From Dehalococcoidia bacterium (GTDB taxonomy: Bacteria; Chloroflexota; Dehalococcoidia; DSTF01; JALHUB01), in the NCBI GenBank assembly GCA_030018455.1, contig JASEFU010000008.1:1-64000 (forward strand): a stretch of DNA of 64,000 bases, read 5' to 3'. A program made the position numbers and the translations under genes. The stretch's first letter is position 1. Each line of letters starts with the position of its first letter. Of this stretch, positions 1 to 64,000 are shown one piece after another. The notes under the pieces are model-generated. The model did no database searches, was not told the DNA's origin, and worked only from the letters and a program-made list of their open reading frames with translations.

Positions 1-53
1 TTCCTCTCCCCACGTGGCATTATGGTGTACGGAATGTATCTGGACGAGCGCAC
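1..53. repeat. End of an IS-like element (copy 1)
   Basis: These 53 bases are identical to 20233-20285, where they form the right end of a small decayed insertion element carrying a 24-base inverted repeat that begins GTGTACGGAATG. Identity stops at base 53. Only the right terminus is inside the window, so the rest of this copy is unseen. The window starting exactly inside a repeat suggests a contig edge. Confidence 0.8.
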
Positions 54-71
54 TCAAGCCGGCGTGCGCTT

Positions 72-80
72 TGCTATAAT
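72..80 (+). promoter_or_regulatory. Extended -10 promoter for rsmG
   Basis: TGCTATAAT is a perfect extended -10 element 20 bases upstream of the rsmG GTG start. No good -35 box is visible 17 bases upstream; that position falls at the junction with the IS-like element, so the insertion may have replaced the original -35. Confidence 0.6.
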
Positions 81-99
81 CTCTCTTCCGGAGGCGCCA

Positions 100-840
100 G
101 TGCTTGAAGTCCTGTCACAAGGCGCCCGCGAGCTCGGCCTTGAACTGGACGCGCTGCAGCTAGAGCGGTTCGAGCGCTACTACCGGCTGCTCGCGACCTC
201 GGGCAGGAGGGCGGGCGTCACATCGATAACGGACTACGAAGAGGTGCAGCGACGGCACTTTCTGGAATCGCTCGCGGTTGCCGCAACCCTGCTCCAGCTC
301 GGCGTCCTCGGCGGCGCATCGCCGGGCTCTGCGCTCGATCTCGGCAGCGGCGGCGGCTTCCCCGGCCTGCCGATGAAGATCCTGCTTCCCGCGCTGGAGA
401 TGACGTTGCTGGAGGCGAGCGCGCGAAAGAGCGCCTTCCTGCGGGAGACGGTCGACGCGCTGGGGCTGGAGGGCGCGCAGGTGGTGACGGCGAGGGCGGA
501 GGAGGCGGCGCAGCAGCCGGCGTACCGCGAGCGGTTCGATCTCGTGGTCGCGCGGGCGGTGGCGCCGCTGCCGGCGCTCGTCGAGCTGGCATTGCCGTTC
601 CTGAGGGTCGGCGGCCATCTCGCCGCGCCGAAGGGCAGCCGCGCGTCAAGCGAGGTGAAACAGGCGTCGTTTGCCCTCGAGGCACTGCATGGGGAAGTCG
701 TCGGGCGATGGCCGCTGCCGCTCGCGGGCGCAGCGCACTCGCAGACGCTCGTCTTAGTCCGCAAGACGGCGCCGACGCCTGAGCGCTACCCGAGAAGGGC
801 GGGGGTCCCCGCTAAGCGGCCGCTGCTGCAAAGAAAATGA
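100..840 (+). CDS. rsmG: 16S rRNA (guanine-527 N7)-methyltransferase RsmG
   Basis: RsmG (GidB) methylates N7 of G527 in 16S rRNA using S-adenosylmethionine. The protein has the class I methyltransferase motif LDLGSGGGFPG near residue 80 and the downstream acidic strand LLEASARK typical of the family. GTG at 100 is chosen because GGAGG lies five bases upstream. The upstream ATG at 22 lies within the IS-like repeat and upstream of the -10 box, so it cannot be the native start. This gives 246 aa, close to the usual 210-240. The C-terminus carries a short basic tail. It reads as a single-gene transcript from the adjacent extended -10. Confidence 0.92.
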   Translation: MLEVLSQGARELGLELDALQLERFERYYRLLATSGRRAGVTSITDYEEVQRRHFLESLAVAATLLQLGVLGGASPGSALDLGSGGGFPGLPMKILLPALEMTLLEASARKSAFLRETVDALGLEGAQVVTARAEEAAQQPAYRERFDLVVARAVAPLPALVELALPFLRVGGHLAAPKGSRASSEVKQASFALEALHGEVVGRWPLPLAGAAHSQTLVLVRKTAPTPERYPRRAGVPAKRPLLQRK

Positions 841-981
841 TCTTCCGCTAAATCTTTTGCTCTTTTCTCTACCCTTTCCCGCAACAGGGTGCTAAAATAC
901 CGCCAAGAAAACGCAAGGAGGTGAGAGAGGGAGCTCGACAGATCGGTGGGCGACACTTGAACAGGACAAGGAGGACGTGCA

Positions 982-1596
982 TTGGACTACCAGGTAACGA
1001 CTAACCGTCTGATGCGGTTGCTGCGGCTGGATACTGCGGTATTCGACGAGGTCCGGCTGGACGCTACAGCCACCGCTTCTTCCCTTGTGGTGGCGGCGGT
1101 AGCGACGTTTCTCGCCGGATTCGGCGGCTGGCTCTGGTGGGTCATCGCCTCCGACTTTGAGGGAGGCTCAGGCGATGTCCTGCTCAAGTCAGCCATCCTG
1201 GGCAGCATCTTCTCGATCGCCCTTTGGGTAGCGTGGGTGCTGGTGACCTACGTGGTTCTGACCCAGGTGTTCCAGGCGCAGGCCGACCCGCAGCAGCTCG
1301 TCCGTACGATGGGGATGGCGGCGGCGCCCTTGGGGCTGAGCATACTGATGTTCATCCCCGAGATCAGCTTCGGCATAGCGCTGGCTTCGGTGGCGCTTTT
1401 CTTCGGGTTGAGCTACGTCGCGGCCATGGCCTCGACGAACGCCGGCCCGGGGCAGACGCTGGTGGCAACCATCGCCGGCTTTGCCGTCTGGGCCATCGTG
1501 CTGACCATCCTGTCGGGCGATATAAGCGTTGGCCTGGGTGGCATCTCGCCCGACATCTATGCGCCGGGCATATTCATATTCGGGATCGGCAGCTAG
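982..1596 (+). CDS. Yip1-family integral membrane protein
   Basis: A 204-residue hydrophobic protein with about five membrane segments (roughly residues 32-58, 68-95, 108-130, 132-150, 160-178), arranged like bacterial Yip1-domain proteins. Their role is poorly known; they are thought to act in membrane organisation or transport. TTG at 982 is the likely start because AAGGAGG lies seven bases upstream. A second strong AAGGAGG at 914 is followed by no convincing gene. The last twenty residues are Gly/Ile-rich. The family call rests on topology and on Pro/Gly positions in the third helix, so it is moderate. Confidence 0.6.
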   Translation: MDYQVTTNRLMRLLRLDTAVFDEVRLDATATASSLVVAAVATFLAGFGGWLWWVIASDFEGGSGDVLLKSAILGSIFSIALWVAWVLVTYVVLTQVFQAQADPQQLVRTMGMAAAPLGLSILMFIPEISFGIALASVALFFGLSYVAAMASTNAGPGQTLVATIAGFAVWAIVLTILSGDISVGLGGISPDIYAPGIFIFGIGS

Positions 1597-1662
1597 CGGG
1601 GGGCCCTGAACGGCCCGGACTGCGTGGTAACCTGAAGCAGCGGCCGACAGCCATTACGGCCT

Positions 1663-2856
1663 TCAGCTAATCGCGCCCAGTCGCCTGAGGGTGTCGATTT
1701 GCGCCCGGTCGTGGCCGAGGGCGGCAAGCACCTCGTCGGTGTGCTGGCCGGGCCGCGGCGCCAAGGAGCGCACGGCCCCCGGCGTCTCCGAGAACTTCGT
1801 CCCGATCCCCACCTGACGCACCTTCCCCAGCGTCGGGTGGTCTATCTCCAGCACCATGCCCCGGTGCCGGTTGTGCGCGTCCTCTGCCGCCTCGTCGAGA
1901 CCGTACACCGGCGCCACGCAGACGTCCGTTTGCCGCAGCAAGTCGAACCACTCATCGCGCGTCTTCTCTCGGAACGCTTCGCGCAGGAAGGTGGACAACT
2001 CGTCCCAGCGCGACGTGTCGCCCTGCAGCGGAACGAAGTCCTCGCGGCCAAGGGCGCGGCAGAGGTTGGCGTAGAAGTGGGGCTCGAGGCTGCCGATGCT
2101 CAGCCAGCGGCCGTCTTTCGTTTCGTAGACGTTGTAGAAGGGGGCGCCGCCGTTCAGCATCTCGGCGCCCGGACGGAGCGGGCGGCCGCTCGCGAAGTAC
2201 TGCATGAAAGGCAGCGCCAGCAGGTAGATGACGCCGTCGGACATCGCGATGTCGAGGTACTGGCCGCGGCCCGTCCGTTCGCGGGCGAGCAGGGCGGCGA
2301 GGATGGCGTATGCGGCGTGCAGCCCGCCGGCCGCGAAATCGGCGATGATGTTGAAGGGGATCGCCGGAGGCCCGTCAGGCGAGCCGATGATGCCGAGGGC
2401 GCCGCCGATTGAGATGTAATTGATGTCGTGGCCCACGAGGCCGCTGTACGGCCCGTCCTGCCCGTAGCCGGAAAGCGAGCAGTACACGATGCGCGGGTTG
2501 ATCTCTCTGAGCGTCTGGTAGTCGACCGCCAGCCGCGTGACGACGCCGGGCCGGAACCCCTCGAGGACGACGTCCGCCGTCTCCGCCAGCCGGTAGAAGA
2601 TGCGGCGGCCCTCCTCGTGGCGGAGGTTGAGGACGATACTGCGCTTGTTGCGTCCGAGGGCATTGAAGGCGGCCGCGCGTTCTGCGCCTTCGTCTTCGCC
2701 TGCGAGGGCGGGACGGGCGCCGCCGCTGGGCAGCGCATCGGCGGGGGCCTCGACGAGAAGGACGTCGGCGCCGAGATCGCCGAGGAGCATGGTGCAGAAG
2801 GGCCCAGGGGCGAGGCGTGAGAGATCGAGGACGCGTATACCTTCCAGCGGCATCAT
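1663..2856 (-). CDS. CaiB/BaiF-type (class III) CoA-transferase
   Basis: Class III CoA-transferases move CoA between carboxylic acids through an aspartyl-CoA thioester. The protein opens with the family hallmark GIRVLDLSRLAPGPFC, then LLGDLGADVLLVEAP. It continues with the RNKRSIVLNL segment and the GHD motif of GHDINYIS (about residue 143), whose Asp matches the catalytic aspartate of the family. At 397 aa it is full length. The C-terminal HPTLGKVRQVG and PRPGQHTDEVL segments are also typical. The substrate cannot be read from sequence. A paralogue lies at 56.9-58.1 kb. It stands alone on the minus strand. Confidence 0.9.
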   Translation of the reverse strand: MMPLEGIRVLDLSRLAPGPFCTMLLGDLGADVLLVEAPADALPSGGARPALAGEDEGAERAAAFNALGRNKRSIVLNLRHEEGRRIFYRLAETADVVLEGFRPGVVTRLAVDYQTLREINPRIVYCSLSGYGQDGPYSGLVGHDINYISIGGALGIIGSPDGPPAIPFNIIADFAAGGLHAAYAILAALLARERTGRGQYLDIAMSDGVIYLLALPFMQYFASGRPLRPGAEMLNGGAPFYNVYETKDGRWLSIGSLEPHFYANLCRALGREDFVPLQGDTSRWDELSTFLREAFREKTRDEWFDLLRQTDVCVAPVYGLDEAAEDAHNRHRGMVLEIDHPTLGKVRQVGIGTKFSETPGAVRSLAPRPGQHTDEVLAALGHDRAQIDTLRRLGAIS

Positions 2857-2984
2857 GTCGAGCGCACCTCCGTGGTCAGCTAGGGCGATGATGGGTCAGG
2901 GCCGTCGGTGGTGTCAAGGAGCGCTGCCGGACACTCTCGTTGCGGGATGCAGACGACGCGGCATTGTTGGAAGTCCGGTGTAAG

Positions 2985-3004
2985 CTCATGCCGCGCCCTT
3001 CAGG
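2985..3004. repeat. Short dispersed repeat (partner at 20.67 kb)
   Basis: Twenty bases beginning CTCATGCCGCG match the reverse complement of 20674-20693 at 19 of 20 positions. Here only one arm is present; at 20.67 kb the same sequence forms part of a hairpin. Function unknown. Confidence 0.5.
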
Positions 3005-3023
3005 CCGCCGGTCCCCAAACCTG

Positions 3024-3053
3024 TTGCGCCGCGCCATTCGCATCTGCTACGAT
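3024..3053 (+). promoter_or_regulatory. Candidate sigma-70-type promoter for tRNA-Ala
   Basis: TTGCGC and TACGAT are separated by 18 bases, and the -10 box ends 10 bases before the mature tRNA 5' end. No terminator is visible between this tRNA and the T-box leader that follows, so the promoter could also feed the leuS operon. Confidence 0.45.
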
Positions 3054-3063
3054 ATGAAAGCGT

Positions 3064-3139
3064 GGGGCTGTAGCTCAATTGGGAGAGCGTTTGTCTGGCA
3101 GACAAAAGGTAGGGGGTTCGAATCCCCCCAGCTCCACCA
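3064..3139 (+). tRNA. tRNA-Ala (anticodon GGC)
   Basis: A full cloverleaf is visible. The acceptor arm GGGGCTG pairs with CAGCTCC (one G-U pair). The D arm contains AGCTCAATTGGGAGAGC. The anticodon stem TTTGT/ACAAA closes a seven-base loop CTGGCAG with anticodon GGC. The T arm contains GGGGGTTCGAATCCCCC. The 3' CCA is encoded, after discriminator A. It reads the alanine codon GCC (and GCU by wobble). It sits only about 15 bases before a T-box leader. Confidence 0.95.
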
Positions 3140-3152
3140 GATTCATATTCGA

Positions 3153-3404
3153 GAACTGCGGGGAACAGGAGTAGTAGGCCCCGATGCCCGTCCAGAGAGC
3201 CGGCGGTCGGTGCGAGCCGGCAAGTGAGGGCTGAACTCGCCTGGGAGCAGCGCCGGTCAGCGAAAGCAGCCGGCGACGGCGGCGCCCGTTATCGCGCCTC
3301 TGAGCGTCCCGGTTGCGGCGATGGCTGCGAGCCGTCGTTTCACAACCGGGAAATCAGGGTGGTACCGCGGAGCAGCCCTCCGTCCCTGGGACGGGGGGTT
3401 TTCG
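3153..3404 (+). promoter_or_regulatory. T-box riboswitch, leucine specifier (CTC)
   Basis: T-boxes sense uncharged tRNA and relieve premature termination of aminoacyl-tRNA synthetase genes. The core T-box AGGGTGGTACCGCGG lies at 3357-3371, with its UGG positioned to pair with the tRNA NCCA end. Stem I contains AGTAG near its base and an apical AGAGAGCC...GGTGCGAG pattern typical of the AG-bulge/terminal-loop module. The specifier loop has GAA followed by CTC at 3236-3238, a leucine codon, with CTGGGAGC just after. The leader ends in an intrinsic terminator. Downstream leuS agrees with the specifier. T-boxes are known in Chloroflexota. Control appears transcriptional because a terminator is present. 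Confidence 0.93.
3376..3403 (+). terminator. T-box intrinsic terminator
   Basis: CCCTCCGT pairs with ACGGGGGG (one G-U pair) around the loop CCCTGGG and is followed by TTTT. The 5' arm begins just after the T-box core, so antiterminator formation on tRNA binding would exclude this hairpin. Confidence 0.85.
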
Positions 3405-3405
3405 T

Positions 3406-3900
3406 TTGAGGGATAACGCACTGGACGCAATCGACCAGATCGAGATCGTGGGCAGGGTCGCCCTCGCCGCCGTCCTTGGCGGGGCCGTCGGCCTCGAGCG
3501 GGCACTCCGCGGCCATCCCGCCGGAGTGCGCACCATGGCGCTCGTCACCGCCGGCGCCGCGCTCTTCAGCGACATATCGCGGCTCAGCGGAGGCGACGAC
3601 CGCATCGCCGCAAGCATCGTCACCGGCATCGGCTTTTTGGGCGCGGGCGCAATCGTCCGTGAAGGCTTCACCGTCGAGGGCATAACCACCGCCGCAACCA
3701 TCTGGGCGACGGCCGCCGTCGGCATGGCCATCGGCCACGAGCTGTACCTAACAGGGCTGCTGGGAGCGGTCCTGATACTGCTCATCCTGGCGGCGCGTCC
3801 TTTCGTCCGCAGGGCCGACGAGCTTATCAAGCGACAGACCGGCGGCGGTGGCGGTGAGACCGGACATAGAGAAGAGAGAGAAGATGAGCGACAGGCATAA
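3406..3900 (+). CDS. MgtC/SapB-family membrane protein
   Basis: MgtC/SapB proteins are inner-membrane proteins; in pathogens MgtC inhibits the F-ATPase and is linked to low-Mg2+ survival. The N-terminal half shows the family core: GGAVGLERALRGHPAGVRTM, then ALVTAGAALF, ASIVTGIGFLGAGAI and GITTAATIWATAAVGMAIG, spanning four predicted membrane segments. The likely start is TTG at 3406, two bases after the T-box terminator T-run; a start farther upstream would lie inside the T-box. This gives 164 aa. The 3' end overlaps leuS by 17 bases, so it is the first gene of a T-box-controlled operon, an unusual place for this family. Confidence 0.85.
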   Translation: MRDNALDAIDQIEIVGRVALAAVLGGAVGLERALRGHPAGVRTMALVTAGAALFSDISRLSGGDDRIAASIVTGIGFLGAGAIVREGFTVEGITTAATIWATAAVGMAIGHELYLTGLLGAVLILLILAARPFVRRADELIKRQTGGGGGETGHREEREDERQA

Positions 3901-6331
3901 CCCGCCGGAGATCGAGAAGAAGTGGCAGCGACGCTGGGACGCCGATGGGCTCTACCGGACGCCGGACGATGACCCGCGCCCCAAGTGGTACGCCCTTACG
4001 ATGTTCCCCTACACCTCCGGCGACCTCCACATCGGCCACTGGTACGCCATGGCCCCCTCCGACGTCCAGGCGCGCTACAAGCGCATGCGCGGCTACAACG
4101 TCCTCTTCCCCATGGGCTTCGACTCCTTCGGCCTGCCCGCGGAGAACGCCGCCATCAAGTACCAGATACACCCCTACGAGTGGACGATGAACAACGTCGA
4201 GCACATGCGCAAGCAGCTCCGCTCGATGGGGGCGATGTTCGACTGGGAGCGCGAGGTCATAACGTCCGACCCCGACTACTACAAGTGGACGCAATGGTGG
4301 TTCCTCCAGTTCTATAAGAACGGCCTCGCCTACAAGGGGCTGGCGCCTGCCAACTGGTGCCCGTCCTGCCAGACCGTCCTCGCGAACGAGCAGGTGCTCC
4401 CCGACGGCACCTGCGAACGCTGCCACACGCCCGTCGTGCGGCGGCTGCTCGAGCAGTGGTTCTTCCGCATCACCCGCTACGCCGACGAACTGCTCGACTT
4501 TGGCGGTATCGAGTGGCCGGAGCGCATCGTGACGATGCAGCGCAACTGGATCGGGCGCAGCGAAGGGACGGTGATCGCGTTCGGCCTCGACGCGCCGGGA
4601 GCGGAGGAAAAGGAGATACGCGTCTTCACCACCCGCCCCGACACCGTGTACGGCGTGACCTTCATGGTCATCGCGCCCGAGCACCCGCTTGTCGAGAAGC
4701 TGACGACACCGGAGCGGCGGGCGGAAGTGGAGGCGTACGTGGAAAACAGCCGCCGCATCACGGAGATCGAGCGGCTGTCGACGGAGCGGGAGAAGACGGG
4801 CGTCTTCACGGGCTCGCACTGCATCAACCTGCTCAACGGCGAGCGCGTCCCCATACTCGTCGCCGATTACGTGCTGCTCACTTACGGGACGGGCATCGTG
4901 ATGGGCGTGCCCGCCCACGACGAGCGCGACTTCGAGTTCGCGCGGAAGTACGGCATCCCCGTGCGCGTCGTCATCGCCCCGCCCAACTACGACGGCAGTC
5001 CCCTGAGCGAGGCCTATCTCGAGCCGGGGGTAATGGTGAACTCCGGCCCCTTCGACGGCACGCCCAACGAAGAGGGAAAGGCTGCGGTCACCCGCTACCT
5101 CGAGGAACGCGGCTGGGGCGGCCCGACGGTCAGCTACCGCCTGCGCGACTGGCTGCTGTCGCGGCAGCGCTACTGGGGCGCGCCCATCCCCATCGTCTAC
5201 TGCGAAAAGTGCGGCACGGTGCCGGTGCCCGAGAAGGACCTGCCGGTGCTTCTGCCCTCCGACGCCGAGTTCCGGCCGACGGGGGAGTCGCCGCTGGCCA
5301 GGCACGAGGGGTTCGTCAACACTAGCTGTCCGCAGTGCGGCGGCGCGGCAAGGCGCGAGACCGACACGATGGACACCTTCGTTTGCTCGAGCTGGTACAT
5401 GTACCGCTACGTCGACCCCCACAACCCCGAGCGGCCGATGTCGCGGGAGCTGGCCCGAAAGTGGCTCCCCGTCGACCAGTACACGGGAGGCGCCGAGCAC
5501 GCCGTCATGCACCTGCTCTACTCTCGCTTCTTCGCCCGCGCGGCGCGCGACATGGGCCTCGTCGAGTTCGCCGAGCCCTTCCTGCGGCTGTTCAACCAGG
5601 GGATCATCGTCTCCGGCAAGGCGAAGATGAGCAAATCGCGCGGCAACGTCGTCGCCCCCGACGAGTACGTGGCCCGCCAGGGCGCCGACGCCGTGCGCGT
5701 CTACCTCATGTTCATCGGGCCGTGGGAGCAGGGCGGCGAATGGGACGACTCCGGGCTCGCGGGCGTCTCGCGCTGGCTCAATCGCGTGTGGAACCTGGTG
5801 CTGACGCCCGCGAAAACGGTGGCGGAAGCCGACCCGACCGCCGTCCGCGAGCTGCGGCGCATGACCCACAAGACAATCCGTCGCGTCACCGAGGACGTGG
5901 AGCGCTTCCGCTTCAACACGATGGTCGCAGCGCTCATGGAGTACACCAACTACCTGACGCGCATCCGCGATGCCGGCCCCGTGCCCGAAGCCGCCTGGAA
6001 CGAAGCAATGGAAACGCTGCTCCTGTTGCTCGCGCCGTCGGCGCCGCACCTGGCGGAAGAGCTGTGGGAGCGCACAGGGCGTCCGTACAGCATCCACAAC
6101 CAGCGCTGGCCGGAGTGGGATGCGGGTCTCGCCGCCGAAGAGCAAATTACGCTCGTGGTGCAGGTAAACGGGAAGCTGCGCGACCGAATCCTGGTGCCGG
6201 CCGATATCGGCGAGGCGGAGGCGACGGAGCGGGCGCTAGCGAGCGCGAAGGTGAAGCCACATCTTGAAGAAAAGTCCATACAGCGGGTAATCTACGTACC
6301 GCAGCGGCTCGTGAACATCGTCGTGAGATGA
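3884..6331 (+). CDS. leuS: Leucyl-tRNA synthetase
   Basis: LeuRS charges tRNA-Leu. It is a class I synthetase with HIGH seen as GDLHIGHWYAM near residue 45 and KMSKS seen as AKMSKSRGNVV near residue 585. The zinc segment CPSC...CERC (about residues 153-176) and the large CP1 editing insertion, including TRPDTVYGVTF, are present. At 815 aa from ATG 3884 it is normal for the bacterial enzyme; a GTG 36 bases earlier is possible but would lengthen the overlap with the MgtC-like gene. Expression should be governed by the upstream leucine T-box. Confidence 0.97.
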   Translation: MSDRHNPPEIEKKWQRRWDADGLYRTPDDDPRPKWYALTMFPYTSGDLHIGHWYAMAPSDVQARYKRMRGYNVLFPMGFDSFGLPAENAAIKYQIHPYEWTMNNVEHMRKQLRSMGAMFDWEREVITSDPDYYKWTQWWFLQFYKNGLAYKGLAPANWCPSCQTVLANEQVLPDGTCERCHTPVVRRLLEQWFFRITRYADELLDFGGIEWPERIVTMQRNWIGRSEGTVIAFGLDAPGAEEKEIRVFTTRPDTVYGVTFMVIAPEHPLVEKLTTPERRAEVEAYVENSRRITEIERLSTEREKTGVFTGSHCINLLNGERVPILVADYVLLTYGTGIVMGVPAHDERDFEFARKYGIPVRVVIAPPNYDGSPLSEAYLEPGVMVNSGPFDGTPNEEGKAAVTRYLEERGWGGPTVSYRLRDWLLSRQRYWGAPIPIVYCEKCGTVPVPEKDLPVLLPSDAEFRPTGESPLARHEGFVNTSCPQCGGAARRETDTMDTFVCSSWYMYRYVDPHNPERPMSRELARKWLPVDQYTGGAEHAVMHLLYSRFFARAARDMGLVEFAEPFLRLFNQGIIVSGKAKMSKSRGNVVAPDEYVARQGADAVRVYLMFIGPWEQGGEWDDSGLAGVSRWLNRVWNLVLTPAKTVAEADPTAVRELRRMTHKTIRRVTEDVERFRFNTMVAALMEYTNYLTRIRDAGPVPEAAWNEAMETLLLLLAPSAPHLAEELWERTGRPYSIHNQRWPEWDAGLAAEEQITLVVQVNGKLRDRILVPADIGEAEATERALASAKVKPHLEEKSIQRVIYVPQRLVNIVVR

Positions 6332-6353
6332 GGGCCGTCAGGGACGTGGAAAC

Positions 6354-7064
6354 GTGCGCGCGCGGACGAAAGCACTCCTGCCGCTAATCGCCATTGCGGC
6401 CGCCGTCTTCCTCTCGTGTGGGGACGACGAAGAGGCGACGCCGACGCCGGCGCCGCTCACATCGGAGAAAGTTAGCTTCCACACCGAGGACGGCATCACC
6501 ATCCGCGGCCACCTCTTCGGCGACGGCGATGTGGCCGTCATCCTCTGCCACATGCGCCCCAGCGACCAGACATCGTGGTACCCGTTCGCCGAGGAGCTGG
6601 CGGATGCCGGCTACGCTGCCCTGACGTTCGACTTCCGCGGGTACGGCGAGTCGGACGGCGAGCAAGAGCTCTCGCTGGTGGACCTGGACGTCGAGGCAGC
6701 GCTGCGGGCGATGCGCGAGCGCGGCCACGACACGGTGTATCTCGTCGGCGCGAGCATGGGCGGGACGGCCTCGCTGATGGTCGCCGCGCGCGAAGAAGTG
6801 GCGGGCGTGGTGGCGATATCGGCGCCGGCGCAGTTCGAGGGGTTGAACGCGGAAGAGGTGATAGCGGAGGTGGGGGAGCCGAAGCTGTTCATCGCCGCCG
6901 AGGGGGACGCATCGGCGACAACCAGCCTGGAGACATTGTTTGAGCTGGCGCCGGAGCCCAAGGAGCAGCGCGTGTTCGGAGGGTCGGCGCACGGGACGGC
7001 GTTGCTGGAGGAGGAGCACGCCGCGGAGGTGAAGGCGGCCATCACCTCCTTCCTCTCACGGTAA
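6354..7064 (+). CDS. Alpha/beta-hydrolase lipoprotein
   Basis: A 236-aa protein with a type II signal peptide: basic MRARTK, a hydrophobic stretch, then the lipobox LSCG at about residues 20-23, followed by a Thr/Pro-rich linker. The mature part is an alpha/beta hydrolase with FDFRGYGESDG, the nucleophile elbow GASMGG near residue 137 and a late His in GSAHGT near residue 217. It should therefore be a membrane-anchored extracytoplasmic serine hydrolase of unknown substrate. GTG at 6354, 22 bases after leuS, is taken as the start because it places the signal peptide correctly. It may be co-transcribed with leuS. Confidence 0.82.
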   Translation: MRARTKALLPLIAIAAAVFLSCGDDEEATPTPAPLTSEKVSFHTEDGITIRGHLFGDGDVAVILCHMRPSDQTSWYPFAEELADAGYAALTFDFRGYGESDGEQELSLVDLDVEAALRAMRERGHDTVYLVGASMGGTASLMVAAREEVAGVVAISAPAQFEGLNAEEVIAEVGEPKLFIAAEGDASATTSLETLFELAPEPKEQRVFGGSAHGTALLEEEHAAEVKAAITSFLSR

Positions 7065-7075
7065 GGGGGCAATTC

Positions 7076-7150
7076 TGGGGAAGTCCAGAGAGGGTAACCC
7101 CCTCCGACGGGGGTCTGGGCTGCCCGCCGGCAGGCAGGGCGTCCCCCAGA
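7076..7150. repeat. Dispersed GC-rich palindromic repeat, copy A
   Basis: About 75 bases with several nested inverted repeats: ACCCCCTCCGACGGGGGT, and a central GCCGGC flanked by CTGCC/GGCAG arms, ending GTCCCCCAGA. The same order of blocks recurs at 14487-14560, including CGGGGGT, GGGC, CCCGCC, GGCAGG and GTCCCCC. It lies between the ends of two convergent genes and could also act as a terminator. Confidence 0.55.
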
Positions 7151-7672
7151 CTACCTGATCTGGGCCTTGTTCTCCATGCTTTCGATGCCCGCGCGCACGC
7201 TCGCCAGGAACGCCGATAACTGCGACTCCAGCTTCTTCAGCATCTCCATCGCGTAGCGGTCCGCCTCGTCCATCTGCTGCGCCGCCACCGATTCCGCCTG
7301 GCTCAGCCGCGCTCTCATCCGCTCCTCCGTCTCCTTGAGCAGCGCCTCCGCCTGCTCCTCCGCCTTGCGCGCGATCTCTTCGCCGCGGGCGTGCGCTGCC
7401 TTCACGATCTCGCTCTCGCTCAGACGTTCCTCCACCTCCTCCTGGGCGCGGGCGATCATGAGCTGTGCCTCCTCGCGCGCCTCCGACAGCACCTCCTCCT
7501 TCCGCGAAAGCACCTCCTGCGCCTCCCGCAGCTCACCGGGCGCGGCGACGCGCATCTGGTCGATGAGGTCCAGCAGGCGGCGCCTGTCGACGGCCACGCG
7601 GCCGCCGATGGGCAGTCTCGTCCCTTCGCCTACCAGCTCTTCCAGCCGGTCTATCAGGTGCAGGATGTCGAT
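7151..7672 (-). CDS. Conserved coiled-coil protein with possible ATC start
   Basis: The protein is almost all charged heptads (about residues 40-160) and resembles the coiled-coil proteins found beside coaD in Chloroflexota; function unknown. An N-terminal block matching what I recall of relatives (about 25 residues ending PIGGRVAVDRRRLLDLIDQMR) is encoded upstream of the first usable GTG (7597). In that frame coaD ends in TAA at 7690-7688, and no ATG, GTG or TTG occurs before the conserved block. AAGGAGG at 7685-7679 stands six bases ahead of ATC at 7672, so an ATC start (173 aa) is proposed. The conservative alternative is GTG 7597 (148 aa). Confidence 0.7.
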   Translation of the reverse strand: MDILHLIDRLEELVGEGTRLPIGGRVAVDRRRLLDLIDQMRVAAPGELREAQEVLSRKEEVLSEAREEAQLMIARAQEEVEERLSESEIVKAAHARGEEIARKAEEQAEALLKETEERMRARLSQAESVAAQQMDEADRYAMEMLKKLESQLSAFLASVRAGIESMENKAQIR

Positions 7673-7687
7673 TTCGCGCCTCCTTCT

Positions 7688-8164
7688 TTACTCCCGCCCG
7701 AACTTCCTCCGCAGGGCCTCAGCGACGTGCGGCGGCACGAGGTCGGCCACGTCGTAGCCCAGGCTGGCGACCTCCCGGATGCGGGCGCCGCTGATGAACA
7801 GGTGCTCGAGGCTGGCCATGAGATAGACGGACTCGATCTCCGGCGCCATGATCTTGTTCATCAGCGCCATGTCGAACTCCGTCTCGAAGCCGGTGACGGC
7901 GCGGATCCCCCGCACGAGCACGGTCGCTCCCTGGCTGCGCGCGAAGTTCACCACTAGCCCGCGGAACGGCTCGACGGTGACGGCCGGGTTGTCCTTCACC
8001 GCCTCGCGAAAGAGCGCCAGCCGTTCTTCGGTGGAGAACAACACTTCCTCCAGATCGTAGACGGCGACGACGACGCGGTCGAAGAGCGAGGCAGCCCTCC
8101 TGACGATATTGAGATGACCGTTGGTGACGGGATCAAAGCGTCCGGGGTACATTGCGATGGTCAA
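7688..8164 (-). CDS. coaD: Phosphopantetheine adenylyltransferase
   Basis: CoaD transfers AMP from ATP to 4'-phosphopantetheine, the penultimate step of coenzyme A synthesis. The nucleotidyltransferase motif GRFDPVTNGHLNI is at residues 8-20 and VRGIRAVTGFETEF near 89-102. The late ISGARIRE segment corresponds to the usual ISSSRIRE. Length (158 aa) is normal. The start overlaps the rsmD stop by four bases, and the coiled-coil gene follows 15 bases after its stop, so rsmD-coaD-coiled-coil form one operon. Confidence 0.95.
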   Translation of the reverse strand: MTIAMYPGRFDPVTNGHLNIVRRAASLFDRVVVAVYDLEEVLFSTEERLALFREAVKDNPAVTVEPFRGLVVNFARSQGATVLVRGIRAVTGFETEFDMALMNKIMAPEIESVYLMASLEHLFISGARIREVASLGYDVADLVPPHVAEALRRKFGRE

Positions 8165-8715
8165 GGGCTACCTCCTGCGCGATAGAAAGAAATGACGGTG
8201 TCGCCGTGCCGCCGGCTGGTCACGAGGGGGCGCCGGCCCAGAGCCGGGGGCGGAGGGCGCCGGCGCGAATGTTCCATCACTATTACGGCCTCCGGCTCCA
8301 CAAGCGGTGAATCGCCGATTCTCTGGAGGACGTCCTCCGCCTTTTCGTCCCCGTAAGGCGGGTCCGCCAGAATGAGGCTATACCGACCCTGCAATCTCGT
8401 CAAGACCTTTTCCACCGGCCAGCAATGAACGGCGGCGTTTTCGGAAAGGCCGGTCGTTTCCAGGTTCTGGCGGATGAGGCGGCAGGCGCGCTCGTCCTTC
8501 TCCACGAAGTCGCACCGGCCTCCGCCCCTGCTCAGCGCCTCGATCCCCAGCGCGCCCGTGCCGGCATAGAGGTCGAGGACGCGCGAAAGGTCGGCGCCCA
8601 TGGCCGCCAGCATATCGAAGATCGCTCCCCGGATCAGGTCGGATGTCGGCCTGAGATCGCGGCCGCGCGGCCCCTTGAGCGGGCGTCCTCTGGCTGTTCC
8701 GGCGATTACGCGCAT
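8161..8715 (-). CDS. rsmD: 16S rRNA (guanine-966 N2)-methyltransferase RsmD
   Basis: RsmD methylates G966 of 16S rRNA. The protein begins MRVIAGTARGRPLKGP with RPTSDLIRGAIFDML, both family signatures. It carries the SAM motif LDLYAGTGALGIEALSRG and the catalytic DPPY near residue 120. At 184 aa it is full length. It overlaps coaD by four bases; the rsmD-coaD pairing is very common in bacteria. Confidence 0.95.
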   Translation of the reverse strand: MRVIAGTARGRPLKGPRGRDLRPTSDLIRGAIFDMLAAMGADLSRVLDLYAGTGALGIEALSRGGGRCDFVEKDERACRLIRQNLETTGLSENAAVHCWPVEKVLTRLQGRYSLILADPPYGDEKAEDVLQRIGDSPLVEPEAVIVMEHSRRRPPPPALGRRPLVTSRRHGDTVISFYRAGGSP

Positions 8716-8736
8716 TCCCTGCCGCGCTGCGGGACG

Positions 8737-10395
8737 CTATTCTCCGACATCGATGCTGAGGCGCTGCCCGAGGCGGGCGAGGCCGTCACTCACGATGAGG
8801 GCGACCCGGTAGGTGCCCGGCTCGTCAGGGGCCTTCCACGTAATCGATCCGTCGCCGGCGTCCTGGATTTCGCCCGCTTCCGCCTCCCATTGCGGGGCAA
8901 GCATCGTCCCGTTGGGCTTTGCGAGCGACGCCTTCCCCGTGCTCATGAACTCGTCGAGCAGCGGCCAGATGTCGCCGAGGCCGGGGCCGGTCGAAACATC
9001 CTCCAGAGCGACGCCGGCGAGGTGAAAACGGGAGACGAGGTTCAGCCTGAAGGCGAAGCTGAAGGAGTTCTCGATCCAGACGGTCCGCGCGCCGCCGAGG
9101 CCGGGATAGGTGAAAGAAACGGCGGCCGCTTCCTCGTCCCAGTGGATGCCGGAAGCGCCATCCTCCTGACAGATGTTCTCGCCCAGCACCCGTACGCGCC
9201 CGCCGGGGGCGACGGGCCCGTCGTCGCGGTCCAGCTTCATGCTGCCCGCGATCGAAAGCGCTTCCAGCAGGCTGAGGTTGCGTATCCCCTCGCCCCCTTT
9301 CTCGTGCGCCCAGGGGCTGAGAACGAGGGACAGCTTCGCCGGTGGTATTTTCTGGTCCTTGATCAGAAAGTCGAGCGCCTGCTCCATCTTCCTATAGTAG
9401 CGGGACGGGTCCGGGTCGGGCCGTATCTTAACGGTGTCGGCGGCGGCCGCGAGCTGCTGCCAGTCGTAGGCGCCGGTGTCCCACTCGCTTCCCTGAAGGA
9501 TGGGGAGCGGCGCCGTGAGCGTCAGCGCGAGGTCGCGTCGGTGCAACTGCTCGGCGAGGGCGGCGACGAATTCCGTGAACTCGTCCCGTCGCAGCGGGTC
9601 CAGCGCGCCGTAGTCGATATCCACGCCCCCGTAGGGGCCGGACTCCGCCATTTCGAGGATGGCGTCGATGTGGGCGTCGCGCAGGTCAGGGGAGCCCATG
9701 ATCGCGTTCACGGCCTCCGTCTCCTCCGGCGTGGAGGCGCGCACCGATGGCTGGACCTCGTAGGCAGGCTCTCCTTCGGGGGGCGCCGGCGCCTCACCTA
9801 TGAGCGAGCCGTCGAAGGCGGGGGCAAAGGCCACCGGGTTGAGCACGGAGAGGAGCGGCGCCGCCTCCGCGTTCAATTGCGAGCCGGCGGGCAGCCATCC
9901 TGAAAGCTCGTTGGGGGCGCCGGTGCTCTTCAGGACAGCGAGGTTGCCGGGGATTTCGGCCAGGTCCGCCTGGGCGGCGGCGCCTTCCAAGGCAAGCCGG
10001 ACGGATGCGATGCGCCGCCATTCGCCGTCCTCGAACGTGTAGAAGGAAAGGCCGCGCGCGTTCCCGAGGGGCGATGGGAGGCTGAGGGTGATCTGGGTGG
10101 GCCCTTCAATCTCGCCCGAGACGGAAATGTCGTAAAGAGGGGTCACCGCCTCCAGCCCTTCGGGCAGAGACGGCATGTTCTTGCGCGCCTTCGCCTCGAT
10201 CTTCACCTCCTCTCCAGCGCCCCCGTCGCCGTCGCCTCCGCCTCCGCTGAGTATGGAGACGGGCGGCAGTACGAGCACCAGCAGGAAGAGTCCGAGGACG
10301 ATCATCGCGCCGATGACGAAGGGGGCGCGCCGGTCGCGCCGCTCCGGCTCCTGGCGCAGTATCTTGTCGAACGGGCCGGGTTCCTCGTCCGTCAT
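8737..10395 (-). CDS. Membrane-anchored GH18-like protein lacking the catalytic Glu
   Basis: A 552-aa protein with a cytoplasmic N-terminus rich in charges, one membrane helix (about residues 25-48), a Gly/Asp linker, a beta-rich region (65-215) and a TIM-barrel-like region similar to GH18 spore-coat and germination hydrolases (215-480). The barrel contains GGVDIDYGALD at 256-266; the GH18 consensus DxxDxDxE would need Asp at 256 and Glu at 263, and both are Gly. Activity as a glycosidase is therefore doubtful and peptidoglycan or glycan binding is more likely. A short Ig-like C-terminal domain ends in SDGLARLGQRLSIDV. It overlaps the HtrA gene by four bases. Confidence 0.7.
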   Translation of the reverse strand: MTDEEPGPFDKILRQEPERRDRRAPFVIGAMIVLGLFLLVLVLPPVSILSGGGGDGDGGAGEEVKIEAKARKNMPSLPEGLEAVTPLYDISVSGEIEGPTQITLSLPSPLGNARGLSFYTFEDGEWRRIASVRLALEGAAAQADLAEIPGNLAVLKSTGAPNELSGWLPAGSQLNAEAAPLLSVLNPVAFAPAFDGSLIGEAPAPPEGEPAYEVQPSVRASTPEETEAVNAIMGSPDLRDAHIDAILEMAESGPYGGVDIDYGALDPLRRDEFTEFVAALAEQLHRRDLALTLTAPLPILQGSEWDTGAYDWQQLAAAADTVKIRPDPDPSRYYRKMEQALDFLIKDQKIPPAKLSLVLSPWAHEKGGEGIRNLSLLEALSIAGSMKLDRDDGPVAPGGRVRVLGENICQEDGASGIHWDEEAAAVSFTYPGLGGARTVWIENSFSFAFRLNLVSRFHLAGVALEDVSTGPGLGDIWPLLDEFMSTGKASLAKPNGTMLAPQWEAEAGEIQDAGDGSITWKAPDEPGTYRVALIVSDGLARLGQRLSIDVGE

Positions 10396-11513
10396 CGGTC
10401 TCTCGGCACCAGCTTCACGCGCAGGGTCATTTCTTCGCCCTCGCGGTTCACGAGAAAGTCGACTTCGGCGTCGGGTGGGAGCCTGCCAAGGGCGTTGATG
10501 AAGGGCATGTCAGGCGTGAGGTCCATGTCGCCCATCCGCAGGATTATATCACCCTCGAGCAGGCCGGCCTCGTCGGCGGGAGTATCGGGGGAGACGCGCA
10601 GGACGAGGGCGCCCCGGTCGGAGAAAAGGCCCAGCGGGACAAGCGATGGATCGACGTCCTGGTGCGCGATGCCCAGGTACGCTCTCGGATAGCGCCCGTC
10701 GGCGATGATGGCGTCGACAATCGGCGCCGCCACCTTACTGGAAATCGCGAAGCCGATCCCCTCGACGATGTCGCCGCCGTCGGTGCTGCGGATTATCGTG
10801 CTGTTTATGCCGACAAGCTCGCCCCGCGAGTTTATCAGCGCGCCACCGCTGTTGCCGTGATTGATGGCGGCGTCCGTCTGCACCAGGTCTTCCATAACCA
10901 CGCCCTCGCGGGCCCAGCGGCGGTGCAGGCCGCTGACGACGCCCACGGTTACCGACCCCTCGAACTCGTGGAGGGCGGTGCCGATGGCGATCACTTTCTC
11001 ACCCGGCCGCAGCGCATCGGAATCGCCCCAGCGAAGGGCGGGCAGCCCGGACGCGTCGATCTTGATGACGGCCAGATCGGTGAAGGGGTCGTCCGCCGCG
11101 ACGAGGGTTGCCTCGTGTTCCTCGCCGCCGGGCATGACCACGGTGAGACGGGCGGCGTTGCGGACGACGTGCTCGTTGGTGACGATAAACCCGTCACTGT
11201 CGACGATCACGCCGGAGCCCACCGCTACCGATTCCAGCGCATCGCCGAACGTGTTCCTGGCGGGCAGCAGCTCGTTGACGACCGTGACTACCGAGCGCGC
11301 CGCCTCACCTGCCACATCGGCGTCCGGCGAGTCGACGGCGCTGGTCGGCTGCGGCCCGTCCGTGGGCTCAGAGACGATCGAAGGACGGCCCGAGTCATCG
11401 TCGTCGAGAAAGTGGACGGTGACTCCGCCTGCTGCGCCTCCCAGCGCGGCCGCGAGGAACAGCAACGCAACGAGTGGAAACAGACTGAGTGGTCTTCCCG
11501 CCATCTCCTCCAC
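10392..11513 (-). CDS. HtrA/DegP-like trypsin-PDZ serine protease (S1C)
   Basis: HtrA proteases degrade or refold damaged envelope proteins. This 373-aa protein has an N-terminal membrane anchor (about residues 9-33), a trypsin-like domain with catalytic His115 in VTNEHVV, Asp146 in DPFTDLAVI and Ser222 in HGNSGGAL, and one C-terminal PDZ domain (about 275-370). One PDZ and an uncleaved anchor suggest a DegS/HtrA-type membrane protease facing outward. The stop overlaps the GH18-like gene by four bases, so the two are probably translated together from a promoter divergent from greA. Confidence 0.93.
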   Translation of the reverse strand: MEEMAGRPLSLFPLVALLFLAAALGGAAGGVTVHFLDDDDSGRPSIVSEPTDGPQPTSAVDSPDADVAGEAARSVVTVVNELLPARNTFGDALESVAVGSGVIVDSDGFIVTNEHVVRNAARLTVVMPGGEEHEATLVAADDPFTDLAVIKIDASGLPALRWGDSDALRPGEKVIAIGTALHEFEGSVTVGVVSGLHRRWAREGVVMEDLVQTDAAINHGNSGGALINSRGELVGINSTIIRSTDGGDIVEGIGFAISSKVAAPIVDAIIADGRYPRAYLGIAHQDVDPSLVPLGLFSDRGALVLRVSPDTPADEAGLLEGDIILRMGDMDLTPDMPFINALGRLPPDAEVDFLVNREGEEMTLRVKLVPRDR

Positions 11514-11556
11514 CGATCACAGAGGGGACCAATACGACGGTCGGCTGCGTTCAGTC

Positions 11557-11565
11557 ATTTTAGCA
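11557..11565 (-). promoter_or_regulatory. Candidate extended -10 for the HtrA operon
   Basis: On the minus strand TGCTAAAAT occurs 44 bases upstream of the HtrA start. No clear -35 is present, as expected of extended -10 promoters. The same nine-base box recurs ahead of the DUF1786 gene. Confidence 0.4.
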
Positions 11566-11666
11566 CGACGGTTTTCGCTGCCGGAAGCCGCCCCTCCTCA
11601 GTGTCGAACCGCCGCTTCAGAGAGGCGCGCTGACTGCCGATTACTTGACATGATAGGGGAGACCAC

Positions 11667-11695
11667 TTTACAACGGACGGCCCGCTCTTTATAAT
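11667..11695 (+). promoter_or_regulatory. Promoter for greA
   Basis: TTTACA and TATAAT are separated by exactly 17 bases. Transcription should begin near 11702, giving a leader of about 70 bases before the greA ATG. Confidence 0.75.
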
Positions 11696-11716
11696 AAGGC
11701 CACCGTATATACAAGC

Positions 11717-11749
11717 GACTGAGGGCTCGGCGCGCTCAGTCTCTTTTTT
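11717..11749 (+). terminator. Terminator-like hairpin in the greA leader
   Basis: GACTGAG pairs with CTCAGTC around an 11-base GC-rich loop, followed by TC and six Ts. It lies between the greA promoter and its start codon, so it is a candidate attenuator rather than an end-of-gene terminator. In E. coli the greA leader also ends short transcripts (GraL) at such a hairpin. Confidence 0.7.
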
Positions 11750-11773
11750 CAGTAACGTTTCAGGAGCAGCGAG

Positions 11774-12247
11774 ATGCCGGAGAAGCCGGTTCCCCTCACC
11801 AAAGAGGGCTTGGCCAAGCTGGAGAAAGAGCTTGAATACCTGCGGACGGTGCGCCGCCAGGAAGTAGCCACGCGTATCCATCAGGCCAAGGAGCTGGCGA
11901 GTACGCAGAACAACGCCGAATACGAGGACGCGAAGAACGAACAGGCGTTCGTAGAGGGCCGCATCCTCACTCTCGAGAAGATAATCGCCAACGCTGAGAT
12001 AATCAACCAGGAGGAGGCGCACCGCTCGAAGAAGGTGCAGCTCGGCTCCAGGGTCACGGTCCTTACCCCCAAGGGCACGAAGGAGACTTACACCATCGTA
12101 GGTAGCGCCGAGGCGCAGCCCCGGGAGGGCCGCATCAGCAACGAATCGCCTGTCGGTCAGGGGCTGATCGGCAAGGGCGTCGGCGACGCCGTACTCATCG
12201 AGGCGCCGGCGGGAACGCTCAGGCTCACGATCACGGACGTATCCTGA
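11774..12247 (+). CDS. greA: Transcription elongation factor GreA
   Basis: GreA rescues backtracked RNA polymerase by stimulating cleavage of the nascent transcript. The N-terminal coiled coil contains the acidic tip NAEYEDAKNEQ (about residues 44-54), and the C-terminal FKBP-like domain has the YTIVGSAEA and ISNESPVGQGLIGK signatures. Length (157 aa) is standard. AGGAGC lies before the ATG. It has its own promoter and a leader hairpin and stands just before lysS. Confidence 0.96.
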   Translation: MPEKPVPLTKEGLAKLEKELEYLRTVRRQEVATRIHQAKELASTQNNAEYEDAKNEQAFVEGRILTLEKIIANAEIINQEEAHRSKKVQLGSRVTVLTPKGTKETYTIVGSAEAQPREGRISNESPVGQGLIGKGVGDAVLIEAPAGTLRLTITDVS

Positions 12248-12325
12248 CAGCAACGTTGAAGTAAGCGAGCGGGGCGGGCGAGGCCGGACGGCGGACGCCC
12301 GCCATCGATTATCCAGGACTATTCA

Positions 12326-13810
12326 ATGGCGGGAAGAGAAGAAAGCTATCAGCTCCGGCGGGAAAAACTGGAGCGACTGCGCACTCGGGGAGTTGATCCT
12401 TATCCCCCACGGTTCAGGCGGACTCACACCGCCCGGCAGGCAGTCGAGGCGTTTCTCGAATGGGAGAAAGCGAAGCCCGTGGAACAGGCGCCGGAGGTCA
12501 CGGTCGCGGGCCGCCTCACGGCCATGCGCGACATGGGGAAGGCGACGTTTGCCGACCTCCGCGATGGCAGCGGCCGCATCCAGGTCTATCTTAAGAGCGA
12601 CGCGCTCGGCGCTCAGGCGTACGCCATGCTCGAAGACATCGACCTGGGCGATTTTCTCGGGGCGCACGGCCGCCTGTTCCGCACGCGCGCCGGCGAAGTG
12701 ACGGTCGAGGCGGCGGGATACGTGGTGCTCGCGAAGTCGCTGCGCCCGCTTCCCGAGAAGTGGCACGGCCTGGTGGACACCGAGACCAGGTACCGGCAGC
12801 GCTACCTCGACCTTGTCGCCAATGAGGAGGTGCGCGATCTCTTCCGCACACGCGTGCAGATAATCGCTGCTATCCGGCAGTACATGAACGACCGCGGCTT
12901 CCTTGAGGTCGAGACGCCCGTTCTTCTGCCGGAGGCGGGCGGCGCGGCAGCGCGGCCCTTCGTCACTCACCACCGCGCGCTCGACCGCGACCTGTACCTG
13001 CGCATCGCTACCGAGCTCTATCTCAAGCGGCTGATCATAGGCGGGTTCGACAAGGTGTATGAGATCGGCCGCATCTTTCGCAACGAGGGGATTTCGACGA
13101 AGCACAACCCTGAGTTCACGATGATGGAGAGCTACGAGGCCTACGCCGACTACAACGACGTAGCGGCAATGGTCGAGGAACTCGTGGCCTACGTGGCGCA
13201 GGAAGTGCTCGGCACGACCCGCCTTACTGTCGGCGAAAGCGAAATCGACCTCGCGCCGCCCTGGCGACGCCTCACCGTGCATGAGGCGCTGCGCGAGTAC
13301 GTGGGGCTTGAACTCGAACAGTACCGCCGCGATGAGGCCGGTCTGCGCGCCGTCGTCCATGGCATGGGAATCGAGGTGCCGGAAGAGGCCGGCTGGGCGA
13401 AGCTCATCGATGAGTTGCTGTCGGAGCGGGTGGAGCCCAGACTCATCGAGCCCACGTTCCTCATGGACTACCCTGCGCCGCTTTCGCCGCTGGCCAAGCG
13501 CAAGGCCGAGAACCCCGACCTCGTGGAGCGCTTCGAGCCGTTCGCGGGCGGCCTCGAGTTGGGCAACGCCTACACGGAGCTTAACGACCCGCTCGATCAG
13601 AGAGAGCGCTTCCTCGAGCAGTCGCGCCGTCGCGCCGCCGGTGAGGAAGAGGTCGAGATGCTTGACGAGGACTTCCTGCTCGCCCTCGAGCACGGCATGC
13701 CCCCCACGGGCGGCCTCGGCATCGGCATCGACCGGCTGGTCATGCTCCTCACGGGCCAGCGCTCCATCCGCGAGGTCATCCTCTTCCCGCAGCTTCGCAC
13801 GAAGGACTAA
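12326..13810 (+). CDS. lysS: Lysyl-tRNA synthetase, class II
   Basis: LysRS (class II) charges tRNA-Lys. The N-terminal OB-fold anticodon-binding domain spans about residues 50-150, including AGRLTAMRDMGKATFADL. The catalytic core has motif 2 as FRNEGISTKHNPEFTMME and motif 3 as GLGIGIDRLVMLLTG near the end. At 494 aa it is full length. A HAD phosphatase gene starts three bases after its stop, so the two are co-transcribed. Confidence 0.97.
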   Translation: MAGREESYQLRREKLERLRTRGVDPYPPRFRRTHTARQAVEAFLEWEKAKPVEQAPEVTVAGRLTAMRDMGKATFADLRDGSGRIQVYLKSDALGAQAYAMLEDIDLGDFLGAHGRLFRTRAGEVTVEAAGYVVLAKSLRPLPEKWHGLVDTETRYRQRYLDLVANEEVRDLFRTRVQIIAAIRQYMNDRGFLEVETPVLLPEAGGAAARPFVTHHRALDRDLYLRIATELYLKRLIIGGFDKVYEIGRIFRNEGISTKHNPEFTMMESYEAYADYNDVAAMVEELVAYVAQEVLGTTRLTVGESEIDLAPPWRRLTVHEALREYVGLELEQYRRDEAGLRAVVHGMGIEVPEEAGWAKLIDELLSERVEPRLIEPTFLMDYPAPLSPLAKRKAENPDLVERFEPFAGGLELGNAYTELNDPLDQRERFLEQSRRRAAGEEEVEMLDEDFLLALEHGMPPTGGLGIGIDRLVMLLTGQRSIREVILFPQLRTKD

Positions 13811-13812
13811 CG

Positions 13813-14463
13813 TTGGGCCGCTTCCACGCCGTGATCTTCGATATGGACGGCGTCCTCGCCGACAGCGAGCCGGCGTACCTGGAAGGGATAAACCGGGTGC
13901 TGGCGCGATTCGGCGTGCGGCTGAGCGAGGGCGAGAACACGGCGATCATGGGCACGACGGTCGAGGTGACGTGGGGCGCCGTAATCGAGAAGTTCCGCCT
14001 GCCGCCGGAGAAGTACGAGGAGTGCGTCGCGAGCTACGATAAGGCGATGGAGGAGTTGCTGCGACGGCCGCGCGAGCCGCTGCCAGGAGCGCGGTGGCTC
14101 TTACAGGAGCTGCGGTCGCGCAAGGTGCCGTACGCGCTCGCCTCTTCCGCGTGGCCGAACTGGATCGCCTCGCTGCTCGAGGCGACGGGGCTCGACGGTT
14201 CGTTCGACGTCATCGTCTCGCGGACGATGGTAGAGCACGGCAAGCCCGCGCCCGACATCTACCTGTACGCGGCGGAGAAGCTGGGCAGAGAGCCGGGGCG
14301 TTGCGTCGCGCTGGAGGACACGCCGACGGGGATCGCGGCAGCGAAGGCGGCGGGGATGTTCGCAGTGCAGATGCGGGGCGCTTCCACGGCGTTTCCGCCG
14401 CTGCCCGAAGCAGACCTCGTCCTCGAATCGCTCGAAGCGTTCCCGCTTTCTCTTCTTGGCTGA
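13813..14463 (+). CDS. HAD-superfamily phosphatase (beta-phosphoglucomutase-like)
   Basis: A HAD hydrolase with motif I FDMDGVLADSEP at residues 9-20, motif II SSA near 112, a motif III Lys in HGKPAPDIY near 140-148 and motif IV LEDTPTGIAAAKAAGM. The alpha-helical cap between motifs I and II places it with the beta-phosphoglucomutase / phosphoglycolate phosphatase group (subfamily IA); substrate unknown. Translation probably begins at TTG 13813, coupled to lysS. Length 216 aa is typical. Confidence 0.85.
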   Translation: MGRFHAVIFDMDGVLADSEPAYLEGINRVLARFGVRLSEGENTAIMGTTVEVTWGAVIEKFRLPPEKYEECVASYDKAMEELLRRPREPLPGARWLLQELRSRKVPYALASSAWPNWIASLLEATGLDGSFDVIVSRTMVEHGKPAPDIYLYAAEKLGREPGRCVALEDTPTGIAAAKAAGMFAVQMRGASTAFPPLPEADLVLESLEAFPLSLLG

Positions 14464-14486
14464 CGGCCCTGCTCTTCTCCGGGTTT

Positions 14487-14560
14487 CGGGAGTGCAGAGG
14501 GTGTCCCTCTGCCGGGGGTTTCAGGGCCCGCCTGCCGGCAGGGTAGGGGTGTCCCCCTGA
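14487..14560. repeat. Dispersed GC-rich palindromic repeat, copy B
   Basis: Second copy of the element at 7076-7150, with the same order of blocks and the palindromic CCTGCCGGCAGG at its centre, ending GTCCCCCTGA. A further partial palindrome, CTACCGGCAGGCAGG, follows at about 14595-14609. It fills much of the gap between the HAD and Nudix genes; no coding region is seen there. Confidence 0.5.
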
Positions 14561-14692
14561 TTGTTCAAGACGCCTCGCGGGCGGGTGGGCCTCCCTACCG
14601 GCAGGCAGGTGGGAAGATCGGCGCAAATGTTGGCGGAAGCGGCAGCGAGGCGCGGGGCAGCGTCGGTGCCTTGGCAGGGAGACCACTCTCTA

Positions 14693-14721
14693 TCGACGTG
14701 GCAACACGCGGCTGCTAGAAT
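14693..14721 (+). promoter_or_regulatory. Promoter for the Nudix-serS pair, near-leaderless
   Basis: TCGACG and TAGAAT are 17 bases apart, and the -10 box ends only nine bases before the Nudix ATG. Transcription would start about three bases upstream of the ATG, so the mRNA would be leaderless or nearly so. No Shine-Dalgarno is visible. Confidence 0.5.
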
Positions 14722-14730
14722 CGGCTTCTG

Positions 14731-15231
14731 ATGAAGAAACACTTCACCGTCACCGGCTTCGTCGTCCACGAAGACGCCACCCTCTTCCTCTGGCACCCGC
14801 TCCTCCAGATGTGGGTGCCGCCCGGCGGCCACGTTGAGGAGAACGAGGACCCGGCCGGGGCGGTGCTGCGCGAGATACGCGAGGAGACGGGGCTACAGGC
14901 TGAGATCGTGGCGGAGGAGGAACCCCTCGGTCTGGACTACCCTGAACAGTTGCCGGCGCCCCATACGGTCCTCCTGGAGAGGAGCTTCGAGGCCGGGCCG
15001 CCGCACCAGCACGTCGACCTCATCTACTTCTGCTCCGTGCGGGGACGGCCGCCTGCGCTCCGGCGCGACGAAAGCGCCCTGACATGGGTCGACGAGGGCC
15101 GGCTGGAGCGGAACGAGCCGCTCGCTGCGGGTGGAGGCGCCGCCGCGCGCGTCCCCGATGACGTCCGGCTCCTGGCGCTGCGGGCGATTGCGACGGTTCG
15201 ACGCTTGCTGAAGGCGAGGGAGCCATGCTGA
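14731..15231 (+). CDS. Nudix hydrolase
   Basis: Nudix enzymes cleave nucleoside diphosphates linked to another group. The Nudix box reads GGHVEENEDPAG followed by REIREETGL (about residues 31-54), with all consensus Gly, Glu and Arg positions present. Substrate specificity cannot be assigned. Length is 166 aa. The ATG lies just after a -10 box, with no ribosome-binding site. The 3' end overlaps serS by seven bases, indicating co-translation. Confidence 0.88.
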   Translation: MKKHFTVTGFVVHEDATLFLWHPLLQMWVPPGGHVEENEDPAGAVLREIREETGLQAEIVAEEEPLGLDYPEQLPAPHTVLLERSFEAGPPHQHVDLIYFCSVRGRPPALRRDESALTWVDEGRLERNEPLAAGGGAAARVPDDVRLLALRAIATVRRLLKAREPC

Positions 15232-16496
15232 GTCTGCAGTTCATCCGTGAGAACCCGGAGACGGTGCGCAAGGCGCTCATCGACCGCGGCATGCAAGACG
15301 GCCTCGACCAGATACTCGACGTCGACAGAAAGCGGCGCGAGCTGCTGGTCGAGATCGAGGCGCTGAAGGCGGAGCGCAACGCCGGCGGCAGGCGCGTCGG
15401 CGCCGCGCGCGACGAGGCGGAACGCAGCAAGCTGATCGAGGAAATGCGCCGGGTATCGGAGGAGATTAGCGCCCGCGAGCCACACGTGAAAGAGATCGAG
15501 GAGCGGCTCAACGGCCTGTTGCAGGAGCTACCGAACATCCCCAGCGCTAATACGCCCGTCGGCGAAGGCGAGGAGCAGAACGTCATCGTCCGCACCGAGG
15601 GCGAGCCGCCGCCGTTCGACTTCGAGCCGCGGCCCCACTGGGAGTTGGGCGAGCGCCTGGGCATCATCGATTTCGAGCGCGGCGCCAGGATGTCGGGCTC
15701 GCGCTTCTACGTGCTGATAGACGCGGGAGCGCGGCTCGAGCGCGCCCTCATCGCCTGGATGCTCGACCTGCACCGCGAGCAGGGCTACAGGGAGGTCTAT
15801 CCGCCATTCATCGTGCGGGAGGAGACGATGTGGGCCTCCGGCCAGCTCCCCAAGTTCCGCGACAACCTGTACCACGACGTGGAGGACGACGTCTGGCTCG
15901 TTCCTACGGCCGAGGTGCCGCTGACCAGCCTCCACCGCGACGAGATCATGGAGCCGGGTGTGCTGCCGCTGCGCTACGTCGCCTACACGCCCTGCTTCCG
16001 CCGCGAGAAGATGAGCGCCGGCCGGGATGTGCGCGGGATCAAGCGCGGCCACCAGTTCGACAAGGTGGAGATGTACAAGTTCTGTCAGCCCGAGCTATCG
16101 GACGAGGAGTTGCAGGCGATGGTGCGCGACGCCGAAGCCGTCTGCCGCGGACTGGGTCTGCGCTTCCGGGTGAAGCAGCTCTGCACGGGCGACCTGGGCT
16201 TCAGCGCCGCTGAGGCCTACGACGTGGACGTGTGGGCGCCCGGCTCCGGCGAGTGGCTCGAGGTGAGCACCTGCTCCAACTGCACCGATTACCAGGCCCG
16301 ACGCGCGAACATCCGCTTCCGCCGCGAGAAAGGGGCGCGCCCCGAGTTCGTGCATACGCTGAATGGATCGGGGCTGGGCTTGCCGCGGACGCTGGCGGCG
16401 GTGATGGAGACGCACCAGCAGCGTGACGGCTCAATCGTCGTGCCGGAGGCGCTGCGCCCCTACCTGGGCGGCCTGCAAGTCATAGCAAAGGCTTAG
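15225..16496 (+). CDS. serS: Seryl-tRNA synthetase
   Basis: SerRS charges tRNA-Ser. The N-terminal long coiled-coil arm that grips the tRNA variable loop spans about residues 27-100. The class II core shows TAEVPLTSLHRDEI, motif 2 as CFRREKMSAGRDVRG and motif 3 as LNGSGLGLPRTLAAVMETHQ. Length 423 aa is standard. It overlaps the upstream Nudix gene by seven bases. Confidence 0.97.
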   Translation: MLSLQFIRENPETVRKALIDRGMQDGLDQILDVDRKRRELLVEIEALKAERNAGGRRVGAARDEAERSKLIEEMRRVSEEISAREPHVKEIEERLNGLLQELPNIPSANTPVGEGEEQNVIVRTEGEPPPFDFEPRPHWELGERLGIIDFERGARMSGSRFYVLIDAGARLERALIAWMLDLHREQGYREVYPPFIVREETMWASGQLPKFRDNLYHDVEDDVWLVPTAEVPLTSLHRDEIMEPGVLPLRYVAYTPCFRREKMSAGRDVRGIKRGHQFDKVEMYKFCQPELSDEELQAMVRDAEAVCRGLGLRFRVKQLCTGDLGFSAAEAYDVDVWAPGSGEWLEVSTCSNCTDYQARRANIRFRREKGARPEFVHTLNGSGLGLPRTLAAVMETHQQRDGSIVVPEALRPYLGGLQVIAKA

Positions 16497-16547
16497 CGAA
16501 GGAATACCGCCGTTGGCTGATAGGCGCGGCTTCTTACCACGCCCAGG

Positions 16548-16835
16548 CTACGGCGCGACGCGGGAAACGAACTCGTCGATCTTGATCGCGGGCAGCGTCA
16601 TGAGCTGCACCGTCGCCCGCGACCCCAGCTCGACGGCGATCCGGACCATCACCTCGTTGTTCGCCGCCTCCAGGATGTTGATGAAGTCGTAGGGGCCCAA
16701 AACGGCGTACTGGGCCAGCACCTTGCCGCCCATCGCCTCGATCTCTTTGTTGACTTCGCGGATCCGCTCCGGCCGGCTCTTTATCGTCTTTCGACCCTGA
16801 TCGGTCAGATTACTGAGCACCACGTAGATAGCCAA
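16548..16835 (-). CDS. GYD-domain protein (paralogue 1)
   Basis: A 95-aa protein of the GYD family, small dimeric alpha/beta-barrel proteins of unknown function. Features are YVVLSNLTDQGRKTI, then the GPYDF block (the GYD motif) near residues 57-61, and a C-terminal TLPAIKIDEFV. TTG at 16835 is chosen because AAAGGAG lies six bases upstream and the length then equals paralogue 2; a longer frame to 16892 adds residues with no counterpart. The two copies are about 60 percent identical by eye and face the same way. Confidence 0.8.
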   Translation of the reverse strand: MAIYVVLSNLTDQGRKTIKSRPERIREVNKEIEAMGGKVLAQYAVLGPYDFINILEAANNEVMVRIAVELGSRATVQLMTLPAIKIDEFVSRVAP

Positions 16836-16988
16836 CGCCTTCTCCTTTCCCTGCCAGAGACCCTCCTGGTTGACGCTATGATACCGGGGCACGCGTGGCA
16901 GTCAAGGGGCAAGGCAGGGCGGAGGGCGCAACAAGGCCCCGGTGGCTTTGAAAGCGCGACCGCGGGTGCCGCCCGCAGGGTCTCGACG

Positions 16989-17276
16989 CTAGCGCTTGAT
17001 CCGCTCGATGAAGCTGTCGACGGGGATGGCGGGCATCGTCATGAGCTGAAGCGTGCCGCGCGCCCCCAGCTCAACAGAGATGCGCGCCACCATCTCGTTG
17101 TCCGCCGCGTCGATCACGTTGACGAAGTCGTACGGCCCCAGGGTGGCGTATTGCGCCAGCACCCTCGCCCCCATCGCCTCGACCTCGCTGTTCACCTCCT
17201 TGATCCGCTCCGGCTTGTTCTTGACCGTCTTGCGGCCCTCATCGGTCAGAGTCGTGAGCATGACGTAGATTCCCAT
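16989..17276 (-). CDS. GYD-domain protein (paralogue 2)
   Basis: Second GYD protein, 95 aa, with YVMLTTLTDEGRKTV, the GPYDFVNVI block and TMPAIPVDSFI. AGGAGGGA precedes the ATG by about six bases. It is the promoter-proximal member of the pair, transcribed from a well-formed promoter at 17337-17364; paralogue 1 follows after a 150-base gap. The role is unknown; the domain is also found in proteins thought to sense small ligands, which does not fix a function here. Confidence 0.82.
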   Translation of the reverse strand: MGIYVMLTTLTDEGRKTVKNKPERIKEVNSEVEAMGARVLAQYATLGPYDFVNVIDAADNEMVARISVELGARGTLQLMTMPAIPVDSFIERIKR

Positions 17277-17336
17277 CGCATTCCCTCCTGGAGCGCTGAA
17301 TCGCAGCCCAACGCGATGACCTGCTGAGTGAACCGG

Positions 17337-17364
17337 ATCATATCCGTTTGGAGAAGAAAGTCAA
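17337..17364 (-). promoter_or_regulatory. Promoter for the GYD genes
   Basis: On the minus strand TTGACT and TATGAT are 16 bases apart, with transcription expected to start about 55 bases before the GYD ATG. It lies back to back with the extended -10 of the DUF1786 gene. Confidence 0.65.
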
Positions 17365-17382
17365 TATCGGCAGCCGCTCAAA

Positions 17383-17391
17383 TGCTAAAAT
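17383..17391 (+). promoter_or_regulatory. Extended -10 for the DUF1786 gene
   Basis: TGCTAAAAT ends 17 bases before the ATG at 17409, implying a very short leader. No good -35 is seen. It is identical to the box upstream of the HtrA operon. Confidence 0.45.
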
Positions 17392-17408
17392 GAAACGGGT
17401 TCGTTTCG

Positions 17409-18506
17409 ATGAAGATTCTCGCCGTCGACACAGGCACCGGGACACAGGACATTCTTCTGTTCGACACCTCGGACCCCGTCGAAAATAGCGTCAAGCTGGT
17501 CGTGCCCAGCCCGACGCTACGGGTGGCGGAACAGATACGCCGGGCGACGCACCAGAAACAGCCCATCCTCTTCACCGGCGTGACCATGGGCGGGGGCCCC
17601 TCGCGCTGGGAGCTGGAACGGCACCTTCAGGCGGGCCTCGCCGCCTTCGCGACACCCGACGCCGCCCACACTTTCGACGACGACCTGGAAGAGGTGGAGC
17701 GTATGGGCGTACAGGTGGTCGGCGAGGACGAGGTCAACCGGCTGTGGTGGGCGGCGCAGATCGGGATGCGCGACCTCGACCTCGAAGGGCTGCGGGAGGC
17801 GCTCGCGCGCCTGGGCGTGGACACCGGCATCGACGGCGCGGCCCTCGCCTGCCTCGATCACGGCGCCGCGCCACCCGGCTACTCCGACCGTCTGTTCCGC
17901 TTCGAGCACATGCGCCGCGTCGTTGAGGCCAACAACGACCTGCTGGCGTTCGCTTTCAAGCCGGAGGAGGTTCCGGAGTACTTGACCCGCGCCCGCGCCC
18001 TCCTCGCCAGCGTCGACGCGGACGTGCCGCTGGTCTTTCTCGATACCGCGCCAGCGGCGGCGCTGGGCGCCCTCCAGGACCCGCTTGTCGCGCAGGCGGA
18101 AGAGCAGCTCGTGCTCAACCTGGGCAATTCCCACGCCCTCGCGTTCCACCTGCGCGGCACGCACATCTTCAGCCTCTTCGAGCACCATACGGGCCTGCTC
18201 AGCCGCGAAGACGTGGAGTCGATGGCGGAGCGCCTTCTGGCGGGGACGCTGCGCCACGAGGATGTGTTCGAGGGCAACGGACACGGTGTGTACTACGCCG
18301 ACCAGCCGGACGGCGGCGACCCGTTTGTTGCGGTGACGGGGCCGCAGAGGGGGAAGCTGCGGGGGAGCCGGCTGGCCCCGCACTTTGCCGTCCCGCACGG
18401 CGACATGATGCTCTCCGGCTGCTTCGGGCTGCTGGAAGCGTTTGCCGCCAGGTACGCCGAGCACCGGGAAGAGGTGGAAGCGGCGCTCCGGCCGGAAACG
18501 ACCTGA
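17409..18506 (+). CDS. DUF1786-family protein
   Basis: A 365-aa soluble protein that I recognise as DUF1786, often labelled pyruvate formate-lyase activating enzyme-related without proof. The start MKILAVDTGTGTQDILLFD resembles the first phosphate-binding loop of the actin/hexokinase (ASKHA) fold, and LVLNLGNSHALAFHL near residue 240 could be the second loop, so a nucleotide-binding role is plausible but unproven. No radical-SAM cysteine motif is present, which argues against the common label. It is a single gene divergent from the GYD pair. Confidence 0.7.
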   Translation: MKILAVDTGTGTQDILLFDTSDPVENSVKLVVPSPTLRVAEQIRRATHQKQPILFTGVTMGGGPSRWELERHLQAGLAAFATPDAAHTFDDDLEEVERMGVQVVGEDEVNRLWWAAQIGMRDLDLEGLREALARLGVDTGIDGAALACLDHGAAPPGYSDRLFRFEHMRRVVEANNDLLAFAFKPEEVPEYLTRARALLASVDADVPLVFLDTAPAAALGALQDPLVAQAEEQLVLNLGNSHALAFHLRGTHIFSLFEHHTGLLSREDVESMAERLLAGTLRHEDVFEGNGHGVYYADQPDGGDPFVAVTGPQRGKLRGSRLAPHFAVPHGDMMLSGCFGLLEAFAARYAEHREEVEAALRPETT

Positions 18507-18525
18507 CGGCAACCGCGGCCGATGC

Positions 18526-18560
18526 AAAAGAGTAGGGGCGACGCGCTGGCATCGCCCCTA
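18526..18560 (-). terminator. Terminator between convergent genes
   Basis: TAGGGGCGA and TCGCCCCTA form a perfect nine-pair stem with a ten-base loop. On the minus strand the stem is followed by ACTCTTTTGC, so it probably ends the surface-protein transcript; the symmetric stem could also stop DUF1786 transcription. Confidence 0.65.
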
Positions 18561-18586
18561 TCGATTGTGTTCGCTGGGTTCGTGCG

Positions 18587-19876
18587 CTAGCGGCGGCTCT
18601 TGACCGCTCGCAGCAATGCCCCGGCTGCTGCGACGCTTACTCCCGCAGCGGCCAGACCGAGCCACGGCGTCGAGCTATTGCCCGTGCCAGAGCCTTGACC
18701 CGTGGGTGGCGCCTGAATCTCAGGCATTCCGCCGCCCGTCGGCGTCGGGGCGGGTGGCGGCGGCGGTGGCGGCGTCGGCGTGTCCGCCGGCACGGGTGTA
18801 TCGGTGGGCTCTGCTGTTGCCGTTGGGGTGGGTGTGTCGGTCGGGTTCCTCCGGAAGGGCGTGGGGGTTGCCCCGATGAACGGCGGCGGTTCGCCGGGCT
18901 CCGCCGCGAATAGCGAGGCCGAGACGGTGACCGACTCGCCTGGTTCGAGGTGGATCGCGTCCTGCGCGTTCGGCCCCCAGTAGTAGAGCACCGCGCTGTC
19001 GTTCTCATCGCCGTCCGCGCTCGCCACATCGAGCGACGGGCTAGTCACGTAGTCGAACGCCTCGTCGTCGGCAGGCGACCAGGCGACGAACATAAGGGTG
19101 TCCGGCGCTACCGGCGGCGGCTCGACTGCAGCGGGGCCGTTCACGGTGCCGTACACGACGAACAGAGGAGCGCCCGCCTCATCGTTGTCCTGAATCGCGT
19201 AGGCGGTGAAGGCCGGCGAAACGTAGGTCTGCTCCGTGACAACGGCCGCTCCGTCGGGATCGATGGGGGTGAACGAAGGTCCGTCATCATCGCCGATATC
19301 CCAGTCCCACAGATAGCGGATGCCGATATCTACGGCTTCATCGCCATCGTTGGTGACGGACGTGGTGATCTCGACGCTGGAGTCGCTCAGCGTTGAGCCG
19401 TTGATGTTCACGTCTTCGACGATGGTCAGGTCGTCCAGCTGTGCCGCGGCCGAAGTGACGACGTAGGTCGTGCGGGTGCCGGTCGTGCCGATGGGCTCGA
19501 CCGTTGCATACGGGTCCAGGACCACTACGTTGAAGCTGCTATTCTTGCCGCTGTAATCGTCATTTATGTAGTCGGTTTGGGACGTGTAGGAGCGAATCGT
19601 GCTCCAACTGGTGCCCGGGCTTTCGCTGGCGCCGCCGTAGAGGACGTCCTGGTGCGCTTCCGTCTCGATCGTGATGGGGTGGTTATCGCCCGTGCGGGCG
19701 GTGTACTGGCCCATCCCGTCGTCGGAGTCCTCCACCGACGCGTCGTAGATTCCGTTGCCGGTGGTGACTGTGCCGTGGTCGCTGCCCTTGGGATCGTCGG
19801 CGAGGGCGGCATGCGCGACGGTTAGCGCCAGCGCAAACGCTGCGAGCGCCACGAATAGCTTCTTGCCTCTGAGCAT
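18587..19876 (-). CDS. Secreted surface protein with Thr/Pro linker and PPTG-type anchor
   Basis: A 429-aa secreted protein: signal peptide (residues 1-26, cut after AHAALA), a beta-rich region (30-320) with no recognised domain, a Thr/Pro-rich wall-spanning linker (330-385), then APPTGQG, a hydrophobic helix and the basic tail KSRR. The C-terminal order (PPTG motif, helix, positive tail) resembles a sortase sorting signal, and a sortase is encoded at 35.8 kb. Alternatively it is simply anchored by the helix. AGGAGGT precedes the ATG. The repeated Thr-Pro codons make the linker GC-rich. Confidence 0.72.
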   Translation of the reverse strand: MLRGKKLFVALAAFALALTVAHAALADDPKGSDHGTVTTGNGIYDASVEDSDDGMGQYTARTGDNHPITIETEAHQDVLYGGASESPGTSWSTIRSYTSQTDYINDDYSGKNSSFNVVVLDPYATVEPIGTTGTRTTYVVTSAAAQLDDLTIVEDVNINGSTLSDSSVEITTSVTNDGDEAVDIGIRYLWDWDIGDDDGPSFTPIDPDGAAVVTEQTYVSPAFTAYAIQDNDEAGAPLFVVYGTVNGPAAVEPPPVAPDTLMFVAWSPADDEAFDYVTSPSLDVASADGDENDSAVLYYWGPNAQDAIHLEPGESVTVSASLFAAEPGEPPPFIGATPTPFRRNPTDTPTPTATAEPTDTPVPADTPTPPPPPPPAPTPTGGGMPEIQAPPTGQGSGTGNSSTPWLGLAAAGVSVAAAGALLRAVKSRR

Positions 19877-19895
19877 CTGGACCTCCTGTCACAGC

Positions 19896-19935
19896 AGTAT
19901 GATTGCTCGCTTTACGTCGGATCAATGTTATGATC
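19896..19935 (-). promoter_or_regulatory. Promoter and possible operator of the surface-protein gene
   Basis: On the minus strand TTGATC and CATACT are 18 bases apart, ending 20 bases before the start codon. The -35 overlaps an inverted repeat, GATCA (19920-19924) and TGATC (19931-19935), that could bind a dimeric regulator. The regulator is not identifiable here. Confidence 0.5.
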
Positions 19936-19992
19936 AATTTGCGAGCCTGTTGACGTCATTCTACGCTTGAATAGACGGCGGACGCAAGCGGG

Positions 19993-20284
19993 TGTACTCG
20001 TCCGGTACATTCCGTACACTCACCCCCTTTCCGCTTGTTTCTTGAGCCATGACTGGTAGAATTGTGCTGGTGTTCGTTGCCCGAGGGCCTGATGAGGCCG
20101 GATCGTGTTGTAGACCGTCTCGTAGGCCCGCCGTATCCGCTCGAACATGAGCCGCGGCAGCGGGAAGATACCTGGCGACCGCGGCAGCGCCCGGTAAAAC
20201 AGCTCCGTACACCTGCATAGGCACTCCATATCTTCCTCTCCCCACGTGGCATTATGGTGTACGGAATGTATCTGGACGAGCGCA
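19993..20284. mobile_element. 292-bp decayed IS element (IS3/IS481-like)
   Basis: The element runs TG to CA with imperfect terminal inverted repeats: CTCGTCC...CCGTACAC at 19997-20019 and its complement GTGTACGG...GGACGAG at 20257-20280, matching except for one substitution and one gap. Inside is only the C-terminal coding fragment of a transposase. Its right end is identical to window bases 1-53, so the family has at least two copies in this genome. No target duplication is evident. It is non-autonomous and probably an internal-deletion derivative. Confidence 0.75.
20020..20229 (-). pseudogene. Transposase (integrase core) C-terminal fragment
   Basis: About 69 codons survive. They contain RRAYETVYNTIRPHQALG followed by RTPAQFYQSW, the classic end of IS3/IS481-type DDE integrase cores. 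The catalytic Asp residues and the whole N-terminus are missing, so the fragment cannot be active. The remaining upstream codons run into the element's right end and show no transposase similarity. Confidence 0.8.
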
Positions 20285-20285
20285 C

Positions 20286-20866
20286 GAAAGACCCAAGGTT
20301 GCGGCTCTTTCAGCGCGAGCGCTGTTTGGGAGGAGCTAACTCGCCTTGCCGGGTGGGGGATCGCGTTATGGAATGACGCATGGAGCAGGCGATACGGCGG
20401 GCCAACGGCTTTGCGGGGCGGTCTAGTTGCAGAAATGAAGCGGCGAAGGTTTGACCAGGGCCGGCCAGAGCGCTTTCTTCATGGCGGCTCCTCCGCCACA
20501 AGCGCGATTCGAAGAGCAAGCCCCCGGCCGTTGCCGCAGCCGCTTATCCGTTTCGCATCCGTTGACGGATGGTGCTGGCTGGTCGGGCAGGGACGCCCGA
20601 CCCTACCGGTGTTTGAGGCCATCCGCTACCCGTTTCCCATCCGTTGACAGGCTCTGATGCTCATGCACCGCGCCCTGAAGGACGCGGCATGAGAGTCAGC
20701 CGTTCGCTGTAGGACGGGGTGTTTTTGATTCCCGCGCCCCGGCAACGCGACGTGAGACGACGGCCGGCCGGGCCCCTCCTTCGTCTGAGATGCTGGCCCG
20801 TGATTGACTTATTCCGCGCCCCTGGAATAGGTTCAAGTCGCGAAGTCCCCAACCGAAAGCGCGGAC
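20286..20866. other. Intergenic stretch without genes
   Basis: No convincing coding region is seen. The stretch holds small hairpins, among them GTCGGGCAGGGACGCCCGAC near 20581, a nearly repeated pair (ATCCGTTTCGCATCCGTTGAC and a similar copy about 75 bases later), and the dispersed hairpin at 20660-20693. It looks like accumulated mobile or repeat debris next to the decayed IS element. Confidence 0.6.
20660..20693. repeat. Hairpin repeat related to 2985-3004
   Basis: CTCATGCACCGCG and CGCGGCATGAG form an imperfect inverted repeat around CCCTGAAGGA. Its right half matches the reverse complement of 2985-3004 at 19 of 20 bases, so it belongs to a dispersed family of unknown role. Confidence 0.5.
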
Positions 20867-20880
20867 CAAAGGAGGTTGCC

Positions 20881-22287
20881 ATGGCAGGAATCAGGTCTGC
20901 GGGAGCATATATTCCCAAGTACCGTTTGGGAAAGGAGACCGCGGGCTGGCGCGCCCCCGGCGAAAAAGCGGTCGCCAACTTCGACGAAGACAGCGTGACC
21001 ATGGCCGTCGCCGCCGGGGCCGACTGCCTCCGCGGTATCGATAGGGCGGAGGTCGACAGCATCCTCTTCGCCACCACGACGCCTCCCTATCTGGAGAAGC
21101 AGAACGCCGCCCTCATCGCCACCGCGCTCGACCTGCGCAATGACATATCGAGCGCGGACATCGCGAACGTGCTGCGAGCCGGCACCACGGCGGTGAAGAT
21201 CGCCCTCGAGAGCGTGAACGCGGGCTCGGCGAAGAACGTCCTCGTCGTTGCCGCCGACTCTCGGCTCGCCGTGCCGCGCGACCCCATGGAGCCCGCCATC
21301 GGCGACGGCGCCGCTGCCCTGCTCATCTCGAAGGACGGCGTCTTTGCCGAAATCACCGCTAGCCATCACGTGACCGACAGCATGCTCGACGTCTGGCGCG
21401 CCCGCGACGACACGTTCGTCCGTTCGTGGGAAGACCGCTTTGTCATCGAAGAGGGGCTTTTGCGCGTTTTGCCGCAGGCCGTCGGCGCCTTCATGGAAAA
21501 GAGCGGCCTCAAGCCTGCGGACTTCTCCAAGGCCGTCTACTACTCGAACGACGCCCGCCGCCACGCCCAGCTCGCGCGGCAGATGGGCTTCAAGGAGGAG
21601 CAGGTCCAGGACCCGATGTACGGCGTCGTCGGGAACACGGGCGTCGCCTTCCCCCTCATGCTGCTGGTCGCCGCGCTGGAGGAAGCGAAATCCGGTGACA
21701 GGCTGCTCCTCGCAGGCTACGGCGACGGCGCCGACGTCTTCTCGATCGAGGTGAAACGCGGCGCGGACGGCTCGAAGAATGGATGGCGCGGCGTCAAGAA
21801 ACACGTGGAGTCGAAGCGCCTCCTCAAGACGTACGATGAGTACGCGCGCTGGCGCGAACTGATGACGACGGCAGCCGCGCGCCGGCCGCCCCTTCCCACG
21901 CCGTCCGTTTCCGCCCTCTGGCGCGAGACCGACAAGAACATCCGCCTGCACGCTTCGCGCTGCAAGAGCTGCGGCTACCTCCAGTACCCGCCGCAGCGCG
22001 TCTGCATCAAGTGCATGACCAGGGACAGCTTCGAGCCGGTAAGACTCTCCGATAAGAAGGCGGAGATATTCACCTATTCGATGGACTACGTGGCCGGTAC
22101 GCCGGACGTCCCCCTCGTCGTCACCGTCGTCAACTTCGAGGGCGGCGGACGGATGATCTGCATGATGACGGACCGCGAGGTCGAAGAGGTGCGGGTGGGC
22201 TTGCCCGTCGAGATGAGCTTCCGAAAGCTGCACACCGTCGGCGGCGTCCACAACTACTACTGGAAGTCGACGCCCGTAAGGGCATAG
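20881..22287 (+). CDS. HMG-CoA synthase-like protein fused to a DUF35 OB-fold/zinc ribbon
   Basis: Residues 1-330 resemble archaeal HMG-CoA synthase/KAS III (DEDSVTMAVAAG, FATTTPPY, GDGAAALL, GNTGVAFP). Residues 345-468 are a DUF35 domain with a zinc ribbon (Cys361, 364, 375, 378) and an OB fold. In archaea HMG-CoA synthase, thiolase and DUF35 are separate proteins of one complex that channels acetoacetyl-CoA; here two are fused and the thiolase is next door. By alignment from memory the catalytic Cys is replaced by Leu98 (NVLRAGTTA) and the catalytic His by Tyr221 (AVYYSND), so normal synthase chemistry is unlikely. AAAGGAGG precedes the ATG. Confidence 0.82.
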   Translation: MAGIRSAGAYIPKYRLGKETAGWRAPGEKAVANFDEDSVTMAVAAGADCLRGIDRAEVDSILFATTTPPYLEKQNAALIATALDLRNDISSADIANVLRAGTTAVKIALESVNAGSAKNVLVVAADSRLAVPRDPMEPAIGDGAAALLISKDGVFAEITASHHVTDSMLDVWRARDDTFVRSWEDRFVIEEGLLRVLPQAVGAFMEKSGLKPADFSKAVYYSNDARRHAQLARQMGFKEEQVQDPMYGVVGNTGVAFPLMLLVAALEEAKSGDRLLLAGYGDGADVFSIEVKRGADGSKNGWRGVKKHVESKRLLKTYDEYARWRELMTTAAARRPPLPTPSVSALWRETDKNIRLHASRCKSCGYLQYPPQRVCIKCMTRDSFEPVRLSDKKAEIFTYSMDYVAGTPDVPLVVTVVNFEGGGRMICMMTDREVEEVRVGLPVEMSFRKLHTVGGVHNYYWKSTPVRA

Positions 22288-22304
22288 CCGCGGGAGGAAG
22301 AATC

Positions 22305-23477
22305 ATGGAAGGGATCAAAGACAGAGTAGCCATCGTCGGCATGGGCTGCACGAGGTTCGGCGAGCGCTGGGACGTGGACGGCATCGACCTGCTGGTCGAG
22401 GCCTGCTATGAGGCGTACGAGGACGCGGGCATCGAGCCGAAAGACATCCAGGCCGCCTGGTTCGGGACGGTGGGAAGCTTCAGCACCGGACAACCCCTGG
22501 CGACGGCGACGAAGCTGAACTACATCCCCATCACCCGCGTAGAGAACGCCTGCGCCACCGCCACCGACGCCTTCCGCAACGCCGCCTACGCGGTCGCCGC
22601 GGGCATCTACGACATCGTGCTCGCCGCGGGCGTCGAAAAGCTGAAGGACACCGGGTTCACCGGCCTCTCGGGCGCCGCTGCCGCCGGCTCCAACGTCGAC
22701 CCGCCGGTGCCGCCGCCGTCGCAGTTCGCGCTCGCCGCCACGCGCTACTTCCACCACTACGGCATTCCCTACGAAGAGGGGAAGAAGACGCTGGCCCAGA
22801 TAGCGGTGAAGAACCACCAGAACGGCGCGCTGAACCCCAAGGCCCACCTGCGCCGCGAGATCACCATCGAAGACGCCCTCAAGGCGCCGATGATCGCCTG
22901 GCCGCTGGGCCTGTTCGACTGCTGCGGCGTGAGCGACGGCGGGGCCGCTGCCATCATCACCCGGCCGGAGATCGCGAAGAGCATGCGATCAGACTACGTG
23001 CTGGTGAAGGGCATCGGGCTGGCCGTCAGCGGAATGCAGGGTATCCTTCAGGACGACTACGATTTCGTCCACTTCCCCGAGAGCGTGAACGCCGCCAGAC
23101 AGGCGTACGCTGAGGCTGGAATCAAAGACCCGCGGCAGGAGATCGACCTCGCGGAAGTGCACGACTGCTTCACCATCACCGAGCTGATCATCTACGAGGA
23201 CCTGGGGTTCAGCGCCCGCGGCAAGGCGCCGGAGGATGTCGCTGCGGGCTCGTTCACGCTGCGCGAAGGCGACCTGCCGGTCAACCCGGACGGCGGCCTC
23301 AAGTGCTTTGGCCATCCTATCGGCGCCAGCGGCCTGCGCATGATCTACGAAGTGTATAAACAAATACAGGGGAAAGCCGGTGAACGCCAGCTAAAGAAGG
23401 CCGATATCGGGCTGACGCACAATCTCGGCGGACGCCCCGGCTCGTTCACCTGCTCGGTGGCCATCTTCGGCCGCTAG
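22305..23477 (+). CDS. Thiolase-family acetyl-CoA acetyltransferase
   Basis: A 390-aa SCP2-type thiolase of the kind paired with DUF35 proteins. The nucleophilic Cys is in ENACATATDA near residue 85, the EVHDCFTITE block near 280 and the catalytic His in CFGHPIGASG near 330. The C-terminal THNLGGRPGS replaces the usual second-Cys loop, as in other thiolases of this subgroup. It starts 17 bases after the fused DUF35 protein, so the two are translated from one mRNA and probably bind each other. Either acetoacetyl-CoA formation or a retro-aldol type reaction is possible. Confidence 0.87.
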   Translation: MEGIKDRVAIVGMGCTRFGERWDVDGIDLLVEACYEAYEDAGIEPKDIQAAWFGTVGSFSTGQPLATATKLNYIPITRVENACATATDAFRNAAYAVAAGIYDIVLAAGVEKLKDTGFTGLSGAAAAGSNVDPPVPPPSQFALAATRYFHHYGIPYEEGKKTLAQIAVKNHQNGALNPKAHLRREITIEDALKAPMIAWPLGLFDCCGVSDGGAAAIITRPEIAKSMRSDYVLVKGIGLAVSGMQGILQDDYDFVHFPESVNAARQAYAEAGIKDPRQEIDLAEVHDCFTITELIIYEDLGFSARGKAPEDVAAGSFTLREGDLPVNPDGGLKCFGHPIGASGLRMIYEVYKQIQGKAGERQLKKADIGLTHNLGGRPGSFTCSVAIFGR

Positions 23478-23614
23478 CCGGGAGCGGCGGACGGTGGCAG
23501 CGCACGGAGAGTTTAGAGGGGGCGAGTAGTCGATCAAACCCGTTCTCCGGCCGCCGCGGGTGAAAGGGGAAACGCCGCAGCGTGAGCGTCTCAACCGGAA
23601 GGCAGCCGCAATAC

Positions 23615-23639
23615 GGGCAGGGGGCGCCGCTCCCTGCCC
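23615..23639. terminator. GC-rich hairpin after the thiolase gene
   Basis: GGGCAGGG pairs with CCCTGCCC around a nine-base loop, eight bases before the next start codon. There is no T-run, so termination is uncertain; it might instead affect translation of the following gene. Confidence 0.35.
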
Positions 23640-23647
23640 CTTGACGA

Positions 23648-25087
23648 ATGGTGAGAATGGAAGAAGGTAAGCACCCTCTCGACTTCGTGTTTCATCCACG
23701 CTCGATCGCTATCGTCGGCGTGTCCAGCAGGCCGCGCGATTGGGGTGGCGGCAATATGTTCCTCCGCATGCAGCTCAATGCCGGCTTCCACGGTCCCGTG
23801 TACCCCGTCAACCCGAACGTCGATGAGGTCATGGGCCTCAAATGCTACCCCTCGCTTACAGCTATCCCCGGCCCCGTCGATCACGTCATCTCCAGCATCC
23901 CCGCAGCGGGCGTCCTCGACCTCATGGACGACGCCGCCGCCAAGAAGGTGCGCTGCGTCCACTTCTTCACCGCCGGCTTCCGCGAGACCGGCGACCCGGA
24001 GCGCATCGAGCTCGAGCGCAAGGTGCTGGAGAAAGCGCGGGCCGCGGGGATCAGGATCGTCGGGCCGAACTGCATGGGCATCTATTGCCCCGCGTCAGGG
24101 ATCACGTTCGGCATGGACTTCCCGAAGGAGCCGGGCGACGTAGCCTTCATCTCGCAGAGCGGGCTCAACGGCGAGGACTTCATCCATCATGCCGCCGTCC
24201 TGGGCGTCCGCTTCAGCAAGGCCGTCAGCTACGGCAATGCCGTCGATCTGGATGAGAGCGACTTCTTTGAGTACTGCGCCGCCGACCCCGAGACGAAGAT
24301 AATCACCGCCTACATCGAGGGCGTCAAAGACGGGCCGCGATTCCGCCGCGCTCTCATGGCTGCTTCGGCGGCGAAACCCGTCATCATCCTCAAAGGCGGG
24401 CTTACCAGTGCGGGCAGCCGCGCCGCCGATTCGCACACGGGCAGTATGGCGGGCTCGCCGCAGGTGTGGGATGCCCTGTGCAAGCAGGCGCGCGTCATCA
24501 GCGCGGAGAGCTTGGAGGAGCTGGCCGACCTTGCCGTCACCTTCGCGCGTTTCCCGAGGCCGGCCGGCCGCGGCCTTGCCGTCATCGTCGTCGGCGGCGG
24601 CGCCAGCGTCATGATCTCCGACCGCGCCGAAAAGATGGGCCTGCCGCTTCCCGAAATATCGAGCGAAGTGCAAGCGGAGCTCCGCAAGTTCACACCCCTT
24701 GCCGGCACAAGCATCCGCAACCCTCTCGACACCGTCGCTCTCGAAGACAAAGACGGCCTCAACCAGACCGTAAACATCGTCGCCCGCTCGCCGGGCATCC
24801 ACGCCGTCCTGATCCTTCCTCGTCTTGACTGGGGGATTGACCGTGCGGACGACCTCGAAGCGTTTGTGAGGGGAAACGTGGACAGGTTTGCCGAGTCTGC
24901 GCGCCGGAGCAAGATTCCAGTCGCGCTCGCCCTTCGGGCCCCGGACGAACCCAAGACAATGGCCGCGCTCCGGCTCTTCTTCCGCTTTGCCGCAGAGGCG
25001 GGGATCGCGACCTATCCCGACTTCCCGCGCGCGCTGAACGCTATCGCCAAGTTCATCGCCTGGCATGAGGACCGCGACGACGGCTAG
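23648..25087 (+). CDS. NDP-forming acyl-CoA synthetase, alpha-type protein
   Basis: These enzymes convert acyl-CoA, ADP and phosphate to acid, CoA and ATP, or the reverse. The 479-aa protein has the CoA-binding Rossmann domain (FHPRSIAIVGVSSRP, YPVNPN), the succinyl-CoA-ligase-like domains with SQSGLNGED, YGNAVDLDESDFFEY and YIEGVKDG, and the SHTGSMAG loop near residue 262 containing the His that is phosphorylated. No ATP-grasp beta domain is fused or nearby, so a partner subunit must be elsewhere if it is a complete enzyme. ATG 23648 is used; ATG 23657, with GGTGAG before it, is equally likely. Confidence 0.85.
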   Translation: MVRMEEGKHPLDFVFHPRSIAIVGVSSRPRDWGGGNMFLRMQLNAGFHGPVYPVNPNVDEVMGLKCYPSLTAIPGPVDHVISSIPAAGVLDLMDDAAAKKVRCVHFFTAGFRETGDPERIELERKVLEKARAAGIRIVGPNCMGIYCPASGITFGMDFPKEPGDVAFISQSGLNGEDFIHHAAVLGVRFSKAVSYGNAVDLDESDFFEYCAADPETKIITAYIEGVKDGPRFRRALMAASAAKPVIILKGGLTSAGSRAADSHTGSMAGSPQVWDALCKQARVISAESLEELADLAVTFARFPRPAGRGLAVIVVGGGASVMISDRAEKMGLPLPEISSEVQAELRKFTPLAGTSIRNPLDTVALEDKDGLNQTVNIVARSPGIHAVLILPRLDWGIDRADDLEAFVRGNVDRFAESARRSKIPVALALRAPDEPKTMAALRLFFRFAAEAGIATYPDFPRALNAIAKFIAWHEDRDDG

Positions 25088-25105
25088 CGCAGAGGACGGA
25101 AGGCC

Positions 25106-25837
25106 CTACGCCGTCGACTTCTTCCCATCGAGGGACACGATGCCCGGGTACTGCTGACCGAGCCGCACGGCGCGGATAAACTGCTGCACGAGATAAGGGT
25201 CGAACTGCTCGCCCGCTTTCTCCGCGATCTCTTCCAGCGCCACCTTGGGGGTCCGCGCATGACGGTAGGGGGAATCGAGGATCATTGCTGTGAAGGCGTC
25301 CGCTATCGCCATTATGCGCGCGTGCAGCGGGATTTCGTCGCCGTGCTTCCCCTTGAGATAGCCGCCGCCGTCCCATCGTTCGTGGTGGAACAGCACGACT
25401 TCCAGCACCAGGTCGTGCAGCCAGCGAGGGCAGGAGCGCAGGATGTCCCAATCGCGAAGCAGGTCGTAGCCGATGGAAACGTGGGAACGCAGCGCGAAAA
25501 GCTCCGCGTCTGAGAGCGGCCCCTCCTTTGTCAAGAGGTTCGGCGGCAGGGCGATCTTGCCGAGGTCATATACGTGGCCTGCCACCCACAGGCCGCCGAT
25601 CAGGTCGGTTGAGAGCTGCAGCCGGCGCGCCAGGGCGAGGGCGTGCTGGGCCGCCAGTTGCGAATGCGCTCCCGAATAGTTGTCCCTGCTGTCCAGATCG
25701 CGTTCCCACTGCTCGAAGAGCGCCTCGATCTGGAGACGCATGCGGCGGGGAAGGACATCAGCGAGCGTCTCGATAATGCGCCCATCATCCGAAGCAGAGA
25801 TCGTAGCTTTGCCGTCTAACCCTTGCCAGCGAAACAT
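25106..25837 (-). CDS. HD-GYP-like protein with altered metal site
   Basis: HD-GYP domains hydrolyse cyclic di-GMP with a metal centre. Here His58, His120, His151-His152 and Asp180 match family positions, but the eponymous HD pair is Tyr90-Asp91 (GHVYDLGK) and GYP is GYL (159-161). Loss of the HD histidine would weaken or abolish metal binding, so it may be a c-di-GMP receptor or an inactive relative rather than a phosphodiesterase. It has 243 aa, no sensor domain and no membrane segment. It is divergent from the zinc-ribbon gene. Confidence 0.8.
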   Translation of the reverse strand: MFRWQGLDGKATISASDDGRIIETLADVLPRRMRLQIEALFEQWERDLDSRDNYSGAHSQLAAQHALALARRLQLSTDLIGGLWVAGHVYDLGKIALPPNLLTKEGPLSDAELFALRSHVSIGYDLLRDWDILRSCPRWLHDLVLEVVLFHHERWDGGGYLKGKHGDEIPLHARIMAIADAFTAMILDSPYRHARTPKVALEEIAEKAGEQFDPYLVQQFIRAVRLGQQYPGIVSLDGKKSTA

Positions 25838-25981
25838 AACGGGTCAATGGGCCCTACATAAACGCAGGCTGGGTGGACACGCGCCACCAAACCCGCAGTC
25901 TTTCCTACATATATAACGGCATCAGCGGCCGTTCCCTTTAATCGTTTGACCGTTGTTGTACAATCGAAATTGGAGGGCAGG

Positions 25982-26176
25982 ATGACAATCGAGAACATTG
26001 GGGACCCCGTCGAACAGGCGCCGGCAGGCGAGGAACAGTATCGCGTCCGCCTCGGCGACCTGCAGTGCCCGCGCTGCAAGAAGACGTTCACGGCCACTTA
26101 CTGGAACGGAGAGCAACTGATCCAGGCGCGCTGCTTGAGCTGCGACCTCAAGTGGCCGCGGCCCGACGTCGTCTGA
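25982..26176 (+). CDS. Small zinc-ribbon protein
   Basis: A 64-aa protein with one zinc ribbon: CPRC near residue 29 and CLSC near residue 51, separated by 18 residues. Little else can be said; such proteins often bind nucleic acid or a protein partner. GGAGGGCAGG just upstream supports ATG 25982 over a TTG 36 bases earlier. It precedes an acyl-CoA synthetase gene that has its own promoter. Confidence 0.65.
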   Translation: MTIENIGDPVEQAPAGEEQYRVRLGDLQCPRCKKTFTATYWNGEQLIQARCLSCDLKWPRPDVV

Positions 26177-26253
26177 GCAGTGCCCCCGGCCGACTGCGGG
26201 GCGGGAGCCGCTTTCTCCCGGCGGGAACGGCTCTTCCCGATGTGTTTGCCCGT

Positions 26254-26282
26254 TTGCCCGTATATATCGTCGATATTAGAAT
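26254..26282 (+). promoter_or_regulatory. Promoter for the acyl-CoA synthetase gene
   Basis: TTGCCC and TAGAAT are 17 bases apart and end 30 bases before the ATG at 26313. TTGCCCG occurs twice in tandem at the -35, so two registers are possible. Confidence 0.55.
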
Positions 26283-26312
26283 CACTGCAATATTGCCGCG
26301 AAGAGGGACGAC

Positions 26313-28136
26313 ATGGCGCAAATGACAATCCCTGCGATGTTCGAGGAAGCGGTCCGCCGCCACGAAAGGAAAGCGGCGTTCCAGATGAAGGTAGGCAGGG
26401 AGTACAGGGAACTCACGTACGGCGATCTTTACCGGCGGGCCCGCGCGTTTGCCTCCGGACTCGTCGCCCTGGGAATGAGGCCCGGCGACAGGGTGGGCCT
26501 GGTGGCCGAGAACGGCTTCGAGTGGGTGACCGCCTACCTCGGGCTGTCGATGGCCGGCGGCGTCGGCGTGCCGGTGTACTACGAACTGAAGCCGCCCGAG
26601 ATCGAAGACGCCCTCAAGCGCGCCGAGGCCCGATTTGTCGTTACCTCCGCGAAGGTGCTTCCCAAGATCCCCGAGCGGCTGTCCGAGCTGGAGACCGTCT
26701 TCGTCATCGGCGACGGCGCCGCCGCGGTCGAAGCACGGTCATCACTCGTCGGCTTCCTCTACCGCCGTCCCCGCGCGCGTCTGCTGCCCTTCGAGGCGGT
26801 AGCGGAGCAGGCCACGCCCGAAAGCGACACCGCCCTCGCTGCTATCGGCATCAAGCCGGAAGACCTCGCGTCCATCGTCTACACCTCCGGCACGACCGGC
26901 GGCGCCAAGGGCGTGATGCTCACCCACGGCAACTTCGTCTCGAACGTGAGCGGAGTCCCGCAGATCATGCCGGTCGGCGAGAGGGACAAGATCCTGCTTC
27001 TTCTGCCCCTCCATCACGCATATCCGTTCACCGTCGAATTCCTCCTCCCCCTTGCGGTGGGAGCGACGGTGGTCATTGAAAACGACCTCGTGCGCGTCCG
27101 CGACCGCCTCTCGGAGACGCATCCCACCGTTTTCGCCGGCGTCCCGGCGTTGTTCGACATCATGCTGCGCGCCATACGGAGCCAGGCGGAGGCGCAGGGC
27201 CGCGGGCAGATATTCCAGCGCGGCCTCGACCTTGTGGCGCGGGTCAAAGAGCGCACGGGCATAAACATCGGCCATCTCGTCTTCCGCGAGCTGCACGCGC
27301 GGCTGGGCGGCCGCCTGCGCTTCATGGCCAGCGGCGGCGCTGCCCTCAGCCCCGACACGGCGCGGACTTACTACAAGCTCGGCCTCCTCTTGCTCCAGGG
27401 ATGGGGTCTGACCGAGACCTCACCCATTATCACCGGCCAGCGCTTTTACCCCAGCAGGTTCAGGCTGACCAACTACTATGAGAAACAGCTCGGATCTGTG
27501 GGCAAGCCCCTCCCCGCGGTCGACGTTACCCTCATAGACGTGCCGGAAAAGGAAATATACGTCCTCCTGCACGACGAAGGCGAGCTCACCGTCCGTGGCC
27601 CAAACGTGACCCCGGGCTACTGGAAGGCGGAGCCGGAGACGCGCGCCGCCAAGATCGGAGAGTGGCTCCGAACAGGCGACGTGGGCCGGATCGACAAGGA
27701 CGGCAACGTGTTCATCACCGGGCGCAGCAAGTACGTCATAGTCCTCGAATCCGGCGAAAAGGTCCACCCCGACGAGGTGGAAGGCCTTCTCCAGACAAGC
27801 CCCCTCATCGAGGACGTCGCGGTCGTCGGCCGTAACGTGAGGGGAAAGACGCAGGTATCGTGCGTCGTCTACCCGAATTACGCCGCGGTCAGCGAGCGGC
27901 TGGCCGGCAATGGGCAGTCCGTGGACGAGAGGACGGTGCGGGAGATCGTGACGTCGGAGATCGATCGGCTGGAAGAGACGATAGCCCCCTACAAGCGCAC
28001 CGTCGACTGCACCCTCACGGACTCGCCCCTGCCCAAGACGGCGCTGCGAAAAGTGGCCCGCGAACTGCTCTCGGAGAGCTACTCTTTCGACGTGAAGCGC
28101 TGGCAGGAGAGCAGCGCGAGCCTCAGCCTTACATAA
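26313..28136 (+). CDS. AMP-forming long-chain acyl-CoA synthetase
   Basis: This enzyme activates fatty acids to acyl-AMP and then acyl-CoA. The AMP-binding P-loop YTSGTTGGAKGVMLTHGN is near residues 190-207, GWGLTETSP near 366, and RTGDVGRIDKDGNVFITGR near 450-468. The C-terminal domain carries the adenylation Lys region LPKTALRKVARELL. At 607 aa it fits the FadD/long-chain group. It is monocistronic, followed by a candidate small RNA and a convergent gene. Confidence 0.92.
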   Translation: MAQMTIPAMFEEAVRRHERKAAFQMKVGREYRELTYGDLYRRARAFASGLVALGMRPGDRVGLVAENGFEWVTAYLGLSMAGGVGVPVYYELKPPEIEDALKRAEARFVVTSAKVLPKIPERLSELETVFVIGDGAAAVEARSSLVGFLYRRPRARLLPFEAVAEQATPESDTALAAIGIKPEDLASIVYTSGTTGGAKGVMLTHGNFVSNVSGVPQIMPVGERDKILLLLPLHHAYPFTVEFLLPLAVGATVVIENDLVRVRDRLSETHPTVFAGVPALFDIMLRAIRSQAEAQGRGQIFQRGLDLVARVKERTGINIGHLVFRELHARLGGRLRFMASGGAALSPDTARTYYKLGLLLLQGWGLTETSPIITGQRFYPSRFRLTNYYEKQLGSVGKPLPAVDVTLIDVPEKEIYVLLHDEGELTVRGPNVTPGYWKAEPETRAAKIGEWLRTGDVGRIDKDGNVFITGRSKYVIVLESGEKVHPDEVEGLLQTSPLIEDVAVVGRNVRGKTQVSCVVYPNYAAVSERLAGNGQSVDERTVREIVTSEIDRLEETIAPYKRTVDCTLTDSPLPKTALRKVARELLSESYSFDVKRWQESSASLSLT

Positions 28137-28181
28137 CCCACGGTTTTTTTGAAATTTGTGGCGATTTTTCGCCCGCTGGGC

Positions 28182-28210
28182 TTGACAAGCCTTGCCCGGA
28201 ATGGTATGTT
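28182..28210 (+). promoter_or_regulatory. Promoter inside a convergent intergenic region
   Basis: TTGACA, a perfect -35, stands exactly 17 bases before TATGTT. It points into a 175-base stretch with no open reading frame on the plus strand, so it should drive a non-coding transcript starting near 28217. Confidence 0.65.
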
Positions 28211-28216
28211 GACAAG

Positions 28217-28345
28217 TGCTCCGAGTGGCGGAGTAATCCCGGTGGACAAACCTGAGCCGGTAAGCCAAGGGCGAAAGCCTGAGGCAGAAAACTCAGGGGC
28301 GGATGAAACCAGGAAAGCAAGGTCACTCGGGGCTTTGCTTTGTGG
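28217..28345 (+). ncRNA. Candidate structured small RNA
   Basis: Downstream of a good promoter, nested helices can be drawn: hairpin CTCCG/CGGAG (28219-28233); helix ATCC/GGAT (28236-28239 with 28301-28304); inside it CCTGAG/CTCAGG (28251-28256 with 28292-28297); inside that GCC/GGC and then GGC-GAAA-GCC with a GNRA tetraloop, separated by a purine-rich symmetric internal loop (AAG against TGA). A 3' hairpin AAAGCAA/TTGCTTT (28314-28341) could end it. It is not tmRNA, SRP RNA, RNase P RNA or a riboswitch class I recognise. Downstream on this strand is antisense to the HPRT gene end, so a cis riboswitch is unlikely. Confidence 0.5.
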
Positions 28346-28385
28346 CGCGTCGACTCCCGTCGGCGGACGCGAGAGGCGCCGCAAC

Positions 28386-29297
28386 CTAGGGCTGCTGCGG
28401 CGGCTTGAGGGTGGCGATGAACGACAGGTTGCGGTAGAGCTGGTGGTAATCGAGGCCGTACCCGATGACAAACTCGTCCGGTATCTCAAAGCCTACGTAC
28501 GCTATGGGGATGTCCACCAGCCGCCGCGCCCTGCGGTCGAGCAAAGTGCACACCTTCAGGCTGGCCGGGCGATGCGCCTCTAAATAGCCCAGCAGGTAGT
28601 TCAGCGTCATCCCCGTGTCGATGATGTCCTCCACGACCAGCACATCGCGCCCCTCGACGTTCTCGTCCAGGTCCTTCAGTATGCGCACCGACGTCCCGCT
28701 CTCGTTCTCGTAAGATGATATCGCCATGAAATCGACGGCAAGGGGAAGCGATATCTGGCGCATGAGGTCGGCCATGAAGCAGGTAACCCCCTTGAGGACG
28801 CCCACGAGCAGCGGCGTCTTGCCGCGATAGTCCTTCGTGATCTGGGCCCCCAGCTCGCTGACGCGGCGCTTGAGCTGAGGCGCGCTGATGAGCACCCGCT
28901 CGATGCGCTCGATGCTCTTCGAGGAGGGCGGACCGAAGCCGTACTTCGCCAGGAGCCGCAGGTAGTCGCGCTTATTCAGCAGCTTTATTTTCGTGTGCGG
29001 GTAGAGCTGGCGCATGAGGCGGACCTTGCGGTGCTTATCCGTCATCAGCCCCTGCCGGAGCGTCGTCAGCTCAATATACGTATCGATGTCGGGCAGATAG
29101 AAATCGGGGGTGAACGCTTCCGTCACGCGGTCTTCTTCGGTCCGAAGGGGGAATGTCCGCGGTTCGTACTGCCAGCTTATGCCGTAGAAGTCGAGTATCT
29201 TCGCGAACTCCTCTTCGCTGGCGTGCGCAAACACAGTCGGTCGGGCCTTCTCGATGTCTGTCGCGTCGGCCGGCGTCGGTTCGATTTCGCCCTTCAT
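28386..29297 (-). CDS. Hypoxanthine phosphoribosyltransferase with an N-terminal nuclease-like domain
   Basis: The C-terminal half (about 125-303) is HPRT, which salvages hypoxanthine/guanine with PRPP: the PRPP loop VLVVEDIIDTGMTL is at 219-232, with GVLKG near 166 and DEFVIGYGLDY near the end. The first 120 residues are extra and resemble a PD-(D/E)XK nuclease fold: Glu29/30, PDFYLP with Asp65, YIELTT with Glu76, then a Lys-rich helix. The usual Lys of ExK is Thr78, though Lys88 or Lys91 could substitute. At 303 aa it is about 120 longer than ordinary HPRT. AGGAGAGGA precedes the ATG. Confidence 0.85.
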   Translation of the reverse strand: MKGEIEPTPADATDIEKARPTVFAHASEEEFAKILDFYGISWQYEPRTFPLRTEEDRVTEAFTPDFYLPDIDTYIELTTLRQGLMTDKHRKVRLMRQLYPHTKIKLLNKRDYLRLLAKYGFGPPSSKSIERIERVLISAPQLKRRVSELGAQITKDYRGKTPLLVGVLKGVTCFMADLMRQISLPLAVDFMAISSYENESGTSVRILKDLDENVEGRDVLVVEDIIDTGMTLNYLLGYLEAHRPASLKVCTLLDRRARRLVDIPIAYVGFEIPDEFVIGYGLDYHQLYRNLSFIATLKPPQQP

Positions 29298-29367
29298 TTC
29301 CTCTCCTGTTTCACCCTACCCTTTCACAACAAAACATTCAAGTGTCTTAGCGATATGAAAATGTCTG

Positions 29368-29396
29368 TTGATTTCTGGCCGTTCGCCTGCTAGTCT
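29368..29396 (+). promoter_or_regulatory. Candidate promoter for the surface-glycan locus
   Basis: TTGATT and TAGTCT are 17 bases apart in an AT-rich gap divergent from the HPRT gene. Transcription would begin about 30 bases before the ABC permease gene, the first of a long co-directional cluster. Confidence 0.45.
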
Positions 29397-29432
29397 TGTA
29401 CCCGAGCCCGCAACGAAAGAGGTGGGGCAGCC

Positions 29433-30206
29433 ATTACCCTTCGACGATTCCGCAGAACCTGGGAGCTGCTGTACCTGATCACCGCGAGGGAGCTAAAGCT
29501 AAGGTACCAGGATACCGCGCTCGGTTTCATCTGGTCGTTGCTCAAGCCCCTCCTGCTGGGGGCCGTTCTGTATTTTGCCCTCCAGCGCGTCGTCCGCATC
29601 AGAGTAGACGACTATCACCTCGTGCTGCTCTCCGCCCTCTTCCCCTGGATCTGGTTTCAGACGTCGGTGCTGCTCGCTTCGCCCGTGATCTCTCACAACG
29701 GCAACCTCATCAAGAAAGTGCACTTTCCCCGCTACGTGCTGCCGTTCGCGACCGTCGCCAACAACATGGTCCATTTTCTGCTCACGCTGCCCGTTCTCGC
29801 CATCTTCGTCGTCGCCTCCGGTTACCGGCCCTCCCTGACGTGGATCGTCGGTATTCCCGTTCTCACGCTCGTCGAGCTCGTGCTGCTCATGGGCGTTGTG
29901 CTCTTCATCTCGTCCATCAACGTCTACTTCCGAGACCTGGAGCACCTGGTCGAGGTATTCCTCAACCTGCTGTTCTACGTCACACCCATCATCTATCCGC
30001 TCGACATCGTGCCCGACAGGTACCAGAACCTTCTTCTGGTGAACCCGCTTACCTCGCTTATGGAGGCCTGGCGCGATCTCTTCATCGACAACGCGCTCCC
30101 CAGTCCGGAGGCGCTCTGGCCGTGTCTGTTATTTACCGCGCTCGCCTGCGCCGTCGGCAGCGCCGTGTTCGGGCGGTTGGAGAGGGGTTTCGCCGATGCG
30201 TTATGA
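29433..30206 (+). CDS. ABC-2 polysaccharide export permease (Wzm-like), possible ATT start
   Basis: An integral membrane subunit of an ABC exporter for polysaccharides or polyol phosphates, with about six membrane segments and the typical INVYFRDLEHLVEVFLNLLFY and PIIYPLDIVPDR blocks. The conserved N-terminal amphipathic region (LLYLITARELKLRYQDTALGF) is encoded well upstream of the first TTG (29538), yet the frame has no ATG, GTG or TTG between the TAG at 29391 and that TTG. AAAGAGGTGGGG lies just ahead of ATT at 29433, proposed as the start (257 aa). The ATPase gene overlaps by 11 bases. Confidence 0.8.
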   Translation: MTLRRFRRTWELLYLITARELKLRYQDTALGFIWSLLKPLLLGAVLYFALQRVVRIRVDDYHLVLLSALFPWIWFQTSVLLASPVISHNGNLIKKVHFPRYVLPFATVANNMVHFLLTLPVLAIFVVASGYRPSLTWIVGIPVLTLVELVLLMGVVLFISSINVYFRDLEHLVEVFLNLLFYVTPIIYPLDIVPDRYQNLLLVNPLTSLMEAWRDLFIDNALPSPEALWPCLLFTALACAVGSAVFGRLERGFADAL

Positions 30207-30981
30207 CGACCCGAACGTGATAACGCTGGAGCACGTGTCGAAGCGCTACTACCTGCGGTCGCAGCGTCCGACTGAGCTAAAAACGGCGCTGCTGCACCTG
30301 CCTTCTTTTCTTCAACGCAGCGATCGCGGCCGGCGCCCCTTCTGGGCCCTCGACGACATCTCCTTCAGCGTGCGCAGAGGCGAGAGCCTGGGTGTCATCG
30401 GGCCTAACGGCTCCGGCAAGAGCACCCTGCTCAAGATCATTGCAGACCTCGCCGCGCCGACGAAGGGTAAGGTCACCGTCAACGGGCGCATCTCCGCCCT
30501 CCTCGAGCTCGGCGCCGGCTTTCACCCCCAGATCACCGGCCGCGAGAATGCGATCCTGAACGCCGTGCTGCTTGGTCTCAGCAGGAAGGAAGCGGAAGAG
30601 CGGCTGCCGGAGATAATCGATTTTTCCGAGCTGCACGACTTCATCGACCAGCCCATGCGCACTTATTCTTCCGGCATGTACATCCGTCTCGGTTTCGCGG
30701 TGGCGGTGCACGTGAAGGCGGACGTCCTTCTCGTCGACGAGGTGCTGGCGGTAGGAGACACGCAGTTCCAGCAGAAGTGCTTCGACCACATCGAAAAGCT
30801 GCGGCGGGACGGCGTCACTATCGTCGTCGTCTCGCATGACCTAGGAGCGGTAACGCGCTTTTGTGACCGCGCCATCCTTCTTCAGCACGGCCGTCTGCAG
30901 ATAGACGGGCCCTCGCAGCCCGTGGTCCACGAATACCTCTCGCGCATCACCGCTTTCCTGGGCCAGGCGATATCATCCTAG
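30196..30981 (+). CDS. ABC exporter ATPase (Wzt-like)
   Basis: The ATP-binding partner of the preceding permease. Walker A is GPNGSGKST near residue 73, the signature YSSGMYIRLGFAVAV near 155, Walker B VLLVDEVLAVGD near 178 and the H-loop VVSHD. SALLELGAGFHPQITGREN is the Q-loop region typical of the Wzt/TagH group. At 261 aa it lacks the C-terminal carbohydrate-binding extension of Wzt proteins that read terminal sugar modifications. It overlaps the permease gene. Confidence 0.93.
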   Translation: MRYDDPNVITLEHVSKRYYLRSQRPTELKTALLHLPSFLQRSDRGRRPFWALDDISFSVRRGESLGVIGPNGSGKSTLLKIIADLAAPTKGKVTVNGRISALLELGAGFHPQITGRENAILNAVLLGLSRKEAEERLPEIIDFSELHDFIDQPMRTYSSGMYIRLGFAVAVHVKADVLLVDEVLAVGDTQFQQKCFDHIEKLRRDGVTIVVVSHDLGAVTRFCDRAILLQHGRLQIDGPSQPVVHEYLSRITAFLGQAISS

Positions 30982-31001
30982 AGATCGGAGGCCGGAAGCG
31001 A

Positions 31002-31580
31002 ATGGTCACTCTGGACATAAACGGCATTCGCAGGCGACGCGGCGCGCTCAAGGTCAGCAGGAACCTTGCCCCCGGCGTCACTGTCCTTGCCGACTTGGAG
31101 TACGGCCTGCCCTTCAAGGATGACACGGTGGAGGAAGTCTACCTCGACCACACGCTGGAGAACGTGCAGGACCTCATGAAGGTGATGAGGGAGCTCTGGC
31201 GCGTCTGCCGCGCCGGCGCCCTTCTGCATATCTGGGCTTCCCATGCCACCTCCGCCTGGGCAAGCACGCGTAACCCGGGCCAGAAGCGGCTGTACACCAT
31301 CGAGACCTTCGAGTTCTTCGACCCGCAGAAGAACCGGCTTGCGCCCCCGGACGCGGCCTTCGAGATCGAGCACTCGCGGCTGTATCTCACGACGATGCGA
31401 CAGGGGCAGCGGCCGCGGCTTACCGGCGGTCTCATCTCTTCCGTCGTGGAATCACTCGCGAACAAGGACCGCGGCAGCCAGTACCGCTGGGAGCGCTGGC
31501 TCGGCCCCCTCATCGGTTTTGAAGAGTTCTTCGTTCTCCTCGCCACCGTCAAGGCCCCGCCGTGGGCGGAAGAACCCTGA
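31002..31580 (+). CDS. Partial class I methyltransferase-like protein
   Basis: A 192-aa protein containing the latter half of a methyltransferase fold: PFKDDTVEEVYLDHTLENVQDLMKVMRELWRVCRAGALLHIW. The usual glycine-rich SAM motif I is absent and its place is taken by TLDINGIRRRRGALKV, so either SAM binding is altered or the gene is an N-terminally reduced relative. It follows the exporter ATPase by 20 bases and belongs to the glycan operon. Confidence 0.6.
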   Translation: MVTLDINGIRRRRGALKVSRNLAPGVTVLADLEYGLPFKDDTVEEVYLDHTLENVQDLMKVMRELWRVCRAGALLHIWASHATSAWASTRNPGQKRLYTIETFEFFDPQKNRLAPPDAAFEIEHSRLYLTTMRQGQRPRLTGGLISSVVESLANKDRGSQYRWERWLGPLIGFEEFFVLLATVKAPPWAEEP

Positions 31581-31643
31581 TGTAGTGGCGCCCCGACAGG
31601 TGCCGCCTCCTCTCGAAACGGGGGACTGAACAGTAAAAACGCT

Positions 31644-32456
31644 ATGCTGGAACCTGCCGTCGACCTGGACTACGACCTCGACGAAGACAAGGGCCTGTAC
31701 ACGGGCTGGCTCTTCCAGGGCCTCTGCCGCGCCCACCACTTCTTCTTCGACCGGGTGCGGCAGGCGGTCGTCGACACCACGGTGGACGGCCCGCCGGGAC
31801 GCGTTCTGGACGTAGGCTGCGGCATAGCCTACGAAGCGGCGATCTTCTCCCGCCGCGGCTGGCAGTCGTGGGGTCTCGAGCCCTCCCCGGCCATGCTGGC
31901 CCGCGCGCGGACGAACGTCGAGCGATCGCGGGCGCGGGTGACGCTGGTCCGGGGGATCGCCGAGCGCCTGCCCTTCAAGGACGACGCCTTCGACCGCGTC
32001 CTTTGCCAGGGCTCGCTCGACCATTTCGCCGACCCGCAGGCGTTTGTCGCCGAGCTCGCGCGTATCCTCAAGCCGGAGGGCCGGGCCGTAATCGCCCTAA
32101 CCAATTACGACAGCCTCTCTTGCCGCCTGGGGCGCGTTGTCTTCGCCGTCAGACGCGCTTTCGGCCTTCCCCTGCCGCCGCCGGAGTACCGCTACTGGCA
32201 GCCGCCCGTCACCCACACCTTCCGGGGGAACCACGCCTCCATCGCCGGGCTGGGCGGGTCCCGGCTGCGAATGGAGCGCTGTTTTGGTATCTCTCTCCTG
32301 TGGCTATTGCCCCGCTGGACGCAGATCGTCGAGCGCATGCCGGCGCCCCTCGGCGAGGCGGCGCTGCGGGCGCTTGACGGAGTGGCCTATCGGTTACCCG
32401 CCCTGGCGGATATGATTGTCTCGGTGTGGACTCCCTTCGGGAGGTGGAAAGCCTGA
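31644..32456 (+). CDS. SAM-dependent methyltransferase
   Basis: A 270-aa class I methyltransferase with motif I VLDVGCGIAYEAAIF near residue 53, an acidic residue at the end of the next strand (GLEPS), ERLPFKDDAFDRVLC and the post-III block RILKPEGRAVIAL. It probably methylates a sugar of the surface glycan or its carrier-linked end; the acceptor cannot be read from sequence. It sits between the exporter genes and two acyltransferases. Confidence 0.85.
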   Translation: MLEPAVDLDYDLDEDKGLYTGWLFQGLCRAHHFFFDRVRQAVVDTTVDGPPGRVLDVGCGIAYEAAIFSRRGWQSWGLEPSPAMLARARTNVERSRARVTLVRGIAERLPFKDDAFDRVLCQGSLDHFADPQAFVAELARILKPEGRAVIALTNYDSLSCRLGRVVFAVRRAFGLPLPPPEYRYWQPPVTHTFRGNHASIAGLGGSRLRMERCFGISLLWLLPRWTQIVERMPAPLGEAALRALDGVAYRLPALADMIVSVWTPFGRWKA

Positions 32457-32459
32457 AGC

Positions 32460-33089
32460 ATGTTTGAGACAGTCCGCGAAGACTACGACCGCTACCTTTA
32501 CACCAGCTTCGTCTGGGTGCCCGACTACAAGCGCCGCTCCGAGTTCTCGCGCCGCCTCGAGCGCTGGGACGCCATCGTCTTCCGTGGCCTCTGGCCCTCG
32601 GTATGCCTTTATCGGTTTCGTGAATGGGCGAGCGCGCGCGGCGTTCCCCTCCTCCCCTGGCTGGCCGAGGCGCTCAACCGGCTCATGTTCAAAGTGATAA
32701 TCGGGAAGGACGTGAAGATAGGCCCCGGCTTCTGCATCTCCCACGGCGACATCGTCATCGACGGCATCGTGCGCATCGGTAGGAACTGCACCGTCAACCC
32801 CTTCGTCACCATCGGCCTTGCCACAGGAAGCGACATCGGGCTCAGCTTCGTCGGCCCCACGATGGGCGACAACGTGTACGTGGGGACGGGCGCCAAAGTG
32901 CTTGGGCCCATCACCATCGGCGACAACGCCAAGATCGGCGCCAACGCCGTCGTCCTCAGCGACGTCCCCGCGGGCCACACGGCCGTCGGGGTGCCCGCGC
33001 GCACCTTCCCATCGAAGCCGCCGAAGAAAAGAGCGCATCCGGCTAAGAACAGCGCGGCCGCGAGCGCCAACGATCCGCCAAATGTTTGA
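32460..33089 (+). CDS. Hexapeptide-repeat acyltransferase (CysE-like), copy 1
   Basis: A left-handed beta-helix acyltransferase of the serine O-acetyltransferase group, 209 aa. The helical N-terminal domain leads into hexapeptide repeats from about residue 75: VKIGPGFCISHGDIVI, VRIGRNCTVNP, MGDNVYVGTGAKVLG and IGDNAKIGANAVV. The catalytic His is in SHGD. In a glycan locus it more likely acetylates a sugar than serine. Its last codons overlap the next, homologous gene by eight bases, indicating a tandem duplication. Confidence 0.83.
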   Translation: MFETVREDYDRYLYTSFVWVPDYKRRSEFSRRLERWDAIVFRGLWPSVCLYRFREWASARGVPLLPWLAEALNRLMFKVIIGKDVKIGPGFCISHGDIVIDGIVRIGRNCTVNPFVTIGLATGSDIGLSFVGPTMGDNVYVGTGAKVLGPITIGDNAKIGANAVVLSDVPAGHTAVGVPARTFPSKPPKKRAHPAKNSAAASANDPPNV

Positions 33090-33693
33090 GAACGTAAAGG
33101 AAGACTTCAAAGTCTATGCCAATCTGACCGGCGTCAAGGAGATAAAGGGGGTGCCCGGGGCCTCTCAGCTCAACGACATCCGCCGCTTCCTTGCCGCCCT
33201 CTGGCTCTTCCCCTTCTCCGCCGTATTGCTGTACCGGTTCAAGGTCTGGCTGCGCGCGCACCACGTGCCCTTCTTCCCCCGTCTCGTCGACTGGATAAAC
33301 ATGCTCGTCTGGCGCGTCCAGATCGCCGATAACGTCTCCATCGGGCCGGGGCTCTGCATATCACACGGCGACGTTATGGTCGCGGGCGAGGTCAAGATCG
33401 GCCGCAACTGCACCTTGAACCCGTGGTCAGGGCTGGGGCTGGCGCACCGACGGCGAGTGGCGCACCCCTGGGAGGCGCTGGTCGGCCCGACGGTGGGCGA
33501 TAACGTCTTCGTCGGCGTCGGCTCGCGCGTCGTCGGCGCCATAACGATCGGCGACAACGTGCGCATCGGCGGCAACTCGCTCGTGATCCGCGACGTGCCA
33601 AGCAATTCGGTGGTCGCCGGCAACCCCGCACGGGTGATCGAGGATACGGAGGCCGACGCCGATCTGCTGGCGGAGCGCGAGGAGGTGGAATGA
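33082..33693 (+). CDS. Hexapeptide-repeat acyltransferase (CysE-like), copy 2
   Basis: Paralogue of the preceding gene, 203 aa. It shares the start MFENVKEDF, the SHGD catalytic His region, IGRNCTLNPW and the repeats VGDNVFVGVGSRVVG and IGDNVRIGGNSLV, ending VVAGNPARVIED. Differences cluster in the N-terminal helices and in the AHRRRVAHPWEALVG insert, which suggests a different acceptor. ATG 33082 overlaps the stop of copy 1. The stop overlaps the next gene by four bases. Confidence 0.83.
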   Translation: MFENVKEDFKVYANLTGVKEIKGVPGASQLNDIRRFLAALWLFPFSAVLLYRFKVWLRAHHVPFFPRLVDWINMLVWRVQIADNVSIGPGLCISHGDVMVAGEVKIGRNCTLNPWSGLGLAHRRRVAHPWEALVGPTVGDNVFVGVGSRVVGAITIGDNVRIGGNSLVIRDVPSNSVVAGNPARVIEDTEADADLLAEREEVE

Positions 33694-34199
33694 TCGCTGT
33701 GCCCTCCCTGCTGCGCCGCGCGTACGCGCTCGTTCGTCCGGCACGCTTGACGGTCTGGATAACGCCGGAGCTGGCGCTCGGCCCCGCCTTCACCAACGAG
33801 CAGATACCGGTCCTCGAGCGGGAAGGGGTGGGCGCCGTCATCGAAGTGCGCAGCGCTCCGGTCGACGACGAGGAAGCGCTGGCGCGCCGTGGGATCGTCC
33901 TCAGGCGGGTGCCCGTCAAGGACCGCCATGCGCCGACGCAACGGCAGTTGCAGGCCACGACGCGCTGGGCGCTGAAGCAGATAGCGTCCGGCCGCAAAGT
34001 ATACGTCCATTGCCTCAGCGGCCTCGGGCGCAGCCCCTGCATGGCAATCGCCGTCCTCATCGCCATGGGACACCCCTTCTCCGACGCTTATTCGGCCGTG
34101 AAGGCGCGCCGGCCCTGGCTCAACCTGTCCGCCTCGCAGCGGGAAGCGCTCGAGCGGTTCGAGCGGGGACTGCGCGAAGGCGGCCCTGCAACCGGCTGA
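33690..34199 (+). CDS. Dual-specificity-type protein phosphatase
   Basis: A 169-aa cysteine phosphatase with the P-loop HCLSGLGRS (nucleophile Cys108, Arg114), a general-acid candidate Asp78 in VKDRHAP, and the NLSASQREAL helix often seen in bacterial DSPs. It is a likely partner of the tyrosine autokinase encoded just downstream, reversing phosphorylation of its C-terminal tyrosine cluster. Gram-positive loci normally use PHP-type and proteobacterial ones low-molecular-weight phosphatases in this role, so a DSP is less usual. It overlaps the preceding gene by four bases. Confidence 0.85.
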   Translation: MIAVPSLLRRAYALVRPARLTVWITPELALGPAFTNEQIPVLEREGVGAVIEVRSAPVDDEEALARRGIVLRRVPVKDRHAPTQRQLQATTRWALKQIASGRKVYVHCLSGLGRSPCMAIAVLIAMGHPFSDAYSAVKARRPWLNLSASQREALERFERGLREGGPATG

Positions 34200-34364
34200 A
34201 TCGCCCCGAATCCGTCCCCCTGCTTGTCTTTCCCTTCAGTTCAGGGTTTCCCGCTCCCCGCGTAAGGGTTTCTCTGATTGAGCGGCCTCTTGCGAATAGG
34301 CGACCATCTTTCAAGCGGCGCCTCGGCAGGCGCGACGCACCTACCGTGGTAGAAAGGAAGCTCC

Positions 34365-35777
34365 ATGGGATTCGCTCGCTATCTCTCGCTTCTACGCCGG
34401 TGGTGGTGGCTCCTCTGCCTCGGCACTCTCGTCGCCGGGGGTGTGAGCTACGCCGTGAGCAGGACCCTTACCCCCGTATACAGCGCCAGCGCTACCCTCC
34501 TCGTCAACCAAACGCAGGTGCCCGGCACAATCGCCTATAACGACATCCTCACCAGCGAGCGGCTCACCCGCACCTACAAGGAGCTGATCGAAAAACGGCC
34601 CGTCCTCGAAGAGGTCGTCGACAGGCTCGATGTCCCGTTTGGCTGGCAGGAGCTGGCGGGGATGATAACCGTGAGCGTTGTCCCTGATACCCAACTCCTG
34701 CGTCTCTCGGTGGAGAATGCCGATCCCGCCCTTGCCAGCCGTCTCGCCAACTCGACCGCTTCCGTCTTCATCGAGCAGAACACGGCGAACGAGCTTTCGC
34801 GCCCGGGCGACGTGAGCATCATCGAGGCGGCGACGCCGCCGTCCTCGCCCGTTAGCCCGAACGTCATACTGAACACGGCCGTTGCCGCTTTCGTCGGCCT
34901 GCTGCTGGCTGGCGGCATCGCCTTCCTCTTCGAGTACCTCGATGACACCGTGAAGTCGACGGAAGACCTGGAATCGGGCGGACTTGTCTGCCTCGGCGGC
35001 ATTGCCCGCTTCCACCGGACGAGGCACCCGCACGATAACCTCGTCGCCGGCAGTCGGTCGCGGCACCACCTCGCCGAGGCGTACCGCATCCTGCGCACGA
35101 ACGTCCAGTTCAGCACCATCGACCGCCCCGGCCAGACCCTCCTCGTTACCAGCGCTAACCCGGGCGAGGGGAAGAGCACGACGGCCGCCAACCTCGCGCT
35201 GGTGATGGCGCAGGCGGGGAAGCGCGTCCTGCTCATCGACTCCGATCTGCGCCGTCCCTCGATCCACCGTCTCTTCGGCCTCGCCAACGACAGGGGCCTG
35301 ACCAACCTGTTGCTTTCGCCGCACCCCTCGCCGAACGGCTGCGCTCAGGTCACCCGCCACGACAACCTGGCGGTGATAACCAGCGGACCGCTCCCGCCTA
35401 ACCCGTCTGAGCTGCTCGCGTCAAAGCGGTTCGATGCCCTTCTCGACAACATCAAGACCCAGGCGGACGTAATCATCTTCGACAGTCCTCCCATGCTGGC
35501 CGTCACCGACGCCAGCATCCTCGCCGCCAAGGCTGACGGCGCCGTGCTTGTCGTTGACTCCAGCCGGACGCGCGCCGAGGCCCTCCAGAGGGCGAAGGAT
35601 GCCCTGCTGCGCTCGAAGACGCAGCTCCTGGGAGCGGTGCTGAACAAGCTCAAACTGCGGGGAGCGGGCGACTACTACTACCACTACTACTATGAGTCGC
35701 CTGAGAAGGAGTCGAAGCGCAAGCGCGCGAAAAGGACAGGCAGCCGCGTCGAAAGCGGCGTCGCAGGAGGGCGCTGA
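34365..35777 (+). CDS. Chain-length regulator fused to BY-type tyrosine kinase
   Basis: A Wzc-like fusion controlling polysaccharide chain length. Residues 1-190 form the Wzz domain with two membrane helices (about 15-35 and 168-190). Residues 230-440 form a BY-kinase with Walker A SANPGEGKST (263-272), A' VLLIDSDLRRPS (288-299) and Walker B DVIIFDSPPM. The tail has a tyrosine cluster, six Tyr in 437-443, the site of autophosphorylation. At 470 aa it is shorter than Wzc (about 720), with a reduced extracellular part. The preceding 165 bases are non-coding and may hold a promoter I could not define. Confidence 0.93.
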   Translation: MGFARYLSLLRRWWWLLCLGTLVAGGVSYAVSRTLTPVYSASATLLVNQTQVPGTIAYNDILTSERLTRTYKELIEKRPVLEEVVDRLDVPFGWQELAGMITVSVVPDTQLLRLSVENADPALASRLANSTASVFIEQNTANELSRPGDVSIIEAATPPSSPVSPNVILNTAVAAFVGLLLAGGIAFLFEYLDDTVKSTEDLESGGLVCLGGIARFHRTRHPHDNLVAGSRSRHHLAEAYRILRTNVQFSTIDRPGQTLLVTSANPGEGKSTTAANLALVMAQAGKRVLLIDSDLRRPSIHRLFGLANDRGLTNLLLSPHPSPNGCAQVTRHDNLAVITSGPLPPNPSELLASKRFDALLDNIKTQADVIIFDSPPMLAVTDASILAAKADGAVLVVDSSRTRAEALQRAKDALLRSKTQLLGAVLNKLKLRGAGDYYYHYYYESPEKESKRKRAKRTGSRVESGVAGGR

Positions 35778-36403
35778 TGCGGAAGAAAGGACGGCGCCTC
35801 CGGCTAACGCTGGTCGCCGCACTCGCGGTCGCAGGCATCGTTTTCTTCGCGTTGACTGTGACTGACGGAGGCGAAGACAGGCGCAGTGCCGCTGCCCTGC
35901 CGTCTCCGGGGAGCGGAGACGCCACCCTCACCCCGACCCCGCCCGGCGCCGAGGCCGTCGCTTCCGTGCCGGCGCGTCTCGTCATCCCCCAGATTGGCGT
36001 CGACGCGCCCGTGACCGTGAAGGGAATCGACGCCGCGGGGGTGATGGAACCGCCCGACGGACCGGAGGACGTCGCCTGGTACGCCTTCACCTCTCGGCCG
36101 GGAGAGGGCAGCAACGCCGTCTTCTCCGCCCACGTCGACTACCACGATTACGGGCCCGCCGTCTTCGCGCGGCTGGGCGATTTGCAGAAGGGCGATCTCG
36201 TGGAGGTGCGCCTCGCCGACGCCTCGGTCTACCGCTACGCGGTGGTGCTGAGCCGCGTCTATGAGACCGCCGTCGCCCCCACGGAGGAAATCGTCGGGCC
36301 GACCAGTAGAGAGGTTGTGACGCTCATAACCTGTACCGGCCGGTTCGATGGCGTGTCCCGGCAATACAGCCATCGACTGGTCGTCCGGGCTGAGCGTGTG
36401 TAA
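35777..36403 (+). CDS. Sortase (class F-like)
   Basis: Sortases cleave LPxTG-type signals and attach proteins to the cell surface. The 208-aa protein has one N-terminal membrane helix (about 8-28), a Pro/Thr linker and a sortase domain with the catalytic triad His119 in FSAHVDYH, Cys186 in LITCTG and Arg200 in HRLVVR. The LVIPQIGVDAPV and DGPEDVAWY blocks suit class F, known in Actinobacteria and Chloroflexota. Its start shares one base with the BY-kinase stop. The gene immediately downstream encodes an LPPTG protein, its probable substrate. Confidence 0.92.
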   Translation: MRKKGRRLRLTLVAALAVAGIVFFALTVTDGGEDRRSAAALPSPGSGDATLTPTPPGAEAVASVPARLVIPQIGVDAPVTVKGIDAAGVMEPPDGPEDVAWYAFTSRPGEGSNAVFSAHVDYHDYGPAVFARLGDLQKGDLVEVRLADASVYRYAVVLSRVYETAVAPTEEIVGPTSREVVTLITCTGRFDGVSRQYSHRLVVRAERV

Positions 36404-36482
36404 CTGGAGGTGAAACGGGCCGCAACGCGAGGAGAGGCGAGAGGCCGGTTTCACCGCGGTAGCAGAAGACAAGGAGGACGTC

Positions 36483-37058
36483 ATGAAGTGGTTCAGTCTC
36501 AAGCTAGCCGCTCTGGGTATGGTGGCGGTGCTGCTAGGGCTGGTGTCTGTGCAGTCGGCAGCCGCCAACTACCCGCCGCCGGCAGGATCGGCGACCCTCA
36601 GCGCGTCGGCCACGACGGCGGCAACGGGCACTGACGTGGCCCTGACCCTGACGGTCGTCGACAGCGCGGGCAGCGCCCTCGCCGGCAAGGCCTGCACGCT
36701 TTACGTCGCCAGCCAGCCCGGCTCCGACGCGAGCGTCAGCCAGAGCGGCTCCACGACGGACGCGAACGGCGTGCTCACCGGAAGCCTCTACACGGGGACC
36801 ACGCCCGGCGCAGTGCAGGTCGTCGCGAACTGCGGCAACCTGTTCGCCGGCGTCACCGTGTTGGTGTCCGGCGCCGTCGTGCCGCCGCAGGCGCCCGTCG
36901 AGCCGGTAGGGATCACGTTGCCGCCGACCGGCTTCGCGCCCGCGGCCGGGACGCTGTGGACCGGCATCGTCGCCGCCATGCTGTGCGGCGGGATTCTGGC
37001 CGTCGGCGCCGGCTGCGCCCTGCGTCTGGCAGGAACCCGCGTCAGAGACAACTCGTAG
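36483..37058 (+). CDS. Small LPPTG cell-surface protein with Ig-like domain
   Basis: A 191-aa exported protein: signal peptide (1-28), one bacterial Ig-like domain of the Big_1 type (about 35-130, VALTLTVVDSAGSALAG, STTDANGVLTGS) with two Cys that may pair, then LPPTGF at 146-151, a hydrophobic helix and the charged end RLAGTRVRDNS. This is a textbook sortase sorting signal next to a sortase gene. AAGGAGG lies about five bases before the ATG. It may be a structural or anchoring piece of the glycan layer. Confidence 0.85.
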   Translation: MKWFSLKLAALGMVAVLLGLVSVQSAAANYPPPAGSATLSASATTAATGTDVALTLTVVDSAGSALAGKACTLYVASQPGSDASVSQSGSTTDANGVLTGSLYTGTTPGAVQVVANCGNLFAGVTVLVSGAVVPPQAPVEPVGITLPPTGFAPAAGTLWTGIVAAMLCGGILAVGAGCALRLAGTRVRDNS

Positions 37059-37129
37059 GGAAAACCAAAAGCCGGAGAGCGTGTCGTAGCCTGAGCGGGC
37101 TCGCTCTCAGCGGGCCCTCGAGAGGACCG

Positions 37130-39070
37130 GTGGGAGCATTGGCAAGAGCAGGGAAGCACAAACGCAAATTGCCTCTGCTCCTGCTCGCTCTCGCGCTGAC
37201 GGCAGCGCTGGGCACCCTCGCCCTGCTGCACTACCGCGGCCTCTACAGCGACGCGGAGGGCGCAAAAGACCTCCTGCTCGCCGCCCAGGAATCGCTGCGG
37301 GAAAGCAGGCTGGATGCGACCGCCGCCGACCTGGAGCGGGCCGAGGCCGACCTGACGGAGGCTGAGGCAGGTTTTCGCCGCACCCGCGACTCCCTCCGCA
37401 GCGACCCGCTGCTCCGGCTCCTGGCATGGACGCCGTGGCTGGGCGAGCAGGTCGATGCGGCCGAGGAAGTGCTGGCGATGGGCGCCGAAGCGAGCGCCAT
37501 CGGCCTCAACGGCGTGGCCGTGGCCAGGGAGTATCAGGCCGTCCGCTCTGAGCAGGACAGCCGGATTACTGAGAAAGCGATGACTTTACTCGACAACGTA
37601 GAGCCGCACATGACGGCGATGAACGCCGCGCTCAACAGCATACTGGCGAGGCGGGAACGGCTTGACGGCCATCCGCTCCTGCCGCCGCTTCGCAGCGCCG
37701 TCGCGGAAGTCGATAAGCGTCGCGGCGAACTGGAGGAACTGGTCGACACCTACGAGGAGGCGGCCGCCCTCTTCCCCGATTTCCTCGGTTTCAACGGGCC
37801 GCGCACCTACCTCGTCCTCGCCCAAAACAACGCCGAACTGCTGCCCACCGGCGGTCTCATCTCCGCATATGGCGTCGTCACCTTCAATCAGGGCCGCGTC
37901 GAGGAGATGACGTTCGCCGATGCCATCGCCTTTGGAGAGCGCTGGCAGGAGGAGACGGGCGAGTACGTCGAGCCGCCGGCGCCCCTCAAGCAGTACCTGC
38001 TCAAGGACTATAGCTGGAACCTCGACGTGGCCAACTGGTCGCCCGACTTCCCGACGGCGGCCCGCCAGGCGCTCTTCTTCTTCGAGAAGGGCGGCGGCCG
38101 CCCCGTCGACGGCGTGATCGGAATAAACGTGAGCACGCTGCAAGAGCTGCTTTCGGTGACCGGCCCTGTGACTGTGGAGGAATACGGCGTGACCGTCAAC
38201 ACGGAGAACGCGCTTGAAGTAACGGAGGCGCTGACGCGCACGCCCCTCGAGCCGCAAGGCGACAGGAAGGCGTTCGTAGCGTTTCTGGCGGAGGAGATGC
38301 TCCAGCGCCTCATGCGCCTGCCGTCCGACCGCTGGACGCCGCTCCTCGACGCACTGGAGGAGCTGCGCGACGAGAAAGAGGTCCTCTTCTATTCGCTTGA
38401 CCCGCAGCTCCAGGCGGTGGCGGAGAGGATGGGCCTCGACGGCGGTCTCCGCGAAACGCCGGGCGACTATCTCATGCTCGTGGAGGCGAGCGTCAACAGC
38501 ACCAAGCTCAACATCGTCATCGATCAGGAGATCGAAGTCCGGTTGGCGCTCGATGACCTCGGCAACGCCGAAAAAGAGGTGCGCGTCCGCTATCGCAACG
38601 ACCTCCCGTCGTGGGAGCAGGGACGCGACCCCGATCTTGTCCGGCGGCTCATGCTTGACGGCCTCTACGGCGGCTACCTGCGCCTCTTCACTGCCGCCAA
38701 AAGCCGGCTCGTTAGCGTGGAGATCGACGGCGCGGAGGCGGGCCCGAGCGAGATCGGGGAGGAGCAGGGAAAGGGCGTTTTCGGCCGGTTCTTCGCGTTG
38801 CCGAGCGGCGCCGCGAGAGAAGTGGCGTTCCACTGGGCAACGCCTGCGGTCGTCGATTTCCGCGGCGAGCTTGCCGAGTACCGTCTGCTGTTCCAGAAGC
38901 AGCCCGGCGCGGCGGCCGCGCCGCTCATGGTGACCGTTTCGATTCCGCCCGGCGCGGAGCTGGTGTCCCTCGAGCTCGACGGCAGGGCGCTCGAGGACGC
39001 CGGCTTACGCGTCCGGACGGATCTGTCGCGCGACCGCGAGATCGTGGTCAAGTACAAGCCTGTGGGCTGA
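37130..39070 (+). CDS. DUF4012-family membrane protein
   Basis: A 646-aa protein with one N-terminal membrane helix (about residues 12-32), a helical region (35-200), and the DUF4012 core, recognisable by YLVLAQNNAELLPTGGLISAYG, KDYSWNLDVANWSPDFP and GVIGINVSTLQELL. Function is unknown, but DUF4012 genes often lie in polysaccharide loci of Gram-positive bacteria and Chloroflexota; an extracytoplasmic role in glycan attachment is a guess. GTG 37130, with AGAGGA before it, is taken as the start; TTG 37139 is an alternative. An in-frame extension farther upstream would overlap the LPPTG gene and shows no similarity. Confidence 0.83.
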   Translation: MGALARAGKHKRKLPLLLLALALTAALGTLALLHYRGLYSDAEGAKDLLLAAQESLRESRLDATAADLERAEADLTEAEAGFRRTRDSLRSDPLLRLLAWTPWLGEQVDAAEEVLAMGAEASAIGLNGVAVAREYQAVRSEQDSRITEKAMTLLDNVEPHMTAMNAALNSILARRERLDGHPLLPPLRSAVAEVDKRRGELEELVDTYEEAAALFPDFLGFNGPRTYLVLAQNNAELLPTGGLISAYGVVTFNQGRVEEMTFADAIAFGERWQEETGEYVEPPAPLKQYLLKDYSWNLDVANWSPDFPTAARQALFFFEKGGGRPVDGVIGINVSTLQELLSVTGPVTVEEYGVTVNTENALEVTEALTRTPLEPQGDRKAFVAFLAEEMLQRLMRLPSDRWTPLLDALEELRDEKEVLFYSLDPQLQAVAERMGLDGGLRETPGDYLMLVEASVNSTKLNIVIDQEIEVRLALDDLGNAEKEVRVRYRNDLPSWEQGRDPDLVRRLMLDGLYGGYLRLFTAAKSRLVSVEIDGAEAGPSEIGEEQGKGVFGRFFALPSGAAREVAFHWATPAVVDFRGELAEYRLLFQKQPGAAAAPLMVTVSIPPGAELVSLELDGRALEDAGLRVRTDLSRDREIVVKYKPVG

Positions 39071-39081
39071 AGGAGGGGCGA

Positions 39082-39648
39082 ATGAAGCCCTTGACAGTCC
39101 TGATCGACCGGGACGGGGTCATAAACCGCAACCGCAACGATTACGTGAAATCATGGGAGGAGTTCGAGTTCCTGCCCGGATCGCTGGCGGCGCTTAAGTC
39201 GCTTGCCCAGCGGCGCGCGCAGGTAATCGTTGTCACCAACCAATCGGTAGTGGGACGGGGCATCATCTCGCTCGACGAACTAGAGGAGATACACGCCTGC
39301 ATGCGGGAGGAGATCGAGCGGCGCGGCGCCTACGTCGACGCCGTCTTCTGCTGCCCGCATGCGCCCGAAGAGGGCTGTTCCTGTCGCAAACCGCAGCCGG
39401 GCCTGCTGGCCGAGGCCCTAGAGCTCTTCGACGTCGACAAGCAGCGCTGCTACGTCGTCGGCGACAGCTTCAGCGACCTGCTCGCCGCCCGCGCGCTCGG
39501 GCTTCCGTTCATCCTTGTCCTCACCGGACGGGGACGGCATGAGCTGGCGCATCAAGCGGGGTGCCTTCCCAGCCTTGTCGCCAGCGACCTTCAAGCGGCC
39601 GTCCGCTGGATCCTGAGGCAGGAACGATCGGCAGAGGAGGCGGCATGA
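39082..39648 (+). CDS. gmhB: D-glycero-D-manno-heptose-1,7-bisphosphate 7-phosphatase
   Basis: GmhB removes the 7-phosphate of heptose bisphosphate in activated-heptose synthesis. The HAD motif is IDRDGVINRN at residues 8-17, followed by VVTNQSVVGRG. The zinc-binding loop is CCPHAPEEGCSCRKPQPG near 93-110, and motif IV is VVGDSFSDLLAARALG. Length 188 aa is typical. The histidinol-phosphatase family is similar, but the adjacent hddC, hddA and gmhA settle the role. It overlaps hddC by four bases. Confidence 0.9.
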   Translation: MKPLTVLIDRDGVINRNRNDYVKSWEEFEFLPGSLAALKSLAQRRAQVIVVTNQSVVGRGIISLDELEEIHACMREEIERRGAYVDAVFCCPHAPEEGCSCRKPQPGLLAEALELFDVDKQRCYVVGDSFSDLLAARALGLPFILVLTGRGRHELAHQAGCLPSLVASDLQAAVRWILRQERSAEEAA

Positions 39649-40415
39649 AGGCGATGATCCTGGCGGCGGGAGAAGGCACGCGCCTGCGGCCCCTGACCAT
39701 CGACCGCCCCAAGCCCATGCTCGATCTCGCGGGCCGGCCCCTGATCGCCCACCTCATCGAGCTGCTCCGCCGCCACGGGGTGACGGAGATAGCGGTGAAC
39801 CTGCACCACAGGCCGGAAGCCTTGCAGTCCTATCTGGGCGACGGCTCCGCCCTTGGCGTCCACGTCACCTACTCGTATGAGGACACGCTGCTGGGGACGG
39901 CGGGCGCAGTCAAGAAGCTCGCGTCTTTCTTCGACGAGACGTTTTTCGTGCTCTACGGCGACGTCCTCACCGACATGGACCTTTCTGCTCTCGCCGGGTT
40001 CCACCGGCGAGCCCGCGCAGTCCTCACGATCGCGCTTCACCGCGCCGAGGACCCGACCCGCTGCGGCATCGTCGAGATCGACGGCAGAGGCCGGGTGAAG
40101 CGCTTTGTCGAGAAGCCGGAGATGTGGGAGGTCTTTTCGCCTTGGGCGAACGCGGGCGTGTATGTGGTGGAGCCGGAGGCGCTGCAGCGGGTACCGGAGA
40201 ACTCATTCTTCGATTTCGGGTCTGATCTCATCCCTCTTCTCATCGAAGCCGGAGCGCCGGTGATGGGGTACGTCAGCAGCGGTTACTTCCTCGATATCGG
40301 TTCGCCGGCGCGCTACCGGCAGGCCCAGTCGGATCTGGCGTCCGGCCTGCTGATGAGTTTTCCTGACGAGGTTCCCGTCGTTGAACGAATGGAGAGCATG
40401 CAGAGCAGTGGCTAG
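39645..40415 (+). CDS. hddC: Heptose-1-phosphate guanylyltransferase-like nucleotidyltransferase
   Basis: A sugar-nucleotide transferase with the signature MILAAGEGTRLRPLTIDRPKPM at the N-terminus, the LYGDVLTDMDL metal site near 104 and the FVEKPE block. In this context it should make GDP-D-glycero-alpha-D-manno-heptose from heptose 1-phosphate and GTP (HddC). The family also includes mannose-1-phosphate guanylyltransferases, so the specificity is inferred from neighbours. ATG 39645 overlaps the gmhB stop. Length 256 aa. Confidence 0.83.
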   Translation: MKAMILAAGEGTRLRPLTIDRPKPMLDLAGRPLIAHLIELLRRHGVTEIAVNLHHRPEALQSYLGDGSALGVHVTYSYEDTLLGTAGAVKKLASFFDETFFVLYGDVLTDMDLSALAGFHRRARAVLTIALHRAEDPTRCGIVEIDGRGRVKRFVEKPEMWEVFSPWANAGVYVVEPEALQRVPENSFFDFGSDLIPLLIEAGAPVMGYVSSGYFLDIGSPARYRQAQSDLASGLLMSFPDEVPVVERMESMQSSG

Positions 40416-40426
40416 GAGTTTGCGTC

Positions 40427-41479
40427 ATGTTATTGGCAAGAGCGCCAGTGAGGATAAGTTTCGCCGGCGGCGGCACCGATCTTGAAGATTACTACGCCCG
40501 CTACGGTGGGATGGTAGTGAGCGCTGCAATCGATAAGTACTTCTACGTCTTCGTCAGCGCCAACGGCGGCCAGGGCGTTCACATCGGCTCCTCCGATTAT
40601 CGCTGCTTCCACCGGTGGTCGGGGAGAAACGGCGGGCACTGGGACGGTGACCTTCGTCTACCGCGCGCCATCCTGGACGAGTTTGACATAAGTGGAGGGC
40701 TGTCCATCTTCCTCGCCTCTGAGATACCGCCGGGGACGGGTCTCGGCTCGTCAAGCACCGTCGCCGCCGCGCTCATAAAGGCGCTCAGCACCCTCACCGG
40801 CCACCGGCTCGATCCGATCCAGATCGCGGAAACGGCCTATCGCGTGGAAAGCGGGAAGCTGGGGCGGCCCTGCGGCAAGCAGGACCACTATGCGGCGGCC
40901 TTCGGCGGGCTGAACGCGATCTACTTCGAAAGCAGCGGCGTCCGCGTGGAGCCTCTGGACATCGATCTCGAGACGCGGGAACGCCTCTGCGAACGTCTCC
41001 TCCTGTTTTTCCTCGGCCGCTCGCGCAACGCCAGCGAGATCGGGAAAGCCCAGCAACAGGCGACGCGCGAGGGGAAACAGGACGTAATCGAGTCGCTCCA
41101 CTATCTCAAGGAGACCGCCCGCGTGGCCCGGGAAGCGCTGAAAAGGGGCGACCTGCCGGTCCTGGGCGAAGTGTTGCGCGACTCCTGGGAGCGCAAGAAG
41201 AAGCTGGCCAGCGGCGTCAGCAATCCGCACATCGACGAGATATACGAACGGGCGCTGGCTAAAGGCGCCGTCGGCGGCAAGATTACGGGTGCCGGCGGCG
41301 GGGGCTTCCTTCTCCTCTACTGCGAGCCCCCGTACAGGGAACAGGTGTGCAAGGAGATGGAAGCGCTCAAGCTTTACCGAATGGACTTTCACTTCGACAC
41401 AGGCGGCGCCCGCGTGCTCATGAACTCGGTCTCCGGAAACGGACACGCCGCCGCCGTCAATTGTCTGCAGGGTTCGTAA
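40427..41479 (+). CDS. hddA: D-glycero-alpha-D-manno-heptose-7-phosphate kinase
   Basis: A GHMP kinase, 350 aa. It begins LLARAPVRISFAGGGTDLEDYY, the hallmark of the heptose/fucose kinase subgroup. The ATP-binding GLGSSST loop is near residue 106, GKLGRPCGKQDHYAAAFGG near 144-162, and the third motif KITGAGGGGFLLLY near 285. HddA phosphorylates heptose 7-phosphate at C1 in the GDP-heptose branch, distinct from HldE of the ADP-heptose branch. It lies 12 bases after hddC. Confidence 0.9.
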   Translation: MLLARAPVRISFAGGGTDLEDYYARYGGMVVSAAIDKYFYVFVSANGGQGVHIGSSDYRCFHRWSGRNGGHWDGDLRLPRAILDEFDISGGLSIFLASEIPPGTGLGSSSTVAAALIKALSTLTGHRLDPIQIAETAYRVESGKLGRPCGKQDHYAAAFGGLNAIYFESSGVRVEPLDIDLETRERLCERLLLFFLGRSRNASEIGKAQQQATREGKQDVIESLHYLKETARVAREALKRGDLPVLGEVLRDSWERKKKLASGVSNPHIDEIYERALAKGAVGGKITGAGGGGFLLLYCEPPYREQVCKEMEALKLYRMDFHFDTGGARVLMNSVSGNGHAAAVNCLQGS

Positions 41480-41481
41480 TC

Positions 41482-42906
41482 ATGTTCAGGGCAAGACACG
41501 CGGTCATAGCGGCACTTCTGGCGGGCGACCTGCTGATGCTGGCGGGCGCGCTTGCCCTCGGGCTCGCCCTCGACCGCGGCCTCTTCGATCCTTCATCGCC
41601 GACGACGGCCGGCGTAGCCTTCGCCGCCGCGCTACCGCCGCTCATGCTCGTGTTCTTCGCCTTCAACCGGCTGTACGACTCCGATACCCTTTTCGCCGGG
41701 CACAGCGAGTACGCGGCCATCGTCAAGGGCAGCGCCACCGGCGGCGCGCTGTTGCTGATAGCCGCCTTCCTCTCCGATCAGCTGGTTTCGAGGGGCAGTC
41801 TGGTGTTGCCCGTGCTCTTTTCCGCGCCGTTCGTGATCGGTTGGCGCTTCATGGTCCGGCGGCTCGTCTTCCGGTTGCACGAAGCGGGCCTCTTCGTCCG
41901 GAAGTGGCTCATCGTGGGCGCTGACCAGCACGCCGCGGCCGTCGCCCTCCATCTCAACGCGCCGAAGTCGAAAGGCATCCGCGTCGTCGGCTTTCTCGAT
42001 GACTACCGGCCCCTAGGAAGCCGCGTCACCGACGGACTCTCCGTGCTCGGCGACCCGCGCTCCGCCTTCAAAGTGGCGCGTGAACAGGGGGCGTCGGCGA
42101 TCGTTATCGTGCCGCATGCCATCGGTTGGGAGAGCTACCGCGACCTGCTGGAAATGGCGACGGAGAACGAGGGGATCAGGATTAAGGTCGCGCCCGGACT
42201 GCAACATCTCGTTCTGATGGGCGCACAGATGACGGACAGCAGCTTCCTCCCCATCGTGCGGTTGCAGCCGTTGCGCATCACCGGACTCAACGCGGTCCTC
42301 AAGCGGTCGCTTGACTACGTTGGGTCGCTGCTGCTGTTGGTTTTCGCCGGGCCTGTCGTGGCGCTTGGATGGCTGGCGTCGCGCTTGGGCGGCGGCGGCC
42401 CGGTCCTTCTGCGGCAGGCCGTTATCGGGCGAAAGAAGCGTCCGTTCACCCTTCTGACGATCGCTGCGCCAAGCGGGCCGCCGCCGCCGGGGCTGCTGCC
42501 GGGACTGGCCTGGGCCTGCCGTAACCGCATATCCTCGGGACGCCTCGCCAAGCTCCCCAACGTGCTCAACGTGCTCGGCGGCCACATGAGCCTCGTCGGC
42601 CCGCGCGCCCTGCCCGAAATGGAACGCCTCGAAGAAGACTGGATGCGCAATTTGCTGCTCGTGCGCCCCGGCCTCACCGGCCCCGCCGCAGGTTCCTCCG
42701 GCAGGGATGGGCTGGAAGAGCAAACACTTAAAGATGTCGCCTATGTCCGCAATTATTCTCTCTGGCTCGACCTTCGCCTGCTGTTCGCTTCTTTCAAGCG
42801 GATGCTGGCAGGGGAGCGAAGCGTCCCGGCGTCCTACACATCTGTGCACATTCACGGCAAGTCAGGGTCCAGCGTCGTAACAGAGATCGCAGGGAGAGCA
42901 ACATGA
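41482..42906 (+). CDS. Phosphoglycosyl-transferase-like membrane protein lacking the catalytic Asp-Glu
   Basis: A 474-aa WbaP/CpsE-like protein: about four or five N-terminal membrane helices, a Rossmann-like central part (GFLDDYRPLGSRVTDG), a further helix, and the polyprenyl-phosphate sugar-1-phosphate transferase domain with KRSLDYVGSLLLLVFAGP and HMSLVGPRALPE. The essential Asp-Glu pair of the LDELPQ block is replaced: the segment reads LAKLPN, and the upstream KFRTM block is also lost (FTLLTIAAP). Catalysis is therefore doubtful; it may be regulatory or a decaying paralogue of the intact enzyme at 53.8 kb. It ends overlapping gmhA by four bases. Confidence 0.82.
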   Translation: MFRARHAVIAALLAGDLLMLAGALALGLALDRGLFDPSSPTTAGVAFAAALPPLMLVFFAFNRLYDSDTLFAGHSEYAAIVKGSATGGALLLIAAFLSDQLVSRGSLVLPVLFSAPFVIGWRFMVRRLVFRLHEAGLFVRKWLIVGADQHAAAVALHLNAPKSKGIRVVGFLDDYRPLGSRVTDGLSVLGDPRSAFKVAREQGASAIVIVPHAIGWESYRDLLEMATENEGIRIKVAPGLQHLVLMGAQMTDSSFLPIVRLQPLRITGLNAVLKRSLDYVGSLLLLVFAGPVVALGWLASRLGGGGPVLLRQAVIGRKKRPFTLLTIAAPSGPPPPGLLPGLAWACRNRISSGRLAKLPNVLNVLGGHMSLVGPRALPEMERLEEDWMRNLLLVRPGLTGPAAGSSGRDGLEEQTLKDVAYVRNYSLWLDLRLLFASFKRMLAGERSVPASYTSVHIHGKSGSSVVTEIAGRAT

Positions 42907-43625
42907 GACCGATCAGACTGGGAAACCACAGAGGCAGCAAGAACGGCGGGAGGGGACGATCGCCGAACGGCGAGCTGCCGCGCACGCGGGTCCTTTTCCT
43001 GCTTGAGGAGTACCTGCGGCAGGTGCAGGACACCCTGGAACTGCTGCCCCTCGTTGACCTGGCGAGAGTGGGCGAGGAGCTGCTGCGGGCGCGCGCCCGC
43101 GGAAGAACGGTATACGTTATGGGCAACGGCGGCAGCGCCGCTACCGCCAGCCACGCCGTCGCGGACTGGATGAAGCCCAACAGGCGCGGCAATTCGGGCT
43201 GCCTGCGCACGTTTTCGCTGGTCGACAACGTCTCCCTGGTGACGGCGTGGGCGAACGACACCTCGTTCGATAACGTCTTCGCCGCCCAGCTTGAGTCGCT
43301 GCTCAGACCCGGCGACGTCGTCGTCGCCATTTCGGGCAGCGGCAACTCCCCCAACGTGCTCCGCGCCGTGGAAACGGCGACGAAAGCAGGAGCCGTCACT
43401 ATCGGGTTCTCCGGTTTCAGCGGCGGAAGGCTCGGCAGGGTGGTCGACATCGACGTCGTCGTGCCCTGCGACAACCAGAAGATGATCGAGGACATCCACG
43501 TGATTCTGGTACACGCCCTTACGTCGGTTCTCGTTCAGAGCGCCGAGATGGACGTCCGAAAGGAAGCGGAAGAGATCGAGGACGAAGAGGTCGAAGAGCC
43601 GGCGACGCAGAGCGCGGCCGGCTAG
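42903..43625 (+). CDS. gmhA: Sedoheptulose-7-phosphate isomerase
   Basis: GmhA converts sedoheptulose 7-phosphate to D-glycero-D-manno-heptose 7-phosphate, the entry to heptose synthesis. The SIS domain shows VYVMGNGGSAATASHAVADW near 69-88, WANDTSFDNVFAAQL and VVAISGSGNSPNVLRAV. The protein is 240 aa, longer than usual (about 190) because of a basic 25-residue N-terminal extension and an acidic C-terminal tail (EEIEDEEVEE). With gmhB, hddC and hddA it completes the GDP-heptose pathway in this locus. Confidence 0.9.
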   Translation: MRPIRLGNHRGSKNGGRGRSPNGELPRTRVLFLLEEYLRQVQDTLELLPLVDLARVGEELLRARARGRTVYVMGNGGSAATASHAVADWMKPNRRGNSGCLRTFSLVDNVSLVTAWANDTSFDNVFAAQLESLLRPGDVVVAISGSGNSPNVLRAVETATKAGAVTIGFSGFSGGRLGRVVDIDVVVPCDNQKMIEDIHVILVHALTSVLVQSAEMDVRKEAEEIEDEEVEEPATQSAAG

Positions 43626-43676
43626 GCGCGTCGCGCGGACTGCTGCCGGGCGCTCGATCGTCGTGAGGACTGAAGC

Positions 43677-45245
43677 ATGAAGAGACTTTACGGTCTTGTG
43701 GGTGTCGTCGGAACGCTGACCCTCGCCGGCAGCGTCCTGGGATACGTCCGCAACGCCTCGATTACGTCCGTCTTCGGCCTCTCCGGCGACTCCGACGCCT
43801 ACTTCGTCGCCATCTTCCTGCCCAACATCCTCCAGGCCGTCCTCGTTCTCGGCGCGCTGGCGCCCGCGCTCGTGCACGTCTACGTCAACTACGTCGAGGC
43901 GGGCCGGCCGGACGACGCGCGGATCACCTTCAGCTCCGTGCTGAACCTCGTCGCCGTCGTTGTCGGGCTCATTGTGCTTACCGGCGTGTTCTTCAGCCGC
44001 TCGCTTGTGGGCGTCATCGCGCCCGGCCTGTCGAACGAGAGCGCGGACACGAGCGCCGGGCTTATGAGCTTCACCCTTCCGTTGCTGCTGCTCCTCTGCC
44101 TCGCCGGCGTGCTGGGTCCCGTGCTCAACACGAAAGACCACTTCTTTACGCCCGCTCTCAACTCGTTCATCATCAACGCCTGCACAATTGCCTTCGTCGT
44201 CATCGGCGGCAAAAGAATCGGAATCGAGGCGGCGGCTGCCGGCGTCTTGCTGGGTGGCGTACTGCACGTCGCCCTCCTGCTGTTTTTCGTAAGGCGTAAG
44301 GGCATCGCCTACTCCCTGAAGATGCGCCTCGGCCATCCCGGCGTGAGGCGCGTGCTTGTCCAGTCGGCGCCGGTGGTGCTCTACATGGGCATCGCCTACT
44401 GCGCGCCCCTCCTCGACCGCGCCCTCGCCTCGATGGCCACGGAGGGCGGCGTTTCGATCGTCACCATCGCCGTGACGGTGTTTGTGCTGCCCACCATCGT
44501 CTTCAACGGATCGCTCGGCATCGTCCTCTATCCCCAGCTTGTCCGCGACGCCGCCACCGACCGCGAGAAGTATGCGCGTACGCTTGCGCAGGCGGCGAGG
44601 GTGTTGCTGGCGGTGCTCATCCCTGTCTCCGTCCTCATGGCCGCCGCCTCCGTGCCGCTGATGCGCCTCGCCTACGGGCCCGGCGACGTTTCTTCCTCAG
44701 ACGTCCACACCGGGGCGGCCGTCCTCGCCATCTATCTTGTCGCCCTCTCTTTCGTCGGCCTGACGCAGATCCTCCAGAAGGCGATCTACGCTGGGGGCGA
44801 CTTCACGACGCCGCTCAAGGTGGAGCTGATGACCCTTGGCTTGTACGCGACGGCGGCGATTGCCCTCAGTCACGTCTGGGCGCTCGTGGGCCTCGCGATG
44901 GCAAGGGCCGGCCACCACATATTGACCACGTTCGTAATGTTCCGGATGGTGCGCCGTGTGCGCGAAGTCCCGTCGTTGCGACGCCTGGGGCTGTTTGCGC
45001 TCCGCCCCCTTCTGGCGAGCGCGCCCGCCGTCGCCTTCTATGGCGTCGCGTTCCTGGCGCTCGACCGCGCCTATCCTTCTCCGTCGTACCTTCTGATGGG
45101 GGTAGAGCAAATGACCCTGCTGCTGCTGGCGGGGGGCGTGTATTTGGCGGCCGCGTCGTTCCTGCGGGTCGAGGAGGTGCGCGTCCTGTGGCGACTCGCG
45201 CCGACGGGGCGGCGGCAGGCGGCAGTAACGCAGGAGGCGGCGTGA
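43677..45245 (+). CDS. MurJ/Wzx-type lipid-linked glycan flippase
   Basis: A 522-aa polytopic protein with about 14 membrane helices of the MVF/MurJ branch of the MOP superfamily. The start GLVGVVGTLTLAGSVLGYVRNASITSVFGLSGDSDAYFVA and LLCLAGVLGPVLNTKDHFF are characteristic. In this setting it probably flips an undecaprenyl-linked oligosaccharide outward rather than lipid II, but MurJ function cannot be excluded because no other murJ is visible here. The stop precedes the next start by one base. Confidence 0.85.
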   Translation: MKRLYGLVGVVGTLTLAGSVLGYVRNASITSVFGLSGDSDAYFVAIFLPNILQAVLVLGALAPALVHVYVNYVEAGRPDDARITFSSVLNLVAVVVGLIVLTGVFFSRSLVGVIAPGLSNESADTSAGLMSFTLPLLLLLCLAGVLGPVLNTKDHFFTPALNSFIINACTIAFVVIGGKRIGIEAAAAGVLLGGVLHVALLLFFVRRKGIAYSLKMRLGHPGVRRVLVQSAPVVLYMGIAYCAPLLDRALASMATEGGVSIVTIAVTVFVLPTIVFNGSLGIVLYPQLVRDAATDREKYARTLAQAARVLLAVLIPVSVLMAAASVPLMRLAYGPGDVSSSDVHTGAAVLAIYLVALSFVGLTQILQKAIYAGGDFTTPLKVELMTLGLYATAAIALSHVWALVGLAMARAGHHILTTFVMFRMVRRVREVPSLRRLGLFALRPLLASAPAVAFYGVAFLALDRAYPSPSYLLMGVEQMTLLLLAGGVYLAAASFLRVEEVRVLWRLAPTGRRQAAVTQEAA

Positions 45246-45246
45246 A

Positions 45247-45969
45247 ATGACAATTGGAGAGGCAGGAACGGCGGTAACGAGCGCGCCCGCAGGCGGGTAC
45301 TCGCAGGAGTACTACGACGCCCGTGGCGGCCCCATGTTTCGCCTGGAGATAAGGCATCTGCTGGCGCTGGCCGCTCCGTCGCGGGATGACAGGGTGCTGG
45401 AGCTTGGCTGCGGCGCCGGCCTCCTGCTCGCCGCCTGCCATCGTGAACGCCGTGCCTCCCTCACGATGGGAGTGGACGTAAACCATACCGCTGTCTCGCT
45501 GGCCAGTCGCGTCGCGCCCGTGGCACTTGCCGATGCGACGCGTCTTCCCCTGGCCAGCGGCAGCTTTCAGGCTGTCGTGGCGCAGCACTTGATCGAGCAC
45601 TTCGAGCGGCCGGAGGAGGCGCTGCGCGAGTGGTATCGCGTCCTCGCCCCCGGTGGGCGGGTCGTCGTCGCTACTCCTAATGCCGCCTACCCCGACCCTG
45701 CTCTATTCGATGACCCGACCCATCATCACGTGTATCTGTTGCATGAGCTGCGCCGCCTGTTCGAAGAGAGCGGATTCCGCGTGGAGCGCTGCTATACGTT
45801 GATGCCCTTTCTGGGGAACCGCCGGCTCACATGGGCCGCAACAAAGCTATTTGGCGGCGCGTTGCCCGCCCTGCGCTTCCTTCCTTACTTCCGCACACGC
45901 GGCCTCACCCTGTTCCTATCGGCAACGAAAAGGGAGCGGCCTGAACGACGTGAGGGTGACGATGAGTAG
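45247..45969 (+). CDS. SAM-dependent methyltransferase
   Basis: A 240-aa class I methyltransferase with motif I VLELGCGAGLLLAAC near residue 49, GVDVNHTAVSLA, DATRLPLASGSFQAVVAQHLIEHF and the post-III ERPEEALREWYRVLAPGGRVVVATPN. It probably modifies a glycan or lipid-linked intermediate; substrate unknown. It follows the flippase gene by one base and overlaps csaB by eight bases. Confidence 0.87.
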   Translation: MTIGEAGTAVTSAPAGGYSQEYYDARGGPMFRLEIRHLLALAAPSRDDRVLELGCGAGLLLAACHRERRASLTMGVDVNHTAVSLASRVAPVALADATRLPLASGSFQAVVAQHLIEHFERPEEALREWYRVLAPGGRVVVATPNAAYPDPALFDDPTHHHVYLLHELRRLFEESGFRVERCYTLMPFLGNRRLTWAATKLFGGALPALRFLPYFRTRGLTLFLSATKRERPERREGDDE

Positions 45970-47143
45970 GCTCATCCTCATGGCCGGCGCGTTCGGCTTT
46001 GGCAATCTGGGCGATGACGCAATCGCCCTGGCGACCTCCCGCCTTCTCGCCGAAACCGCCGTCGATACCCAGACCGTCATTCTCGGGAACACGCGCGTCG
46101 CTATCCGGCGCTTCACCGGGCTCGACGGCGCCCGCCTCTCCTGGCGGTCTCCCCGTCAGACCGCCCGTCTCATCGCGCTCATCCGGAGGTCATCGGCTGT
46201 CCTCATTGGCGGCGGAGGTCTGCTCCAGGACGTGCTGCCGCACTTCTACCGTCCCTATCTGCTGCTGGCCGTTGTGGCGAAGGCGCTGCGCCGGCCGGTG
46301 ATGTTCTACGCCGTGGGGGTGCATCCACCGCGCACGTCGGTCTTCCGGCAGACGTTGCGTCTCGCCGCCAATGCGGTTGACGTTGTGACGGTCCGCGACG
46401 AGTTCTCGGCCCGCAACCTGCGACGGGCGGGTGTACGCCGCGACGTGACCGTGACAGCCGATGCGGCAATCGTCATGGCCGCGGACGGGCCCGCCGAGCG
46501 CGCGTCGAAGAAGACGCTGATCGGCGTTTCGCTGCGGCCCTGGTTCCATCTCGACCCGATCCGTCGCGGCGGCGACCCGGCGCGCCTTGTCGATTCACTG
46601 GCGCAGTGTCTGGACGCCGTAGTCGAGGCCGCGGGCGCCCGGCTGCTCTTCGTCCCTCTGCAGCACGGCGGCGCGGACGACGACGTGGCGTCTCAGCGAG
46701 AGGTGATATCGCGCATGCGGTACGCGCACGAGACCGACACGGCAACCTGCCACACTCCTTTCGACGCGGTCGCTGCCATCAGCCACTGTGACATCGTTCT
46801 CGGCATGCGGCTGCATTCAAACGTACTGGCGGCAGCCTGCGGCGTGCCCAGCATCGCCATCGCCTACGACCCGAAGGTGCGCGAGTTCATGAAACGACTG
46901 CACTGCGAAGAACAGGTCGTGGGCCTCGATGAGCTGCGGCCGGCGGAGGTGGCAACGCGCGTCCGCGCGGCGCTCGAGTCGCGGGACGAGATCAAGGAGC
47001 GAATACGACCCCACGTAGAGGAGATGCAGGCTTCGGCGCGCGAGTGCGCCGCGATGGCGGCAAGGCTCGCTGGCGCGACGCTTCTGCCTTCCTGGCTGCG
47101 AAGCGGCGATAACGACGCCACGGCTTGTCAGGAGGCCGCCTGA
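45962..47143 (+). CDS. csaB: Polysaccharide pyruvyl transferase (CsaB/WcaK family)
   Basis: These enzymes add a ketal-linked pyruvate to a sugar; CsaB pyruvylation creates the wall-polymer ligand for S-layer homology domains. The 393-aa protein shows AGAFGFGNLGDDAIA near residue 8, IGGGGLLQD near 80, VTVRDEFSARNLRRAG near 140, and the C-terminal GMRLHSNVLAAACGVPSIAIAYDPKVREF. It suggests that the surface polymer is pyruvylated, possibly for anchoring an S-layer. ATG 45962 gives the family start; it overlaps the preceding methyltransferase gene. Confidence 0.88.
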   Translation: MSRLILMAGAFGFGNLGDDAIALATSRLLAETAVDTQTVILGNTRVAIRRFTGLDGARLSWRSPRQTARLIALIRRSSAVLIGGGGLLQDVLPHFYRPYLLLAVVAKALRRPVMFYAVGVHPPRTSVFRQTLRLAANAVDVVTVRDEFSARNLRRAGVRRDVTVTADAAIVMAADGPAERASKKTLIGVSLRPWFHLDPIRRGGDPARLVDSLAQCLDAVVEAAGARLLFVPLQHGGADDDVASQREVISRMRYAHETDTATCHTPFDAVAAISHCDIVLGMRLHSNVLAAACGVPSIAIAYDPKVREFMKRLHCEEQVVGLDELRPAEVATRVRAALESRDEIKERIRPHVEEMQASARECAAMAARLAGATLLPSWLRSGDNDATACQEAA

Positions 47144-47154
47144 AAGGACGAGCG

Positions 47155-48369
47155 ATGAAGATCGCGATACTGCTCTCTGATCTGACGGTGCAGGGCGGCG
47201 GCGACCGCCAGGCCGTCTATCTCGCCAGGGAGCTTCAGGAGATGGGGCACGACCTCACCGTCTACACCCCCGCGTTCGATGGGGGCTGCTACCCCGACGT
47301 CTGCTCGCGGTTGCGCATCGTCGTCACGGGGAAGCACCCGTCGGCGGCGCTGATGCCGTCGCGGCGGCTGCGCGCCTTCCTCGATATGAGGCGCATGGCC
47401 CGCGGGATCGAGGACGGGTTCGACGTCCTCAACCCGCACCACTGGCCGCCGCATTGGGCCGCCGTCAGCGCCGCCCGGCGCATGGCCCGCCGGCCGGCCA
47501 TCGTCTGGATGTGCAACGACCCGCCCTGGCCGCCGGACGCGGCTCGGGGCCTCTCGCCGCGCGCGCTCTTGCGCCGCCTCTTCTTCCGCTACGACTCCGC
47601 CGCCGTGCAAGAGATCGACCGCGTCGTCGTCCTCTCCCGCTACGCGAAGGGAATCCTCGACGCGACGTACGGGATCGACGCGGCCGTCGTGAGAAGCGGC
47701 GTGGATATCGAGGCGCTGCGGCTCGGCCCGGGAGGGGACGCGGGCGAGATCAGGCGGCGGCGCCGCATACCGGCAGACTGCTTCCTCGTCCTCGCTCTGG
47801 GGATACTGATGCCCCATCGTCGCATTGAGGACGCCCTCGAAGCCGTGGCCTCGCTCCTCAACGAGGGGCGGCGGCTCCATCTGCTCATCGCTGGCTCTCC
47901 GGAGCAGTACCCCGAGTACGCGTACAGCCTGCGCGAGATGGCGCGCCGCCTGCGCATCACGGAGCACGTCACCTTCGCGGGCGCCGTCGACGAGAACGAA
48001 CTGAAGCTCTACTACCACGCCTGCGACGCCTTCCTCTTTCCGAACGAGAACCAGACCTGGGCCCTCGCCGTCATCGAGGCGATGGCCTGCGGGAAACCGG
48101 TCGTGGTGTCGCGTGGGGCCGCCGTGCAGGAGGTGCTGGAAGACGGCAAGACCGCGCTGCTCGTCCCTCCGCGCGATCCTGACGCCATCGCCGCTGCCCT
48201 GCGCCGATTGATGGACGGACCCGGGCTCGCGGCGCAGGTGGCGGGGAACGGACAGCGCTTCGTGGCCGATACGTTTTCCTGGCGGCGCTACGCCCAGTCG
48301 ATGCTTGCGATATTCGAGGAGCATGTCGCGAAAGGCGTTGTGGAGGCGGCGGGGGAGAAGGCGGCGTAA
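47155..48369 (+). CDS. GT4-family glycosyltransferase
   Basis: A retaining GT-B glycosyltransferase, 404 aa. It begins MKIAILLSDLTVQGGGDRQAV, with the C-terminal donor domain containing LALGILMPHRRIEDALEAV, VTFAGAVDENELKLYYHACDAFLFPNE and the EAMACGKPVV signature with its catalytic Glu. It probably adds one sugar of the repeat unit. AAAGGA lies before the ATG. Donor and acceptor are not deducible. Confidence 0.88.
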   Translation: MKIAILLSDLTVQGGGDRQAVYLARELQEMGHDLTVYTPAFDGGCYPDVCSRLRIVVTGKHPSAALMPSRRLRAFLDMRRMARGIEDGFDVLNPHHWPPHWAAVSAARRMARRPAIVWMCNDPPWPPDAARGLSPRALLRRLFFRYDSAAVQEIDRVVVLSRYAKGILDATYGIDAAVVRSGVDIEALRLGPGGDAGEIRRRRRIPADCFLVLALGILMPHRRIEDALEAVASLLNEGRRLHLLIAGSPEQYPEYAYSLREMARRLRITEHVTFAGAVDENELKLYYHACDAFLFPNENQTWALAVIEAMACGKPVVVSRGAAVQEVLEDGKTALLVPPRDPDAIAAALRRLMDGPGLAAQVAGNGQRFVADTFSWRRYAQSMLAIFEEHVAKGVVEAAGEKAA

Positions 48370-48378
48370 ATACGGTTT

Positions 48379-49632
48379 GTGGGGTACAAAGTGGACTCGG
48401 AGACGACTGAGAAGCGGCCGGTAGGGTCTGACGGCGAAGAGCAGGCCACGACGGACCTCGACGGAGAGGGCCTGCACGTCGTCTGGGACATGACGCACGC
48501 CGGCCGCATCCGGACAGGGACCGGCGTTTACGCGCAAAACGTGACGGCCGCGCTGCAAAAAACGTTCGGGGTGTGCGTCAGTACGCTGATTGCTCCGCGG
48601 CCCCTGGACCACCGCTCAAGTCTTCCGGCGAGAGCGATGCGCGGCGCCCACCAGGTGATGTGGACGCAGTTTGGCCTCAGAGCGGGATTGCGGCGGCTGA
48701 AGCCCGACCTCCTGCATGCCCCTGCTTTCGTCAGCACGCTGGTGCCGCCCTGCCCGCTGGTCGTGACCATCCACGACATGGCGTACGTGCGCTTCCCGCA
48801 GCACTACAGCAAGCCATGGCTCTGGTACACAAGGCTTCTCGTCCCGCTGGCGGCGCGACGCGCCCGCGCGGTCATCGCCGTCTCCGAGCACGCCCGACGC
48901 GATGTCCTGCGATACCTCCGTCTGCCGCCAAAGAAGGTGCATGTTGTGCTTCAGGGAGTCGACCTTCAGCGTTTCCGGCCGCTTTCCGGCCTCGCGACGG
49001 AAGGGGTCGCGCGGCGCTACGGCCTCGACACACCATTCATTCTTCACGTGGGCAATCTCGCTGCTCGCAAGAACATCCCCACCCTTCTGAGCGCTGTCTT
49101 TCGGCTGAAGCGGGCCCATTCCTGGGGGGCAAGAAAGGTCGTCCTGGCCGGCGGCGTGAGCCCCGGTCTTCCCGGCTACGCCGACATCGAGGCGACAGTC
49201 GAAGCGCTTGGTCTGGAGACGGACGTCGTCTTTCTGGGTCACGTTCCCGACGACGATCTACCCGCAATCTACAACCTCGCCGATGCCGTGGTCATGCCGA
49301 CATTGCACGAGGGCTTCGGCGTGCCGGTCATCGAGGGCATGGCCTGTGGGCGCCCGGTCATCGCCGCGGACACGTCATCGATCCCCGAAGTGGCGGGCGA
49401 TGCGGCTATCCTGGTGGACCCGAAGGACGTCGACGCCTGGGCGGGCGCGCTCTCCCGAGTCCTCTCTAACAGGGCCCTGCGTCAGGAGATGGCCGAACGG
49501 GGGCTCGCGAGGGCCCGCGGGTTCACGTGGGAGAACACGGCCCGAAACACCCTGGCAGTCTACCGCCACGTGCTCGGCAACGGCAGTCACTCAGATAGCG
49601 GCGGCGCAGCGAGCGCGGGGGGCGGAAGATGA
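48379..49632 (+). CDS. GT4-family glycosyltransferase
   Basis: A 417-aa GT-B glycosyltransferase of the mannosyltransferase-like GT4 group. It has VVWDMTHAGRIRTGTGVYAQN, VVTIHDMAYVRFPQHYSK, IAVSEHARRDVLRYLRLPP, LHVGNLAARKNIPTLL and the donor motif PTLHEGFGVPVIEGMACGRPVI. About 35 N-terminal residues precede the fold and may not be translated if GTG 48379 is not the true start. It overlaps the next gene by four bases. Confidence 0.88.
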   Translation: MGYKVDSETTEKRPVGSDGEEQATTDLDGEGLHVVWDMTHAGRIRTGTGVYAQNVTAALQKTFGVCVSTLIAPRPLDHRSSLPARAMRGAHQVMWTQFGLRAGLRRLKPDLLHAPAFVSTLVPPCPLVVTIHDMAYVRFPQHYSKPWLWYTRLLVPLAARRARAVIAVSEHARRDVLRYLRLPPKKVHVVLQGVDLQRFRPLSGLATEGVARRYGLDTPFILHVGNLAARKNIPTLLSAVFRLKRAHSWGARKVVLAGGVSPGLPGYADIEATVEALGLETDVVFLGHVPDDDLPAIYNLADAVVMPTLHEGFGVPVIEGMACGRPVIAADTSSIPEVAGDAAILVDPKDVDAWAGALSRVLSNRALRQEMAERGLARARGFTWENTARNTLAVYRHVLGNGSHSDSGGAASAGGGR

Positions 49633-51038
49633 GAGCCTGCGCGCCTTACGCGTCGCTCGAATCGAGCGAAAGGGCGGGAGGAATCGCCTTCCCCCTGCTG
49701 CTGGTCTACTTCGTTGTCGCGGGCGCCGGCTTGCTGGTCCCGTTGCTTAACCGTCCGGTGCTTGTCCTCGCGCCGATCGGGCTTGCGGCGGCCTTCATGC
49801 TGGTGGCGCGCCGTATGGACCTCGGGATTTATCTGCTCATCGCTTCAACGGCCTTCAACCGCTACAACTTTGAGGTCGCGGGCTGGAATGCCAAGGTGGA
49901 GAACATCGTTCTGCTGGTAGTGCTGACGGCCTGGGCGTTGCGCGTCACCTCCGGCCGTGATCGCGCTCAGCGGCTGCCCTTCGCCCTGCTGATCGGCCTT
50001 TTCCTGCTGACAAATGTCTTGTCTTCGGTCATGAACTCGGCGGATGTCTACAAGAGCATGCGGATAGTCGTCCGGATGACTCTCGCCGTCGCCCTCTTCT
50101 ACCTCATATTCGGGTACGTCTCAGACCGGGCGAAACTCCTGGCGGCGCTGCGGGCGCTGCTCATTACGGGGGCAGGGGCGTGCGCATTCGGCGTGGGGGC
50201 GCTCATTGTCTGGCACCTAAATGGGTGGGACGTGGGCGTGCAGCATGACCCAATCACCGGCGTTGTCTCGGCCAAGGGGACACTGTGGGAGGGGAACATC
50301 TTCGGCTCCTACGCCGCCGGCATAGCTGTTCTCAGCGGTTCTCTTCTTGTGTCACGGGCTCCCACTCTTCAGCGCGGGTTGCTGTCCGTCGTCTTCGTTC
50401 TGGCGATGGCGGCGCTGATCATGAGCCTGACCCGGGCAGCTTGGGTGGCCTTCGCCGCCGCCGCGGTGCTCGCCGTCGTCTTCCTGCGGGGCGTGCGGTT
50501 GCGGACGGCGTTACTGGTGACAGGAATGGCCGCGGTTGCCCTGACGCTGGTATTCCGGTTCGACCTCGGTGGGGTGCCCGACGACGTTTCTGCGCGCTTT
50601 GCCACGCTCTCCGCCATACGATCCGACACGAACACCGTGTCGCGGCTGAAAAACATCGACCTTGGTCTCGATGAGTGGCGGTCAAAGCCCTTGCTTGGCT
50701 GGGGCACCGACGGCTTTCACATCAACCACCCCGAAATACTATCGGCGTTGCCCAGTCCTCAACTGGCCACTCTGTACGATACGGGAATCGTCGGTCTTGT
50801 TCTTTTCGCTGGCCTTGTTGGCGCGCTGCTGTTCCACTCCGTGCGGGCTTCGGCGCGCGCCGGCGACGAACAGGTGGGGGCAATGCTGGGAGCATTGACC
50901 ATCGCTGCCGTCGCTCAGCTCGTCGCGTTTCAGGCAACCGACGCCTTCTGGCTGGGCTTCATCTGGGTGTATTTCGGACTGATGATGGGAGCGGTGAGGC
51001 TGCTCGAGAAAGGGACCCGCGTTGAAGATTGCGATTGA
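49629..51038 (+). CDS. O-antigen polymerase/ligase-type membrane protein
   Basis: A 469-aa protein with about 10-12 membrane helices and the Wzy/WaaL (Wzy_C) arrangement: a large extracytoplasmic loop near residues 310-385 containing RFATLSAIRSDTNTVSRLKNIDLG and GWGTDGFHINHPEIL, followed by DTGIVGLVLFAGLVGALL. It should polymerise or transfer the lipid-linked glycan on the outer face. Polymerase and ligase cannot be separated by sequence alone. It overlaps the next gene by 17 bases. Confidence 0.82.
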   Translation: MRACAPYASLESSERAGGIAFPLLLVYFVVAGAGLLVPLLNRPVLVLAPIGLAAAFMLVARRMDLGIYLLIASTAFNRYNFEVAGWNAKVENIVLLVVLTAWALRVTSGRDRAQRLPFALLIGLFLLTNVLSSVMNSADVYKSMRIVVRMTLAVALFYLIFGYVSDRAKLLAALRALLITGAGACAFGVGALIVWHLNGWDVGVQHDPITGVVSAKGTLWEGNIFGSYAAGIAVLSGSLLVSRAPTLQRGLLSVVFVLAMAALIMSLTRAAWVAFAAAAVLAVVFLRGVRLRTALLVTGMAAVALTLVFRFDLGGVPDDVSARFATLSAIRSDTNTVSRLKNIDLGLDEWRSKPLLGWGTDGFHINHPEILSALPSPQLATLYDTGIVGLVLFAGLVGALLFHSVRASARAGDEQVGAMLGALTIAAVAQLVAFQATDAFWLGFIWVYFGLMMGAVRLLEKGTRVEDCD

Positions 51039-52218
51039 CGCTCACATGGTAGGGCATCAGGCGACCGGCAACGAGACCTACACTCTAAATCTCATCGATG
51101 CCCTGGCGCGCCTCGACGGAGCGGGTCGCGAGTACACCGTCTACGTCGACCGGCGCGGTCTGAGCAGCCTTCCCCCTTCCCTGAACGGTCGCGTGAGGGT
51201 GCGCGTCCTGCCGCTGCATTCGCCGCTGGTGCGGATTCCCTTCCTCTTGCCCGTCGAGCTGTGGCGACGTCGAGCGGACGTGGCGCACATGCACTACATC
51301 CTGCCGCCGGTCGTTCCTCGCTGTGCCACCGTCCTCACAGTCCACGATATCTCTTTCGAACGCTATCCTGACTTCTTCAGTCGCAGCGAGCTGCTGCGGG
51401 CGCGGACCCTTGTCCCCTTTTCCGCTCGCCGCGCCGATGTCGTGATCGCGGTCTCCGAATTCACGAAGGCAGATCTCGTCAGCTTCTACGGCATCGACCC
51501 GGAGAAGATCGTGGTCACGTCGGCGGCGCCGGCCCCCCACTTTCATCCGCTGGACGACCGCCGGCGGATCGATGCCGTGCGCAGGGAGTACGGGATCGAC
51601 GGCCCGTTCATTCTGTACGTGGGCAACATTCAGCCGCGGAAGAACCTGCGGCGCCTGATAGAGGCCTTCGCTGCCACAGCATGCGAAAGCGACATTCCTC
51701 ATCGCCTGGTTATCGTCGGCAAGAAGGCGTGGCTGCATTCGCCCGTTCTCGAAGCGGCGCGAGCTTCGAGGTTGAGCGAGAGGATAACGTTCACAGGTTA
51801 CGTCCCGGATAAAGACCTGCCCGCCCTCTACAACGCCGCTGACCTATTCGTCTATCCGTCCATCTTTGAAGGCTTCGGCCTTCCCGTCCTGGAGGCGATG
51901 TCCTGCGGCACTCCCGTTATCACGTCCAACACGTCGTCTCTTCCCGAAGTGGGAGGCGATGCCGCGGTCTATTTCGATCCTTTGGACGCCGGCGACATCG
52001 CCCGCGCGATTCGAGCCGCGCTGGCGGACCCGGAGCTACGGTCGAGGCTTTCGGCGCGCGGGCTGGCGCGGGCGAAAGAGTTTTCTTGGGCGGCCACCGC
52101 CCGGAAGACCGTCGAAGCGTACGAGCAGGCGTTCAGGGCACGTTTCGGTGCGTCGAAGGCAGCCACTGCAATAGCGGAGCACAAGACGGTTATTAGCGGA
52201 AGGAGTCAGCGCTCATGA
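51022..52218 (+). CDS. GT4-family glycosyltransferase
   Basis: A 398-aa GT-B enzyme close to the one at 48.4-49.6 kb: IAIDAHMVGHQATGNETYTLNL, VLTVHDISFERYPDFFSR, IAVSEFTKADLVSFYGI, LYVGNIQPRKNLRRLIEAF and PSIFEGFGLPVLEAMSCGTPVI. It probably transfers a mannose-type residue. The start is TTG 51022, inside the end of the polymerase gene, giving translational coupling. The stop overlaps the following gene remnant by four bases. Confidence 0.88.
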   Translation: MKIAIDAHMVGHQATGNETYTLNLIDALARLDGAGREYTVYVDRRGLSSLPPSLNGRVRVRVLPLHSPLVRIPFLLPVELWRRRADVAHMHYILPPVVPRCATVLTVHDISFERYPDFFSRSELLRARTLVPFSARRADVVIAVSEFTKADLVSFYGIDPEKIVVTSAAPAPHFHPLDDRRRIDAVRREYGIDGPFILYVGNIQPRKNLRRLIEAFAATACESDIPHRLVIVGKKAWLHSPVLEAARASRLSERITFTGYVPDKDLPALYNAADLFVYPSIFEGFGLPVLEAMSCGTPVITSNTSSLPEVGGDAAVYFDPLDAGDIARAIRAALADPELRSRLSARGLARAKEFSWAATARKTVEAYEQAFRARFGASKAATAIAEHKTVISGRSQRS

Positions 52219-52608
52219 GGATCGCGATGGTCGGAAGCAGGGGCATTCCGGCGCGATACGGTGGTTCGGAGACCGCAATCGAGGAGATCGGCTGGCGGCT
52301 GGTTGAGCGCGGGCGGTTGCTTTGCCTACGAGTTCAACGGGAGGCGCCGCTTCGCCGTGCGGAGGCTCGTTTCGGGAACCAGCTATTTGCTGCGCGCCCT
52401 AGTGGCGGCCGCACGGAGGCGGTTGCTCGGGAAGCCGGTGGACCCGGGATATACGGTCGCAGCCGCCTGGCGGGGATGCAGAGTCTCGTCGCAGGAGATC
52501 CGAAAGATGTGCGCCGAATGCGGTCTCGTGATTGACCGCGTGGTCGGCGAGGGGAGCGACCAGATGCTGGTCATCGGCCATAAACTATCCGAGAGCGAGG
52601 GGGCATAG
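52215..52608 (+). pseudogene. Chimeric remnant: glycosyltransferase start joined to methyltransferase end
   Basis: The first 33 or so codons (RIAMVGSRGIPARYGGSETA to LVERGR) match the N-terminus of DUF1972-type glycosyltransferases such as the next gene. After about base 52313 similarity to that family stops. In a different reading frame the rest encodes FAYEFNGRRRFAVRRL and SSQEIRKMCAECGLVIDRVVGEGSDQML, the C-terminal end of a SAM methyltransferase. The two halves are out of frame, so no chimeric protein is made. A deletion joining two genes is the simplest explanation. Confidence 0.7.
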
Positions 52609-52610
52609 CC

Positions 52611-53867
52611 GTGTCGTCAGCGAGAATAATCGCCTTCGGCAACAAAGAAAGGCCGGCCGCCGGAGGGCTTCGTATCGCGATCATCGGCGCGCGCGGGATT
52701 CCCGCCCGCTGGGGAGGCTTCGAGACGGTCGCCTCGGAGCTGGCTCCTCGCCTCGTGGAGCGTGGCCACGACGTGACGGTCTACTGCCGGCCCCGCTACT
52801 CGCTTCCCTCGCGGCCGGAGACGTATCGAAGCGTAAAGCTGCGCTATTTGCCCGCCCTCTACACGAAGTCGCTGGAAACGCTTTCCCACGAGTCCCTGAG
52901 CGCGGCCCACTCGTTCCTGTCGCGGTTCGATCTCTTGTACGTGCTCGGTTTCCGGGCCAGCTTCCTGTACCTGCTGGCGCGGCTGATAGGGATACCGGTG
53001 GTGATGAACACCGACGGCTTCGATTGGCGCCGCCGGAAGTGGGGGAAGGTCGGGCGCCTCTATTTGCGCATCGCGGAGGCGATCGGTGCCCGCTGGACGG
53101 CAACCCACCTCATCTGCGACTCGCGCGCCCTCCAGCCTTACTTTCGGCGCGAGTACGGCCGCGACAGCAAGTTCATCGCCTACGGCGCCAATCTCTTTGA
53201 GTCCAGCAATCCAGCCGTTCTCGACAGGTACGGCCTCGTCTCGGGGGACTACTTTCTGGTGGTGGCCCGCATCGAGCCTGAGAACAACATCGACCTCATC
53301 GTCCGCGCCTTCTCCCAGGTTGAGACCGACAAGAAGCTGGCGGTGGTGGGCGCCGCCAACTATCGCAGCCGTTACCTGGAAGACCTGAAGCGCACGGCTG
53401 ACCCCCGCGTGCGCTTTCTGGGCGGCGTCTACGAGCCCGGACACATCGAAGAGATATTCGCGAACTCATTCGCCTACCTGCATGGTCATGAAGTGGGCGG
53501 GACAAACCCTGCCTTGCTGCACGCGATGGGGTGCGGCTGCTGCGCCGCGGCGCTGGATGTGCCGTTCAACCGCGAGATCGTGGGTGACGCCGGCCTATTG
53601 TGGCGGAAGTCGGGGAGAGAGCTGAGCGCGCTCTTGAACGCTCTGCTCAATGACCCCGCTCGCGCCGACGCGCTTCGGGTCGCCGCCAGGGAGCGCGTAC
53701 GCAAGCGCTATTCCTGGGACGCCATCGCCGACGATTATGATCGCTTCTTCCGCGAGATTGCCGGGCGAAAGCGTCACCGCAGGAGCGATCGTCAGGAGGA
53801 ACGGAATTGGCTACAGACTCAGCAATCAGAGCCGAGCGAGACCGAACCGAGACGGCGGGCGGCGTAA
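52611..53867 (+). CDS. DUF1972/GT4 glycosyltransferase (rhamnosyltransferase-like)
   Basis: A 418-aa GT-B glycosyltransferase with IAIIGARGIPARWGGFETVASELAPRL near residue 23, the DUF1972 block VVMNTDGFDWRRRKWG near 130, YFLVVARIEPENNIDLIVRAF, FLGGVYEPGHIEEIFANSFAYLHGHEVGGTNPALLHAMGCG. This family often adds the second sugar (rhamnose) in Gram-positive capsule synthesis. GTG 52611 lies two bases after the remnant. The last 61 bases overlap the next gene. Confidence 0.87.
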   Translation: MSSARIIAFGNKERPAAGGLRIAIIGARGIPARWGGFETVASELAPRLVERGHDVTVYCRPRYSLPSRPETYRSVKLRYLPALYTKSLETLSHESLSAAHSFLSRFDLLYVLGFRASFLYLLARLIGIPVVMNTDGFDWRRRKWGKVGRLYLRIAEAIGARWTATHLICDSRALQPYFRREYGRDSKFIAYGANLFESSNPAVLDRYGLVSGDYFLVVARIEPENNIDLIVRAFSQVETDKKLAVVGAANYRSRYLEDLKRTADPRVRFLGGVYEPGHIEEIFANSFAYLHGHEVGGTNPALLHAMGCGCCAAALDVPFNREIVGDAGLLWRKSGRELSALLNALLNDPARADALRVAARERVRKRYSWDAIADDYDRFFREIAGRKRHRRSDRQEERNWLQTQQSEPSETEPRRRAA

Positions 53868-54505
53868 CGCCGTTTTCCCGTGAGCTCACGGATGCGCCTC
53901 GCCTGCAGCTTGCCCTGAAGCGGGCGATGGACATCGCCGTGGCGACCGTCCTGCTCGCAATTCTCGCCCCCCTGTTTCTGCTTCTCGCCCTCGTCGTCAA
54001 GCTCACGTCGCCCGGCCCGATTCTCTACCGATGGCGAGTGGTCGGCCGCGGAGGCCGCTACTTCACCGGCTACAAATTCCGCACGATGGTCCAGGACGCC
54101 GACCGAATGAAGAGCGATCTGCTGGCGCACAATGAAATGATCGGCCCGGCGTTCAAGATGAAGAATGACCCGCGCGTGACGCCTGTGGGCCGGTTTCTGC
54201 GGCGCCGCTCCCTCGACGAGCTACCCCAGCTCTGGAGCGTCCTCAAGGGCGACATGAGCCTGGTGGGCCCGCGGCCGGCGCTTCAGGAGGACTATGAGCG
54301 GTTCACGGACTGGCAGAAACTGAGGGTGGCCGTGAAGCCGGGCATAACCTGTCTCTGGCAGGTCTCCGGCCGGAACCGTATCAGTGACTTCGATGAGTGG
54401 GTGCGCCTCGACCTGAAGTACATCGAAGAGTGGTCGCTCTGGCTTGACATCACGATTCTCTTGAAGACGATTCCCGCGGTAATCAGCGGGCGCGGCGCTT
54501 CTTGA
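53807..54505 (+). CDS. Undecaprenyl-phosphate sugar phosphotransferase (intact)
   Basis: The initiating phosphoglycosyl transferase of glycan synthesis: it moves a sugar 1-phosphate from a nucleotide sugar to undecaprenyl phosphate. The 232-aa catalytic-domain-only protein has one membrane anchor (about 45-70), [13 protein letters not shown], the active-site block [25 protein letters not shown] and [14 protein letters not shown]. All catalytic residues are present, unlike its relative at 41.5-42.9 kb. TTG 53807 is assumed; a start nearer the membrane anchor is possible, since the first 35 residues are not conserved. Confidence 0.88.
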
Positions 54506-54603
54506 TAGAGGGCCGTTCGAGGAGAAGTCGTGGCAGTTCCCATTTGCCCGAGGGCCGGGCGCTGCTATACTAGGCGGCGACTCAGCAGGGAAGGCTGCCG
54601 TTT

Positions 54604-55062
54604 GTGATCGAAGGCGTTGAGATAAAGACCCTGGTTACCCACTCCGACGAGCGCGGCTTCTTTCGCGAGGTCGTGCGCGCCACCGAGGGCATCGTCCGCG
54701 AGGGCTGGGCGCAGGTAAGCCACTCCCTCATGTTCCCGGGCGTGGCCAAGGCGTGGCACGTCCACCCGACGCAGACCGATTGGTGGTACGTGGTGGCCGG
54801 CGATTTGAAGGTGGCGCTGTACGACCTGCGGGACGGCTCGCCGACGAAGGGAGAGCTACAGGAGGTCTTTCTCGGCGAGCACTACGAGGCGCAACTGCTG
54901 AAGATACCGCCCGGCGTCGCCCACGGCTGCAAAGCGATCGGCGGGCAGGCGCACCTCGTTTACCTGACCTCCAGCGTGTACGACCCGAAAGAAGAGGGGC
55001 GCATCCCCCACGACGACCCGACCATCGGCTACGACTGGCTGGCGCTGCCGCCCATAACCTGA
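54604..55062 (+). CDS. dTDP-4-dehydrorhamnose 3,5-epimerase-like cupin
   Basis: A 152-aa RmlC-like cupin with TLVTHSDERGFFREVVRATEG, FPGVAKAWHVHPTQTDWWYVVAGDLKVALYD and KIPPGVAHGCKAIGGQAHLVYLTS. The His in WHVHPTQTDWW corresponds to the catalytic base region. It is shorter than canonical RmlC (about 180 aa) and no other rml genes are here, so it could be an RmlC-like epimerase for another nucleotide sugar. GTG 54604 lies just after AGGGAAGG. Its 3' end overlaps the convergent gene by 34 bases. Confidence 0.8.
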   Translation: MIEGVEIKTLVTHSDERGFFREVVRATEGIVREGWAQVSHSLMFPGVAKAWHVHPTQTDWWYVVAGDLKVALYDLRDGSPTKGELQEVFLGEHYEAQLLKIPPGVAHGCKAIGGQAHLVYLTSSVYDPKEEGRIPHDDPTIGYDWLALPPIT

Positions 55063-56138
55063 CCCGCGCCCTGCAGCTCTCCGAACGCCTCGCCGATGAT
55101 CCGCCACACGACCTCCGGCCGCGCGCACCGAATCCGCGAGATGCTCTCCGACGCGCCGTAGCTCCAGGCGGCGACGTAGTCCGCTCCCAGGGCCGCTGCC
55201 CGGCGCAGCCCCTCCTTCAACTCCTCCTCGCGTCCCTCCGGCACGAGGAACGCCTGTACCCACACCTGCGACTTGAGTCCGTTGCGCCGGGCCAGCGCCA
55301 GCGCCTTCTCGACGAAGACGGAGAAGAACGGCTCCCGGTCGACGGCGAGCGCGAACCAGTAGGGGTCGGTGCCCAGCATGTCGAGCGCGGGGATAGCGGC
55401 GGCCGCCTCCCAGTCTAAGATGCCGAACTGGAGCAGCGGGTTCGCGTCCGGGTCGCTGCTGCCGACAAGCCGGGCGAGCCGCGACGCCAGCTCCGGGAAA
55501 CCGGCGGCGACGAAATCGACGGGGAAGAGGCAGAGGTCGTTCTGGAGACCGAGCCGCCGCGCTTCGGTGGACAGCTCGTCGATCAGCTCGATTACGGAGG
55601 CGTCGCGGAACGCTTTCACTTCCGCGTCGAACGTCTCCGGCATCGCGTGCCCCGCGCGCTCGCGAAACTTCTGCTGACAGACGTCGCAGCGGCAGGCCCA
55701 CGCGGTCGACCGCTCCTCGCGCATGAGCGGGACGAAGAAGTGGGGCTCGTCCCAGACCACGCCGTCGCCGCCCGTCTCCGCTGCCGCCCGCACCCACTCT
55801 TTCAGGAAGCGCCGCGTCTCCGGGTGGTTGGGGCAGGCCGCGGGCGCGCGTCTTCCGTCCGATAGCACCTGCAGCGTCTCCACGTTGTCCAGCGGGAAGC
55901 GCGACAGCGTTTCGCCGCTGAACACTCCGGCGACGCCCCAGGGGTCGAGCCATACACCGAGTCCTGCCGCCTTCGTCGCAGCGACGATTTCGCGCATGGT
56001 GTCCCGGTAGAAGAGAAGGTCGGTCTCGGTGAGGCAGTGGACGACGTAGCTGCAGTGGTGGGCGAGCATGTCGTCGAGGTCGGCGCGGAAGTGGCGCAGG
56101 GTGCGGGAACTGAAATAGCTGACGCCCGTCTCCACCAC
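55029..56138 (-). CDS. TIM-barrel protein, possible glycoside hydrolase
   Basis: A 369-aa protein with no signal peptide and a TIM-barrel-like pattern: LGVWLDPWGVAGVF near 78, DGVVWDEPHFF near 144, LGTDPYWFAL near 255, SQVWVQAFLVPEG near 295 and ADYVAAWSYGASES near 325. The Asp/Glu in WDEP could be a catalytic acid of a glycosidase-like active site. A Cys cluster (ACRCDVCQQKF near 170) may bind a metal. The family is not recognised with certainty. It is followed upstream on its strand by a lipoprotein with a glycan-binding-like domain. Confidence 0.6.
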   Translation of the reverse strand: MVETGVSYFSSRTLRHFRADLDDMLAHHCSYVVHCLTETDLLFYRDTMREIVAATKAAGLGVWLDPWGVAGVFSGETLSRFPLDNVETLQVLSDGRRAPAACPNHPETRRFLKEWVRAAAETGGDGVVWDEPHFFVPLMREERSTAWACRCDVCQQKFRERAGHAMPETFDAEVKAFRDASVIELIDELSTEARRLGLQNDLCLFPVDFVAAGFPELASRLARLVGSSDPDANPLLQFGILDWEAAAAIPALDMLGTDPYWFALAVDREPFFSVFVEKALALARRNGLKSQVWVQAFLVPEGREEELKEGLRRAAALGADYVAAWSYGASESISRIRCARPEVVWRIIGEAFGELQGAGQVMGGSASQS

Positions 56139-56174
56139 GGTTGCCCCCTTACCGGTGAGAATGTGTGCGCAAGA

Positions 56175-56891
56175 TCAGGGATGGGACGGAGCGCCGGCTT
56201 TGCTCCCCAGGTAGAGGTCGTCGTAGTAGACGTCGCCGTGCATTTCGCCGGTGATCAGGCCCGGCGCGTCATAGCGCGCCTCGAAGAAGACGCGCAGCTC
56301 ATCCAGCTCCTGCGGCACCTCTCCCCACAGCTCGCGGAAGTCCTGGGCCACGTCTCGCTCGAAATAGACCCATTCGCCGGTGCGCGGCTCGTCCTTTCCC
56401 ACGAAGACGAACCGGGCGTTGCTGATCTCGAACGGTTCGGCGTCCGCGCCCGCGAGAAGGTAGCGGATCTGAATGTTGCCCTGGCCGCCCTTGGGGAAGG
56501 CGATGACGACGAACTGCAGGTACTGAAAGGGCGCATCCTTGCGCCAGTTCTCCACCCGGTAGAAGCCGGAAAGGAACTCGGGGAAGCTATCGGGCTTGAG
56601 ACTTTGCACGACGCCGAAAACGCGGTGCTGCGCCGGCTCGGAGGGCGGACGCAGCTTCAGGAGGGCGCTGCGCGCGCCTGAGTGGGCGACGTCCTCGCTG
56701 ATCTCGAACGGCTCTCCCCAACCGCGCGTCTCCATCGAGTACCAGGGGTCCGCGCCTTCCTCGAACCCTGGGTTTACGAGCAGGTTGCCGGAGGCGCCCT
56801 CTTCGGCGTCGCCGTCGCACGCCGCAATGAGAAGGGCCCCCGCAAGCAGGAAACAGGAGAGCAGGAGGGCGACGAAACGCTTCGTGGACAC
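56175..56891 (-). CDS. Lipoprotein with carbohydrate-binding-like beta-sandwich
   Basis: A 238-aa lipoprotein. The signal peptide KRFVALLLSCFLLAGALLIAAC ends in the lipobox IAAC. The mature part starts with an acidic linker and NLLVNPGFEEGADPWY, the typical opening of jelly-roll carbohydrate-binding modules, then WGEPFEISEDVAHSGARSALL. Function unknown; attachment to surface glycan is plausible. GTG 56891 is chosen because GGGAGGG lies just upstream and the signal peptide then begins correctly; longer frames upstream run through the CoA-transferase gene. Confidence 0.75.
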   Translation of the reverse strand: MSTKRFVALLLSCFLLAGALLIAACDGDAEEGASGNLLVNPGFEEGADPWYSMETRGWGEPFEISEDVAHSGARSALLKLRPPSEPAQHRVFGVVQSLKPDSFPEFLSGFYRVENWRKDAPFQYLQFVVIAFPKGGQGNIQIRYLLAGADAEPFEISNARFVFVGKDEPRTGEWVYFERDVAQDFRELWGEVPQELDELRVFFEARYDAPGLITGEMHGDVYYDDLYLGSKAGAPSHP

Positions 56892-56904
56892 GCTTCCCTC
56901 CCGG

Positions 56905-58056
56905 CTAGACCGCATTGTTTTCATGCAACCTGCGTATCTCGTCGTCACCGTAGCCGAGCTGGCGCAGCAACTCGTCGGTGTGCTCTCCCAGAGCGGGCGC
57001 GGGGAGCCGCATGGCGGCGGGCGTCTCCGAGAAGCGTATCGGGTGATTGACCAGCTTCTCCACACGGCCGTCCGGCGCCTCCCATTGGAACACCATCTGA
57101 CGCGCCTGTATCTGAGGATGCGCCGCTACCTCTTCTAACGTGAGCACCGGCCCCGAGGGCACGTCGCCCGCGGCCAGCAGGTCGACCCACTCGTCGCGGG
57201 TCTTCGTGAGGAAGGTCTCACGCAGGATGGCGTCGAGCTCGGCGTTCCGCTGCATCCTCTCGACAAACGACAGAGCACCGAGGTCCGGACGGCCCATCAC
57301 CGTCCACAGGTTGCGCCAGAAGTGCGGCTCCAGGGCGACGCTGAGGGTGATGTACTTGCCGTCGCCGGTCCTGTAGACGCCGTAGCCGGCGCCGTCGCCC
57401 AGAAACATCGCGCGGCCCGTCTTGAGCTGCGAGTAGAGCGCTGTGGTCATCCAGGAGACGAGGCCGTCCGTCATTGACACGTCGACGTACTGGCCGCGTC
57501 CCGTCTGCTGCCGGGCGAAAAGGGCGGCGAGGATGCCCAGCGCCGCGAACATCCCCGACGACAGGTCGCCGATCGCCACCGCCGGACGGTTGGAGAAGCT
57601 GCCCCTATCGATAAGATTGGCGAGCAGCCCCGCAATCCCCTGGTAGCTGATGTCGTGGGCTGGACGGTCGCGATAAGGGCCGTCCTGCCCGAAGCCCGAT
57701 ATCGAGCAGTAGACCAGCGCAGGGTTCAGCGTCGACAGCGCCTCGTGGCCCAGGCCCAGGCGGTCCATAGTGCCGGGCCGGAAGCCCTCGACGAAGACGT
57801 CCGCCCGCTCGATGAGCCGGCGGCAGACTTCCAGCCCCTCCGCCGACTTCAGGTTGACGGTGATGCTCCGCTTGTTGCGGTTCAGGGCCGCGAAGTGGTC
57901 GGACATGCCACCGGGGCCGCGCGACGGGTCGCCGCTGCCGGGGCGTTCCGCCAGGACGACGTCGGCGCCCATGTCGGCGAGGAGGAGCGTGCAGTAGGGG
58001 CCGGGGTACTGCTCGGCCATTGAGACGACTCTCACGCCTTCGAGCGGCGGACTCAT
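56905..58056 (-). CDS. CaiB/BaiF-type (class III) CoA-transferase
   Basis: Paralogue of the enzyme at 1.7-2.9 kb, 383 aa from ATG 58056, which places the family motif GVRVVSMAEQYPGPYCTLLLADMGADVVLAE at the start. NRNKRSITVNLKS follows, then the catalytic Asp in AHDISYQGI near residue 138 and the C-terminal PAPALGEHTDELLRQLGY. The product is a CoA-transferase of unknown acid specificity. Upstream codons in frame lie in repeat-rich DNA and show no similarity. Its stop is 13 bases before the lipoprotein gene on the same strand, so co-transcription is possible. Confidence 0.9.
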   Translation of the reverse strand: MSPPLEGVRVVSMAEQYPGPYCTLLLADMGADVVLAERPGSGDPSRGPGGMSDHFAALNRNKRSITVNLKSAEGLEVCRRLIERADVFVEGFRPGTMDRLGLGHEALSTLNPALVYCSISGFGQDGPYRDRPAHDISYQGIAGLLANLIDRGSFSNRPAVAIGDLSSGMFAALGILAALFARQQTGRGQYVDVSMTDGLVSWMTTALYSQLKTGRAMFLGDGAGYGVYRTGDGKYITLSVALEPHFWRNLWTVMGRPDLGALSFVERMQRNAELDAILRETFLTKTRDEWVDLLAAGDVPSGPVLTLEEVAAHPQIQARQMVFQWEAPDGRVEKLVNHPIRFSETPAAMRLPAPALGEHTDELLRQLGYGDDEIRRLHENNAV

Positions 58057-58417
58057 GTTGGACCCCCAGGCTGATGAACAAGGGGCGAACGCATTGAGGC
58101 GCGTTTCGCTGAAGCAGAGGATATCACAGGAGCGAAACCTCACGGAAGGCGAGGAGGAGGCGTGGCGGCGGGCAAGATGCCTGGCGGGCAAGATGCCTGG
58201 CGGGCAAGATGCCCGCCCTATCGTTGATGGTGCAGTCCTGCGGGATGAATCCCGCAGCTTTCCGCAGCGAGCGTTGTCGGCTGCTCTGCTGATGCGACGC
58301 TCGGCCGCAAGCCTGCCTGCGGTAGGCAGGCATCGCGGCGTCTATCTGCTGAAGAGAGGTCTGGCTGCAAGCAAGCGGCACCGTCTAGGCCCCAGCCTGC
58401 GATTACCCATTGCGCTG
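58057..58417. other. Repeat-rich intergenic region
   Basis: No gene is seen in these 361 bases. They hold the 16-base tandem array described separately, a hairpin CTGCGGGATGAATCCCGCAG near 58238, and a palindromic stretch GCCTGCCTGCGGTAGGCAGGC near 58312 that recalls the dispersed repeats at 7.1 and 14.5 kb. The region separates two minus-strand genes. Confidence 0.55.
58167..58214. repeat. 16-base tandem repeat, three units
   Basis: GGCGGGCAAGATGCCT is repeated three times head to tail, the last base of the third unit being C. Each unit contains the inverted pair GGC/GCC (the third continues into GCCCGCC), so hairpins can form. It has no spacers and is not a CRISPR. Confidence 0.8.
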
Positions 58418-59626
58418 CTACGCGCGTTCGCTCACGATCCAGCTCAGCGAGTCCCCGGCGCCGCTGCGCGAGTCCTTCTTCTCCCGCTTCGCTTCTTCGA
58501 GCGACGCCTCGACCGCCTCCAGCAACTCTTCGCGGTTGCTGCCGTCTTCAGGATAGCAGGCGATGGCCACGCTTGCCGTCACCGGCTCAGGCGGCCCGCT
58601 GCCCCCAAACACCGTGACCTGGCCGATCTGCGCCAGCAGCTTGCTCGCCAGCGCCACCGCCGAAGCTCGATTGCTCTCCGGCAGCAGCAGCGCGAACTCG
58701 TCGTTTCCGTAGCGCGCCGTCAGTTCCGGCTCCTTAAGCGAGGTCGCGAGGGTCATCGCGACGGAGCGGAGGAGCTTGTCGCCCATCGTCGGACCGTAGC
58801 TCTCGTTAAAGACGCTGAAGCCGTCGATATCGAAGAGGACGATTGAAAGGGCACGGCTGTAGCGGCGGGCGCGGGTTATCTCCTCCGACAGCTTCTCCGC
58901 GAAGTGACGGCGGTTGTACAGCCACGTCACCTCGTCGACTTCACCAAAGCGGCCGGCCGCGTTCTGATCGAGCGCCGCCTTAAGCGCCAGCATGCAGTGG
59001 CCGGCCAGCATCTCCAGCATCTCGACGTCGATGTCCTCGTGATCAAACATGAAGGTGATGAGTCCCAGCGGTTCGTCGCCTATGACGAGCGGCACCATCG
59101 CCAGCTTCTTCACGTCCAGCCGCTTCTGTCCGCTTTCGCAGCTTTGCCGGCCGAGAACGTCCTCGGCGAGGTCGCGCACCGTGCTCGTCAGCACCACTTC
59201 GCCACCCTCGAGAACGATGCGGCGCGTGCTCCGGAGATACAGGGGAAACTCGAGTTGCGTCATCTCCGCCTCGAAGGCCAGGGACGCCTGGTCCAGCCGC
59301 GGGTCGTTCGTTCCCTCCAGCGGCTTGGCGTGCAGCACGTCCCGCCGCCTGTCGAGCAGCAGTGGATAGACGATCTTTGCACCTGTAATGTCCGGCGCCC
59401 GTTCGAGGAAGAGGGCCATCATCTCTTCTGTCGTGCCGGCGCTGTGGAGCAGCAGCGACAGTAAGTTAAGCTCGTGCAGCCGGCGCACCTTCGCTTGCAG
59501 CACCCCCGGCTCAAGCTCCGCGCCGTCGCCTTCGGCTGCGCGGCGCTTCGTCTTCTCCGAGCCCAGAAGCCACCTGCCTATGCCTCCTTTCATCGGCTGC
59601 CGCTCCTCTTTCTGCATCATCTCCAT
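58418..59626 (-). CDS. GAF-GGDEF protein with GNDEF signature
   Basis: A 402-aa protein with a GAF-like sensory domain (about 50-215) and a C-terminal diguanylate-cyclase domain (225-385). WLYNRRHF and the metal-binding FDIDGF (Asp266, Asp268) are present, but the active-site GGDEF reads GNDEF (307-311), and the inhibitory RxxD site upstream is replaced by KEPE. The second Gly is normally needed for GTP binding, so cyclase activity may be low or lost while regulatory binding persists. The gene for a coiled-coil protein lies just upstream on the same strand. Confidence 0.83.
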   Translation of the reverse strand: MEMMQKEERQPMKGGIGRWLLGSEKTKRRAAEGDGAELEPGVLQAKVRRLHELNLLSLLLHSAGTTEEMMALFLERAPDITGAKIVYPLLLDRRRDVLHAKPLEGTNDPRLDQASLAFEAEMTQLEFPLYLRSTRRIVLEGGEVVLTSTVRDLAEDVLGRQSCESGQKRLDVKKLAMVPLVIGDEPLGLITFMFDHEDIDVEMLEMLAGHCMLALKAALDQNAAGRFGEVDEVTWLYNRRHFAEKLSEEITRARRYSRALSIVLFDIDGFSVFNESYGPTMGDKLLRSVAMTLATSLKEPELTARYGNDEFALLLPESNRASAVALASKLLAQIGQVTVFGGSGPPEPVTASVAIACYPEDGSNREELLEAVEASLEEAKREKKDSRSGAGDSLSWIVSERA

Positions 59627-59644
59627 GAATTCTCGCTCCCCGAA

Positions 59645-60508
59645 TCAACTGCTTCGGGCGCTTCGACCTATCTGCACCAGCAACGTGCTCTCATCATGGG
59701 TCATGACGCTGCATTCCTGCTTCAGCGTCTTGCTTATCGCGCTCTCCACCTCCGCCGCCGCTATCTCTTCCGTCGCTTCGATGGCGATTGATGCGACGCC
59801 GTTCATGTAGCCGATAAGCGACAGATTGCGGATGGCAGCAACATTGTTCAGCGCCTGGTGCAGCGGCACGAGGTCTACCGGCTTCCCCGGCTCCTCGACC
59901 GTCATCCGGTATGAGTAGGCCGCGATGGTATCATCGGGCACCAGCGTGACCGGCTTTAGCGCCGCCCGCGGCTCGAGGGCGACCGGCTCCGGCGCCTCCT
60001 CCGGCTCCCTTCGGGGCTGCGGCCTTGCCCTTTCCTCCGACCGGCGCCTGAACGACTCCCATCCGACGTCCTGCGGGGTCACCGCTGCCTTCGGTGGCTC
60101 TTCTGCCGGCTCCGGCACGACCTCCGGTTCCTCCTCGTCGACATCTTCTACGAGCGTGGGAACCACCGGTCGGGGGAACGGCGTCGGCGTGCGCGCGTCT
60201 TCCACGGAACGCTGCGATGGGACGCTCCCTCTCAGCGCGTCCTCCAGGTTCGTCAGGCTCTGCCAGAGCGGCGCCATATCCTGCATCGTGCGGCGCAGGA
60301 AGCGAATCGCTTCCGCCGCGTCGTCGATGCTCTTCTGGACGGAACGCAAAGCCTCCGTCCAGCCCTGCATCGCCGCCTTCAGGTCGTCGCCGGCAAGGGA
60401 TGACTCAGGCCCGCCGGAGCCGTCCTCCGGCTCGCTGTCGTTCTCGAGGCCGTCGCCGTTTTCTTCGGGCGCAACCGAGTCAGCAAGGTCTGGCATTTGA
60501 CGCAGCAC
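59645..60508 (-). CDS. Hypothetical acidic/Pro-rich protein with small C-terminal alpha/beta domain
   Basis: A 287-aa protein: an acidic N-terminus, a helical segment (about 40-95, LRSVQKSIDDAAEAIRFLRRTM), a Pro/Glu-rich linker (100-195), and a compact C-terminal domain (205-280, YRMTVEEPGKPVDLVPLHQ to MTHDESTLLVQIG) with a beta-alpha-beta pattern like HMA/ACT-type folds but no metal-binding Cys pair. Function unknown. It lies 18 bases upstream of the GGDEF gene, so the two probably work in one pathway. The start could be Met 60508 or Met 60496. Confidence 0.6.
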   Translation of the reverse strand: MLRQMPDLADSVAPEENGDGLENDSEPEDGSGGPESSLAGDDLKAAMQGWTEALRSVQKSIDDAAEAIRFLRRTMQDMAPLWQSLTNLEDALRGSVPSQRSVEDARTPTPFPRPVVPTLVEDVDEEEPEVVPEPAEEPPKAAVTPQDVGWESFRRRSEERARPQPRREPEEAPEPVALEPRAALKPVTLVPDDTIAAYSYRMTVEEPGKPVDLVPLHQALNNVAAIRNLSLIGYMNGVASIAIEATEEIAAAEVESAISKTLKQECSVMTHDESTLLVQIGRSARSS

Positions 60509-60720
60509 CCACCGGAGAGCGTGTCTGTGATAGAAGCTCTCTCATAGGATCTTCGGCATTTTGCGCGCTGCCAGCATTCCCGCCCCCCCCGCCCGGGGCT
60601 CCTGTGGCCCATAACTTTGGCCTTCCTGTAAGATTCTGCCTGGCCGAACGCGCCGCCCTGCTCCGCCTTTCGATACAACCTCGGGGCGGGCGGCAACCGA
60701 GCCGGAAGGAGGACGGAAGC

Positions 60721-61758
60721 GTGAAAGCAGTGGTCTTCGAAGAGCACGGCGGCCCTGAGGTGCTGAAGTACACCGACGTGCCGGAACCGGTGATATCGCC
60801 GAATGAGGTCCTTATCAAGATAAAGGCCTCCGGCTGCAACTATAACGACGTCTGGGCGCGCCGCGGCATGCCCGGCATGTCGGTGATCATGCCCCACATC
60901 TCGGGAAGCGACGCCTCAGGTGAAGTGGTCGAAGTCGGGAGTGAAGTCAAGAACGTCAAGCCGGGCGATGAGGTCGTCGTCTTCAGCAGCCTCAGCTGCG
61001 GCGTCTGCGAGGCCTGCGCCCGCGGCGACGTCTTCTTCTGCCGCCAGTTCAAGATATGGGGCTTCCAGACCGGCCCCCTCGACGGCGGCCACGCCGAGTA
61101 CGCGAAAGTCCCCGCCTTCAACGTCGTCCCCAAGCCGGCGAACCTGAGCCATGAGCAGGCGGCCTCGATGCCCCTCGTGCTCTTTACCGCATGGCGCATG
61201 CTCGTCACCAGGGCGAAGATCAAGCCCGGCGACTTCGTGCTGGTTTGGGGCGCCGGCGGCGGTCTGGGCACGATGGCGGTGCAGATATGCCGGCTGCACA
61301 ACGCCCGCGCAATTGCCGTCGCCAACAACGATGACAAGCTCGAAGTGGCGAAGCAGTTGGGCGCCGCCTACACCATCAACCGCGGCAAACAGAACGTCGC
61401 CGAGGAGGTGCGGAAGATCACCGACCGACGCGGGGTCGACATCGTATTCGAGCACGTGGGCGAGGCGACGTGGGAGACGAGCGTGCAGTGCCTGAAGTGG
61501 GGCGGGACGATAGTTACTTGCGGCGCCACCAGCGGCTTCGAGGCGAAGACGGACATCCGCTTTCTCTGGAACAAGCAGCTTAACCTGCTCGGCTCGCACA
61601 TGGCGAACAAGGCGGAGTTCCTGGAGGCGTTGCGCTTTGTGGAGAGCGGCGACATCAGGCCGGCGATATTCATCGCGCTGCCGTTGAAAGAGGCGGGCCT
61701 CGCGCAGCAGCAGATGGAGGACGGCCGCGTGATAGGGAAGATCGTACTCAGCCGCTAG
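60721..61758 (+). CDS. Zinc-dependent alcohol dehydrogenase (MDR family)
   Basis: A 345-aa medium-chain dehydrogenase/reductase. The GroES-like domain carries the four-Cys structural zinc loop CGVCEACARGDVFFC near 97-111, and the Rossmann domain has VLVWGAGGGLGTMAVQICRL near 175. ISGSDASGEVVEVG and GPLDGGHAEYAKV are family blocks. Some relatives reduce enoyl-CoA (crotonyl-CoA reductase-like), which would suit the acyl-CoA genes of the window, but the substrate is not established. GTG 60721 follows AAGGAGG at good spacing. Its stop overlaps the convergent ArsA-like gene by four bases. Confidence 0.88.
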   Translation: MKAVVFEEHGGPEVLKYTDVPEPVISPNEVLIKIKASGCNYNDVWARRGMPGMSVIMPHISGSDASGEVVEVGSEVKNVKPGDEVVVFSSLSCGVCEACARGDVFFCRQFKIWGFQTGPLDGGHAEYAKVPAFNVVPKPANLSHEQAASMPLVLFTAWRMLVTRAKIKPGDFVLVWGAGGGLGTMAVQICRLHNARAIAVANNDDKLEVAKQLGAAYTINRGKQNVAEEVRKITDRRGVDIVFEHVGEATWETSVQCLKWGGTIVTCGATSGFEAKTDIRFLWNKQLNLLGSHMANKAEFLEALRFVESGDIRPAIFIALPLKEAGLAQQQMEDGRVIGKIVLSR

Positions 61759-62945
61759 CGCCGGGCCGGTCTCGGCGTCTCGCGCTTGAAGAGGATGTTG
61801 AGGCGCGCGTCCTCCATCTCGGCGTTGACTGCGCGCCGTCCGGCGAGGACGCGCGGCAGCAGCACCTCGCGACGGTACGGCCCCGCGCGCACCGTCAGTT
61901 CGTCGCCCCGTTGCGCCAGCGACACCTCCGTTTTCTTCACGAAAGGCAGCGCCAGGCTCAACACGTAGTCGCCGTCGCTGGAGCGCACCTCCTGGGCAAC
62001 GTAGGGGTAGAAGATATCGCTTGGGTCGCGTTCTCCGAACATGTGCCCCGACATCTCGCGCAGCCTGTCGAGCCCGACCACCTCGCGTCCCGCCAGCGGC
62101 GCCGTCAGGACGGGCAGCGGCGAAAACGCCTCCTCGATCCGCTTCCGGTGCCGTCGCTGCGCCTTCCTCCACGCCGCGAAGTAGTCCGACTCCACCTGCT
62201 CCGGCAGCACCCGGTTGCAGATGACGGCGTCGGTCACGTAGCCGTACAGGTTGAGGTAGGTGAAACTGCGCTGCGTCTCCTTGATGACCATCTTCTCGGG
62301 GTTGACCACGAGGCGCACGGTGCAGACCTCCGCGTTCGTGAGGAGCGCGTGTAGGCGCATGAGCCGGTGCAGCAGGTCCTCCGCGGCGTCGAACACCTTT
62401 CTGTCCGGTACGGGCATGCCGGTCAGTCCCCGGACGACGGGGCCCGCGATCTGCGCCACCCTTCTCTCCACGGGCAGCACCTTATCGACCCACCAGCGCG
62501 CCGATTCGGGAAACGCGAGCAGGCTCAGCGTCTGTCCCGTGGGCGCGCAGTCGACGATGACCACGTCGTAGTTGCCGCTCTCGTAGTGGTCGCTCACCCA
62601 GAAGAGGCTGGCAAGCTCTTCCATTCCCGGCAGCACGGCCACCTCTTCCGCCTCCAGCTCCTGCATGCCCTGCCAGATGAGGAGCGCGGTCAGCCACTCC
62701 TGGACGATTCCCCACCAGTTCTTAATGCTGAAGTAGACGTCGCTTTCCTGCGCCCAGAGGTTCTCCGTCACGGGCACCGGCTGCGGGCCCAGCGGCGTGT
62801 CGAACGAGTCGGCGAGGCTGTGGGCGGTGTCCGTGCTCATCACGACGGTGCGGTAGCCCATGTCCGCCGCGCGCAGGGCGGTTGCCGCCGCCGCCGTCGT
62901 CTTCCCGACTCCGCCCTTGCCCGTGTAGAGGATGATGCGCGGCAC
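61755..62945 (-). CDS. ArsA/Get3-family ATPase with C-terminal HSP20-like domain
   Basis: A 396-aa P-loop ATPase with TGKGGVGKTT (residues 8-17), STDTAHSLADSFD and VIVDCAPTGQTL, as in ArsA/Get3 proteins. The C-terminal 80 residues (SSDGDYVLSLALPFVKK, VSLAQRGDELTVRAGPYRRE) form the HSP20-like domain appended to many bacterial ArsA proteins. The arsenite-binding Cys triad of true ArsA is not evident, so arsenite pumping is not supported; a role in membrane-protein targeting or another partner-driven function is more likely. It begins five bases after the RND gene's stop, in one operon. Confidence 0.88.
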   Translation of the reverse strand: MPRIILYTGKGGVGKTTAAAATALRAADMGYRTVVMSTDTAHSLADSFDTPLGPQPVPVTENLWAQESDVYFSIKNWWGIVQEWLTALLIWQGMQELEAEEVAVLPGMEELASLFWVSDHYESGNYDVVIVDCAPTGQTLSLLAFPESARWWVDKVLPVERRVAQIAGPVVRGLTGMPVPDRKVFDAAEDLLHRLMRLHALLTNAEVCTVRLVVNPEKMVIKETQRSFTYLNLYGYVTDAVICNRVLPEQVESDYFAAWRKAQRRHRKRIEEAFSPLPVLTAPLAGREVVGLDRLREMSGHMFGERDPSDIFYPYVAQEVRSSDGDYVLSLALPFVKKTEVSLAQRGDELTVRAGPYRREVLLPRVLAGRRAVNAEMEDARLNILFKRETPRPARR

Positions 62946-62949
62946 GGCG

Positions 62950-64000
62950 TTATCGCTCCTCTTTCTCGCGCGGACGCGGTAGGCGTCGGAAGCGCGCCGA
63001 AACCGGCTCTTCGGGCCGCTCTTCTGGTTTCTCTGTGCGGGGCTCCTCGCGCTTGCCTATCTCCGCCGGCCGCGTGGCTACGGGCTTCATCCTCATCTTC
63101 CCCCTCAGGTCCATAACGATACTGTACACCACGGGCACGACCAGAAGGGTCAGGAACGTGGAGGTGAACAGTCCGCCGATGACTACCGTCGCGAGCTCCG
63201 CCGCCACAAGCGCCCCCTGATGGAAGCCCATCGCCAGGGGCACCAGCGCCAGCATGGTGGCGAGGGCGGTCATCAGTATCGGGCGCAGGCGTGTCCGGCC
63301 GCCCTGAATGAGAGCGTCGCGCGGCTCCGACCCTTCCTGCACCAGGCGCCGCACCAGGTCCATCAACACGATGGCGTTCGTCACCACGATGCCGACGAGC
63401 ATGAGGATGCCGATCAGGGCCGAAAGGCTGAGTGTGCGGTCCGTGATGTAGAGGGCGAAGAACGCGCCTATCGTCGCCAGCGGCAGCGAGAAGAGGATGA
63501 CGAACGGCTCCAGCAACGAGCCGAAGAACAGCACCATCACGATGTAGACCAGCACAATCGCCAGTCCGATGCCGACGTACATGGAGTTGAAGCTCTCTTC
63601 TATCTGGCTGAGCACGCCCCCGACCTGGACCTCCACGCTCTCCGGCAAATCGAGGGCCTCAATGTCGTCTTTCACTTTATTCGCCGCCGCTGCCGTGTCC
63701 TTCGCCACGATGTCGCCCGTCACGGTCACCGCCGGCCGCTCGTCTACGCGCGTGATCTGCGCTGGTCTCTGCACGAGCTCAACGTCAGCCACGGAATCGA
63801 GAGGGACGCCGTTGCTACCCACCGGTAATTGACGCAGGTTTTCGAGATCGGCAAGGTTTTCTGCCGCGATCGTCAGGACCACGTCGGCCGAACGGTCATT
63901 ATCGATGGGCGCCTGCGCCACCGTCTGCCCGATGAGCAGGTCACGCATGTAGGCCGCTATCTCCTGCGGGCTGAGCCCGGCGAGGAATGCCGCGTTCGCG
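62950..64000 (-). CDS. RND-family efflux transporter (partial)
   Basis: The C-terminal third of an AcrB/HAE1-type RND transporter; the gene continues past the window edge, so its start is missing. Visible are the porter-domain end (LPVGSNGVPLDSVADVELVQRP), then membrane helices with VLVYIVMVLFFGSLLEP, LPLATIGAFFALYI, LIGILMLVGIVVTNAIVLMD and the conserved GGRTRLRPILMTALATMLALVPLA. The C-terminal tail is long, basic and acidic-mixed. It would use the proton motive force to export a substrate or insert lipids. No periplasmic adaptor gene is visible in the window. Confidence 0.92.
   Translation of the reverse strand, partial: ANAAFLAGLSPQEIAAYMRDLLIGQTVAQAPIDNDRSADVVLTIAAENLADLENLRQLPVGSNGVPLDSVADVELVQRPAQITRVDERPAVTVTGDIVAKDTAAAANKVKDDIEALDLPESVEVQVGGVLSQIEESFNSMYVGIGLAIVLVYIVMVLFFGSLLEPFVILFSLPLATIGAFFALYITDRTLSLSALIGILMLVGIVVTNAIVLMDLVRRLVQEGSEPRDALIQGGRTRLRPILMTALATMLALVPLAMGFHQGALVAAELATVVIGGLFTSTFLTLLVVPVVYSIVMDLRGKMRMKPVATRPAEIGKREEPRTEKPEERPEEPVSARFRRLPRPREKEER

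Follow-up and report, generated by a model that had tools for sequence, protein, structure and literature searches.

Small structured RNAs of several kinds are known in bacteria, and some of them resemble the RNA considered here. 6S RNA (RF00013) is a rod with a long closing stem and independent transcription, and its cyanobacterial neighbour is the purine gene purK (PMC1242208). Bacterial SRP RNA (RF00169) is a short rod with purine internal loops. OLE, ROOL and GOLLD are noncoding RNAs that were found by conservation and whose role is unknown or poorly known; OLE forms an RNP (PMC9723947). The sponges of the CsrB/RsmY type occur in multiple copies with GGA in their loops. Within the Dehalococcoidia, the rdhA motif of Dehalococcoides is a candidate structured RNA (PMC11109978).

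The RNA described here is encoded in a 64,000-nucleotide stretch of a Dehalococcoidia genome (contig JASEFU010000008.1, positions 1 to 64,000; hereafter the window). Like 6S RNA, the family to which it belongs would form independently transcribed rods with a long closing stem and usually adjoins a purine-related gene, an HPRT fusion; however, it lacks the large central bubble and any sequence or covariance-model match to 6S RNA, and has small purine-only loops and several diverse copies per genome. It differs from SRP RNA in that the true SRP RNA of the genome, its only RF00169 match, lies elsewhere (C1:100731-100830). Compared with OLE, ROOL and GOLLD it is much shorter, consists of a single rod, belongs to another phylum and has no Rfam match, whereas comparison with CsrB/RsmY is weakened by the lack of CsrA in most genomes carrying the RNA. 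Unlike the family RNA, the rdhA motif acts in cis, ahead of reductive dehalogenase genes, and the main text of PMC11109978 mentions neither hypoxanthine nor phosphoribosyltransferase. No description of the family was found in the main texts of the open-licence literature.

The RNA gene of the window

The locus is intergenic, flanked by an AMP-binding ligase gene (26313-28136, plus strand) and an HPRT-fusion gene (28386-29297, minus strand). A sigma-70-type promoter (TTGACA, 17 bases, TATGTT, with TG ahead of the -10 element) is located at 28182-28210 on the plus strand. It scores 10/12, is the only such site within 3 kb and ends seven bases upstream of the RNA. No plus-strand gene follows before the HPRT-fusion frame; the promoter and this gene-free stretch are both as the preliminary description had them. 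That description placed a small RNA within 28182-28345; an RNA is indeed found there, but the RNA proper, matched by two covariance models (R1 and R2), is narrower (28218-28333, plus strand). Judged from its sequence, this interval is the gene of a small RNA from which no protein is made.

For the segment 28211-28345 the predicted folding energy is -54.9 kcal/mol (z = -3.5; one shuffle in 200 did as well). In the predicted fold a closing helix of 12 bp, also supported by covariation, joins both RNA ends, with its 5' strand GCTCCGAGTGGC at 28218-28229 and its 3' strand GTCACTCGGGGC at 28322-28333. Further inside, an inner stem (28251-28300, plus strand) pairs CCTGAG with CTCAGG around a GGTAA/GAAAA purine loop and the tip GGGCGAAAGCC; the internal loops are purine-rich and the tip is capped by GAAA. 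The nested helices and the GGC-GAAA-GCC loop proposed earlier are present in this fold, but the separate 3' hairpin is not: the 3' end pairs instead with the 5' end (GCUCCGAGUGGC/GUCACUCGGGGC) and is followed by a T-rich, terminator-like end, TTTGCTTTG (28334-28342, plus strand).

The Rfam search proposed for this stretch gave no match up to E = 5 among 4227 families of Rfam 15, and 13 homologue loci gave no credible match over the RNA. When the whole window was compared with Rfam, tRNA and T-box alone reached the threshold; ARAGORN found only tRNA-Ala (3064-3139), and neither tmRNA nor tRNA at the RNA locus. This tRNA-Ala is directly followed by the T-box leader on the plus strand (3064-3390). 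SRP RNA, 6S RNA, tmRNA and the Rfam riboswitches were rejected as identities by covariance models or ARAGORN. Many weak matches in relatives fall on the stretch GGGCGAAAGCCTGA, presumably through its chance likeness to a 16S rRNA hairpin. No DNA similarity to the RNA was found in plasmids, nor any exact pattern match in viral contigs.

Homologues, covariation and spread of the family

The DNA search of relatives led to two genomes, one of the same order (G016) and one of the same class (G138), in which a promoter reads into an RNA ending in ACTCGGGGC and T-rich sequence, beside the 3' end of a convergent HPRT-fusion gene. The flanks of the HPRT-fusion gene from many genomes repeatedly displayed this layout; family f116 also has the RNA next to the HPRT fusion, separated from it by a small ORF.

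Model R1, built from 15 short members with the window left out, matches 53 of 393 genomes of the class Dehalococcoidia (best E = 1.5e-26) and still finds the window RNA at E = 0.006 in a whole-genome search. Model R2, whose training set includes the window itself, finds the window RNA at E = 1.2e-13 and matches 80 of the 393 class genomes (112 matches genome-wide), as well as 20 genomes in other Chloroflexota families. Both models were seeded from copies beside the HPRT-fusion gene, and the genomes searched were those of Chloroflexota. By covariance model the family comprises 118 members, mainly from Dehalococcoidia, and on sequence evidence it recurs across the phylum Chloroflexota. Genomes of genus g94 contain up to five copies each, and those away from the HPRT locus keep the same promoter layout among unrelated neighbours. 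At two loci of this genus (L290, L291) the 137-nt paralogues are part of a repeat, some 400 bp long and dispersed, of which two copies in G110:C16 are 94% identical; defence-like genes (HEC-05, methyltransferase) lie nearby. At another locus (L105:260-374 and 2189-2304) two family RNAs on opposite strands flank the HPRT-fusion locus of one genome.

The promoter is a constant element of the family: TTGACA is found in 108 of the 116 members with enough upstream sequence, the -10 element is of the extended type (TGnTAnnnT), the distance to the RNA is 6-8 nt, and the mean score is 9.8/12 against 6.6 for shuffled sequences. At the other end, the first 10 bases after the RNA hold on average 6.7 T. 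The 118 members are 93-304 nt long by model bounds; 90% of their unpaired bases are purines, and their internal loops are mostly symmetric (1x1, 2x2, 3x3). The words GAGTA and AGGTA are enriched in the loops and, opposite GAAA, appear to resemble the loop-E motif.

Covariation was analysed in an alignment of 77 members, which was fitted to the model and hence leans towards it; in it 92.4% of pairs are standard and 21 of 26 pairs show compensatory, both-sided changes. Such changes fill 212 cells, against 67 in shuffles and 15-46 in slid controls, in which 32-51% of cells are paired against 92% in the true register. When the closing helix is read inwards from the two ends of the RNA, with no recourse to the model, it has 21 pair-by-family both-sided changes, and its pair 6 switches between A-U and G-C within five families and also within one genus (G184 against G354). 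Comparison of genomes establishes the gene, its promoter, its fold and its spread. As the preliminary description suspected, the small RNA appears to be undescribed: with its lack of an Rfam match, strong covariation and conserved promoter of its own, it almost certainly represents a real RNA gene family absent from Rfam.

The HPRT-fusion gene and its linkage with the RNA

The convergent gene 28386-29297 (minus strand) encodes the candidate partner, a protein in which a T7-endonuclease-I-like domain (approximately residues 20-120) is fused to HPRT (135-297). The N-terminal domain has a weak match to T7 endonuclease I (E = 6e-4) and none above cut-off in Pfam. The fusion gave a structure model of moderate quality (pLDDT 71), whose best 50 fold matches are all plain HPRT, so the identity of the N-terminal domain depends on the weak sequence match. 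Since its motif ELT stands where the enzyme has ETK, with Thr for the catalytic Lys, the domain may bind rather than cut. In G138 the fusion also carries a GAF domain. Elsewhere in Chloroflexota some families encode the endonuclease-I-like domain on its own, in one case (L338) directly behind obgE-nadD.

Comparison likewise establishes the linkage between RNA and domain. Among the 112 matches, 62 lie within 1 kb of the fusion gene (median gap 56 nt), all of them convergent with it; the remaining 50 are elsewhere, and no common neighbour was seen in the 20 contexts read. A cis-acting riboswitch or leader is rejected on these grounds, the near copies being convergent in 62 of 62 cases and the other contexts varied. 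The fusion is present in 79 of the 80 RNA-positive class genomes, the exception (G348) being among the weakest matches (E = 7.6e-4). Outside the class, all 20 RNA-positive genomes have the domain, sometimes without HPRT, and in four families (f117, f128, f134, f150) it has a gene of its own, at a distance from the RNA. No RNA was detected within 2 kb of the fusion genes in CSP1-3/Armatimonadetes and Thermomicrobia loci, at 43 of 130 gene-adjacent loci, or by the fusion gene in 18 of the 80 RNA-positive genomes. Three lineages, f70 among them, have the RNA on the fusion gene's own strand. The strength of the co-occurrence is limited by phylogenetic dependence and by models seeded from gene-adjacent copies, and the linkage could reflect shared ancestry of one locus.

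Possible functions of the RNA

The RNA very probably acts in trans, as the preliminary description considered more likely. This is argued because the copies, of which a genome may have as many as five, occupy unrelated intergenic sites and vary in strand, and because both own-strand and off-locus copies are found, the latter with their own promoter and unrelated neighbours. We infer transcription and action as an RNP. RNA polymerase would start at 28216-28218 from the near-consensus promoter, and transcription would be ended by the 5'-3' closing helix followed by the T-rich sequence. The product would fold as a rod: a long closing helix would be continued by short helices, set apart by purine-purine internal loops that are for the most part symmetric, and most members would have a loop-E-like GAGUA/GAAA module close to the tip. 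The RNA would then bind a protein, the best candidate being the one with the endonuclease-I-like domain, usually HPRT-fused and usually adjoining. This complete reading, in which a structural RNA from outside the Rfam families is transcribed on its own and acts in trans as an RNP, most likely with the endonuclease-like/HPRT protein, has roughly even chances of being correct; the choice of that protein as partner, taken by itself, is somewhat more doubtful.

The main rival, to which we give perhaps one chance in several, is that in this family Chloroflexota have their missing 6S RNA, which would sequester RNA polymerase through the likeness of its rod to an open promoter. RF00013 matched none of 18 genomes at E <= 10, while the control search does find 6S RNA in others; the long closing rod, the strong housekeeping-type promoter and the purine gene beside cyanobacterial 6S RNA (PMC1242208) also suit this idea. 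Yet the family lacks the large central bubble by which 6S RNA is defined (in minimum-energy folds an internal loop has at least 8 bases on both sides in 10 of the 118 members, and at least 10 in 3), the Rfam 6S model matches neither the window RNA nor the RNAs of the 13 homologue loci, up to five diverse copies occur per genome, and the co-occurrence with the endonuclease-like domain is left unexplained.

Less probable still is a regulatory sRNA that acts by base pairing, or a decoy that titrates an RNA or the anti-Shine-Dalgarno sequence with its GGAGG-like purine loops. The purine content of the unpaired positions (90%) and the presence of GGAGG in loops (25 observed, 11 expected in shuffled loops) agree with it, although these words are a minority and the loops are mostly short and symmetric, like non-canonical pairing. 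Hfq is absent from all 18 genomes tested, and an Hfq-dependent sRNA was rejected for this reason.

The antisense control of the HPRT mRNA 3' end that had been proposed, or a 3'-end element of the HPRT-fusion mRNA, is improbable as a general role. In the genome-wide search all 62 copies closer than 1 kb to the gene converge with it, which would favour this role, but other copies, kilobases away, on other contigs or on the gene's own strand, have the same architecture and their own promoter and contradict it; 18 of 80 RNA-positive genomes lack a detected copy beside the gene, and the window RNA stops 53 bases short of the HPRT frame. Finally, a CsrB/RsmY-like sponge for CsrA, suggested by the somewhat enriched GGA in loops (336 against 251) and by the CsrA-like genes of G000, was set aside as the least probable of all, CsrA being found in only 4 of 18 genomes and missing from the other 14, most of which carry the RNA.

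The preferred trans-acting RNP may be extended, tentatively and with the odds against it, to a new type of RNP present throughout the phylum, in which a purine-looped rod RNA and the endonuclease-I-like domain (Thr for the catalytic Lys), usually HPRT-fused and sometimes with GAF too, would couple the state of purine salvage to an RNA-based function. A structured RNA of Dehalococcoidia, including genomes resembling Dehalococcoides, and of other Chloroflexota appears to have been missed by Rfam. It may be either a 6S-type regulator for a phylum seemingly without one or an RNP built on the HPRT fusion; with a fixed promoter and a single linked protein, it lends itself to direct tests of both ideas.
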